From Planctomycetota bacterium (GTDB lineage Bacteria > Planctomycetota > UBA8742 > UBA2392), in the NCBI GenBank assembly GCA_022071975.1, contig JAJVIO010000044.1, forward strand, positions 26,306 through 64,664: a DNA stretch of 38,359 nt. Direction: 5' to 3'. The position numbers were made by a program, and so were the translations under genes. The notes beneath the pieces were generated by a model. It was given only the letters and a program-made list of their open reading frames with translations, had not been told where the DNA came from and did no database searches. Positions within the stretch are counted from its first letter, which is position 1, and each line of letters opens with the position of its first letter. Positions 1-38,359 of the stretch are shown here, piece by piece.

Positions 1-1144
1 CGGGCTCCGGTTCGCGCTCGGCGTAATCCAGCGCGTTGCGGGCGTCGAGGTAGTAGGCCTCAAGAAACTCCGGCTGGGCCTGCAGCAACGCGCGGATCGC
101 GCCGGTGCGCTCGCCGGGGTCCATCACCTGCAGCTCGCGCCAGGCCAGCCACAGGTCGAAGCTCCAGCCGTTGGCCTTGATGCGCTCGGCGGCGGAAAGG
201 TCGATGCGGCTGCTGACGTCGCCGTAGATCTCGTCGTAGTTCTGCAGCGCATACAGCAGCTGGTCGAAGTCGCGCTCCGCCTCGGCGATGCCCAGCCGGG
301 TTTCGGCCACGCTCAGGTTGCCGGGCGCTTCCTGCTCGGCGGCGACGACGGCTTTCTTGGCCTCTTCGTAGCGCTGCATGCGGTACAGCAGGCTTGCAAT
401 GCTGACGCTGGATGTCACGTGGTAGACGTCGTCTTTGACGGCCACCTGGTACAGCGGCAGCGCCAGCGCGTAGACCTCCTGCGCTGCTTTGCCGAACGGC
501 TCGGCCAGCAGTTCGTCGGTGCGCGACCAGCGATGGAAGTCGCGGGCGCGGGTGTCGAGGTCGCGGGCGGCCAGGTAGGCGACTTCGGCGGTCAGCGGCT
601 TGGCCTTTGCACAGCGGGCCAGGAAGGCCAGCGGCAGCGCCGGCCGGCCCTTGGCGGATTCCGGCAACTTGTCGTCTGCCTTCAGTATGTACTTGGCGAG
701 TTCGCGGTAGACCACCATCTCGGCGTCGAGGCGCTGCAGGCCGCGTTTCAGTTCATCAGCATCGGAGGTGCCGGGGGGCAGGGGCGTTTCGGCGGTGAGG
801 AACAGCCACCACGCGATTTCGAGGCAGCCCTCGTAGTCGTCGGGGTAAAGCGACAGCAGGGTTTTGACGTAGGGCAGGGTTTCTTCGATTTCCGCCTGGC
901 TGCGCGTGAACAGGCGCAGGTACTCGATCAGCAACGGACGCGCCGTCGGGTCGATGACCTTGGCCTTGTCCAGCTGGTCGCGGGCCAGCAGCGGAAAGCC
1001 GAACTCACGCAGCCGCTCACTGCGCGCGACGTACTCGTCCACCGAGGGCTTCGGCGCAGGCTGCTCCTGCGCGGTAACGCCCGGCGTCACGCACAGGCAA
1101 CCGATCAGGGCGGCGAAAATGAGTACCGACGTAAGCTGCTTCAA
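1..1144 (-). CDS. Secreted TPR-like helical-repeat protein (partial)
   Basis: This reading frame is open from 1144 to the left edge, so its C-terminus is missing. It starts at a TTG (complement of 1142-1144) with GGAG seven bases upstream (complement of 1152-1155). The N-terminus LKQLTSVLIFAALIGCLCV is a signal peptide, with likely cleavage after TPGVTA. The mature part is helix-rich with tetratricopeptide-like stretches (for example YEEAKKAVVAAEQEAPGNLS, and LLARDQLDKAKVIDPT near the start). No catalytic motif is visible. It lies 75 bases downstream of the minus-strand zinc-ribbon membrane gene and is probably co-transcribed with it. The role is unknown; a periplasmic or surface scaffold is an inference. 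The frame and signal peptide are secure; the TPR label is moderate. Confidence 0.7.
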   Translation of the reverse strand, partial: MKQLTSVLIFAALIGCLCVTPGVTAQEQPAPKPSVDEYVARSERLREFGFPLLARDQLDKAKVIDPTARPLLIEYLRLFTRSQAEIEETLPYVKTLLSLYPDDYEGCLEIAWWLFLTAETPLPPGTSDADELKRGLQRLDAEMVVYRELAKYILKADDKLPESAKGRPALPLAFLARCAKAKPLTAEVAYLAARDLDTRARDFHRWSRTDELLAEPFGKAAQEVYALALPLYQVAVKDDVYHVTSSVSIASLLYRMQRYEEAKKAVVAAEQEAPGNLSVAETRLGIAEAERDFDQLLYALQNYDEIYGDVSSRIDLSAAERIKANGWSFDLWLAWRELQVMDPGERTGAIRALLQAQPEFLEAYYLDARNALDYAEREPEP

Positions 1145-1219
1145 ATCAGGACTCCGGGGCCCACCTCGGGGAATACGCACAGGCACGGCCGTGGCAGCGC
1201 ATTTTGTGCCAGAATCGGG

Positions 1220-2161
1220 CTACTTGAGGTCATCACGCAGGGTTGAACCCACGCGGTCCGTGAACTGCTTGTAGGTCACGGGCGGGCCGAGTTTCATGGC
1301 GCGGTACAGGGCGTCTTTCAGCTCGCCCTTGTAGTTCACGCCCATGTACGACACGAACCACATGGCCGGGCTCGAGAAACTGCCGTAGTTGCGCGTGTCG
1401 CCGGCCAGGTAGCGGTCGATCTCGCCCTTGGCCGAGTCAACTTCGCCGGCCGACTTGTAGTACAGCAACATCACGAAACCGACCGAGGTGTAGGTCTTGC
1501 CCGGGTTGTTGCGGTCCGCCACGGGCATCTTCACCACGAAGCCGTGTGAGCGGAAGGGCGTGCCGGGCGCCGGCGACGCGCTCCAGCCGGGGGGCACCCC
1601 GCCGGTGGCCTTGATGGCTTCAATGGCCTCGCTGAAGTTGGTGGTTTCCTGCACCTGGGCGTCGGGCAGGCTCTGCAGCAGCCCACGCACCTTGCCCACG
1701 GATTCATCCACCGCGCGCTCGAAATCTTTGGGGTCGAGCACGACTTCCTTTTCCTGCTTGATGCGCTCGCTGCGGTCTTCCTTGAGCACGCTGACGATGA
1801 AGAACAGCGTGCCCACGATGCCCAGCCCCAGCACCAGCAGGACTACCAGGTTGATCAGCGACTTGGTGTTGGTGCGCTTGCCGTAGCTGACGTCCGCCGC
1901 GACCTCGACGTAGTCGTCATCCGCCTGCTGGAACGCAACTGGGCCGCCCTTTGCCGCATACGGCGCGTTGCCGCCCGCGCCCGGGTGCTGCACGCGCACG
2001 ACGTTCTGGCGCTGCGTCAGCGGCCGCCCCTGCGCATCGGCGAGCTGGCCGAAGGTGCGGCACTTGGGGCAGGTGGGTTGCTTGGCAATGATATCGGGCG
2101 CTGCGGTGAAAGTGTGGCCGCAGGCTTTGCAAGAATACTGGGCGGTCTGTCCGGTCTGCAT
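1220..2161 (-). CDS. Zinc-ribbon, single-pass membrane protein of unknown function
   Basis: About 313 residues. The N-terminus carries a CxxC...CxxC zinc ribbon (YSCKACG and PTCPKCR, residues about 10-35). A proline/glycine-rich linker, one hydrophobic helix (INLVVLLVLGLGIVGTLFFI) and a soluble C-terminal domain without a recognised motif follow. The arrangement suggests a cytoplasmic zinc ribbon and an exported C-terminal domain. A GTG at 2200 would add 13 residues, but a TACAAT -10 box (complement of 2202-2207) would start transcription almost on top of it. The ATG at 2161, preceded by GGAAAGG, is therefore preferred. It probably forms an operon with the downstream secreted protein. Function is not recognisable from sequence. 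Confidence 0.7.
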   Translation of the reverse strand: MQTGQTAQYSCKACGHTFTAAPDIIAKQPTCPKCRTFGQLADAQGRPLTQRQNVVRVQHPGAGGNAPYAAKGGPVAFQQADDDYVEVAADVSYGKRTNTKSLINLVVLLVLGLGIVGTLFFIVSVLKEDRSERIKQEKEVVLDPKDFERAVDESVGKVRGLLQSLPDAQVQETTNFSEAIEAIKATGGVPPGWSASPAPGTPFRSHGFVVKMPVADRNNPGKTYTSVGFVMLLYYKSAGEVDSAKGEIDRYLAGDTRNYGSFSSPAMWFVSYMGVNYKGELKDALYRAMKLGPPVTYKQFTDRVGSTLRDDLK

Positions 2162-2201
2162 AGGCCTTTCCGGGCGCGCTTGCTTGTCAACCAGCGGCAC
2201 T

Positions 2202-2207
2202 ATTGTA
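2202..2207 (-). promoter_or_regulatory. Probable -10 box for the zinc-ribbon gene
   Basis: TACAAT on the minus strand, preceded by GCG. It would place the transcript start near 2195, giving a leader of about 34 bases to the ATG at 2161. No convincing -35 hexamer is seen at normal spacing, so this is a weak call. Confidence 0.35.
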
Positions 2208-2281
2208 CGCTGAATCCGTAGAAGTGCGTAACCTTTTGACCACCGGCGCGTTAAATTGAAGCTACGGCCGGAGATGAAACC

Positions 2282-2539
2282 ATGGAATTAGCATTCATCA
2301 ACCTGTCGACCTGGGAGATCGTTGGCATCGTCGCCATCGGCATCCTGCTGTTCGGCAGCCGCCTTCCTTCCATCGCGCGGAGCCTCGGCAAGAGCGTGAC
2401 GGAATTCAAGAAGGGCGTGAAGGACCTGAAGGAAGACATGGACGCCGACGAGCCCAAGAAGCTCGAGAGCAAGGCCCGCGAAGTCGAGGCCCAGCGCGTC
2501 GAGAAGTCCGAAGTGAAGGAAACCGAAAAGGTCTCCTGA
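2282..2539 (+). CDS. tatA: Sec-independent translocase subunit TatA
   Basis: 85 residues with the TatA/MttA/Hcf106 layout. A short periplasmic N-terminus leads into one transmembrane helix (WEIVGIVAIGILLFG), then the hinge and an amphipathic helix (SRLPSIARSLGKSVTEFKKG, conserved for the family), then a charged lysine/glutamate-rich tail. TatA oligomerises with TatC to move folded twin-arginine proteins across the inner membrane. GGAG at 2270-2273 precedes the ATG. No tatC or tatB is seen nearby. The TGA stop (2537-2539) shares its A with the ATG of the next gene, an antitoxin-like protein, so the two are probably translationally coupled, which is an odd partner for tatA. Confidence 0.93.
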   Translation: MELAFINLSTWEIVGIVAIGILLFGSRLPSIARSLGKSVTEFKKGVKDLKEDMDADEPKKLESKAREVEAQRVEKSEVKETEKVS

Positions 2540-2760
2540 TGGGCGCGGTTGTTGATATCGCCGCCATCGAGAAGCTCAGCGTGGAAGAACGCCTGAAGCT
2601 GATCGAGTTGATCTGGGACACGATCGAGTCCCAGGCACCCGCAATCCCGCGGGAAATCCTTGACGAAATGGAACGCCGCGCGGCCGAAGCCAGGGCCCAT
2701 CCCGAAGGCGGGATGACCCTGGACGAGTTCGAATCGCGTCTGCAGGCATTGCGCAAGTGA
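2539..2760 (+). CDS. Addiction-module antitoxin-like protein (PF09720/TIGR02574 type)
   Basis: 73 residues. It begins with the conserved IEKLSVEERLKLIELIWDTI helix of the small 'putative addiction module component' family, followed by a glutamate/arginine-rich second half. Known members pair with RelE/ParE-type toxins and neutralise them. Here the toxin gene follows at once, its GTG overlapping this gene's stop by four bases (2757-2760). The start overlaps the stop of tatA by one base, so tatA, antitoxin and toxin would be read from one mRNA. No DNA-binding motif is obvious, so autoregulation is uncertain. Confidence 0.85.
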   Translation: MGAVVDIAAIEKLSVEERLKLIELIWDTIESQAPAIPREILDEMERRAAEARAHPEGGMTLDEFESRLQALRK

Positions 2761-3071
2761 GCCGCAAGAACGCGCGCTTTCGCCCGGCCTTCTGGGACGA
2801 TCTGCTGGCCATCTCCGACTGGTATGAAGAGCGGCAGCCCAACCTGGGAGAAGAGTTCAGGCAGGCCTTGCTGTCATGTGTTCACCGCGTCATTCGGAAT
2901 CCTCGCGCATATCGCACGATTTCGGGCCAGATCCGACGGGCTGTCGTCGGCAAGTTCCGACACCTCTTGTTTTTTGAGATCATGGGCGAGTACGTTGTCT
3001 TCCTGGGAGTCGTAGACGGTCGTCGCGATGTCGCGCACTGGCTGAAACGGCGGCAAAAAGGGGAAGCGTAG
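2757..3071 (+). CDS. RelE/ParE-family toxin
   Basis: 104 residues from a GTG start. It has the ParE/RelE outline: an N-terminal basic strand (RFRPAFWDDLLAISDWYEE), two helices (LGEEFRQALLSCVHRV), then strands with RAVVGKFRHLLFFEI and the closing VVDGRRDVAHWLKRR, close to the family signature of a C-terminal R...W/L..R. Family members either cleave mRNA on the ribosome (RelE) or poison DNA gyrase (ParE); the sequence alone does not decide which. It is translationally coupled to the antitoxin by GTGA overlap. The lack of a signal peptide fits a cytoplasmic toxin. Confidence 0.85.
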   Translation: MSRKNARFRPAFWDDLLAISDWYEERQPNLGEEFRQALLSCVHRVIRNPRAYRTISGQIRRAVVGKFRHLLFFEIMGEYVVFLGVVDGRRDVAHWLKRRQKGEA

Positions 3072-3079
3072 CCGACCTG

Positions 3080-3107
3080 TTGATTTACGAAACGGATGGT
3101 GTATTTT
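3080..3107 (+). promoter_or_regulatory. Possible promoter of tRNA-Leu
   Basis: TTGATT (3080-3085) and TATTTT (3102-3107) are separated by 16 bases and lie 48 bases upstream of the tRNA. The region is locally AT-rich against a GC-rich background. Sequence resemblance only. Confidence 0.4.
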
Positions 3108-3155
3108 CCCCGCCCTGCCCCGATGAAACTGACGGGCGTTAGACAACCAAACCCT

Positions 3156-3242
3156 GCTGGGGTGGCGGAATTGGCAGACGCGCCGGCTTCAGGTGCCGGT
3201 GCCCGCAAGGGCGTGGGGGTTCAAGTCCCCCCCCCAGCACCA
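3156..3242 (+). tRNA. tRNA-Leu (anticodon CAG)
   Basis: An 87-base class II tRNA with encoded CCA. The acceptor stem GCTGGGG (3156-3162) pairs with CCCCAGC (3232-3238), followed by A73 and CCA. The anticodon stem CCGGC/GCCGG holds the loop TTCAGGT, anticodon CAG, reading CUG leucine codons, which dominate in this GC-rich genome. A long variable arm (GCCC GCAA GGGC) and a T-arm with TTCAAGT in a G/C stem complete the fold. It stands alone, between the toxin gene and a perfect hairpin. Confidence 0.95.
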
Positions 3243-3247
3243 ACCAA

Positions 3248-3285
3248 CAACGAAATGACCGCGCTTCCGCGCGGTCATTTCGTTG
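3248..3285 (+). terminator. Perfect 17-bp hairpin after tRNA-Leu
   Basis: Arms at 3248-3264 and 3269-3285 are exactly complementary around the loop TTCC, six bases after the tRNA CCA end. No T-tract follows. It is best read as a terminator or 3'-processing hairpin. Confidence 0.7.
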
Positions 3286-3294
3286 ATGGAAGTG

Positions 3295-3323
3295 CGAAGT
3301 CTGAAGTTCAAAGTCTGAAGTCA
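3295..3323 (+). repeat. Left inverted repeat of the four-helix-bundle cassette
   Basis: 29 bases built from GAAGTCTGAAGT-like units. The reverse complement matches the right copy (3745-3773) at 27 of 29 positions. It lies just after the tRNA terminator and just before the four-helix-bundle gene, so the mRNA ends could pair. Confidence 0.8.
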
Positions 3324-3340
3324 ACCCAGGGGGACTGAAC

Positions 3341-3739
3341 CTGTCGGACAAGCTGATTCCAATCCCGGATCGTTGCTACGAGTTCGCCAAGCGCATTACA
3401 GCTCTATGCGACTGGTTGTTCGAGCGGCCCGGCACATCGCTACGGATGGCTGACCAACTCTTTCGGGCGGGCACGGCCGTTGGGGCGTTGGCCGAAGAAG
3501 CTGTCGGCGGCGAGAGCAAACTGGACTTCATCCATAAGTACGCCATCTCGCGCAAGGAAGCACGGGAAAGTCGCTACTGGCTGCGGCTCGCCCGGGACAC
3601 GGGCAAAATCCCGCCAGTACGCATGAAGGATCTGCTGGATGAAGCAGAACAAATCGTCAGCATCCTCACAGCAACCGTAAAGACCGCACGTAAGAATTAC
3701 GAGCAAGAGAAAGCGAACCGGCGCCGCAAACGGGATTGA
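3341..3739 (+). CDS. Four-helix-bundle protein (TIGR02436 / 23S rRNA intervening-sequence protein family)
   Basis: About 132 residues. Family hallmarks are clear: YEFAKRITALCDWL, then QLFRAGTAVGALAEEA, FIHKYAISRKEARESRYWLRLARD and a basic C-terminus. Relatives are encoded by intervening sequences in 23S rRNA and as free-standing genes; their biochemical role is largely unknown. The frame has no upstream ATG or GTG that gives full length. A TTG at 3416 would delete the first helix. A CTG at 3341, seven bases after AGGGGG (3328-3333), yields a complete protein and is my choice, as a rare start codon. The gene is enclosed by 29-bp inverted repeats at 3295-3323 and 3745-3773. The start is uncertain; the family is well supported. 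Confidence 0.82.
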   Translation: MSDKLIPIPDRCYEFAKRITALCDWLFERPGTSLRMADQLFRAGTAVGALAEEAVGGESKLDFIHKYAISRKEARESRYWLRLARDTGKIPPVRMKDLLDEAEQIVSILTATVKTARKNYEQEKANRRRKRD

Positions 3740-3744
3740 ACTTC

Positions 3745-3773
3745 TGACTTCAGACTTCGAACTTCTGACTTCG
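3745..3773 (+). repeat. Right inverted repeat of the four-helix-bundle cassette
   Basis: 29 bases of TGACTTCAGACTT-type sequence starting five bases after the stop codon. It is complementary to the left copy with two mismatches. It ends immediately before the stop codon of the convergent sigma54 activator. Confidence 0.8.
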
Positions 3774-3779
3774 GAGGCG

Positions 3780-4724
3780 TTAGCCTTCGCCAATTTTATA
3801 GCGCTCAATCTTGTTGTAGAGGCTCTTGCGGGCCAGCCCTAACCGCTTGGCGGCCAGCGTCTTGTTGCCGGCGCAATCGTGCAGCACCATCTTGATCACT
3901 TCAGCCTCGATCTCGGCCATGGTCATGCTGAGCCAGCGGCGGTTGCTGTCCTGCTGCTCGAAGCTGAGCGCCACCCGCTTGTCCAGCGCGTTCAGCGCCT
4001 CGCGCCCCAGGCTGATCCAGCGCACCACAAAGTTCTCGATCTCGCGCACGTTGCCGGGCCACGGGTAGTTCTTCAGCTGCTCGATCACCTCCGGCCCTGG
4101 CTGCTCGGGCTCGATGCCGTAGCGCGCGCCGTGCTTGCGCAGGAAGGCGTCCACCAGCAGCGGGATGTCTTCAATGCGCTGGCGCAGCGGCGGCACACGG
4201 ATCTCGAAGGTGTTGAGGCGGTACAGCAGGTCCGAGCGAAAGTCGCCGGCCTTCACCAGCTGCTCGATCGGTGCGTTGGTGGCGGTGACGATGCGGACGT
4301 TCACCGGGATCGCCTGGGTGCCGCCCAGGCGGCGCACCTCGCGCTCCTGCAGCACGCGCAGCAGCCGCTTCTGGAAGCTGAGCGGGATGTCGCCGATCTC
4401 ATCCAGGAACAGCGTGCCCCCCTCGGCCTGCTCAAACAAGCCGGGGCGGCTTTCGCGGGCGTCGGTGAAGGCGCCGGGCTCATAGCCGAACAGCTCGGAC
4501 TCGATCAGCGCCTCCGGGATCGCCAGGCAACTCTGGCCCACAAAGGGGCTTTCGCGCCGCGCCGACAGTGCGTGAATGGTGCGGGCCACCACCTCTTTGC
4601 CCGCGCCGCTTTCACCCAGGATCATCACCGGGAATTCGGCCTGCGAGAGCTGCTGAATCTGCTGCTTCAACTCGCGCATGCGCGGCGAGTTGCCAACCAC
4701 GTTCGAAAGGGCATCCATGGCCAT
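3780..4724 (-). CDS. Sigma54-dependent transcriptional activator, AAA+ plus Fis HTH, no receiver domain
   Basis: About 314 residues from the ATG at 4724; an ATG six bases further in (4718) is also possible. The AAA+ core has Walker A GESGAGKE (37-44), Walker B GTLFLDE (103-109) and the arginine-finger region FRSDLLYRLN. A C-terminal Fis-type helix-turn-helix (AGNKTLAAKRLGLARKSLYNKI) follows. This family remodels RNA polymerase-sigma54 at -24/-12 promoters. The sigma54-contact loop reads GAFTDA (84-89) instead of the usual GAFTGA. There is no N-terminal receiver, GAF or PAS domain, so control must come from elsewhere, as with PspF. It is divergent from the DUF4919-like gene, with an inverted repeat next to its start. 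Confidence 0.92.
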   Translation of the reverse strand: MAMDALSNVVGNSPRMRELKQQIQQLSQAEFPVMILGESGAGKEVVARTIHALSARRESPFVGQSCLAIPEALIESELFGYEPGAFTDARESRPGLFEQAEGGTLFLDEIGDIPLSFQKRLLRVLQEREVRRLGGTQAIPVNVRIVTATNAPIEQLVKAGDFRSDLLYRLNTFEIRVPPLRQRIEDIPLLVDAFLRKHGARYGIEPEQPGPEVIEQLKNYPWPGNVREIENFVVRWISLGREALNALDKRVALSFEQQDSNRRWLSMTMAEIEAEVIKMVLHDCAGNKTLAAKRLGLARKSLYNKIERYKIGEG

Positions 4725-4741
4725 TGTGTAATAATAACACA
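4725..4741. promoter_or_regulatory. Possible operator: TGTGT-N7-ACACA inverted repeat
   Basis: An AT-rich 17-base inverted repeat abuts the chosen ATG of the sigma54 activator, in the 82-base gap between two divergent genes. Position and symmetry suggest an autoregulatory or shared operator. No sigma54 -24/-12 element (GG-N10-GC with the family's flanks) was recognised beside it. Confidence 0.3.
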
Positions 4742-4806
4742 GCCGGTTCGGCCTGACAGTCCACGATTTGACGTGCGCTTTCGCGGGCACGCGTCACCAT
4801 GAATGC

Positions 4807-5331
4807 ATGGCTGACGAAACCGCATTCATGACCTTCCTGCGTGAGCCTACACGCGAGAACTTCCTGCGCATCCGGCAACTGGTGGTCGCGCACCCGGACT
4901 ACCAACCGTATTCGAACGACCTGGAAGAGGCCGAAAAGCTGCTTGAGGCCGGCGACTGGATGAAGTTCCTGGAGGCCGGCTCGCAGTTCATTCCCAACCA
5001 CCTGCTCACGCCGCGCTTTCACCTGATGCGCAGCTTTGCTTTCACGCAGCTGTCTGAGCCGGAAGGAACGGAAATCGAAACGGTGATGTACCTGAGCTGC
5101 ATTGAAGGAATCCAGAGCACCGGCGACGGCAGTGAGCAATCACCCTGGCTGGTGATGCGCACCAGCGACGAATACGACCTGCTGCAGCACATGGGCCTCA
5201 AGCTGGTGCGGCAGTCGCTGCACGGCGCCGGCGACCGCAAGCTGGACCGCATGGAATGCGACGACGGCAAGGCCTACTGGTTCGACATCACCGACGCTTT
5301 CCGCAAGCTGAACGAACAGTTCAAGAATTAG
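4807..5331 (+). CDS. DUF4919-like cytoplasmic protein
   Basis: 174 residues from the ATG at 4807; a TTG at 4768 would add 13 unconvincing residues. No signal peptide or membrane helix is present. It has the pattern I associate with DUF4919: an early RIRQLVVAHPDYQPYSND segment, a helical middle, then CIEGIQSTGDGSEQSPWLVM, a TSDEYDLLQHMGLKLVRQSL segment and a C-terminal DGKAYWFDIT strand. The molecular function is unknown. The gene is divergent from the sigma54 activator and its last 11 bases overlap the convergent DUF2330 gene. The family call comes from memory of the pattern and is moderate. Confidence 0.65.
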   Translation: MADETAFMTFLREPTRENFLRIRQLVVAHPDYQPYSNDLEEAEKLLEAGDWMKFLEAGSQFIPNHLLTPRFHLMRSFAFTQLSEPEGTEIETVMYLSCIEGIQSTGDGSEQSPWLVMRTSDEYDLLQHMGLKLVRQSLHGAGDRKLDRMECDDGKAYWFDITDAFRKLNEQFKN

Positions 5332-6505
5332 CTTTCGCCTGCGCCTTGCGCCGGTTCAGCTGTGTCTTGACGAACAGGCTGAAGAAGAACGCGAACCCGC
5401 CCAGGAAGAACACCGCCATGGCGTGCTCGCGGAACATGCGCTCCAGGAACGGGATCTCAAGGTCGCCGTAGTACCAGAAGCCCGGCAGCTCATCGGTATT
5501 GTCCCCCACCTTGATGAACACGTCGTCTTCCCAACCCGCGATCGCCGGGTTGCCGGCCTCATCGTTCGGGTTGAAGCCTTCGCTCTGGATGCGGTTCACG
5601 TACCAGCGGGGCTTCTCGACCATGCGGGCGCGCTCGCTGAGCACGCTCGCCAGCGCTTCCGGCAACGGCTGCACGCTGTACAGGTTCACGAGCTGCACGT
5701 AGCCGCGGCCGATGGCCTTCAGGCGATCGCGCGTCGTTGACACGGACTCCGTGGCCAGCGGCTTGTCGCTGATCAGCGTCAGGTCCAGCGCGAAGTTGCC
5801 CTGACGGCTGCTAAAACGCCCGGGGTAGTACAGCTCGTCGGTTTCGAAGCCGATCACCAGCGGCGGCAGGTCGAGGCGCCCGCCCAGGGTGGCCTGCCCC
5901 TGCGGCGGCGTGATGCGCACGCACAGGAAGGTGAAGTTGTTCTCGACGAAGTAGGCCAGATGCTCGCGATCTTCGGCCGCGAAGCCGCGCTCTTGCAGGT
6001 ACGTGTTCAGCTCATCCAGCGCGGCCGCGCCCTGGGTGCGCACCGGCGTAATGGTGTAGGGGCCTACCTGCACGGCGGCGTCTTCGGTCAGCAGGCTTTT
6101 GGCGTCTTCCATGCCGCGTTCGGTCATTCCACTGGGCAGCCAGCTTGGCCACTCGAACTGGCTGCGGTCAGCCCATTGCCGGCGCGCGAGCTGGAACAGT
6201 TTTTCGTGCAGGTCAGCGCCGGCCTGCAGCGCGGCTTTGTCGGCGACATCGTAGCGCAGCGGCTTGCTGGGCACGGTGATGACCCAGGCGATGTACTCAG
6301 GGTTGCCCTGCGCGCCCTGGAAGAACGGCTGCACGCGGATCAGCATCTCCTGGTAGCCGGGCGCGTCGTCCGTTTTCGCGCGGTGCAGAATCACCACCTG
6401 CTGCGCGGCCTGGTCAACGTCGCCGCTGTAGCTGCGGGGAACCATGCAGCAGGCGGCGAGGGCGCCCGCGTTCAGCAACACCATCAGCAGGGCGAGGTAC
6501 TTCAA
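5321..6505 (-). CDS. DUF2330-family exported protein with C-terminal membrane anchor
   Basis: 394 residues from a TTG start that overlaps the stop of the upstream small gene (TTGA). The N-terminal signal ends in AACCMVP; the CC pair followed by a proline is typical of DUF2330 proteins, as are the early QQVVILHRA strand and the PEYIAWVITVPSKP segment. The bulk should be exported. A single hydrophobic helix (AVFFLGGFAFFFSLFV) and a short basic tail close the protein, giving a type I-like topology. Function of the family is unknown. It overlaps the DUF4919-like gene tail to tail by 11 bases. Confidence 0.8.
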   Translation of the reverse strand: MKYLALLMVLLNAGALAACCMVPRSYSGDVDQAAQQVVILHRAKTDDAPGYQEMLIRVQPFFQGAQGNPEYIAWVITVPSKPLRYDVADKAALQAGADLHEKLFQLARRQWADRSQFEWPSWLPSGMTERGMEDAKSLLTEDAAVQVGPYTITPVRTQGAAALDELNTYLQERGFAAEDREHLAYFVENNFTFLCVRITPPQGQATLGGRLDLPPLVIGFETDELYYPGRFSSRQGNFALDLTLISDKPLATESVSTTRDRLKAIGRGYVQLVNLYSVQPLPEALASVLSERARMVEKPRWYVNRIQSEGFNPNDEAGNPAIAGWEDDVFIKVGDNTDELPGFWYYGDLEIPFLERMFREHAMAVFFLGGFAFFFSLFVKTQLNRRKAQAKANS

Positions 6506-6729
6506 GGCTGTTTCTCCGGTTCGGGGGGGTCAGTGCGGGCCCTGAGTGACTGCCGGGTTTTGAGCCACAGCCACAGCCAGGTCATCACAATCGCCAGCAA
6601 CGCCATGGCGCCGAAGTAGTACTCGAGCGGCGAATCAATCTTGTCGTCTACCGGCTTGTTGGAAGCGTTCTGCGCCAGCAGCGGAAGGCTGAGCCAGAGG
6701 CAGCATGCAAGTGCAACAACGCGCGTCAT
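6502..6729 (-). CDS. Small membrane protein upstream of the DUF2330 gene
   Basis: 75 residues: a signal peptide (VVALACCLWLSLPLLAQ), a short exported stretch, one transmembrane helix (YFGAMALLAIVMTWLWLWL) and a basic, proline-rich tail. No family is recognised. The stop overlaps the TTG start of the DUF2330 gene, so the two are translationally coupled and probably work together in the inner membrane. Confidence 0.65.
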   Translation of the reverse strand: MTRVVALACCLWLSLPLLAQNASNKPVDDKIDSPLEYYFGAMALLAIVMTWLWLWLKTRQSLRARTDPPEPEKQP

Positions 6730-6773
6730 GGCGCGTGTTTACCGCACAGGAGCGGGTTTGCACAGGTGGCGGG

Positions 6774-6959
6774 CTAGCCCGGATACTGCATGGAACTTCG
6801 TCGCGAAAGTCGCAGGCTGCTATTCAGTCTGCGTGCCCGGAGCCGGATCGACGCCGAGGCGTATCTGACGACACGTCGCAGGTGGCGAACCGCGAGGACG
6901 CGCGGAATGAACGCAGTCCGCGGCTTGCAGCAGATGGCTCCGTGCAGTATCCGGGCTAG
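6774..6959. mobile_element. MITE-like element with 17-bp terminal inverted repeats
   Basis: A perfect 17-base inverted repeat (CTAGCCCGGATACTGCA at 6774-6790, its complement at 6943-6959) bounds a 186-base non-coding segment. Similarity between the arms continues weakly inward (GGA then GCAGGCTGC/GCGGACTGC-type stretches). There is no transposase frame inside. It fills the space between the small membrane gene and tsaE; the CTAG of the right arm supplies the TAG stop codon of tsaE. No target-site duplication is clear. Confidence 0.55.
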
Positions 6960-7453
6960 GCTTCCGCGGGCTGGGCCACGTAGTCGTCGAGTTCTTTCGA
7001 CAGCGTGGGGCACAGCTGGTCGGGGAACTCGATGCTGATGCGGCGCTTGCTGGTGTCTTCATCGATTTCAAAGCAAACGCGCACCACCTGCTTCGGCCAC
7101 ACGTCGCGCCAGATATCGGCCCACTCCACCACTGTGATAGCGCGGTCCGAGTTGATGGCTTCCAGGATCTCTCCCGGCAGCTCCGGCGACTCATTCAGGC
7201 GATAGAAGTCAACATGGTGCAGCACGCAACGGCCGCCGTGGTAGCTGAGCATCAGCGTGAACGTCGGGCTGCGCAGACCGGCCCAGCCGCCTTCATCCAG
7301 CCCGCAGGCAATACCTTTCACGAACTGCGTCTTGCCGGCGCCCAGCGTGCCCTCCAGCGCCACGAAGGTCCCCCGCGGCAGGCAACTGCCGAGGATGCGG
7401 CCAATGCGGATAGTGCTTTCCGTGTCCGGGCTGATCAGATGAAGAATGGCCAT
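6956..7453 (-). CDS. tsaE: tRNA threonylcarbamoyladenosine biosynthesis ATPase TsaE
   Basis: 165 residues. Walker A is GTLGAGKT (35-42), followed by the family's conserved SPTFTLMLSY and HHVDFYRLNE segments and then VVEWADIW, all diagnostic of TsaE (YjeE). With TsaB and TsaD it makes the t6A37 modification on ANN-decoding tRNAs, using ATP to reset the complex. A strong extended -10 box lies 57 bases upstream. The last codon and stop lie within the terminal repeat of the neighbouring MITE-like element, so the C-terminal QPAEA residues may have been shaped by that insertion. Confidence 0.92.
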   Translation of the reverse strand: MAILHLISPDTESTIRIGRILGSCLPRGTFVALEGTLGAGKTQFVKGIACGLDEGGWAGLRSPTFTLMLSYHGGRCVLHHVDFYRLNESPELPGEILEAINSDRAITVVEWADIWRDVWPKQVVRVCFEIDEDTSKRRISIEFPDQLCPTLSKELDDYVAQPAEA

Positions 7454-7686
7454 GGCAACCCCAGCTTTCGCGATGCATCGACACTCCCGAATGTCGACGC
7501 CGCAAAGTGATTATAGCACACCGGTCAAGGGTCCGGCGCGAAACCGCCTGATTAGTTTGCGCGCTCGCTCAAGGCGTACAACACCGCCAGAACGTACACC
7601 GCAAGCGACTCTCGGCGTGCTGTGCGAATCGTGGACACAGGTAAATCCGCCTCGCGATTCACTGAGTCCGATTCGCGGTCAGGCTC
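7454..7686. other. Non-coding spacer between thiL and tsaE
   Basis: Apart from the tsaE promoter and leader I see no gene here. The remainder (about 7540-7686), downstream of the thiL stop, has no convincing frame, repeat or terminator with a T-tract. Confidence 0.5.
7510..7518 (-). promoter_or_regulatory. Extended -10 promoter of tsaE (TGCTATAAT)
   Basis: On the minus strand TGCTATAAT is a perfect extended -10 element. It predicts a transcript start near 7503 and a leader of about 50 bases, which contains the small hairpin TCGACA...TGTCGA. A TTGACC lies only seven bases upstream of it, too close to act as its -35. Confidence 0.55.
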
Positions 7687-8694
7687 CTAAAGCTGGTGCA
7701 CCCAGGACATCACTTCCAGCGCCTCCGCCTCGCCCTTGCGCAGGATGCGCACCAGGGGCTCGTCCTTCTTCAGCGGGCGCATCATGCCCAGCGCGCGGAT
7801 CGGCACGTCGAAGGGCCACTCTGTCACGATCTTCTTCCAGCGGTTGGGCTTGACGATGAACAGCAGCTCAAAGTCTTCGCCATCGTGCAGCGCGTGGTGC
7901 AGCGCGCGATCGGCGCCTTTGCCCTCCAGCTTCGCGAGCCGGCGGGCCGACTTGCTGACGGGCACCGCCTCGGCGGCGATGTCGGCGCCCACGGCGAAAC
8001 GCAGGCCGGACTCTTCGCAGATGCGTGTCAGGTCGCCGCTGAGGCCGTCGGAAATATCGATCATGGCGCTCACGCCGCGTTCGGCCAGGAAACGCCCTTC
8101 AGCGATGCGCGGCTCAAAGCGCAGGTGCTTGCCGAGGATCGAGCCGCCGAGCGAGCCGGTAATCGCAATCACGTCGCCGGGGGCAGCGCCTGAGCGCAGT
8201 GCCGGGCGCACGCCCTCCATGGTGCCGGTCATGGCCACGGAAATCGACAGCGGGCCGTCCCAGCCCTGGGTGTCGCCGCCGGCAAGCGTGACGCCGTAGG
8301 TCGCGCAGGTCTTGGCAATGCCCAGGAACACTTCCTCGCGCAGGTTCACCGGCGCGCCGGTATGCAGCGTGCACGAAACCAGCGCCGCGCTGGGCGTGGC
8401 ACCCATGGCCGCCATGTCGCTCAGGCAGCGGGTGATCGCCTTGCGTCCCACTTCTTCGGGGGTCGCCGCCGGGCCCATCACGGCCGGAAGCTTCTTGCCC
8501 TTTTCCGCAAGCACGAAGTGCTTGCCTTCGATGGTGGTGTCGATCTTAAGCGCCTGGCGGTCCACCAGGGTGCGCATGATGGCGCAGTCGTCGCCGGGCC
8601 CGACCTCAAGGTTGGGGGAAGAAGGCGGAAGCTCGGAGCGAATCCACTTGATGTACTCGAACTCGCTGGACGACTTCGGTGCGTGCTTCGTCAT
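7687..8694 (-). CDS. thiL: Thiamine-monophosphate kinase ThiL
   Basis: 335 residues from the ATG at 8694, which has AGAGGAG just upstream. An ATG at 8775 would add 27 residues but has its purine box touching the start codon. Family motifs occur in order: GPGDDCA (nucleotide/Mg binding), KIDTTIEGKHF, RCLSDMAAMGATP, LAGGDTQGW, DISDGLSGDL and LHDGEDFELLF. The enzyme phosphorylates thiamine monophosphate to the cofactor thiamine diphosphate. The neighbours are not thiamine genes. It is divergent from the LOG-family gene across a 197-base gap. Confidence 0.92.
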   Translation of the reverse strand: MTKHAPKSSSEFEYIKWIRSELPPSSPNLEVGPGDDCAIMRTLVDRQALKIDTTIEGKHFVLAEKGKKLPAVMGPAATPEEVGRKAITRCLSDMAAMGATPSAALVSCTLHTGAPVNLREEVFLGIAKTCATYGVTLAGGDTQGWDGPLSISVAMTGTMEGVRPALRSGAAPGDVIAITGSLGGSILGKHLRFEPRIAEGRFLAERGVSAMIDISDGLSGDLTRICEESGLRFAVGADIAAEAVPVSKSARRLAKLEGKGADRALHHALHDGEDFELLFIVKPNRWKKIVTEWPFDVPIRALGMMRPLKKDEPLVRILRKGEAEALEVMSWVHQL

Positions 8695-8891
8695 TGACTC
8701 CTCTGCTCGCGGCTCGGCGAGGTACCCTTCGGCCGTAACTACGGCAGCGGCTTTATACATATCGTCCACGTTCATTCCTCTGTAATCTGCCGGGCCTTTC
8801 CAACCCGCCCTTGGGGCGTAAACTTCGCGGCCCGCGCTACTTACTAGAACGCGTTAAGGTTCCAGCCGGCTTCCAGAGATAAGGTGATTTC

Positions 8892-9605
8892 ATGCGCAAA
8901 GCTGAGGTAATCGAGGGCCTGAAGGACACCTGGCAGGTGTTCCGGGTCATGGCCGAGTTTGTGGAAGGGTTTGACACCCTCTCCAAGGTCGGCCGTTGCG
9001 TCTCGATCTTCGGCAGCGCGCGCACGCACCCTGATGACGAGCTGTACAAAACCACCGTGCTGCTGGGCAAAAAACTGGCCGAGGCCGGCTACGGCGTGAT
9101 CACCGGCGGCGGCCCCGGCGTGATGGAGGCCGGCAACAAGGGCGCCGGCGAGGGCGGCGGCGAGTCGGTAGGGCTCGCGATCGACCTGCCCATGGAGCAG
9201 GAGGCCAACCCGTATTGCTCGACATTGGTGGACTTCCGTTATTTCTTCATCCGCAAGGTGATGTTCGTGAAGTACGCCGACGCCTTCGTGTTCATGCCCG
9301 GCGGTTTCGGGACCATGGACGAGATGTTCGAGGTGCTGACCCTGGTGCAGACCCTCAAGATCCGCCGCATTCCCTGCGTGTTGTTCGGCATGAAGTACTG
9401 GCAGGGATTGTTTGACTGGCTTGAGAAAACCATGTGCGCGGAGTACCGCCACATCAGCCCCGAAGACCTGCAGCTGTTCCACCGTACCGACGACGTGGAC
9501 GACGCCGTCAAGCACATCGCCGACTTCCACAAGCGCAGCCCCACCCGCAAAGGCCGCACCATAGGCAGCGGCGACACCCGCGAGTTGAACAAGCCCAAGA
9601 AGTAA
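8892..9605 (+). CDS. LOG-family (TIGR00730) Rossmann-fold protein
   Basis: 237 residues. The signature PGGFGTMDE (136-144) and the earlier VSIFGSAR and GYGVITGGGPGVMEAGNKGA segments are those of the LOG / 'lysine decarboxylase-like' family. Characterised members are cytokinin-riboside 5'-monophosphate phosphoribohydrolases, releasing a base from a nucleoside monophosphate. The catalytic Arg/Glu pair of the family is consistent with FIRKVMF and the E of GTMDE. In bacteria the physiological substrate is often unknown. A lysine-rich tail ends the protein. A short GCGAGC/GCTCGC hairpin follows the stop. Confidence 0.9.
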   Translation: MRKAEVIEGLKDTWQVFRVMAEFVEGFDTLSKVGRCVSIFGSARTHPDDELYKTTVLLGKKLAEAGYGVITGGGPGVMEAGNKGAGEGGGESVGLAIDLPMEQEANPYCSTLVDFRYFFIRKVMFVKYADAFVFMPGGFGTMDEMFEVLTLVQTLKIRRIPCVLFGMKYWQGLFDWLEKTMCAEYRHISPEDLQLFHRTDDVDDAVKHIADFHKRSPTRKGRTIGSGDTRELNKPKK

Positions 9606-9622
9606 GCGAGCCGGTCGCTCGC
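9606..9622 (+). terminator. Short hairpin after the LOG-family gene
   Basis: GCGAGC (9606-9611) pairs with GCTCGC (9617-9622) around CGGTC, directly after the TAA stop. The stem is only six base pairs and has no T-tract, so it is a weak terminator candidate. Confidence 0.3.
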
Positions 9623-9652
9623 AATTCGACGGAGCGCCGCTAGATTCCCGCC

Positions 9653-11092
9653 ATGGCGGATGCGTCTCCCGGCAAGCTTTCACCCGAACAGAAACGCGGG
9701 GTTTTCGTTGTCTGGCTGATCATCTTCATTGACCTGCTGGGCTTCGGCATTGTGCTGCCGAGCCTGCCCTACTTCGTGCGCATCTTCGAGGTGCCCGAGT
9801 GGGCCAACCTTGCGGCGCGCGCGGTCGGCCTTGAGCGCTCGCGGGGCGGCGTGCTGGTCGGCACCATCCTCACCGCCTACTCATTGTGCCAGTTCATCTT
9901 CGCGCCGATCTGGGGCAGGCTCAGCGACAAGGTCGGGCGACGGCCGATACTGGCCCTCAGCACCAGCGGCTTTGCCGCCACCTGGGTACTGTTCGCCTTC
10001 GCGCCCGGCTTCACCTGGCTGCTGATTTCGCGCGCGCTCGCGGGCGTGTGCGCCGCCAACATCAGCACCGCCCAGGCCTACATGGCCGACGTGTTTCCCG
10101 CCGAGCGCCGCAGCAAGGGCATGGGGTTGATCGGCATGGCGTTCGGGCTGGGCTTTGTGTTCGGCCCGGCCATCGGCGGCGCGCTGGTGAGTGAGACACT
10201 GCTGGGCTGGTTCGGCTACGGGCCGGAGATTGACGCAGCCGCGTTCCACCGCGCGCAATTGATGTTCCCGAGCCTGTTCGCGGCGGGCCTGAGCCTTACG
10301 GCGTTCGTTCTGACCGTCACCATCATGCGCGAGTCGCGCTGGGGACTGTCCCCGAAAGGGACTGTCCCCGTCGTCAACCGTCAACGCAACACCGGAAACG
10401 GGGACAGTCCCCAAAAGCGGGGACTGTCCCCCGGCCGCATGGCACAGTTCGCGGCCGCGCTAACCCGGCCGGGGATCGGACCGATGCTGGTGGTGTACCT
10501 GATTGTCACGCTGGGCTTTGCACAACTGGAGGCGATGTTCACCCAGTTCAACGCCGAGTACCTGGCGCTGGACGCCAGCCACAACGCCTGGGTGTTCGTG
10601 GTGATCGGGCTGACGCTGGCGTTCGTGCAGGGCGGGCTGATCGGCCGGCTCAGCAAGCTGCTGGGGCCCGCCAAGGTGCTGCTGATCGGGCTGGCGGGCC
10701 TGACCGTGGCGATGTTCCTGTTCGGCTACCAGGTGCGGATCAACGAGTACATCGGCGTGAACCAGTTCGTGCTGCTGCTGTTCTTTTCGTTTCTGATCGG
10801 CGCCTTCAACGGCCTGTGCAACCCCAGCGTGCTGGCCATCATCAGCAGCCACGCCAAGGCCGACGAGCAGGGTGGCACCATGGGCTTCACGGCCAGCGCG
10901 GCGACACTGGGGCGCATCATCGGGCCGATTTTAGGCGGCTACATCTACGACCGTTTTGGGCCCGAGCAGCCGTTTGCCGTGGGCGGCGCGCTGATCGGCC
11001 TGGGCCTGCTGTTTTTCATCGCCCGCTGGAAGGTGATTGTCAAACCGGCGGTGTCTCACGCCCCAGCACGACATCAATCCCTGACAGGATGA
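9653..11092 (+). CDS. MFS transporter, TetA-like DHA1 drug:H+ antiporter family
   Basis: 479 residues with about 12 hydrophobic helices. The loop 2-3 motif reads GRLSDKVGRRPIL and the antiporter motif C region reads GMAFGLGFVFGPAIGG, both typical of TetA/DHA1 exporters. Members export drugs or metabolites in exchange for protons; the substrate here is unknown. The central cytoplasmic loop between helices 6 and 7 (about residues 228-262) is longer than usual and is encoded by four 13-base palindromes (see the repeat entry). A TAGATT box lies six bases before the ATG, so the mRNA may be leaderless. The 3' end overlaps the convergent MazF-like gene by 53 bases. Confidence 0.9.
   Translation: MADASPGKLSPEQKRGVFVVWLIIFIDLLGFGIVLPSLPYFVRIFEVPEWANLAARAVGLERSRGGVLVGTILTAYSLCQFIFAPIWGRLSDKVGRRPILALSTSGFAATWVLFAFAPGFTWLLISRALAGVCAANISTAQAYMADVFPAERRSKGMGLIGMAFGLGFVFGPAIGGALVSETLLGWFGYGPEIDAAAFHRAQLMFPSLFAAGLSLTAFVLTVTIMRESRWGLSPKGTVPVVNRQRNTGNGDSPQKRGLSPGRMAQFAAALTRPGIGPMLVVYLIVTLGFAQLEAMFTQFNAEYLALDASHNAWVFVVIGLTLAFVQGGLIGRLSKLLGPAKVLLIGLAGLTVAMFLFGYQVRINEYIGVNQFVLLLFFSFLIGAFNGLCNPSVLAIISSHAKADEQGGTMGFTASAATLGRIIGPILGGYIYDRFGPEQPFAVGGALIGLGLLFFIARWKVIVKPAVSHAPARHQSLTG
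10341..10431. repeat. Four GGGGAC(T/A)GTCCCC palindromes inside the MFS gene
   Basis: Copies lie at 10341-10353, 10358-10369 (one base shorter), 10400-10412 and 10419-10431. Each is itself palindromic and the two pairs face each other around a short spacer, as in REP/BIME-type elements. The block is read through in frame and encodes a hydrophilic segment (LSPKGTVPVVNRQ and NGDSPQKRGLSPG) of the transporter's central loop. Confidence 0.75.
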
Positions 11093-11402
11093 GCTGCAGG
11101 TGCCGGTCCGGCAGCTTTCCGGCACGTTCGATCAACCGGGACTTGTTCAGCGTCATGATCTGGGAAACGTTGGCGACGGACGGCTTCGGTAACCCGCTGG
11201 CCGACTTGGGCAACAGCACATTTCCCGGTGAAGCATGCAACTTCAGCTGGGAAGTCACCGCTACGCAAACCACGGTAGCGATGTCACTGCGGTTGTAAGG
11301 GTTTCCCTGAACCACTACGACGGGACGCCGGTAGCCGGGCTCAGAACCTTTGGGCGCCGCCATCTCAGCCCACCAGATCTCGCCTCTCAAAGGAATCACC
11401 AC
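11040..11402 (-). CDS. MazF/PemK-family endoribonuclease toxin
   Basis: 120 residues from a GTG start. The N-terminus MVIPLRGEIWWAEM, followed by GSEPGYRRPVVVVQGNPYN and then TVVCVAVTSQL, is the core of MazF/PemK toxins, including the RP-V-V-V strand and the later VSQIMTLNKSRL segment. These enzymes cleave mRNA at short motifs. The GTG overlaps the antitoxin stop by seven bases, the usual antitoxin-first order. The last 53 bases (11040-11092) lie inside the oppositely oriented MFS gene, so both C-termini are encoded by the same DNA. Confidence 0.9.
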   Translation of the reverse strand: MVIPLRGEIWWAEMAAPKGSEPGYRRPVVVVQGNPYNRSDIATVVCVAVTSQLKLHASPGNVLLPKSASGLPKPSVANVSQIMTLNKSRLIERAGKLPDRHLQLILSGIDVVLGRETPPV

Positions 11403-11632
11403 TCAAGATTCCTCATGACCTCATCGACGGCGGCCTCAACAAAGGGATCGGCCTGGTTGTCAACCTCTGCAAGCGCTCGGTTGACCGACTCCGTGATCTC
11501 GGCCTCGCGTTGCCGCGCCAGGTACTCGGCGACAGCCATGGCGTAAAGCTTGCTGCGCGATTTCTTGAGCTTCTTGGCCAGGCGCTCGGCCTGCTTGAAC
11601 AGCTCATCAGGGATGGAAACAGCTACTTTCAT
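11396..11632 (-). CDS. Ribbon-helix-helix antitoxin for the MazF-like toxin
   Basis: 78 residues. MKVAVSIPDELFKQAERLAKKLKKSRSKLYAMAVAEYLA has the beta strand plus two helices of MetJ/Arc/CopG ribbon-helix-helix proteins. The acidic C-terminal half (EVDNQADPFVEAAVDEVMRNLEW) should wrap around the toxin. An operator-like inverted repeat CATACC-N15-GGTATG sits at the start and contains a TATACT -10 box. This fits autorepression by the complex. Confidence 0.88.
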   Translation of the reverse strand: MKVAVSIPDELFKQAERLAKKLKKSRSKLYAMAVAEYLARQREAEITESVNRALAEVDNQADPFVEAAVDEVMRNLEW

Positions 11633-11656
11633 ACCATGAGTATAACCGGTGGTATG
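11630..11656 (-). promoter_or_regulatory. Promoter-operator of the MazEF-like pair
   Basis: CATACC (11630-11635) and GGTATG (11651-11656) form an inverted repeat around TATACT (complement of 11639-11644), which serves as the -10. The inner half-site overlaps the antitoxin start codon. Such placement is typical of self-repressed RHH antitoxins. Confidence 0.55.
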
Positions 11657-11672
11657 AACGGAACAACGCCCT

Positions 11673-12992
11673 TTACGGCACGTATTCGCCTGATTCTTCC
11701 GTCTGCATGTAGCTGGCGATCACGTTGAAGCCGTTGGCCTCGAACTTGTGGCCCTTGGCGATCTTCAGGTCACCCGCCACTGACAGGAACGCGCTGGGCG
11801 CTGAGTCCTTGTGGATGCCCGTGGTCGTGTTGATCACCAGGTCGGGCACCGTGGCGTTGCCGCCCAGCAGAATGCCGTCGCCCTTGCGCGCCGGCGAACC
11901 GTTGATCGAGATTTCGCCGCCGCTGCAGTACACGCTGGCGGCCTCGATGATGCGCAGGCTGCGGCCGCCGCTCTGGTAGACCTCCAGCTTGCCGCCGCGC
12001 ACGTTGACGGTGCCGTTGAGGCTGAACATGCCGCCGCCGGTGGTGTTGCGCATGTAGCCGCCGTAGATGTTCAGGGCGGCGCCGCTGTGCCAGATGTCGT
12101 CGTTGATCTCGAGGGCGCCATCGTGAATGTTGATGGTAGCGCCGCTGAAGTCGGCGTCGCCGTTGCCGACGAACTTGCCCGAGTAGATGGTCAGGGTGCT
12201 GCCCTCCAGCCACGACTTCTCGCCGCGGTCCGTGCCGTTGCCGTTGCTGAAGCGGCAGGCGAACTCGCCGCCGTCGATCACCAGGTTGCCGGCGATCTGG
12301 AAGCCGTAGGGGTTGGGCGTGTTCCACTTGCCGCCCTTCTCGATGATCAGCGTGGTGCCCGCCTCGACGTACAGGCCGGCCTTGCCCGGCTCGGCGTTTT
12401 CATTTCCGTTGGTGCCCCAGGTGCCGGCACGGATGCGTTTGGTGCCGCCGCGCAGGATTACCTTTTTGGCGGACAACTCGCCCTCAAGGGTCTGGTCGGC
12501 GCCGTCGAACACCAGCGTGCTCTGTGATGCCTCCAACTTGCCGCCCTGCACGATGCTGACGTCGCCGCGCACGGCGACTTCGCCGGCCTGCAGCTTCAGC
12601 GTGCCGTTGACGCGCAGCTCGCCCAGCGTGCTGAGTTCAGTCTTGGCGGTTTCACCGGCCGCGACGCTGATGTCTGTCCGTTCGGGGTCGGATTCTGCGG
12701 TTCTTTCCGGCTTGGCGGGCTGGATGGCGGGGGTTTCCGCGAGCTCGGGCGCTACAGTTTCTTCGGCTGACTCGACGGCCGTTTTCTCGGGCAGCCGCGG
12801 GCCTTCCGGCAACTCGTTCAGCGGCTGCTGCAAGGGCTCGGTTTCGGAAGGCAGCGGCTCGTCAAGCCGCGCAAGCTCAGGTTTCGCGGCCGGGGCAGGC
12901 TGATCGGCCGGCGTAAGCAGCAGCCAGGCGGCCACAGTCCCCAGTGCCAGCCACAAGGCCAGAATCCCGATCCACAGCGGCGTACGTTTCAT
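11673..12992 (-). CDS. Membrane-anchored beta-helix-like surface protein
   Basis: 439 residues. One N-terminal helix (WIGILALWLALGTVAAWLLL) is followed by about 90 residues rich in proline, glutamate and alanine, then about 310 residues of short strands with recurring turns such as GTLKLQAGEVAVRG, GSTLTIYSGKFVGN and GTVNVRGGKLEVY. This pattern, with inward hydrophobic and outward glycine/asparagine positions, is that of a right-handed parallel beta-helix. No catalytic site or known family is recognised. It is likely anchored in the inner membrane with a rigid rod in the periplasm, or is a surface protein; this is inference. It stands alone between two toxin-type loci. Confidence 0.65.
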   Translation of the reverse strand: MKRTPLWIGILALWLALGTVAAWLLLTPADQPAPAAKPELARLDEPLPSETEPLQQPLNELPEGPRLPEKTAVESAEETVAPELAETPAIQPAKPERTAESDPERTDISVAAGETAKTELSTLGELRVNGTLKLQAGEVAVRGDVSIVQGGKLEASQSTLVFDGADQTLEGELSAKKVILRGGTKRIRAGTWGTNGNENAEPGKAGLYVEAGTTLIIEKGGKWNTPNPYGFQIAGNLVIDGGEFACRFSNGNGTDRGEKSWLEGSTLTIYSGKFVGNGDADFSGATINIHDGALEINDDIWHSGAALNIYGGYMRNTTGGGMFSLNGTVNVRGGKLEVYQSGGRSLRIIEAASVYCSGGEISINGSPARKGDGILLGGNATVPDLVINTTTGIHKDSAPSAFLSVAGDLKIAKGHKFEANGFNVIASYMQTEESGEYVP

Positions 12993-13048
12993 GACATCCC
13001 CCTTCTCGCCCTATGAACGGGAAATGTGCCGGTCGGGTTCCGCGGAAT

Positions 13049-13309
13049 TCAGTGAATCACATTCAGATGCGCGTGGCGAGCGCGGATCGCCTCCGCAATA
13101 CGGCCCCGCTCGGCCGCCGAAAAGCAGTCGCCGTGGAGCGCCAGGAAGGTCGCCGCCGGATCGCCTGGAGATTTTGCTTCCGCCAGCAGACGGGCCGCTT
13201 CAAGGCCCATGGCGTCGGCGCTGGCGCCCAGCCTCATGCGCTCTTCAAACGGCTTGGAGCGCCATATGCGGACCTGGACGAGAAACAGCTCAAGCGGCGT
13301 GTCATCCAT
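13049..13309 (-). CDS. Small helical partner of the nucleotidyltransferase
   Basis: 86 residues, all predicted helix by eye: ELFLVQVRIWRSKPFEERMR, GASADAMGLEAARLLAE and CFSAAERGRIAEAIRARH. It resembles a common class of small proteins with a conserved 'ERLRMG...A..L' start and a C-terminal 'RI...I..R' helix, encoded next to stand-alone nucleotidyltransferases; I recall the class but no assigned name. Its ATG (complement of 13307-13309) lies eight bases inside the upstream nucleotidyltransferase gene, so the two are coupled and likely form a complex. Toxin or antitoxin status cannot be read from sequence. Confidence 0.6.
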   Translation of the reverse strand: MDDTPLELFLVQVRIWRSKPFEERMRLGASADAMGLEAARLLAEAKSPGDPAATFLALHGDCFSAAERGRIAEAIRARHAHLNVIH

Positions 13310-13850
13310 CCCTGGCTCCCTGCAACAATTTATCAACCCGCAGGGCCGCACTCCATCGCCGCAGGTAATCCTGGTCGAGTTCAAGTCCTGACCGCAGCAG
13401 GGTTCGGACATCCTCAACCTGCCGGTTCGATCCGCCTTTGGCTGCCCACAGCAGCTTCGAAAGCACGAGGTCTTCCGGCGCTTGCACGAAGCAATCGATG
13501 TTCGCAATGGTCTCCCTGCGCCTGCGCGCGAACTCTTCCCGTTGGAAGTCGTCATCCTTGAGTGGAATCAAGTCGAGCTTCCACGACGTCGCGTAGTGGA
13601 TTGCATTGAACATGCGCCGGGACATCAGAGACTGGCGCGCGGTTTCAGCATCCACGTACCAGTCTTCGCCAAGCCAAGCCAACAGGTCCTCCAGCTGCTT
13701 CACTGTCATCTTCACCAGCACGTCCGTGTCGAAAGTCGAACGCCCCGGAACATAGGCGCGCATCGCCGTCGAGCCGACGATCATGTACTCAATCTCGAGC
13801 TCGCTCAGCTTCTGTGTCAGTTCTCGCAGTATCTGCCAGGGTTCATCCAT
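13302..13850 (-). CDS. Nucleotidyltransferase of the AbiEii/MNT-like superfamily
   Basis: 182 residues. The active-site pattern is visible: YMIVGSTAMRAYVPGRSTFDTDVLV gives GS (26-27) and DxD (41-43), and KLDLIP gives the third acidic residue (D93). The later EDLVLSKLLWAAKGGSNRQVEDVRTLL block is typical of AbiEii-like and DUF6036-like enzymes. Such enzymes transfer NMP to tRNA, protein or another acceptor; several are toxins or antitoxins. The gene overlaps its small helical partner by eight bases. It is divergent from the threonine dehydrogenase gene. Confidence 0.82.
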   Translation of the reverse strand: MDEPWQILRELTQKLSELEIEYMIVGSTAMRAYVPGRSTFDTDVLVKMTVKQLEDLLAWLGEDWYVDAETARQSLMSRRMFNAIHYATSWKLDLIPLKDDDFQREEFARRRRETIANIDCFVQAPEDLVLSKLLWAAKGGSNRQVEDVRTLLRSGLELDQDYLRRWSAALRVDKLLQGARDG

Positions 13851-13914
13851 GGGTCGAAGTATACCAGCCGGGGCGACAACACCCTTCGCCCCTTCCTCAA
13901 AGGGCCTTGGCCGC

Positions 13915-13920
13915 TATAAC
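13915..13920 (+). promoter_or_regulatory. Possible -10 box of the threonine dehydrogenase gene
   Basis: TATAAC preceded by CCGC, 32 bases before the ATG. A poor -35 (TTCCTC) lies 16 bases upstream. It belongs to the recurrent GCTAnAnT-like boxes seen before many genes here. Confidence 0.35.
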
Positions 13921-13952
13921 ATGGGCCTCACCCGGGCGAAGGAAACGCGTCC

Positions 13953-15092
13953 ATGAACTCTACCACTATGCCCTCCATCCAGGTCGTGGCCCCCAAGGCC
14001 GGCGCCATGGAGGTTCGTGAAGCACCCGTACCCACCATCAAGCCCCACGAAGTGCTGATCAAGGTCCGCGCCGCGGCCGTGTGCGGCTCCGATCTGCACC
14101 TGTTCCAGTGGGATGAATCCATCCGCCCCAAGCTGATGCGCGCCAGCGACAGCTTCAAGCACGGCGTGATCGCCGGCCACGAGTTCTGCGGCCACGTGGT
14201 CGAGATCGGCAGCGAGGTCGGCACCATCATGGACGACCCCACCGTGAAACTGAAAGTCGGCGACTTCGTCAGCGCCGAGAGCCATGTGGTGTGCGGCAAG
14301 TGCTACCAGTGCCTGCACGGCGAGAAGCACGTCTGCGTCAACGACAAGATCATCGGCTTCGACCGCGACGGCGCCTTCGCCCAGTACATCGCCTTGCCGG
14401 CCTCATGCATCTGGAAGAACGACCCCGACCTGCCCTACGAAATTGCCGCAATCCAGGAGCCCCTGGGCAACGCCATGCACGCCGCGGCGCACTTCAATTT
14501 GAAAGACCAGCGCGTGGTGATTTTCGGCCTCGGCCCCATCGGCATGTTCAGCGCCGTGATCGCCCTGATGCACGGCGCGAAGCACATCACGGCCGTCGAA
14601 GTAAGTGAGACGCGCATCAAGCTGGCCAAGGAAATCGGCGTGCACGACGTGATCCAGGGCCGCATTGCCCGAACGCCCGAAGACCGCGCCGCGGAGCGCG
14701 CCCGCGTGCAGAACCTGGTGCGCGAGGCGGCCGGAGAAGACGGCCCGGACGTTGCGCTGGAAATGTCGGGCCACCCGGACGCCATCACCAACGCGGTGAA
14801 GAGCGTGCGGCGCGGCGGCAAGGTGATCGCGTTCGGCTTGACCAAGGACGCAGCCTACACCTTTGACGACTACAGCAAGGACGTGATTTTCAACGGCCTG
14901 ACCATCCAGGGCATCATCGGCCGGCGCATTTACGACACCTGGTACAAGGTGCGCGACCTGGTGCGCCTGCCGGAAGCGCGGACCAAGCTGCGCAAGGTGA
15001 TCACGGAAGTGCTGCCCTACACCGAGTTCAAGGGCGGCATGGAGCGCATGCTGCGCGGCGAAACCGGCAAGATCGTCCTGCAGTTCGAGTAG
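13953..15092 (+). CDS. tdh: L-threonine 3-dehydrogenase-like zinc alcohol dehydrogenase
   Basis: 379 residues of the medium-chain dehydrogenase/reductase family. The catalytic zinc site is AAAVCGSDLHLF with GHEFCGHVVEIG, the structural zinc loop is CGKCYQCLHGEKHVC, and the Rossmann motif is VIFGLGPIG. EPLGNAMHAA and the C-terminal GRRIYDTWYKVRDLV, which matches the threonine dehydrogenase pattern 'GRxMFxTWY', favour Tdh over sorbitol or other polyol dehydrogenases. Tdh oxidises L-threonine to 2-amino-3-ketobutyrate with NAD+. No kbl (the next enzyme) is adjacent. GAAGGAAA precedes the ATG. A hairpin follows the stop. Confidence 0.82.
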   Translation: MNSTTMPSIQVVAPKAGAMEVREAPVPTIKPHEVLIKVRAAAVCGSDLHLFQWDESIRPKLMRASDSFKHGVIAGHEFCGHVVEIGSEVGTIMDDPTVKLKVGDFVSAESHVVCGKCYQCLHGEKHVCVNDKIIGFDRDGAFAQYIALPASCIWKNDPDLPYEIAAIQEPLGNAMHAAAHFNLKDQRVVIFGLGPIGMFSAVIALMHGAKHITAVEVSETRIKLAKEIGVHDVIQGRIARTPEDRAAERARVQNLVREAAGEDGPDVALEMSGHPDAITNAVKSVRRGGKVIAFGLTKDAAYTFDDYSKDVIFNGLTIQGIIGRRIYDTWYKVRDLVRLPEARTKLRKVITEVLPYTEFKGGMERMLRGETGKIVLQFE

Positions 15093-15114
15093 GGGCGGCC
15101 CCATGTGGCCGCCC
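15093..15114 (+). terminator. Hairpin terminator candidate after tdh
   Basis: GGGCGGCC (15093-15100) and GGCCGCCC (15107-15114) pair around CCATGT directly after the TAG stop. There is no T-tract. Confidence 0.5.
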
Positions 15115-15158
15115 GCGCCATCGGCCTATGGTGTACAGGCCGCGACAAAAGCTGTTCT

Positions 15159-15385
15159 TTCGTGCGCAGTTGTTTTTGTGTTTTCGTGTTTTCGTGGCCG
15201 ATCCGCAGTTGGTGCCGCAGGGCAGCAGGCAACCGCGAAGTACCGCCAAGGTCCGCGAAGAACTGCGCCTGCAGGCCTAACGCCAAAGCACTGATTTGCG
15301 GCTTCTCCTGGCGGCATAGCGTGCGTTCGGTCTTAGACCACAAAAACACGAAAGCACCAAAGGCACTGCCACCAAAAGAACTTAA
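15159..15385. repeat. Repeat-rich 464-base spacer: CACGAAA/TTTCGTG inverted element, copy A
   Basis: The gap 15093-15556 holds no gene. 15159-15199 (TTCGTGCGCAGTTG... ending TTCGTGGCC) and 15337-15385 (starting ACCACAAAAACACG) are opposed arms of one repeat family. 15234-15267 carries a second unit (CGCGAAG...CGCGAAGAACTGCG). All three units recur, in different order and orientation, at 23257-23388. Confidence 0.7.
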
Positions 15386-15522
15386 TGGTTCCTCACAAGG
15401 CGCGGGCTAGCTGATCGAACTGCGACGGGAGCCGCAGAGTTTGCAGTCAACGCCCGCGTGCCTGCGCTTTGTCAGGACCCGGCCACCGGCAGTTGCCTCT
15501 GGCCAGTGCCGAAGCGGCCCCC

Positions 15523-15541
15523 TATAACACCCCGCTACGAT
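15523..15541 (+). promoter_or_regulatory. Two overlapping -10-like boxes before bamA
   Basis: TATAAC (15523-15528) and TACGAT (15536-15541) lie 28 and 15 bases before the TTG start. No -35 with good spacing was found. The first is the likelier box. Confidence 0.35.
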
Positions 15542-15556
15542 TGATGGGGACGTGAC

Positions 15557-18500
15557 TTGCGCCTTGTTCTGCTGTTCATCCTGTGCCTCGGGACGCCCCT
15601 GCTGTTTGCGCAGGTGGTGCCCGAGGGTGCAGAGGGCAAACGGGTCAGCTCCATCGAGCTGTTCGTCAAGTCCGAGGGCAAGAAGTACGAACGCGCACCC
15701 GACAGCGCCCCCCGCCAGAAAATCTTCGAGGCCATGCGCACGGCCCAGGGCCGCACCTTCAGCAGCGACGAACTCAAGAAAGACATCGAGTACCTCACCA
15801 AGACCAGCCACCTGTTCCCGGCCGTGGAACCCGAGATCGACTACGACTCCAAGGCCGACACGGTGGCGATCCGGCTGATCTGCACCCAGCCGACCATCTG
15901 GCGCATCCGCGTGGTGGCGCCCCTGCGCGGCAGATGGACCGAGCAGGGCGTGACCGACTTCTGGCGCGCCCGCAACCAGATGGACAGCGCCGAAGGAGCC
16001 GAGTTCAGCATCCGCCGCATGGATGCCGACCTCAAGCGCATGTACGACACCGGCGGCTTCCTCGATATCCGCGCCGAGTACAAGTACACCGAAAAGGGCG
16101 TGGACCTGCTGTTCCGCGTGATCCAGAACCAGTCGCTGGGGATCGTGCAGTTTTCGGGCGTTTACCAGTCCGGCTGGCAGTCCACCCTCGAGCGCGTGAT
16201 CGCGGGCATCGAGCCGATCCGCGAGCTACCCACTGAGCCGGAGCCCGGCCAGCTGGTCAGCCCCCGCTACTTCCCGCGCGCGGCCTTCGAGGGCGACATC
16301 GTCACCGACGCCAACGCCGCCAACATCCTGGGCGCGGCCGAACAGATCAAGGCCTACTACAAGGTGAACGGCTTCCCGTTCACCACCGTCAAGCCGCGGC
16401 TGATCAGCCTGCCCGAAACGTACGACGCAGTCGCGCTGCGCGAAGGTTACGGCCAGCTGACCGAAAGCACGCTGAAGCGCTGCGCCGAGCTGATTGACGA
16501 CGGCTACGGCGGCCAGCTGGTGCTGATCTTTGAGGTGTATGAAGGCCCAGAGTGGCTGGTCGGCGACATCAAGTTCACCGGCCTCGACGAAGTAAAGTCG
16601 CCCGGCAACGACGCCCTGAGCGGCAGCCGCATCGGCGGGTTCTTCGGGCCGATCCTGTCGTTCTGGTACAACTTCCTGTCTTCCAGCGCCGCGGAACGCG
16701 CGGCCGCGCTGGGCCAGGAGATGCGCACCAGCGAGGGCGGGCCCTACGTGGAATCCGACGTGGTGCGCGACGCGGAAACACTGCAGAGCTACTTCCGCTC
16801 ACGGGGCTGGCTGGACGCGCGGGTTTCATTCGCGAACTTTGAGCTGAACGAGACGCGCAACCGCATCAACGTGATCTTCCATGTTGAGCCGGGCTCGCCG
16901 TACGCGATCACCAACCTGCGCGTCGAGTACGGTACCCGCGCGCCGCGCGTGCCCGTGGGCGCGGAGCCGCAGGAGTTCGACAAGCCGGTAATCACCTGGG
17001 AAGAGCTGCTGGAGTGGCTGCAGCTCGAGGGCGCCGAGCTTACGCCCGAGCAGGCGCTGGAGCGTTTCGGCGCGGATTACCTGACCGGCAAACAGGACGA
17101 AAGCAAGGGGCGCTGGTTCGCGTCGTTCGACCTGCTTGAGCCCGTGCCCTTTGACGATTACGCCCTCAACGGCGAGGCAGCCAAGCAGAGTGAAGGCTAC
17201 GCCGGCGCGATCCGCACGCTGCTGGCCGACAAGGGCTATTCGAACATCGAACTCGAGTTCGTGCGCGTCGAGACGCAAAGCGACTTCGTGGAGACGGACT
17301 GGGAGACACCCTGGCCCGTGCGCCGCACCGAGCTGATCATCCGGCTGCAGCAGGGCTACAAGAGCATCGTCGGCACCGTCAACATCCGCGGCAACGACGC
17401 CACCCGCGACGACGTGGTGCGCCGCTACATCAGCCTGTATTCGGGCGACGTCTACGACCGCAACCAGCAGCGCCTTTCCGACCTGCGCCTGCGCCGCACC
17501 CAGTGGTTCGAACAGGCCGCGCCGGGCCAGGGCGTGACCAGCCGCAGCAACCCGCGCCTGGTGGTCACCGAAGACGGCGTGATCGAGTACACCGACATCG
17601 ACTACGACCTGGTGGAAGGCCGTACCAACCGCTTCAACTTCGCGGCCGGCTTCAACTCCGCGACCGGCTTCACGGCCACGGTGGACCTGACGTTGATGAA
17701 CTTCGACATCAGCTCGCTGGTCAGCTGGATCTGGGGCCAGCCGAACTTCAGCTTCACGGGCGCAGGCCAGTCGCTGACGTTCACGGCGCAGCCGCCGATC
17801 GACCGCCAGCAGGTGTACCGCATCAGCTTCGATGAGCCGTGGTTGTTCGGCTACCCGCTGTCGGGCGGCGTCAGCGCCGGCTACGAGACGCTGGACCGCG
17901 GCGACTACACCCGCGGGCGCATCGGCGTGGACCCGTATGTGGGCTGGCGCGTGTTCCCTGACGTGTCGTGGCGCTTCGGCTACAGCTACGAGATCATCGA
18001 GCTGAAAGACATCGCCTCCAACGCGCCCGAAGAAATCAAGCGCGACCGCGGCACCTCGACGCTCAGCACGGTCTGGAGCGAAATCCGCTGGAGCACCACC
18101 GACAACCCGCAGTTCCCCACCACCGGCTTCGACCTCAGCTACCGCTTTGAGTACACCGGCGGCCTGCTGGGCGGCACGCTGGACTTCTGGTCAATGCGCG
18201 GCAGCGCCAGCCTGTATCTGCCGGTTGCGGAACTGGACAACATCCGCACGCTGGTGCTTGCCATGAATGTTTCCTCTTCATGGCAGGATGTGCACAGCGA
18301 CACCGATCGCATCCCCTTCGGCCAGCGCTTCTTCCTGGGCGGCAACTCGATCACCGGCCGTGGCACATTGCGCGGTTATGAGTACGCGGGCGTGGGCCCC
18401 AGCCGCAACGACATCGCGATCGGCGGCAACTTCATGGTGACAGGTTTTGCCGAGCTGCGCCTGCCGATTTTCCCCGGCAACCTGTGGCTGGTGGGCTTTG

Positions 18501-18694
18501 TAGACGTGGGCGAGTTGTCCCCCACGCTGAACACCTTCGACGGCGAGGGTTGGACGGTGTCCGGCGGCGTGGGCCTGCGCCTGCTGCTGCCGATCCTGCC
18601 GGTGCCCTTCGCGCTGGACTTCGGCTTCCCGATCCTGAACCAGCCGGGCAACCGCGAAGAAGTCATCAGCATCAACCTCGGCTTCGGCTTCTAG
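15557..18694 (+). CDS. bamA: Outer-membrane protein assembly factor BamA (Omp85)
   Basis: 1045 residues from a TTG start. A signal peptide (RLVLLFILCLGTPLLFA) is followed by about 600 periplasmic residues with several POTRA-like modules (for example GVDLLFRVIQNQSLGIVQFSG, VLIFEVYEGPEWLVGDIKFTG and RINVIFHVEPGSPYAITNLRV). A 16-stranded barrel begins near residue 640. The barrel has the Omp85 loop-6 motif LRGY (about 938-941) and ends in a terminal phenylalanine. BamA inserts beta-barrel proteins into the outer membrane. It is larger than the usual ~800 residues; the extra length is in the periplasmic part, including an acidic/aromatic insert near residues 475-540. Two skp-like genes follow, the classical arrangement. 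Confidence 0.92.
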   Translation: MRLVLLFILCLGTPLLFAQVVPEGAEGKRVSSIELFVKSEGKKYERAPDSAPRQKIFEAMRTAQGRTFSSDELKKDIEYLTKTSHLFPAVEPEIDYDSKADTVAIRLICTQPTIWRIRVVAPLRGRWTEQGVTDFWRARNQMDSAEGAEFSIRRMDADLKRMYDTGGFLDIRAEYKYTEKGVDLLFRVIQNQSLGIVQFSGVYQSGWQSTLERVIAGIEPIRELPTEPEPGQLVSPRYFPRAAFEGDIVTDANAANILGAAEQIKAYYKVNGFPFTTVKPRLISLPETYDAVALREGYGQLTESTLKRCAELIDDGYGGQLVLIFEVYEGPEWLVGDIKFTGLDEVKSPGNDALSGSRIGGFFGPILSFWYNFLSSSAAERAAALGQEMRTSEGGPYVESDVVRDAETLQSYFRSRGWLDARVSFANFELNETRNRINVIFHVEPGSPYAITNLRVEYGTRAPRVPVGAEPQEFDKPVITWEELLEWLQLEGAELTPEQALERFGADYLTGKQDESKGRWFASFDLLEPVPFDDYALNGEAAKQSEGYAGAIRTLLADKGYSNIELEFVRVETQSDFVETDWETPWPVRRTELIIRLQQGYKSIVGTVNIRGNDATRDDVVRRYISLYSGDVYDRNQQRLSDLRLRRTQWFEQAAPGQGVTSRSNPRLVVTEDGVIEYTDIDYDLVEGRTNRFNFAAGFNSATGFTATVDLTLMNFDISSLVSWIWGQPNFSFTGAGQSLTFTAQPPIDRQQVYRISFDEPWLFGYPLSGGVSAGYETLDRGDYTRGRIGVDPYVGWRVFPDVSWRFGYSYEIIELKDIASNAPEEIKRDRGTSTLSTVWSEIRWSTTDNPQFPTTGFDLSYRFEYTGGLLGGTLDFWSMRGSASLYLPVAELDNIRTLVLAMNVSSSWQDVHSDTDRIPFGQRFFLGGNSITGRGTLRGYEYAGVGPSRNDIAIGGNFMVTGFAELRLPIFPGNLWLVGFVDVGELSPTLNTFDGEGWTVSGGVGLRLLLPILPVPFALDFGFPILNQPGNREEVISINLGFGF

Positions 18695-18725
18695 CAGACG
18701 AAGCAGTCCCGCGGGCACAGAGGCG

Positions 18726-18755
18726 TTACCCAATCTTGCCCTTGTTCGCTACACT
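18726..18755 (+). promoter_or_regulatory. Possible promoter of the first skp-like gene
   Basis: TACACT (18750-18755) preceded by TTCGC, with a poor TTACCC (18726-18731) 18 bases upstream. It gives a leader of about 20 bases including AGGAG at 18770-18773. Confidence 0.35.
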
Positions 18756-18781
18756 GCGAACGTTCTCTCAGGAGCCCAGCC

Positions 18782-19438
18782 ATGTTCCGAAACTGCCTTG
18801 GCGCCGCCGCCGTTGCGGCCATCGTCGCGACACTCTGCACTCTGGTCGGAAGCAACCTGGTGACGCCCGCCCCGGTGAACGCCGCGCCCCAATCCATGCG
18901 AGTGGCGGTCGTAAACCTGGAACAGGTGGCCCGCGCTTCACGTACCTTCCAGATGCTCAGGGCTAAGTGGGAAGTCGCAGAGCAGGACATGCGAGCCTAC
19001 CAGCAGAGGCTGGATGAAGAGTACGCCACGAAACTGAAAGAGTTGGACAGGGCACGCGACGATGAAGAACGAATGCAGCTCCGTGTCGAGCTGAAGGCGC
19101 TCGAGGAAACCAACGCTGCCGCCAGGGAAGAGCGGCAGAAATACCTGGCCGCGCTGCTTTCCATGTATCAGCAGGAAGTGCTGAGCGAGGTGCTGGAGAA
19201 TCTTCGCCGCTACGTGCGGCAGAAAGGCTTCAACCTCGTCTTGCAGAATTACGACGTCGAGGAGGAACACAGCGACTTCTTCGCAAGCGGCGCGTACGCC
19301 CAGAGCCTGATGAGCCAGGTAGTGCTGGATGCTCCGGGGGCCGTAGAGGGCGACAACGTCTTCGTCACCGACATCACCGCCGAATTGGCCGCCGCCATGA
19401 AGAAGGGCGGCGTGCCCGAGGAGCCCAAAGACGAATGA
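18782..19438 (+). CDS. Skp/OmpH-family periplasmic chaperone, first copy
   Basis: 218 residues: a signal peptide ending at VNAAP, then MRVAVVNLEQVARASRTFQ, the first strand and helix of OmpH/Skp proteins. A long charged coiled coil follows (about residues 60-140: LDEEYATKLKELDRARDDEE and so on), then a return helix and the beta hairpin FNLVLQNYDVEEE. Skp holds unfolded outer-membrane proteins in the periplasm on their way to BamA, just upstream. The C-terminal DFFASGAYAQSLMS segment is shared with the next gene and marks the two as recent paralogues. AGGAG precedes the ATG. Confidence 0.85.
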   Translation: MFRNCLGAAAVAAIVATLCTLVGSNLVTPAPVNAAPQSMRVAVVNLEQVARASRTFQMLRAKWEVAEQDMRAYQQRLDEEYATKLKELDRARDDEERMQLRVELKALEETNAAAREERQKYLAALLSMYQQEVLSEVLENLRRYVRQKGFNLVLQNYDVEEEHSDFFASGAYAQSLMSQVVLDAPGAVEGDNVFVTDITAELAAAMKKGGVPEEPKDE

Positions 19439-19489
19439 CCCGGGTTGGCAGGCACTAACCGTAAAAGGCTTCACCAAGCGATTCACAGC

Positions 19490-19519
19490 TTGACGCGGCA
19501 AGAGCTTTGCCCCTACCAT
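19490..19519 (+). promoter_or_regulatory. Sigma70-type promoter of the second skp-like gene
   Basis: TTGACG (19490-19495) and TACCAT (19514-19519) with an 18-base spacer. It predicts a transcript start near 19526 and a 27-base leader with GGAG. A second box, TAGACT, lies at 19534-19539. This is the best two-box promoter in the window. Confidence 0.5.
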
Positions 19520-19552
19520 CCTGCGGGGACCGATAGACTCTGGAGATTCGAC

Positions 19553-20203
19553 ATGAAGCGTTTTGCCTTTGCCGCCTTGATCCTGCTCGCTTGCGCGGCC
19601 GGTTTTGCCGGCAGCCTGATCCACGATTCACTGAAAACAGCCGAGCCGGCCGAAGCCGTGCACGCGGCGCCGGAACGCGCCAAGGCCGGCGCCGTGCGCA
19701 TTGCGGTGATCAACCTGGAGCAGGCCTCGCGCGAGTCGCGCAAGTTCAAAGAGCTCAAGATCCTGTGGGAAGCGGCCCAGGAAGAGCTGAAGAAGCAGAA
19801 CCAGAAGATGGAGCAGGACTACAACGCCAAACTCGCCGAACTGCGCCGCGCCGGGACGGAAGACGAGAAGATGGCCCTGCGCGTCGAGCTGAAGTCGTTC
19901 CAGGAGGCCCAGAAGGTCAGCCAGGAAGAACAGCAGAAATATCTCGGCGCGCTGCTCGCCCAGTACCAGACCGACGTGCTGCGCCACGTGATGGAAGAGA
20001 TGGACAAGTTCGTGCGCAAAGAGGGCTACGACATCGTGCTGCAGGACTACGACGTGGAAGCCGCCGACGCCGACTTCTTCTCGGGCGGCGCCTACGCGCA
20101 GTCGCTGATGTCCAAGCCGGTGCTGCTGACCCCGGGCACCAAGGACAAGAAGAACGCCTACGTGGTCGATATCACCCAGGAAATCATCAACCTGGTGAAG
20201 TAG
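19553..20203 (+). CDS. Skp/OmpH-family periplasmic chaperone, second copy
   Basis: 216 residues from the ATG at 19553 (GGAG upstream). The N-terminus MKRFAFAALILLACAAGFAGSL is a signal peptide; the mature protein begins near AVRIAVINLEQASRESRKFK. It is aligned end to end with the first copy: coiled coil of EELKKQNQKMEQDYNAKLAE type, then DIVLQDYDVEAADADFFSGG and AYAQSLMS. The duplicate has its own promoter, so the two copies may be expressed differently. The stop overlaps the GTG of the nitroreductase gene by one base. Confidence 0.85.
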   Translation: MKRFAFAALILLACAAGFAGSLIHDSLKTAEPAEAVHAAPERAKAGAVRIAVINLEQASRESRKFKELKILWEAAQEELKKQNQKMEQDYNAKLAELRRAGTEDEKMALRVELKSFQEAQKVSQEEQQKYLGALLAQYQTDVLRHVMEEMDKFVRKEGYDIVLQDYDVEAADADFFSGGAYAQSLMSKPVLLTPGTKDKKNAYVVDITQEIINLVK

Positions 20204-20835
20204 TGGAACACACCACACCCGACGAGTTCCAGGCCCTGCTGCGCCGCCGGCGCAGCAGGCGCTTTTTCACCGAACGGCCGATCGAGCCCGATAAACTCGA
20301 ACGCGCCCTGGCGGCAGCCATGCGCGCCCCCAGCGGCGCCAACACCCAGCCTTGGGAATACGTGCTGATCGAGCGCGGCCCGATCCGCGAGAAGGTGCGC
20401 GAGCTGTGCGAGAAGGCCGACGTCAAGTTCCACGACGTCAGCCCCGACTGGCTGAAGAAGTTCTTCGCCGACCATGACATCACGCCCGTCAAGGAGTTCA
20501 CCGCCCACGCGCCCTACCTGGTGGCCGTCTTCGGCCGACGCGACCTGCCCTTCTGGCTGCAGTCGGTGTGGCTGAGCATTGCCAATTTCATCACCGCGCT
20601 GGAGGTCGAGGGCATCCACTCCCTCACCTACACGCCCACACTGGCCAAAGACTTCAACCGGCTGCTGGGCGTGGATGAAAACTGGAGCTGCCAGGCCCTG
20701 CTCCCGATCGGCTACGGCGAGCCCGACGAAACGCTGAAGCCCCGGCCGCGCAAAGGCCCCGCAGATAAAGTGCACGTCGTGGACGGGCAGGGAAAACTGC
20801 GGCCGTACCAGGCGAGCCTGCCGTTCGAAGCTTAG
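20203..20835 (+). CDS. Nitroreductase-family protein
   Basis: 210 residues from a GTG (20203) overlapping the previous stop. FQALLRRRRSRRFFTERPIE and AMRAPSGANTQPWEYVLIE are the FMN-binding N-terminal signature of nitroreductases; SVWLSIANFITALEVEGIHSL and LLPIGYGEPDE are the central helix and C-terminal glycine segment. Members are FMN flavoenzymes reducing nitro groups, quinones, or dehalogenating/dehydrogenating metabolites. The substrate is unknown. Translational coupling to a periplasmic chaperone is unexpected and may be only positional. A large imperfect hairpin follows the stop. Confidence 0.88.
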   Translation: MEHTTPDEFQALLRRRRSRRFFTERPIEPDKLERALAAAMRAPSGANTQPWEYVLIERGPIREKVRELCEKADVKFHDVSPDWLKKFFADHDITPVKEFTAHAPYLVAVFGRRDLPFWLQSVWLSIANFITALEVEGIHSLTYTPTLAKDFNRLLGVDENWSCQALLPIGYGEPDETLKPRPRKGPADKVHVVDGQGKLRPYQASLPFEA

Positions 20836-20836
20836 C

Positions 20837-20936
20837 GAACAGCAAATTGCCAATAACCAGTTTCCAATTTTCAATGTAGACCGCTTGCGGCCGCTTCATT
20901 GGTAATTGGTAATTGGTTATTGGTTAATCGCTGTTC
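20837..20936. repeat. 100-base imperfect inverted repeat between nitroreductase and aroC
   Basis: Outer arms GAACAGC/GCTGTTC (20837-20843, 20930-20936) and inner 27-base arms (20850-20876, 20897-20923; 23 of 27 paired) made of CCAATAACC and ATTGGTAATTGG units surround TAGACCGCTTGCGGCCGCTT. It is strongly AT-rich compared with its surroundings. It may act as terminator for the upstream operon or as a MITE-like insertion. Confidence 0.7.
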
Positions 20937-20947
20937 AGACTGCGCCC

Positions 20948-22123
20948 ATGGCTCTGACTTTCTCCACTGCAGGCGAATCCCACGGCCCGGCCGTGATCGC
21001 CACGCTGTTCGGCCTGCCCTTCGGGCACGCGCTTGACCTTGACTGGATCAACAGCCAGCTCAAGCGGCGGCAGGGCGGCTACGGGCGCGGCGGCCGCCAG
21101 AACGTGGAGACGGACAGGGTCGAAGTTCTCAGCGGCCTGCGGCGCGGGCTGACAATCGGCTCCCCGCTGACGCTGGTGGCGCGCAACCGCGACTCGCGCA
21201 TCGACAAGGCGCCGGACCTGGCCAACGTGCGGCCGGGCCACGTGGACCTTGCGGGGGTACTCAAGATCGGCTCGCGCAACGCGCGCGACGTGCTGGAGCG
21301 CGCCAGCGCCCGCGAAACCGCCGCGCGTGTGATGGCCGGCGCCGCCTGCCAGGGGCTGCTGCGCGAGTTCGGCATCGAAGTTGTCGCCCACGTGCTCAGC
21401 ACCGGCGCTGTGCAGGCCGACTCGCCCATGGGCAAGGGCTACACGAAGATTTTCCAGGGGGCCGATGCCGCCCGCGCCGCACGCGACAGCGGCGAGTTCG
21501 GCACCATTGACCGCGCCCACGACGCAGCACTCAAGGCCGCCATCGACGCCGCCAAGGCCGCCGGCGACACGTTGGGCGGCAGTATCGAGGTCGTGGCGCT
21601 GAACCTGCCCCCCGGCCTGGGCAGCCACAACCACTGGGACAGCAAACTCGACGGCCGCCTGGGCCAGGCGCTGATGAGCATCCAGGCCATGAAGGCCGTG
21701 GAGATCGGGCTCGGCGCCGAGGCCGCGAAGCGCCCGGGCAGCCGGGTGCACGACAGCGTACTGCCGATGCCGCCCGCGGCGGGCCGCGCCCCATACACGC
21801 GCGGCAGCAACAACGCGGGCGGCCTCGAGGGCGGCGTGACGAACGGCGAGCCGCTGGTGTGCCGCGTGCACATGAAGCCGATCAGCACGCTGATGAACCC
21901 GTTGCCGACCGTTGACGTGTCAACAGGCGAGGCCGCGCTTGCCAGTACCGAGCGCAGCGACACCTGCGCCGTGGCGGCGGCTGCCATCGTGGCCGAGTGC
22001 GCTGTGGCAATCGTGCTGGCGCAGGCATTGCTCGAGAAAACCGGTGGCGACAGCATGGACGAGGCCCGGCGCAACCTGGACGGCTACCTCAAGTCGCTGC
22101 GCGCGTTCGGGGGCGGCGCATGA
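20948..22123 (+). CDS. aroC: Chorismate synthase AroC
   Basis: 391 residues from ATG 20948; the longer frame upstream reads the repeat and is not real. Diagnostic stretches are FSTAGESHGPAVIATLFGLP, QLKRRQGGYGRGGRQ, GSRNARDVLERASARETAARV and the C-terminal STERSDTCAVAAAAIVAECA. The enzyme converts 5-enolpyruvylshikimate 3-phosphate to chorismate with reduced FMN, the last step of the shikimate pathway. Its stop overlaps the lptF start as ATGA. No other aro gene is nearby. An FMN-type nitroreductase upstream is a coincidence or a possible flavin link. Confidence 0.95.
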   Translation: MALTFSTAGESHGPAVIATLFGLPFGHALDLDWINSQLKRRQGGYGRGGRQNVETDRVEVLSGLRRGLTIGSPLTLVARNRDSRIDKAPDLANVRPGHVDLAGVLKIGSRNARDVLERASARETAARVMAGAACQGLLREFGIEVVAHVLSTGAVQADSPMGKGYTKIFQGADAARAARDSGEFGTIDRAHDAALKAAIDAAKAAGDTLGGSIEVVALNLPPGLGSHNHWDSKLDGRLGQALMSIQAMKAVEIGLGAEAAKRPGSRVHDSVLPMPPAAGRAPYTRGSNNAGGLEGGVTNGEPLVCRVHMKPISTLMNPLPTVDVSTGEAALASTERSDTCAVAAAAIVAECAVAIVLAQALLEKTGGDSMDEARRNLDGYLKSLRAFGGGA

Positions 22124-23247
22124 TCTCGCGCCTGGACAAGCTGATCCTGCGTGACGTGCTGCTGCTTACGGTGGTGTGCGTGCTGGGCCTGACCTTCCTG
22201 TTCACGGCGCTCAGCCTGTACCAGATCGTCAACCGCTTCGAGGTCACGCCGCGTTTCAGCACGCTGATGTCGTTCGCGCCCTCGCTGTGGATCAGCCTGT
22301 TGCCCATGACCATGCCCATGAGCGCGCTGTTCGCCGCCACGCTGGTGTTCGGGCGCATGCGCGCCGAGCGCGAACTGCTGCTGCTCTCGGCCTCCGGCGT
22401 GTCGCCCTGGCGCCCGTTCGTGATGCTGCTGCCGATCGGGCTGATTACGGCCGCGGTGGCCTGGTTCGGCGTGTCGATCTACGGGCCGGAGGCATACGCC
22501 GAGCGCCACTCGCTGCAGCGCCTGGCGCTGGCGGATTTCATCGACCACCCGCCCCAGGGTGCACGCGAGCTGCGCTTCCCGGGCTCAGGCGGGCCGGCGC
22601 CCAGCATTGACATCAGCTACGGCGACGTCGAGCAAGGCCGCTTCACCGACCTCAAGATTCTGGTCTACAACGACCTCGGCCTGCTGGCTTCACTCACGGC
22701 GCGCAGCGCCAGCATCGGCTACCAGCGCCACAACGGCATGATGGTGCTGACCCGCTGCTACGAGCCGCGCCTGGTACAGTTCAACCCGGAAAGCGGCGCG
22801 CCGGCCGGCACGCCCATGGTGGCGGAAAAGATCAACGAGCTGCGCGTGCCCTTCAGCTTCGGAAGCGAGGATGAGCCGGACGCGCCCAAGGCCAAGCCCA
22901 CCAGCGCGCTGCTGGATGACATCACGCGCGACATTGAGCAGCGCACCGGACGTCACGGCGCCGCCGCCGAGCTGGTGCGACGCGTCAGCCTGGCCGCCGC
23001 GGGCCTGCTGCTGCCGCTGCTGGGGGCGCTGCTGTCGTCGCTGGTGAACCACCCCAACCGGCTGTTCGCGATCGGCGCGGGCGTAATCCCCTGCGCGCTG
23101 GGCTACTACCCGCTGATGACCGCCGCCACCAGCCTGAGCGAGAGTGGAACACTGCAGCCACTCACGGCCGCGCTGGTGGCGCCGGTCGCCACGGTTGCGG
23201 CAATCCTGGTGATCATCACAGGGCTGGTACGCGGCCGCTGGAGCTGA
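22120..23247 (+). CDS. lptF: LPS export permease, YjgP/YjgQ family (LptF-like)
   Basis: 375 residues. MISRLDKLILRDVLLLTVVCVLGLTFLF starts the first helix; three N-terminal helices, a periplasmic beta-jellyroll (about residues 130-280) and three C-terminal helices complete the permease fold. The segment RMRAERELLLLSASGVSPWR is the cytoplasmic coupling helix conserved in LptF/LptG. With LptB2 and LptG it draws lipopolysaccharide out of the inner membrane. The ATG overlaps the aroC stop (ATGA). Assigning F rather than G rests on order and on similarity to the second copy at 24350, so it is tentative. Confidence 0.88.
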   Translation: MISRLDKLILRDVLLLTVVCVLGLTFLFTALSLYQIVNRFEVTPRFSTLMSFAPSLWISLLPMTMPMSALFAATLVFGRMRAERELLLLSASGVSPWRPFVMLLPIGLITAAVAWFGVSIYGPEAYAERHSLQRLALADFIDHPPQGARELRFPGSGGPAPSIDISYGDVEQGRFTDLKILVYNDLGLLASLTARSASIGYQRHNGMMVLTRCYEPRLVQFNPESGAPAGTPMVAEKINELRVPFSFGSEDEPDAPKAKPTSALLDDITRDIEQRTGRHGAAAELVRRVSLAAAGLLLPLLGALLSSLVNHPNRLFAIGAGVIPCALGYYPLMTAATSLSESGTLQPLTAALVAPVATVAAILVIITGLVRGRWS

Positions 23248-23256
23248 CCCGCCGCC

Positions 23257-23388
23257 CGCAGTTCTTTGCGAGCTTCGCGTTCTTCGCGTCAACGGGCCAC
23301 GAAAGCACGAAAACACCAAAGGTACTGCCACAAAAACTACCTGCAGGGTTCGTGCGTAGTTGTTTTGTGCTTTAGTGTTTTTGTGGCC
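23257..23388. repeat. Intergenic inverted repeat, copy B (CACGAAA/TTTTGTG family)
   Basis: 23257-23288 is the CGCAGTTCTTTGCG...TTCGCG unit, 23295-23340 the GGCCACGAAAGCACG arm and 23348-23388 the opposed GTTCGTGCGTAG...GTGGCC arm. All three units match copy A at 15159-15385. The last two can fold into one stem. It sits between lptF and the convergent LPS kinase, where it may terminate both. Confidence 0.7.
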
Positions 23389-23424
23389 TGTCAGCAGCTG
23401 GAAACGTGTTCAAGCCGGCGCGTG

Positions 23425-24258
23425 CTAGCCTTCCCAGCGTGCGCCCTTTTTTCGCAGCAGACCCTGCATGCGGCGAGTGCTTCGTATGCGGGCCTGCAGG
23501 GCGCTGTCGCCGGGCGCGTAGTGCTCAAGCGCGGCATCCACCAGCCTCTCAAACCCCTCGGGCTCGACGAAGTTCTCCAGGAAGCGCCTTACATCGCGCG
23601 CGCGCTGCAGCACACCCGCACGGCGCTGCATCACGGTCTCAAGGTCTACCAGGCGCAGCTCATGCCGCGTGCCGGGCTCACCGGTCACAAGCAGGTTGCC
23701 CGCATGGTAATCACGGTGCTCGAACCCCGCGTCATGGATGCGCTTCAGCAGTCGCATCGCGTCGGCGAACAGCGCCTCGATTTCCGGCAGCGCTGGCGCC
23801 CGTTTGCCGGGTTGCAGGTGCTGCTTCAGCTGGCGCAGTGTTCGGCCGTTTTCGACGTAATGGCTGATGGTCCACACAGCGCGCGGCGCGCTGGGAAGGC
23901 TGACGCCGCCGTGGTCTTCAACCTCGCAGACCGGGATGCCGGCAGCGCGCAGGGCGCGCGACATGTTCACCGCGCGGCGGGCCGGGTTCCAGCCCACCAG
24001 GCGCGCCCAGCGCTTCTTCCAGTCGGCGCGGCAGTTGATGAACTTGAAGACCTTCAGCGCGCCCTGGTGCCGGATCACCGCCAGGCCCCCGCGGCGCGAG
24101 ACCTGCAGCACATCCAGAAAGTCGCAATGACCAAGCACCTGCTGGGCGGCCTGGTGCAGGTCGTCACCCTGCACCCGCTCGGGTGCGACTTCGCTGACGT
24201 CCTGCAGTGAGTAGGGCGGAAGCTCGGAAACGCCTGAAGTCATCTGGGCTCGGTGCAT
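23425..24258 (-). CDS. Kdo/WaaP-type lipopolysaccharide kinase family protein
   Basis: 277 residues with a compact eukaryotic-like kinase fold. Visible sites are the nucleotide lysine in GALKVFKF (K69), the catalytic loop HRDYHAGN (181-188; D183 and N188) and the metal aspartate in RLVDLE (D205). This matches the PF06293 group (KdkA, WaaP, InaA), which phosphorylates Kdo or heptose of the LPS core. The location between the two LPS-export permease genes supports that role. It is on the opposite strand to both. The start at 24258 is not supported by a clear ribosome site; an ATG at 24243 is also possible. Confidence 0.85.
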   Translation of the reverse strand: MHRAQMTSGVSELPPYSLQDVSEVAPERVQGDDLHQAAQQVLGHCDFLDVLQVSRRGGLAVIRHQGALKVFKFINCRADWKKRWARLVGWNPARRAVNMSRALRAAGIPVCEVEDHGGVSLPSAPRAVWTISHYVENGRTLRQLKQHLQPGKRAPALPEIEALFADAMRLLKRIHDAGFEHRDYHAGNLLVTGEPGTRHELRLVDLETVMQRRAGVLQRARDVRRFLENFVEPEGFERLVDAALEHYAPGDSALQARIRSTRRMQGLLRKKGARWEG

Positions 24259-24314
24259 GCACGGAAAACCGCCAGAAACGTTAAGCTAAATCGACGAATC
24301 CAACAATACACAGC

Positions 24315-24334
24315 TAGACTCCGGCCGCTAAACT
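24315..24334 (+). promoter_or_regulatory. Two -10-like boxes before lptG
   Basis: TAGACT (24315-24320) and TAAACT (24329-24334), each preceded by GC, lie 29 and 15 bases before the ATG in the divergent spacer with the LPS kinase gene. Weak call. Confidence 0.3.
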
Positions 24335-24349
24335 GGCTGCCTCAAGCCC

Positions 24350-25408
24350 ATGAAACGCTTCGACCGTTACTTCCTCGGCATCTTCATCCAGAGCCTGGTG
24401 CTGGTGCTGGCGCTGTTCACCACGGTGTTCCTGGTCGTGGACGTGCTGCTGAACCTCGACAAGATCCAGGACTTCCCGGACGTCGCCCAAGGAACCACGC
24501 TTTTTTACGCCTACAACCTGCCGCCCATCCTGTACCTGCTGTACCCGTTCATGGTGATTGCGGCCGGCATGTTCGCCGTGGCGCGCGTGATTCGTGCACG
24601 AGAACTGCTGCTGCTGGAAGCCGCGGGCGTGGGCCAGAAGCGGGCCCTGGCGGCGATCATGATCCCCGCCCTGCTGCTGGGGGCGGTAGGCCTTGGCCTG
24701 CGCCAGTGGGCGCTGCCCAGCCTGGCCGAGGCCGCACGCGAGTCGCCTTACGGCGCTTTCGAATACCGCAAGGGCAAGCGCATCAGCGTGCGCGACGACG
24801 AAGGCAACGTTTGGTTCGTGCGCAAGTACAACCTGGACGAGCGCACGGTTGAAGACGTGCGCATACTCAACGCGGCCGGCAACAAGGTGATCGTCGCCAA
24901 AGAGCTGCACTGGCTGGAAGACCGCGCAGGCTGGTGGTCGCCGGGCAAATCCAAGGTGTACGACCTGGCGGCGCTGACCGCGCCCGAAGGCGTCGAAAGC
25001 GGCGAGCCCGAGTACTTTGACGGGGCGCTGCCCTACGGCCGCGTGTACCCGGCCGACTTCGCCCGCCGCCGGCGCAGCTACAGCGACCGCACACTGGCGG
25101 AGTTATGGACCGACAGCAGCGCGGACCGCGAAGACCTGGACCTGCGTGTGGCCCTGTGGCACGAGCTGTGGCACCCGTTCGTGGGCTTCATTCTGCTGAG
25201 CTGCGGGGTGGGGCTGATCCTGTCGCGCGGCGGGATGAAGGCCTTCATGGCGGGCAGCCTGGCGATCGGCTGCGTGGTGCTGTACCAGATTCTGCAGTTC
25301 TGGTTCGAGACGCTGGCGCAGTCGGGCGCGCTCTCGCCGATGGTAGGCGCAAGCATCACGCCGGTGCTGTTCGGCATCTTCGCCGGCGTTGTCTTCTGGC
25401 GAACCTGA
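24350..25408 (+). CDS. lptG: LPS export permease, YjgP/YjgQ family (LptG-like)
   Basis: 352 residues with the same six-helix plus periplasmic-domain layout as the gene at 22120. MKRFDRYFLGIFIQSLVLVLALFTTVFLV opens it, VIRARELLLLEAAGVGQKRA is the coupling helix that meets LptB, and HPFVGFILLSCGVGLIL begins the C-terminal helices. It should pair with the LptF-like protein in the LptB2FG complex. It is separated from lptF by an inverted kinase gene and has its own promoter region. A strong hairpin follows the stop. Confidence 0.88.
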   Translation: MKRFDRYFLGIFIQSLVLVLALFTTVFLVVDVLLNLDKIQDFPDVAQGTTLFYAYNLPPILYLLYPFMVIAAGMFAVARVIRARELLLLEAAGVGQKRALAAIMIPALLLGAVGLGLRQWALPSLAEAARESPYGAFEYRKGKRISVRDDEGNVWFVRKYNLDERTVEDVRILNAAGNKVIVAKELHWLEDRAGWWSPGKSKVYDLAALTAPEGVESGEPEYFDGALPYGRVYPADFARRRRSYSDRTLAELWTDSSADREDLDLRVALWHELWHPFVGFILLSCGVGLILSRGGMKAFMAGSLAIGCVVLYQILQFWFETLAQSGALSPMVGASITPVLFGIFAGVVFWRT

Positions 25409-25432
25409 GCGCAGATGCACCGGCCAACGCAA

Positions 25433-25455
25433 AGCCCCCCGAAATTCGGGGGGCT
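25433..25455 (+). terminator. Hairpin terminator after lptG
   Basis: AGCCCCCCGAA (25433-25443) and TTCGGGGGGCT (25445-25455) are perfectly complementary. A CAAGCTTTGGTGTTT tail follows, with only short T runs. It could serve lptG. Confidence 0.65.
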
Positions 25456-25472
25456 CAAGCTTTGGTGTTTCG

Positions 25473-25515
25473 ATCCGCCTTCGCCAAGGCTTCGGCGGAT
25501 AGTCGCTGCGCGACT
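25473..25515 (-). terminator. Paired hairpins downstream of rpmH
   Basis: ATCCGCC/GGCGGAT (25473-25479, 25494-25500) and AGTCGC/GCGACT (25501-25506, 25510-25515), the latter touching the rpmH stop codon. A T-tract is absent. They may end rpmH transcription or be repeat remnants. Confidence 0.35.
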
Positions 25516-25756
25516 AGATCTTGCCGGCGCGTTTGCGCTTCTGGCGCAGGGCCTCGCGCTGCTTGCGGCGGTGTTCGTTCACTGAGCGCGGGGCGCCCTG
25601 CTTCTTGGTCTTGCCCTCGTCGCTCACAGTCAGCTTCTTGCGACCCTTGCGGCGGCGGCGCGCCAGCACCTGACGGCCGTCGGCGGTTTCCATGCGTGCG
25701 CGGAAACCGTGCGTGCGGTTGCGCTTGAGGTTGGACCTGCGGACTTTCTTCTTCAT
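25514..25756 (-). CDS. rpmH: Ribosomal protein bL34 with C-terminal extension
   Basis: 80 residues. The first 45 are bL34: [20 protein letters not shown] and then [15 protein letters not shown], the nearly invariant core that packs against 23S rRNA. About 34 additional basic residues ([20 protein letters not shown] and on) follow, whereas most bL34 proteins end at about 44-47. The gene is not beside rnpA, yidC or dnaA, its usual neighbours. It faces lptG tail to tail and has a palindromic repeat just upstream. Confidence 0.9.
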
Positions 25757-25777
25757 GGCTGTGCCTGTACCGGGGAG

Positions 25778-25852
25778 AGGGTCAGACCCCTTTTTCGCCC
25801 CAATGGTGTTTCCGTTCTATCCATCCCGGCCGCGAAAAAGGGGTCTGACCCT
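25778..25852. repeat. 21-bp perfect inverted repeat (GGGTCAGACCCC type)
   Basis: Arms 25778-25798 and 25832-25852 are exact complements separated by 33 bases; each arm also contains the small palindrome GGGTC-A-GACCC. It lies 22 bases upstream of rpmH and 94 bases before the Trm112-like gene, so both divergent leaders could carry the stem. It resembles REP/BIME elements. Confidence 0.75.
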
Positions 25853-25945
25853 TTGCGGTCGGGCGGGGAAAAGTAGAGGCAGGTACAAGGCGTGTCAAGA
25901 CCCAGTCTTGTGCAACTTTGGGCCGTTCCATAGCATGGCCCGGCC

Positions 25946-26158
25946 ATGAGCGACAACCCGAACACAACCGAAACACAGCTTGACCCGGAATTCCTGGCTA
26001 TGCTGGTCTGTCCCGAAAGCCACAAGCCCCTTGTGCTCAAGGGCAACCGCCTGCTGTGCAAGGAATCGCGCAAGGCCTACCGCATCGAAGACGGCATACC
26101 CATCCTGCTGATCGACGAAGCCGAGCGAATTACAGACGCCGAGCTGGCGGAACTGTAA
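25946..26158 (+). CDS. Trm112-family (YcaR/UPF0434) small protein
   Basis: 70 residues. LDPEFLAMLVCPESHKPLVL, then LLCKESRKAYRIEDGIPILLIDEA, is the Trm112/YcaR pattern: a core that in many members binds zinc through CxxC pairs. Here only one cysteine is left in each half (VCPES and LLCKES), so zinc binding is doubtful. Eukaryotic and archaeal Trm112 activate methyltransferases; the bacterial role is largely unknown. It lies upstream of ileS in the same direction, 106 bases apart. Confidence 0.82.
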   Translation: MSDNPNTTETQLDPEFLAMLVCPESHKPLVLKGNRLLCKESRKAYRIEDGIPILLIDEAERITDAELAEL

Positions 26159-26264
26159 TCGCATCGCCGCCCTCGGCAACCTCGTTGTAACCATCCACCA
26201 ACACCGCTAAACACGGGCCCATTGGTCGCATGCGTCCCATGCGTCCCGTGTAGTCGAGGAAACC

Positions 26265-29198
26265 ATGACAGAAGACGCCAAGGCCGCCAAAGAGCGCTAC
26301 AAGTCAACCGTGCAGCTGCCCCAGACCGACTTCCCCATGAAGGCCGGTCTGAACGAGCGCGAGCCCGCACTGCAGAAACAGTGGGCCGAAACCGACCTCT
26401 ACGGCCGCATCCGCGCCGCCCGCAAGGGGGCCAGGGCCTGGGTGCTGCACGACGGCCCGCCGTACGCCAACGGCGACGCCCACACCGGCACGGGCATGAA
26501 CAAGATCCTGAAAGACATGGTCGTGAAGCTGCGCACCATGCAGGGCTTTGACAGCCCCTATGTGCCGGGCTGGGACTGCCACGGCCTGCCGATCGAGCAC
26601 AACGTGCTGAAAGAGCTGGGCGGCAAAAAGCCCGAAGAAATGACCAGCGTGAAGCTGCGCGAGTTGTGCCTCGACTACGCCAACGGCTACGTCGACAAGC
26701 AGCGCGGGCAGTTCAAGACCACCGGCACGCTCGGGCGCTGGGAGAAGCCCTACCTGACCACCAGCCCGGTCTACGAAGCCAACGTGCTGCGCGTGTTCCG
26801 CGACCTGTACCACAAGGGCTACATCACCCGCGCCAAGCGCCCCGTGCACTGGAGCTGGGCGGCCCAAAGCGCGTTGGCCGAGGCCGAGCTCGAGTACGAG
26901 GACCGCACCGACCCCAGCATCTACGTGCTGATGCCCGCCACGGGGCCGGTCGCGGGCGTTGATAACGTCAGCCTGCTGATCTGGACCACCACGCCCTGGA
27001 CCATGCCGGCCAACCGCGCCATCGCCGTCGCCAAGGACGCCGAGTACGCGCTGCTTGAATACACACAGGCCGGCAAAACCGCGCGTATGGTTGTGGCCGA
27101 GGAGTTGCGCGAAGACATCGTTGCGCGCGCCAAGCTGGAGAACGTCAAGCTGCTCAAGCACCTCAAGGGCGCCGATCTCGCCGGCGTAAAATACTCGCAG
27201 CCCCTGTGGGGCTTCGAGTGCCCAGTGATGTTCGCCGACTACGTCACCCTGGGCGACGGCACCGGCCTGGTCCACACCGCGCCCGGCCACGGCAAAGAAG
27301 ACTTCGAGACCGGCAAGCGTGAGGGCATACCGGCCGTGTGCCCCGTCTCCCCCACCGGCCAGTACTACAGCGGCGACAGGCTGCGCGAAGAGCTTGAGCT
27401 GCCGAAGGACTTCAGCGACCCGCACGGCTGGTTCAGCTTCATCGAGGGCAAGCTGATCTGGAAGGTGAACGACGGCATCGTGGCCAAGCTGCGCGAGCAC
27501 GGCCTGCTGCTGCACAGCGAGCCCTACCCCCACAGCTACCCGCACTGCTGGCGCACGCACACGCCGGTGATCTTCCGCGTCACCGAGCAATGGTTCGTGA
27601 ACATCGACCACGTCGAGGAGGGCGAGTCGCGCACGCTGCGCCAGCGCATCCTGGACGAGATCAAGCAGGTGCAGTGGTTCCCGGCCTGGGGCGAAAAACG
27701 CATCAGCGCCATGGTCGAGAACCGGCCTGACTGGTGCATCTCGCGGCAGCGATTCTGGGGCATACCGATCCCGGCCTTCTACGACGTGGAGAGCGGCGAG
27801 ACCTGCATCGACACCGAAACCGTGGACCACGTGATCAGCCTGGTCACCCAGCATGGCAGCAACGTGTGGTACGACGACGCCAACTGGCCCGTCGAAAAGC
27901 TGCTGCCGGATGCCGTGCGCCCCGACAAGTTCAAAGGCCGCAAGCTGGCGAAGATGGACGACATCTTCGACGTGTGGTTTGAATCGGGCGCCTCGCACCG
28001 CGCGGTGATGCTGGCCGACGACGAGCTCAAGGACAAGTTCCCCGCGAACCTGTACCTGGAGGGCGACGACCAGCACCGCGGCTGGTTCCAGGTATCGCTG
28101 ATCCTGAGCGTCGCCACCCAGGGCAAGTCGCCGTTCAAACAGTGCCTGACCAGCGCCTTCGTGGTGGACGAAAAGGGCGAAAAGGGCAGCAAGAGCAAGG
28201 GCAACATCTGGGCCATCGACCAGGGCGTGCGCGACCTGGGCGCGGACCTGATCCGCCTGTATTTCGCCAGCGTGAACACGTCCGAGCCGATCCCGGTCAC
28301 CTACGACCTGATCCGCGGCGCCGGCGACAACTACCGCAAGCTGCGCAACACCTGGCGAACCCTGGTGGCGAACCTGTTCGACTTCACGCCGGGGCAGCAC
28401 GCCCTGGCGTACTCCGAGCTGCGGCCGCTGGACCAGTGGGTGCTCAGCCGCGCCGCCGCGCTGGTTGAAGAAGTCTCCGCCTGCTGGGAGCGCTACGAAT
28501 TCCACCACGCCATGCGCGCGCTGGTGCAGTTCTGCACGGTTGAGCTTTCGGCCCAGTACATCGACGTCAGCAAGGACGCCCTGTACTGCGAAGCCAAGGA
28601 AGGCCCCGCGCGGCGCCGCATCCAGACCGTGTACTGGCACGTGGCAACCCTGCTGGTGAAGCTGCTGGCGCCGGTCACGGTCCACACGGCCGAGGAGATG
28701 TGGCAGTACCTGCCGAAGCTTGAATCCGAGCCCGACAGCGTGCACCTGGCAAGCTGGCCGAAACCGGACGAGACCTTGCGTGCAAGGCCGGAGCTGGACA
28801 AGCGCTACAAGCTGCTGTTCCGCCTGAAGGCCGAGAGCGACCGGGTGCTGGACCGCCTGCGCAAAGAAAAGGTGATCGGCAAGGGTTACGACGCCAACGT
28901 CACGCTGGGCTGCAACGCGGCGCTGATGAGCGAACTCGCGCAGCACGGCACGCCGGAACAGTTGCAGGCCGAGCTGCCGGAGCTGCTGAACGTGAGCAAG
29001 CTGCTGCTGGACGCCCAGTCAGACCACGGCGCGCTGCAGGAGTTCGAGCCCGCCACGGACGTGCAGGGCCTGTGGGTGAAGGTGGTCGCCAGCGCCGAGC
29101 AGGCCTGCGTGCGCTGCTTCCGCCGCACCGGCGACGTAGGCAGCGTGAAGGAACACGCCTTCCTGTGCGCCCGGTGCGCGGAGGTGGTGGAGGGATAA
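26265..29198 (+). CDS. ileS: Isoleucyl-tRNA synthetase
   Basis: 977 residues, class Ia synthetase with editing domain and C-terminal zinc finger (CVRC...CARC). It charges tRNA-Ile and hydrolyses misactivated valine. GPPYANGDAHTGTGMNKILKD is the HIGH region, but the motif reads HTGT (73-76). The KMSKS loop reads KGSKS (640-644, in DEKGEKGSKSKGN). GWDCHGLPIE, WCISRQRFWGIPIP and the insert GDDQHRGWFQ are as expected for IleRS. GAGGAAACC precedes the ATG. There is no T-box leader. The frame is intact throughout, so this is not a decayed copy. Confidence 0.96.
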   Translation: MTEDAKAAKERYKSTVQLPQTDFPMKAGLNEREPALQKQWAETDLYGRIRAARKGARAWVLHDGPPYANGDAHTGTGMNKILKDMVVKLRTMQGFDSPYVPGWDCHGLPIEHNVLKELGGKKPEEMTSVKLRELCLDYANGYVDKQRGQFKTTGTLGRWEKPYLTTSPVYEANVLRVFRDLYHKGYITRAKRPVHWSWAAQSALAEAELEYEDRTDPSIYVLMPATGPVAGVDNVSLLIWTTTPWTMPANRAIAVAKDAEYALLEYTQAGKTARMVVAEELREDIVARAKLENVKLLKHLKGADLAGVKYSQPLWGFECPVMFADYVTLGDGTGLVHTAPGHGKEDFETGKREGIPAVCPVSPTGQYYSGDRLREELELPKDFSDPHGWFSFIEGKLIWKVNDGIVAKLREHGLLLHSEPYPHSYPHCWRTHTPVIFRVTEQWFVNIDHVEEGESRTLRQRILDEIKQVQWFPAWGEKRISAMVENRPDWCISRQRFWGIPIPAFYDVESGETCIDTETVDHVISLVTQHGSNVWYDDANWPVEKLLPDAVRPDKFKGRKLAKMDDIFDVWFESGASHRAVMLADDELKDKFPANLYLEGDDQHRGWFQVSLILSVATQGKSPFKQCLTSAFVVDEKGEKGSKSKGNIWAIDQGVRDLGADLIRLYFASVNTSEPIPVTYDLIRGAGDNYRKLRNTWRTLVANLFDFTPGQHALAYSELRPLDQWVLSRAAALVEEVSACWERYEFHHAMRALVQFCTVELSAQYIDVSKDALYCEAKEGPARRRIQTVYWHVATLLVKLLAPVTVHTAEEMWQYLPKLESEPDSVHLASWPKPDETLRARPELDKRYKLLFRLKAESDRVLDRLRKEKVIGKGYDANVTLGCNAALMSELAQHGTPEQLQAELPELLNVSKLLLDAQSDHGALQEFEPATDVQGLWVKVVASAEQACVRCFRRTGDVGSVKEHAFLCARCAEVVEG

Positions 29199-29202
29199 TG
29201 TG

Positions 29203-29577
29203 ATGAGTTCGTACGTATTCGAATGCCTGATGATCTGTCGCAACTTGACACTCGACATCAACGGACTCGGCTTCAGGGGCGTGAGCTCACTGTTCGCAGG
29301 GAGTGGCCCGCAGCTGTTCTTCTTTGCACGTGCGCGCGGACCGGAACCCCGAGAGGGGTTCCGGTTCGGCTTGACCATCACGCGATACGAGAACAAGGCG
29401 GCAGAAGACATCCACCGGGAAATCTACGTCTTGCCCAAGCGCGTGACACCGGAGCGCGGCATTCTTTTCCTTGCAGCCTGGGAACCGGATTCCGGCCTGC
29501 CACAGGGCGAGTATGTTGTTACCATGGTTCTTGAAACGGGCGAACAACTGACGAGCTCGTTCGAAGTCGAGGGTTGA
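29203..29577 (+). CDS. Hypothetical beta-rich protein downstream of ileS
   Basis: 124 residues from ATG 29203, eight bases after GGAGGG, which lies at the end of ileS. The frame is good and lacks a signal peptide. It alternates strands (VFECLMICRNLTLDING, LTITRYEN) and ends with GEYVVTMVLETGEQLTSSFEVE, a fold-level resemblance to DUF6941-like small proteins that I can only propose. The gap to ileS is four bases and the next gene follows within two, so all three are likely one operon. Confidence 0.55.
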   Translation: MSSYVFECLMICRNLTLDINGLGFRGVSSLFAGSGPQLFFFARARGPEPREGFRFGLTITRYENKAAEDIHREIYVLPKRVTPERGILFLAAWEPDSGLPQGEYVVTMVLETGEQLTSSFEVEG

Positions 29578-29579
29578 GT

Positions 29580-29771
29580 ATGGAGATCAAGCACGCAGGC
29601 GTAATCGTCGAACACAAAGACGGTTCCCTTGAGTTCGTGGCCGCCAATCGGCTCACTCCGGAAGACCCGCGCTTTCAGGAATTCACCTCGCGTGAGTGTG
29701 GGCATGACCCGCAAGTCGTCGATGAAGTCCTCAGTCGACAGGCAAAGCGCGCCAGGGGCGAAACCGCCTAG
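29580..29771 (+). CDS. Small hypothetical protein (63 residues)
   Basis: 63 residues from ATG 29580, two bases after the previous stop; a TTG at 29574 would add two residues. It is acidic/basic mixed, with a beta N-terminus (MEIKHAGVIVEHKDGSLEFV) and a helical tail (QVVDEVLSRQAKRARG). No family is recognised. The tight spacing suggests a coupled pair with the upstream gene. Confidence 0.5.
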   Translation: MEIKHAGVIVEHKDGSLEFVAANRLTPEDPRFQEFTSRECGHDPQVVDEVLSRQAKRARGETA

Positions 29772-29848
29772 CTTTTCCCCAAACCGCCTTGTTCTGGACT
29801 CTGCGCGCCGGTGGTGTATCTTTTCCGCTGTAGCGCTTGAGGACTCAC

Positions 29849-30508
29849 ATGGCTGAGAAGCCCAAAATCCGCGCCGTGATCCTGATTTCGGGCTCCGGCA
29901 CCACCATGGAAAACCTGCTGCAGCGCGCCGCCGAAGGCTCCTGCCACATGGAGTGCGTCGGCGTCGTCGCCAGCAAAGACGGCATTCCCGGCATCGCCCG
30001 CGCCCAGAAGTTCGGCGTGCCCGTGCAGGTCGTGAACCGCGCCGATTACCTCGACGCCCAGGCCTTCTCGCGCCAGGTGTTCAAGATGGTCAACGCCGTG
30101 CAGCCCGACGTCGTGCTGCTGGCCGGCTTCCTCAGCTACCTGCACCTGCCCGAGCGCTACAAGGGCAAGGTGCTCAACATCCACCCCAGCCTGCTGCCCA
30201 AGTTCGGCGGCAAGGGCATGTACGGCCTCAAGGTCCACCAGAAAGTCATCAAGGCCGGCGAGAAACAAACCGGCTGCACCGTCCATTACGTGGACGAAGT
30301 CTACGACCACGGCCCCATCATCCTGCAGCGCAAAGTGCCGGTGCAACCCGACGACACACCGGAAACCCTGCAGGAACGCGTGATGGAGGCCGAGCGCGAG
30401 GCGTACCCGGAGGCGGTGAACCTGTACGCCGAAAAGAGGCTGCTTCAAGTAGCCCAGTCGGTCCGCATCCTGCCCGTAAAGCCCGAAAAGGCCGGCGCCG
30501 GCAAGTAA
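29849..30508 (+). CDS. purN: Phosphoribosylglycinamide formyltransferase PurN
   Basis: 219 residues. VILISGSGTTMENLL is the phosphate-binding start, NIHPSLLPKFGGKGMYG carries the catalytic Asn/His and the folate loop, and GCTVHYVDEVYDHGPII carries the catalytic aspartate. The enzyme transfers a formyl group from 10-formyl-tetrahydrofolate to GAR in purine synthesis. GAGGACTC lies before the ATG. No other pur gene is in the window. A proline/lysine-rich tail (LPVKPEKAGAGK) is slightly longer than usual. Confidence 0.94.
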   Translation: MAEKPKIRAVILISGSGTTMENLLQRAAEGSCHMECVGVVASKDGIPGIARAQKFGVPVQVVNRADYLDAQAFSRQVFKMVNAVQPDVVLLAGFLSYLHLPERYKGKVLNIHPSLLPKFGGKGMYGLKVHQKVIKAGEKQTGCTVHYVDEVYDHGPIILQRKVPVQPDDTPETLQERVMEAEREAYPEAVNLYAEKRLLQVAQSVRILPVKPEKAGAGK

Positions 30509-30594
30509 TCAGATTCCTGCCAAATCATTGGAACCAAAGTCGCGCCGGCCGCGTCCTAACCCCGGCATGCCTATGGACTCTGGAGGTCTCTCCC

Positions 30595-32985
30595 ATGACT
30601 ACGCGTAAACCCTTATTCGCACTGCTGTTAGCCGCAGTGCTCTGCTCAAGCGCTTTGGCCGCCCAGGGCATTGTGATCGACCGCCGCGTACGGCCCATGC
30701 CCGAGCCGCGGCCGCAACCCCAGAATATCCAGATCAAGAGCCACAGCATCGAGACCGTGATCGAGGGCCAGACTGCCACCACCACCCTCACCCAGGTCTT
30801 CTACAACCCGAACCAGTGGCAGCTTGAGGGAACCTACATGTTCCCCCTGCCGCCCGAGGCCGCCATCAGCGACTTCCAGATGACCATGGACGGCAAGATG
30901 GTCAAAGGCGAGCTGCTGCCCGCCGACAAGGCCCGCACCATCTACCGCGAAACCGTGCGCCGCATGATCGACCCCGGCCTGCTTGAATACGCCGGCCGCG
31001 GCCTGTTCCAGGCCAGCGTCTTCCCGATCCTGCCCCAGCAGGACCTCACCATCAAGTTCAGCTACAGCGAGCTGCTGACCTACGACAGCGGCCTGGTGAA
31101 GTTTCACTACCCCCTGCGCACCCACGGCTACTGCGACCTGCCGGTCGGCACCATCAGCGCCAAGCTGACACTCAAGGACGAGCAGGCCCTGCGCACCATT
31201 TATTCGCCCACCCACAGCGTCGAGATCATCCGCAAGGGCGACAAAGAGGCCGTGATCGGCCTTGAGCTGAAAGACAACAAGCCCGTCAACGACTTCGAGC
31301 TGTACTACGGCTACGACGACAGCGCGCTGGCCACCAGCGTGCTGAGCTACCGCGAAGGCGATGACGCCGGCTACTTCCTCGCGCTGCTGACGCCCAAGCT
31401 GCAACTCAACGAAGACGAAATCCTGCCCAAGGACGTGATCGTGGTGCTGGATACCAGCGGCAGCATGGACGAAGACGGCAAGATCGACCAGGCCCGCAAG
31501 GCGCTCAAGTTCCTGGTCAACAAGCTCAACGAGAAAGACCGCTTCGCGCTGGTGACCTTCGCGACCGAGTCCCGCCGCCTGCACGACAAGTTGACGCTTT
31601 GCAGCCAGGAAGCCCGCGAGGACGCCCTCGCCAAGATCGAGAAGATCACCGCCACCGGCGGCACCAACCTGGAAGGCGCCATCCGCGACGCTTACGCCAT
31701 CGCCAAAGACGCCGAGAAAGACGCGCGCCCCTGCTACGTGATCCTGCTGTCGGACGGCATCCCCACCATGGGCGAAACCACGGACGTGAAGGCGCTGGCC
31801 AAGATCGCCCGCGACAACCGCGCCGCCAACGTGCGCATGTTCCCCTTCGGTGTAGGCAACGACGTCAACACCTGGCTGCTCGACACACTGGCCGAGGAAA
31901 ACAAAGGCCAGCGCGAGTACGTGAAGCCGCGTGAAGACATGGAAGTGAAGGTCAGCAACTTCGCCAACAAGATCGCCGCGCCGGTCCTGGCTGACGTCAA
32001 GCTGCGCATCGACGGCGCAGAGATGCACGACCTGCACCCGCAGATCCCCGGCGACATCTTTGCCGGCACGCAGCTTTCCGTGCTCGGCCGTTTCGACAAG
32101 CCGGGCAAGCACACCCTGGTGCTGGAAGGCATGGTCAACGGCGAGATCCGCGCCTTCGAGTACGGCGTTGAACTGGTCACCGCCGACACCGGCAAGGCTT
32201 ACCTGCCGCGCATGTGGGCCGTGCGCCGCGTGGGCTACCTGATGGACCAGATCAACCTGAAGGGCGAAAACGAAGAGCTGAAGAAAGAGATCATCCGCCT
32301 GGGCACACAGTTCGGCATCGTCACGCCGTACACCAGCTTCCTGGTGGTTGAAGACACCCCCGTGCCGCCGGTAGGCCGCCCGATGCCGGATGAAGGACGC
32401 CGCAACGAGCCCGCCATGGGCGGCGGTAGCGGTGGCCGCAACGGCTGGGGCGCCCAGCCACCCGCCGCGCCGGAAGACCAGCGTGGCGACGACGCGGTTG
32501 CCAAGAGCAAGTCGAACGCCGAACGCCGCGAAGCCAAGTCGGGTGAAGACGTGGAAGAGGCGGAAAAGGACGCGGCCGGCTCAGTCGCCGAGCGCGCCCG
32601 CCGCGCAGGCCTCAGCTCAAGGGCCGACGGCAAGCTCAAGAAGCTGAAAGAGCAAGGCTACAGCGACAAGGCCGCCGCCGAGGAAGCCGCGAACGTGGTG
32701 AAGACGGTCGGCACCCGAAGCTTCGTCTGGAGCGACGGCATCTGGCTGGAAAGCGACCTGACGAACGGCGAGTTGTTCGGCGCCGAGGTGGTGGAATACC
32801 TCAGCGACCGCTACTTCGAACTCGCCAAGGACAACGAAATCGCCAAGGTGCTCGCGTTGGGTAACGAAGTAATCTTCCGCAACGGCAAGGCCTCAATCCG
32901 AGTAGTAGACAACACCCAAAAGGCCGAAACCAAAGACAACGAAAAGCAAGACCCGAACAAAGACAACGAAAGCAAAAAGGGCTAA
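30595..32985 (+). CDS. VIT and von Willebrand factor A domain exported protein
   Basis: 796 residues from ATG 30595 (GGAGG eight bases upstream). A signal peptide (PLFALLLAAVLCSSALAAQ) leads into a VIT domain (about 45-175, with FYNPNQWQLEGTYMFPLP), a VWA domain (about 279-460) with metal-ion site DTSGSM (286-291) and ILLSDGIPT, and a C-terminal region with RRVGYLMDQINLKGENEELKKE. A low-complexity, charged linker (about 605-690: RRNEPAMGGGSGGRNG and so on) and a lysine/asparagine-rich tail follow. Architecture resembles inter-alpha-trypsin inhibitor heavy chains and bacterial VIT/VWA proteins of unknown role. Likely periplasmic or surface; no anchor is seen. A strong hairpin follows. Confidence 0.85.
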   Translation: MTTRKPLFALLLAAVLCSSALAAQGIVIDRRVRPMPEPRPQPQNIQIKSHSIETVIEGQTATTTLTQVFYNPNQWQLEGTYMFPLPPEAAISDFQMTMDGKMVKGELLPADKARTIYRETVRRMIDPGLLEYAGRGLFQASVFPILPQQDLTIKFSYSELLTYDSGLVKFHYPLRTHGYCDLPVGTISAKLTLKDEQALRTIYSPTHSVEIIRKGDKEAVIGLELKDNKPVNDFELYYGYDDSALATSVLSYREGDDAGYFLALLTPKLQLNEDEILPKDVIVVLDTSGSMDEDGKIDQARKALKFLVNKLNEKDRFALVTFATESRRLHDKLTLCSQEAREDALAKIEKITATGGTNLEGAIRDAYAIAKDAEKDARPCYVILLSDGIPTMGETTDVKALAKIARDNRAANVRMFPFGVGNDVNTWLLDTLAEENKGQREYVKPREDMEVKVSNFANKIAAPVLADVKLRIDGAEMHDLHPQIPGDIFAGTQLSVLGRFDKPGKHTLVLEGMVNGEIRAFEYGVELVTADTGKAYLPRMWAVRRVGYLMDQINLKGENEELKKEIIRLGTQFGIVTPYTSFLVVEDTPVPPVGRPMPDEGRRNEPAMGGGSGGRNGWGAQPPAAPEDQRGDDAVAKSKSNAERREAKSGEDVEEAEKDAAGSVAERARRAGLSSRADGKLKKLKEQGYSDKAAAEEAANVVKTVGTRSFVWSDGIWLESDLTNGELFGAEVVEYLSDRYFELAKDNEIAKVLALGNEVIFRNGKASIRVVDNTQKAETKDNEKQDPNKDNESKKG

Positions 32986-33011
32986 GAAGACCCAAGCAGC
33001 AAATCCAAACC

Positions 33012-33037
33012 AAAGGCCCGCCACCCGGCGGGCCTTT
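33012..33037 (+). terminator. Hairpin terminator after the VIT/VWA gene
   Basis: AAAGGCCCGCC (33012-33022) pairs with GGCGGGCCTTT (33027-33037) around ACCC. The A-rich 5' side and T-ending 3' arm make this a reasonable intrinsic terminator working in either direction. Confidence 0.75.
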
Positions 33038-33156
33038 GACGTGTTGCGGGCTTCCTGGCTGCAACCCCTCGGTCAAGCACTTTGCGAGGGGTGGACCACT
33101 TTCACGCCGGCAGGGTTCGGCGCTGCCAGTGCGGTGCCGGTGGTTGCAATTCGGGC

Positions 33157-34938
33157 ATGGAGGGCGATATTGCGGTGATGATTACTCGTGCGCCTTTGCG
33201 GCTGGCTTTTATCTGCGTGCTGGCGGCGGCGGCCGGGCTGCTTGCCGGCGGCGCGGCTTACGTTCTGCTTAATGGTATCGGTCTGCTGACCAATCTGGCG
33301 TTGTTCGGCCGGTTTGAATGGGTGCTGCCTTCTTTCTCGGGGCTTGAGCCTTCGTGGCGCCTAGTGGTTGTGCCGGTGATCGGCGCGCTGATTGTGACCG
33401 CGCTGGCGAAGTGGTCGCCGATCATTCGCGGGCACGGCATACCCGAGGCAATGGAAGCGATCCTACGCCGCGGAAGCCGCATCCAGCCGCGCACGGCGAT
33501 TGCCAAGCCGGTCTCGGCTGCTGTCGCCATCGGCACCGGCGGCCCGTTCGGCGCGGAAGGCCCGATCATTGTCACCGGCGGCGCGTTCGGCTCGTTGATC
33601 GGCCAGCTGTTCGATGTGTCAGCCTCAGAGCGCAAAGTGCTGCTGGCAAGCGGGGCGGCGGCGGGTATGGCGGCTACGTTCGGCGCGCCGCTCGCGTCGG
33701 TCGTCATCGCCGTTGAGCTGCCGCTGTTTGAATTCTCGACGCGGTCGGTCATTCCGCTGGTCGTGGCGGTAACGCTTTCGGGCGGCGTGCACTCGGCAAT
33801 CTGGGGTGACGCGTCGCTGTTTTCGGTACCTGTACACGAGTACGCGGGCATGGCCAAGCTGCCGTTCTACGCGGTGCTGGGGATCCTTTGCGGGCTGCTG
33901 GCGACGGTTGTTACGAAGGGGCTGTTCTTCTTTGAGTACCTGTTTCGGAAGTTGCCGGTTTCAACCACTTGGCATCCGCTGATTGGCGCAGTCGGGTTTG
34001 GCATTGTCGGCCTGTTCGTGCCCCGGGCGCTGGGTGTCGGCTATGACGCGATCAGCGACGTGCTGGCTGGCGCTTTGCCGATGGGCGTGTTGCTTTCGTT
34101 GCTGGCGGCGAAGCTGCTGGCGTGGTGGATTGCGCTGGCTTCCGGCACTTCAGGCGGCACGTTGGCGCCGCTGTTGCTGACCAGCGGAACGTTCGGCGGG
34201 ATCGTCGGTTTGGTCACCGCGCGGCTGTTCCCGGAATTGGGAATCACGCCGGGGGCCGCGGCTGTTGCCGCCATGGCGGCGACCTTCGGGGCGTCAACGC
34301 GGGCAACGTTTACTTCTATCGTCTTCCTGTTTGAGTTGACCCGCGACTATCAGATCATCCTCCCGCTGATGCTCGCCAGCGTGATGGCCGACCTTGTAAC
34401 GTATGCGCTGCTGCGCGAATCGCTGATGACTGAAAAGCTTGCGCGGCGGGGCGTGAAGGTCAGTACGGACATCAGCCAGGACGCCCTGGAAGCGGCACAC
34501 GTGCGCGACTTCATGACAGTCCAGGTCGTCACCATACCGGAAAGCGCCAACGTTGGTGAGGCGCGCGCTCTGGTGACGAAAATGGGCCACAGCGCCTACC
34601 CGCTGGTTAACGCAAAGGGGTACTGCATCGGGATTGTCAGACGCCAGCACCTGACAGGTGTGCTGGACGACAGCATGCCAGTACGCGCCGCCGCGCGGAT
34701 GGAAGTGATCTCCGTCAGCCCCGGCGACACCGCGCTGACAGCCATGCTGCGCATGACTGAAGAAGATGTGGACCACCTGCCGGTCATTGAAAAGGGCAAC
34801 CTGGTCGGCATCTGCACACACAGCGACGTGCTGCGCGCACGCGCTAGCCATCAGAATGCGGAAACCAGGGAAGGCGGCTGGATTTCCCAATGGAAGAACC
34901 GCCGCGCACACCAGACCGACCCGCGCGCAGCCGGCTGA
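33157..34938 (+). CDS. ClC-family chloride channel/transporter with two CBS domains
   Basis: 593 residues from ATG 33157; an ATG at 33178 is equally possible and neither has a good ribosome site. Selectivity-filter motifs are present: GHGIPE (92-97, in place of GSGIP), GAEGP (132-136, with the gating glutamate E134) and GGTLAPLLLTSGTFGG. The C-terminal 140 residues hold two CBS domains (RDFMTVQVVTIPESANVGEA and AARMEVISVSPGDTALTAML). It should be a chloride channel or Cl-/H+ exchanger with nucleotide-type regulation. Codon choice is visibly less GC-biased at third positions (for example GTT, CTT, GGT) than in its neighbours, suggesting transfer or a different origin. Confidence 0.9.
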   Translation: MEGDIAVMITRAPLRLAFICVLAAAAGLLAGGAAYVLLNGIGLLTNLALFGRFEWVLPSFSGLEPSWRLVVVPVIGALIVTALAKWSPIIRGHGIPEAMEAILRRGSRIQPRTAIAKPVSAAVAIGTGGPFGAEGPIIVTGGAFGSLIGQLFDVSASERKVLLASGAAAGMAATFGAPLASVVIAVELPLFEFSTRSVIPLVVAVTLSGGVHSAIWGDASLFSVPVHEYAGMAKLPFYAVLGILCGLLATVVTKGLFFFEYLFRKLPVSTTWHPLIGAVGFGIVGLFVPRALGVGYDAISDVLAGALPMGVLLSLLAAKLLAWWIALASGTSGGTLAPLLLTSGTFGGIVGLVTARLFPELGITPGAAAVAAMAATFGASTRATFTSIVFLFELTRDYQIILPLMLASVMADLVTYALLRESLMTEKLARRGVKVSTDISQDALEAAHVRDFMTVQVVTIPESANVGEARALVTKMGHSAYPLVNAKGYCIGIVRRQHLTGVLDDSMPVRAAARMEVISVSPGDTALTAMLRMTEEDVDHLPVIEKGNLVGICTHSDVLRARASHQNAETREGGWISQWKNRRAHQTDPRAAG

Positions 34939-35114
34939 GTTCCGGCTTCGGTCCGTGCTCGTCTGTCCCGCGCCACCACCCAGGTTTCGTTGCTCGCGTA
35001 TCTTTTTTGGCTTGGTACACTGAAGGCCCCCTGATGGGTTCGCTTCGCTTTGCGGCCTGTTGGGCTGCCTGGTTTGTGCATTTACGCTACACTGGGCAGG
35101 GCCGGAGGTTTGTG

Positions 35115-36008
35115 GTGAAGAGCTTCACACTCGACTGGAAGGGCTGGTGGCTGCTGCGTACGCCGATTTCGGACGTGCCCGAACTTGGCGTTAAATGCTG
35201 CGTTTACGCCATCATGGGCGCGAAGCTGAAGAAGGTGGGCAACGGCATCGGCAGCAGCGGGCGCGAGCCGGTCATGTTCGGCGTCCACAAGGGTGACGAA
35301 ACCATCCGCGAGCACCTGCTGAAGCTGCAGAAGATGTCGCTCGGCGTCTTCGCCCTCAATCGCTGCAAGGAAATCAAGAAGAATCCGACGATCTACGTCG
35401 CCGGCCTGCCCGAAGATACCGACCTTGGCGACCTGGCGGCCATCCTCAGCCTGCTTTACGGCGCGGTGCCCTACGCGCCCAAGCATCACGCCATGCCCGC
35501 CCCCTACCAGGGCGAGGCGTTCCATCTCAAGAACACCGGACGCAACCCCGGCCTGCCGGAAGAGATTTTCCACCGTGAGAAGAAGCCGGCCGGCGACTCC
35601 GACGCCACCCACGACGGCAGCGCGGACAAGGCCATGGCGGCGGCGATCGCCGCCGAGGCGCAGGCCACGCGGCGCCTGACCCAGGCCGAGATGGACGTGC
35701 GCGGCATCGCCACGGAAAAGGTCGCCAAGCCCGTTGAGCACCTCTCAACCGAAAAGATCGAGAAGCCGCCCAAACTGGTGGAGACGGCGAAGGTGGACAA
35801 AGACCATATCCACGGCCTGGCCACCGAGCGCGTGCCCAAGCTGGTGGAAACCTCGCGCATCGAAAAGGATGACGTCGCCCAGGGCCTGGCCACGGAGCGC
35901 ATCGCCAAGCCGGGCGAAGCGGTCACCGAGTTCGTGCCCAAGCCCAACGGCGACCAGGCCGAGGAAGTCAGTGAAGCGCCATCCATCCTCGACGAAGCCG
36001 GCAAGTAA
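35115..36008 (+). CDS. Hypothetical protein with C-terminal LATERxxKxxE-type repeats
   Basis: 297 residues from a GTG (35115) six bases after GGAGG (35104-35108); a longer frame upstream is non-coding. Residues 1-155 form a compact soluble domain (SFTLDWKGWWLLRTPISDVP, PVMFGVHKGDETIREHLLKL, PTIYVAGLPEDTDLGDLAAI) without a recognised family. Then a charged alanine-rich helix and about four imperfect repeats follow, each with a core such as IATEKVAKPVE, LSTEKIEKPPKLVE, LATERVPKLVE and LATERIAKPGE. It has no signal peptide. The repeats suggest a flexible binding tail. A TACACT box lies at 35088-35093. Confidence 0.65.
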   Translation: MKSFTLDWKGWWLLRTPISDVPELGVKCCVYAIMGAKLKKVGNGIGSSGREPVMFGVHKGDETIREHLLKLQKMSLGVFALNRCKEIKKNPTIYVAGLPEDTDLGDLAAILSLLYGAVPYAPKHHAMPAPYQGEAFHLKNTGRNPGLPEEIFHREKKPAGDSDATHDGSADKAMAAAIAAEAQATRRLTQAEMDVRGIATEKVAKPVEHLSTEKIEKPPKLVETAKVDKDHIHGLATERVPKLVETSRIEKDDVAQGLATERIAKPGEAVTEFVPKPNGDQAEEVSEAPSILDEAGK

Positions 36009-36108
36009 CGCGGGCCGGACGCCGACTGTTAAACAATTCCCCTAAAGTCGCCGGTTGATGCTGCCGATAAACGATCCAGAGACGGTATAGCCTGAACGAG
36101 AGACGACC

Positions 36109-36333
36109 ATGAGCCACACGAAGCGTATTTCCAAGCGTCCCCGGACCAGCGTGCGGCTCCGGAAAGCCGAGCCCGCGCCCCTGGCCGCCGAACCCCTGCC
36201 CCAGGCCGAAAGCGCGCCGGCCCGCCATGACCGCGTGGAGGCCGCCCGCAAGGCCATCAAGGACCCGGCCTTCGAGCTTGACGCCGCGCTGGCAGCGGCC
36301 GTGACCAAGCTCATCGAGCGGGAAATCGGGTAG
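36109..36333 (+). CDS. Small basic protein, FlgM-like C-terminus
   Basis: 74 residues. A basic, proline-rich disordered N-terminus is followed by a helix pair RHDRVEAARKAIKDPAFELDAALAAAVTKLIERE, which looks like the sigma28-binding tail of anti-sigma factor FlgM (R..V..AR..I..P.F..D...A...LI). No flagellar genes are in the window, so the assignment is weak. No clear ribosome site precedes the ATG (GAGACGACC). Confidence 0.4.
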   Translation: MSHTKRISKRPRTSVRLRKAEPAPLAAEPLPQAESAPARHDRVEAARKAIKDPAFELDAALAAAVTKLIEREIG

Positions 36334-36360
36334 GGATATCCACTTTTCTCAACTTGCCAT

Positions 36361-36387
36361 TTGAAGCGGCGCGGCGCGTGCTACCCT
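36361..36387 (+). promoter_or_regulatory. Possible promoter of the type II GAPDH gene
   Basis: TTGAAG (36361-36366) and TACCCT (36382-36387) with a 15-base spacer, slightly short. It would give a leader of about 170 bases, which contains the structured element at 36469-36542. Confidence 0.35.
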
Positions 36388-36468
36388 GTGCGCGTGATTG
36401 CTCTGCGCGGCCCGGTGGCCTGTTGCCCCAGCGCTGGCAGAGGGAAATTGACAGCGGCTGCCATGATT

Positions 36469-36542
36469 CCGCGATTGGTCCTCGCACATGATGCGAAGGG
36501 TCGGGCCCGACAGGCCTGACCACCCGGCCCATCGCGGTTTTT
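36469..36542 (+). promoter_or_regulatory. Three-way-junction leader RNA with T5 tail before the GAPDH gene
   Basis: The closing stem is CCGCGAT (36469-36475) with ATCGCGG (36531-36537), continued by GGTC/GGCC after one mismatch. Inside are two hairpins: TCGCA-CATGA-TGCGA (36482-36496) and GGTCGGGCC...GGCCTGACC (36499-36521, nine pairs with one G-U). TTTTT (36538-36542) follows the closing stem at once, and the GAPDH ATG is 23 bases further. The form fits a riboswitch-like or attenuator structure, or a terminator for an upstream RNA. No known class was recognised. A second, less regular stem (CTCTGC...GCAGAG, near 36400-36442) lies just upstream. Confidence 0.5.
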
Positions 36543-36565
36543 GCATTTGCCGCAGGGAGAACCAG

Positions 36566-37645
36566 ATGTCGAAGAAGATCGTCCACGTCGTAGGCACGGG
36601 CACCATCGGCGAGCCGCTGATCGGCATGCTCACGCACTTCAAGGAACAGCTCGGGGTTGACGAAGTCACCTTCAACAAGCGCACGCCGCTCAAGACCGAC
36701 CGCTCCAAGGTGGTGGACCTGATCCGCCGCGGCGCCAAGCTGGCCACCGGCAAAGACCAGATGGCCGGCTTCGAGAAGATGGACTGCAAGGCCGACTACG
36801 AAACCGAAGAAGCCATCATGCGCGCCACCGTGGTGATCGACTGCACGCCCAGCGGCGCGGGCCTGGCGAACAAAGAGCAGTACTACCTGAAAGCCGCGGA
36901 GCAGGGCGGCAAGGGCTACATCGCCCAGGGCAGCGAGTTCGGCTTCGGCAAGATGTACGCCCGCGGCGTGAACGACGAAACCCTGGTTCCGGGCGAAGAC
37001 AAGTTCATCCACGTGGTCAGCTGCAACACCCACAACCTGGCCGCGCTGATCAAGTTGTTCGGCATGAACGGCAAGGATGACCCCAACAACCTCGTCAGCG
37101 CCGACTTCGTCTGCATGCGCCGCGCCAACGACGTCAGCCAGGACGACGGCTACATCGCGGCGCCCGAGGCCGGCAAGCACAAGGACGAAAACTTCGGCAC
37201 CCACCACGCCCGCGACGCCTACCACCTGTACAAGACCAAGGGCTGGGAGTTCAAAAACCTGTTCAGCAGCGCCATCAAGCTGCCCACGCAGTACATGCAC
37301 ATGCTGCGCTTCCACATCAAGGTCAAAGAGGACACCAGCGTCGAGAAGCTGATCAGCATCATCAAGGCCGACGACCGCCAGGCGCTCACCTACAAGAAGA
37401 GCGCGAACCAGGTCTTCAGCTTCGGGCGCGACCACGGCTTCTTCGGCCGCATCCTGAACCAGACCGTGATCCCGCACGAGGCGCTGTCGGTGATCGGCGG
37501 CAAGGACATCTACGGTTTCTGCTTCACGCCCCAGGACGGCAACAGCCTGCTCAGCAGCATCAGCGCGGCCTGCTGGCTGATCGACCCCAAGACCTATGAG
37601 AGCCGCATCCAGTGCCTCAAGCCCTACTTCTTCCAGGAAGTCTGA
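36566..37645 (+). CDS. Type II (archaeal-type) glyceraldehyde-3-phosphate dehydrogenase homologue
   Basis: 359 residues from ATG 36566 (GGGAGA upstream). It does not look like bacterial GapA. HVVGTGTIGEPLIG is the Rossmann start, VVIDCTPSGAGLANKEQYY and YIAQGSEFGFG match archaeal GAPDH, and VVSCNTHNLAALIKLF carries the catalytic cysteine (C153). CMRRANDVSQDDG, GTHHARDAYH (HH 213-214) and IKLPTQYMHMLRFHI parallel the archaeal RRA..DP, SHHGPD and VPTT.MH segments. The enzyme would interconvert glyceraldehyde 3-phosphate and 1,3-bisphosphoglycerate using NAD(P). It is preceded by a structured leader. A different but related substrate cannot be excluded. Confidence 0.65.
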   Translation: MSKKIVHVVGTGTIGEPLIGMLTHFKEQLGVDEVTFNKRTPLKTDRSKVVDLIRRGAKLATGKDQMAGFEKMDCKADYETEEAIMRATVVIDCTPSGAGLANKEQYYLKAAEQGGKGYIAQGSEFGFGKMYARGVNDETLVPGEDKFIHVVSCNTHNLAALIKLFGMNGKDDPNNLVSADFVCMRRANDVSQDDGYIAAPEAGKHKDENFGTHHARDAYHLYKTKGWEFKNLFSSAIKLPTQYMHMLRFHIKVKEDTSVEKLISIIKADDRQALTYKKSANQVFSFGRDHGFFGRILNQTVIPHEALSVIGGKDIYGFCFTPQDGNSLLSSISAACWLIDPKTYESRIQCLKPYFFQEV

Positions 37646-37660
37646 ACCGCGTGCACCCCG

Positions 37661-37686
37661 ACACGGCCGCCGCTCGGCGGCCGTGT
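37661..37686 (+). terminator. Hairpin terminator after the GAPDH gene
   Basis: ACACGGCCGCC (37661-37671) pairs with GGCGGCCGTGT (37676-37686) around GCTC. It is a strong stem without a T-tract. Confidence 0.65.
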
Positions 37687-37756
37687 TGCATTTGGCGGCT
37701 TGTGGTGAGTGCGGCGCAATTGGAGAATGGTGTGACTTCCATTCCAGGATCCCGCC

Positions 37757-38359
37757 ATGCCTGAACTGAAGACCTTTCGGGTCCCCGTCCCGGTGGTGAT
37801 CGCGCTTGCGGTCATGGTGCTTGCCTGCGCTGAAACGGACGACTACGACGACAGCTACTATTACGACTCGGGCAGCTCCTGCTCCGGCACTTACAACTGC
37901 GGCGGCAGCGGCTCCGGCACGACGCCGGATTACACCGCGCCCGCGCCGACCACGCCTTCGCGCCCCACGCTGCCCTCGTACATCCCGGAGCTGGACAAGA
38001 GCACGCCGCCCGCCTACCCCAAGACCGCCGACGTCAGCATCCAGTACGGCGCGCCGTCCCTCCCGGCCGACACCGCAACCCAGTTCTGGGAGTCGCTGCT
38101 GGCCAAGTACGAAGTGAACACCGAGGGCAGCTGGACGCGCGGCGACGGCACCAACCCCTACTTTGAGCCCAGCTACAAGTTCGGCAGCGAGACGGTGCTG
38201 CTGGTCTCCGAGCAGCGCAGCGACTCCACCCGCCGCTACGCGCACGGGTTGGCGTTCATGACCTTCAACGCCAACCGCCAGTACGAAACCTACAGCGCCG
38301 GCCAGCGCTGGGCGACCTCCGACCTCTACACCTACGGTGTCGGCTTCTTCCGCGACGGC
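37757..38359 (+). CDS. Lipoprotein of unknown function (partial, runs off right edge)
   Basis: At least 201 residues, open at the right edge. A signal peptide (VVIALAVMVLAC) ends in a lipobox with the lipidated cysteine at residue 24, so the protein is a lipoprotein. The mature N-terminus is a low-complexity Asp/Tyr/Ser/Gly/Thr/Pro tether (ETDDYDDSYYYDSGSS, then a proline/threonine-rich stretch). A folded domain begins near ADVSIQYGAPSLPADTATQF. Two cysteines near residues 42 and 48 could be oxidised. No family is recognised. A long minus-strand frame across the region is a shadow. Confidence 0.75.
   Translation, partial: MPELKTFRVPVPVVIALAVMVLACAETDDYDDSYYYDSGSSCSGTYNCGGSGSGTTPDYTAPAPTTPSRPTLPSYIPELDKSTPPAYPKTADVSIQYGAPSLPADTATQFWESLLAKYEVNTEGSWTRGDGTNPYFEPSYKFGSETVLLVSEQRSDSTRRYAHGLAFMTFNANRQYETYSAGQRWATSDLYTYGVGFFRDG

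Follow-up and report, generated by a model that had tools for sequence, protein, structure and literature searches.

Introduction

Intervening sequences (IVSs) of 23S rRNA are framed by complementary ends around an S23p open reading frame (ORF), and in one described case a 28-bp terminal stem closes the insert, two or three tandem heptamers lie just 5' of the S23 ORF and excision takes place by RNase III, the role of such sequences being left open (PMC4990558). REPINs are short intergenic hairpins made of two inverted repeats, displaying several types per genome, each of them found beside a resident gene (PMC3116915). The heptameric repeats of Xanthomonas have a 7-nt unit, and an array usually contains some four of them; the arrays are intergenic and in some cases form inverted pairs; together with those of Nostoc they have been studied as G-quadruplex-forming repeats, and the over-representation of heptamer repeats in bacteria was noticed and left without an explanation (PMC4692102). 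Genes of the S23p/TIGR02436 family occur in many phyla, where they are labelled merely 'four helix bundle protein', without known function. In open-licence PMC, we found no literature that connects these genes as a group with heptad arms; what comes closest is the heptamer remark on a single rRNA IVS (PMC4990558).

In this work, we analysed a member of this family encoded on a stretch of 38,359 nucleotides (the window; contig JAJVIO010000044.1) from the genome of a Planctomycetota bacterium (assembly GCA_022071975.1, here G000), for which a first-pass annotation made from the letters alone had proposed a free-standing, IVS-like cassette. The window element shares with 23S rRNA IVSs the protein family and the complementary ends around the S23p ORF, and differs from them in lying free-standing between a tRNA-Leu gene and a protein gene, outside rRNA; purifying selection on the protein and gene-less hairpins in the genome are further differing features of the elements reported here. 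The likeness is nonetheless closer than that annotation had claimed, as both the 28-bp stem and the heptamers before the S23 ORF illustrate, and, going by its published text, the described IVS may represent the same architecture seated in rRNA, 28 bp being equal to four heptads (PMC4990558).

Compared with the REPIN-RAYT system, the likeness lies in a gene flanked by its own matching repeats and in dispersed gene-less hairpins of the same repeat, whereas the window protein is a four-helix bundle, the element harbors no Y1 (HUH) transposase, and arms of the window type are heptad arrays devoid of a REP-type palindrome, GC-rich palindromes being located at the RAYT loci. MITEs are gene-less derivatives with inverted ends that occur beside a gene-bearing form; the pairing of gene-less and gene-bearing forms is alike, while the present elements differ in their tandem-array arms and in that neither a transposase nor a target-site duplication was seen here. 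In contrast to Avd of diversity-generating retroelements (DGRs), the window gene has no adjacent reverse transcriptase. The heptamers of Xanthomonas, Nostoc and Calothrix are alike in their 7-nt units, a comparison made by description only, and the published account, in the part available, draws no tie to an S23p gene (PMC4692102). We consider the gene a likely member of a class of mobile hairpin elements that has so far gone unrecognised, and the explanation that we favour, with moderate confidence, is a REPIN-like two-part mobile system, constituted by a gene element and by gene-less hairpins of the same heptad type.

Structure of the window element

The whole element spans about 490 bp and consists of a heptad array, a four-helix-bundle gene and an inverted heptad array. 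The element and the features discussed with it are, in window positions:

3156..3242, plus strand: tRNA-Leu (CAG), the fixed neighbour marking the insertion site (ARAGORN, Rfam RF00005; same in G001, G002 and G004)
3244..3289, plus strand: terminator-like hairpin 3' of tRNA-Leu (inverted repeat 3244-3264 / 3269-3289, 95%)
3289..3323, plus strand: left arm, five tandem heptads, GAAGTGC, GAAGTCT, GAAGTTC, AAAGTCT and GAAGTCA (repeat search and sequence)
3328..3334, plus strand: likely ribosome-binding site AGGGGGA, a function suggested by its sequence
3341..3739, plus strand: four-helix-bundle gene (TIGR02436 / PF05635, S23p), 132 aa, plausible CTG start (profile matches; G002 orthologue with ATG at the CTG codon)
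3740..3774, plus strand: right arm, five inverted heptads (repeat search and sequence)
3780..4790, minus strand: neighbouring gene, presumably activator-like, its 3' end fixed at the opposite side of the site (identity 92% in G002, 88% in G001, 86% in G004)
20837..20936, strand not assigned: gene-less heptad hairpin of another type, ACCAAT / ATTGGTN (array 20893-20933; hairpin -46 kcal/mol)

An inverted-repeat search of the window recovered the arms as 3295-3323 and 3745-3773, 29 nt long, 93% complementary and 421 nt apart. Within positions 3201-3900, the best 29-nt inverted match at a spacing above 300 nt was 27/29, which confirms the framing originally annotated, and 200 mononucleotide shuffles of the same segment gave a maximum of 21 and a mean of 17.5. 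The first base of the left arm (3289) is the last base of the terminator-like hairpin, in line with the annotated position directly behind the tRNA terminator, and the right arm begins at the base directly 3' of the TGA stop (3737-3739). Both arms are formed by GAAGTNN-type heptads, five per arm. That the repeats are built of short units had been recognised in the first-pass annotation; the key feature, as amended here, is a 7-nt period with an element-specific heptad.

Membership in the S23/IVS protein family, as had been proposed, was corroborated by matches to PF05635 (E 4.6e-16, 59.4 bits, cut-off 33.8) and TIGR02436 (75.3 bits, cut-off 24). The protein is predicted to be an S23-family four-helix bundle (AlphaFold2 pLDDT 94.4; best PDB match 2rld), and among the families listed in the comparison of the model, fold matches outside S23 include Avd of diversity-generating retroelements. 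No transposase match was obtained in Pfam or NCBIfam, and none to Y1, and the protein displays none of the known catalytic signatures. Two CTG codons, at 3335 and at 3341, are candidate starts; because both the ATG of the orthologue at this site in G002 and the N-terminal residue of P0001 (a 98% relative of 132 aa, MSDKL...) align with 3341, this codon is preferred over 3335, and the CTG start suggested earlier is thus plausible, being seen in this genome only. In the predicted RNA fold, the two arms form a stem that encloses the ORF (MFE -195.6, z -4.16, 0/100 shuffles as good), which bears out the expectation that the mRNA ends could form one long closing stem. The window contains no rRNA, its sole Rfam match being tRNA-Leu.

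Two adjacent small ORFs upstream of tRNA-Leu (about 2540-3071) resemble what we take to be a type II toxin-antitoxin pair, of which seemingly just a remnant persists in G001. Furthermore, the hairpin at 20837-20936, a second heptad element in the window, has matching GAACAGC/GCTGTTC ends.

Heptad arms around other family members

Of the 81 TIGR02436 matches in the GTDB family of the window genome (16 genomes, G000-G015), 78 entered the arm scoring; one of the three left out, L063 (G008), was scored later and displayed no arms (score about 10). Inverted arms with a score of at least 17 frame 64/78 of these genes versus 12/971 random places (spots in the window and at unrelated loci), and the figures at a score of at least 20 are 46/78 versus 1/971. 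The gene with its flanking repeats, which the first-pass annotation had advised seeking at other loci of related genomes, is therefore found there repeatedly. Arms were weak or absent at 14/78 loci, which scored below 17 (two of them below 10). Among periods 4 to 12, period 7 fitted best at 62 of the 64 armed loci, and lag-7 identity reached 0.38 in the left arm zone and 0.40 in the right, with echoes at 14 and 21, far flanks and genes remaining at about 0.25.

The heptad word varies across the family: besides GAAGTCT of the window, AAATTCA, GGTTTTG, ACCAATT, GATTTTG, AGTCGGC, AGGAGGC, AGGTTTC, GGTTGTA, GGTGGCT and others were observed, some of them common to several loci. At the 69 loci scoring at least 15, the median arm match was 32 nt, equal to 4.6 heptads, and G exceeded C in the left arm at 63 of them. 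A contiguous rule of five fixed and two free positions inside the heptad was tried and dropped (0.88/0.66 vs 0.88/0.68 for permuted phases).

In a set of named genomes comprising the best 80 of 581 related places, one of which was too short to score, arms of at least 17 were present at 58/79 loci versus 3/632 control places, and period 7 was the best in 58/58. According to the record titles, these loci include members of Cyanobacteria, Bacteroidota, Verrucomicrobiota, Lentisphaerae, Acidobacteria, Nitrospira, Proteobacteria, Sulfurovum and Cloacimonadota. In the wider phylum, arms of at least 17 were found at 8/14 loci, two of the 8 with 8-nt units. The six loci without arms (G019, G020, G031, G032, G038 and G055) have family scores of 54-130 bits and are not just weak family members. 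Arm units of 8 nt instead of 7 nt around the same gene family were observed at L034 (G030) and L047 (G052). G020 (L061; 25 TIGR02436 matches) and G032 (L057; 20 matches) were checked at one locus each, neither with arms, and their genes perhaps constitute a subgroup with another role.

Gene-less hairpins match the resident genes

The recurrence of the same layout at unrelated loci across phyla, together with a tRNA-Leu site that is empty in G001 and otherwise filled in G004, supports the early view of a self-contained cassette rather than an ordinary gene with chance repeats; that view missed a second component, the gene-less hairpins. In 400 kb of G002, we detected 40 period-7 arrays versus 0-2 for each longer period tried (8 to 20), periods 4 and 5 giving 21 and 10. 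Gene-less hairpins amounted to 15 in this stretch and to 8 in 400 kb of G009, with none in shuffled G002; the G009 count depends on the cut (5 at a score of 15, 8 at a score of 14 with a looser array cut), that of G002 was 15 at both, and since the G002, G009 and G031 stretches were picked where genes were known, the densities lie on the high side.

When compared with gene arms, the G002 hairpins had a mean best score of 20.8 for those of G002, 21.0 for those of G000 and at most 13.2 for those of other genomes; those of G009 reached 19.4 against their own arms, which ranked first for 7/8, and at most 13.3 against the others. Among 15 genomes, the own genome took a mean rank of 1.9 for G002, whose arm set is the largest and favours its rank, and of 1.75 for G009, to which this does not apply. 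In the two genomes examined, the hairpin words match the resident genes of the same genome or genus.

Searches by word were also carried out. GAAGT-type gene-less hairpins are present in G000 and G002, and the hairpin at 20837-20936 has a BLAST match to an arm of the G000:C30 gene element. The ACCAAT element gave 130 BLAST matches in G000 and 121 in G002, both with such genes, and 11 in G001, 3 in G003 and 2 in G004; these figures refer to matches including flanks, not to loci, and are lower bounds, as 40 of up to 280 candidates were scored per genome. In Symploca SIO1C2, three tandem GAATTTA units had 301 matches (only Anabaena, with 3, among nine other genomes; 0 for the reversed control), and in Scytonema NIES-4073 an AAAAGTC pattern had 26 (0 in nine other genomes), both counts including overlapping matches. 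In eight genomes lacking the gene, 390 kb contained a single heptad array, versus 93 in the 1.18 Mb taken from seven gene-bearing genomes, among which the density was uneven (G032, 20 TIGR02436 matches, 0/60 kb; G015, 9, 0/20 kb; G042, 1, 1/120 kb; G030, 12, 16/40 kb). Repeats occurring widely without the gene, which the first-pass annotation had taken as a sign against its proposal, do exist, yet they match resident genes, a pattern indicative of a REPIN-like system rather than of chance.

The main rival to the REPIN-like reading is an RNA regulon, in which the protein would be a sequence-specific RNA-binding ring, the arms autoregulatory, and the hairpins operator-like sites controlling stability or translation, with no protein-driven movement. 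Consistent with it, the gene-less hairpins are mostly intergenic (7/15 fall within any ORF of at least 150 aa versus 93% of random 90-bp segments), the arms lie near the ribosome-binding site and the stop codon, the fold matches include Avd of DGR ribonucleoproteins, and TAACTGA heptads 5' of Beggiatoaceae start codons have been interpreted as regulatory (PMC4679880). The many matches to an arm only where the matching gene is present fit better with spreading.

The heptad word is tied to the protein

Protein identity and arm similarity were correlated (Mantel r 0.40, 0/1000 permutations, pairs with orthologous flanks left out) in a comparison that used 69 of the 78 loci (arm score of at least 15): the same word was shared by 43% of pairs at 60-80% protein identity (n=30) and by less than 1% of pairs under 50%. 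Moreover, both arms change together at one locus. Among same-locus pairs with protein identity below 65%, the two arms of one element were more alike than the arms between genomes in 33/36 (0.69 vs 0.40); a looser same-locus comparison over all pairs gave 31/48. The occurrence of AAGTCAAAAGGC in the empty G001 site and in the G004 arm had suggested that the target site supplies the heptad, a notion that we abandoned since the word follows the relatedness of the proteins.

These data also bear on whether the arms are passive, slippage-prone simple repeats accumulating beside a harmless gene. Variable repeat numbers and some very long runs, for instance on the Nostoc ATCC 53789 plasmid, are what such a process would leave, but slippage yields no shared heptad in inverted arms, no co-change and no tie between word and protein; with periods 8 to 20 nearly absent and heptad density unequal between genomes with and without the gene, in the stretches sampled, we find this account scarcely credible.

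The dN/dS ratio was 0.03-0.13 in 7/8 computable orthologue pairs and 0.31 in one with few changes; two of the 10 pairs had saturated dS. Purifying selection acts on the proteins, a finding that the regulon reading can also claim.

Site differences between sister species

At the tRNA-Leu site, the element is present in G000 and G002 and lacking in their congener G001, while G004 carries a different, inverted element whose arms are of the AAAAGGC type and whose gene contains a stop; in G003 and G005 the site falls at contig ends. The 470-bp element G002:C3:907051 is missing from G000, G001, G003 and G004, and G000 has there a gene-less hairpin of another word. Similarly, the element G002:C3:856668 is missing from G003 and G004, G000 displaying at that site a long heptad run without a gene. 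The element G000:C30:8857 is missing from G002, G003 and G004 and has left a truncated remnant in G001, and therefore loss is as likely as gain. Upstream of a gene that we take to be cysteine-synthase-like, G012 harbors a gene-bearing GAAGT element, and G000 and G002 a gene-less GAAGT hairpin. Of the 33 merged heptad loci of the G002 stretch, six could be placed in the part of G000 that was compared: four are common to both genomes, one is occupied in G000 by a hairpin with a different word and one has no counterpart there. These differences suggest gain, loss and swapping at the sites compared. Many elements occupy the same locus across genera, seemingly by vertical descent, and movement is therefore slow. 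At the compared sites, which come from diverged sister species, we observed neither a transposition event nor an intermediate nor a target-site duplication, and no close pair of a filled and an exactly empty site was found among them.

For the regulon, a hairpin that in a sister species is missing or replaced by another word at the same site is an awkward result, tempered by the 4/6 loci shared between G000 and G002; weighing both sides, we judge the regulon unlikely, at roughly a one-in-five level of belief. The G012 site bears on a further alternative going back to the first-pass annotation, namely an IVS-like RNA cassette whose arm stem would be cut by RNase III, leaving the cassette neutral in the host transcript, the protein being a passenger or a helper of hairpin-loop entry. 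A site at which one genome has the gene-bearing element and others have a hairpin with heptads of that type but no gene would agree with such a cassette, as would the pairing of the arms in the predicted RNA and the same design in the described rRNA IVS, with its stem, its heptamers before the S23 ORF and its RNase III excision (PMC4990558). Conversely, the 20 loci (of 78) given to Rfam contain no rRNA, so nothing there needs excision, and the match between hairpins and resident genes is left unexplained, which makes this cassette improbable. The possibility that the loci conserved in several genera are rRNA was itself rejected, as these 20 loci gave no Rfam match and one 23S motif had no match in the loci compared with it.

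Y1 transposases and reverse transcriptase

Genes matching PF01797 (Y1) number 28 in G000, 24 in G002 and 16 in G009, with none in G021, which is without heptads, and none in G020. At the RAYT loci fetched, GC-rich palindromes were present at 20/20 and heptad arrays at 0/20, whereas a strict heptad array lies no more than 300 bp away at 70/78 TIGR02436 loci. RAYT loci having palindromes of their own and TIGR02436 loci having heptads, two repeat systems coexist in these genomes with different proteins. The RAYT-type genes of G000, G002 and G009 display conspicuous paired palindromes on both sides (L366-L385).

Movement of the heptad hairpins by Y1 transposases, with the four-helix gene as a passenger, could be argued from the abundance of PF01797 in G000, G002 and G009 and its absence from heptad-free G021, the one of the eight gene-free control genomes for which Y1 genes were counted, and from G020, armless at the one locus checked; a Scytonema heptad element inside an ORF that is presumably Y1-transposase-like could be added. 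The association just described (0/20 vs 70/78) weakens the idea that RAYTs move heptads, and we regard it as very improbable. The Scytonema element lies within that ORF in S. hyalinum (L419) and in two NIES-4073 copies 2.2 Mb apart with similar flanks (L418, L421); an attempt to prove transposition from the two copies failed, as homology continues into both flanks. A reverse transcriptase was found as a single match in 7/11 searched genomes of the family, including G000, where it (PF00078, L364, G000:C17:66204) is on another contig than the window gene.

A proposed REPIN-like two-part system

Under the REPIN-like reading, the protein would assemble into a ring, as its solved relatives do, and its target would be the heptad stem of its own element, bound as RNA or single-stranded DNA, an arm of 4 to 5 heptads perhaps facing one five-subunit ring. 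It would act in trans on the hairpins, helping copies of both element and hairpin to spread. The protein has no transposase match, so the copying or moving step could be provided by host replication or repair, or by the one reverse transcriptase of G000. The S23 intervening sequence of 23S rRNA would then be a version of the element that has settled in rRNA.

A broader version is also conceivable, to which we give slightly less than even weight: these would be pan-bacterial selfish two-part elements in which a pentameric ring reads a clade-specific 7-nt word, present in 4 to 5 copies in each arm, and spreads its own gene together with gene-less hairpins; both the rRNA intervening sequences and the cyanobacterial and xanthomonad heptamers would be footprints of such elements. 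One architecture would thereby join S23p genes, rRNA intervening sequences and heptamer repeats, with the rule that each protein should bind the heptad framing its own gene. If true, this would constitute a second REPIN-like system in bacteria, independent of RAYT transposases and with a coevolving protein-repeat code.

Plasmid copies and long heptad runs

Carriage by phages was limited to 1 weak match in 50,697 records. Heptad arms were present at 10/10 plasmid loci examined as an independent set (scores 18.4-39), taken from 25 plasmid records with a relative, and the plasmid copies include those of a spirochaete, a clostridium and a Chloroflexota. Some plasmid four-helix genes with heptad arms are located inside defence operons (cas2/cas1, hsdS/hsdR, helicase/N6-methylase and drmD/pglX; L446, L448, L453, L454 and L455). 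Very long heptad runs, like expanded arms or minisatellites, were observed at L447 (Nostoc sp. ATCC 53789 plasmid), L218 (Thiohalocapsa) and G000:C10:94583-94944.
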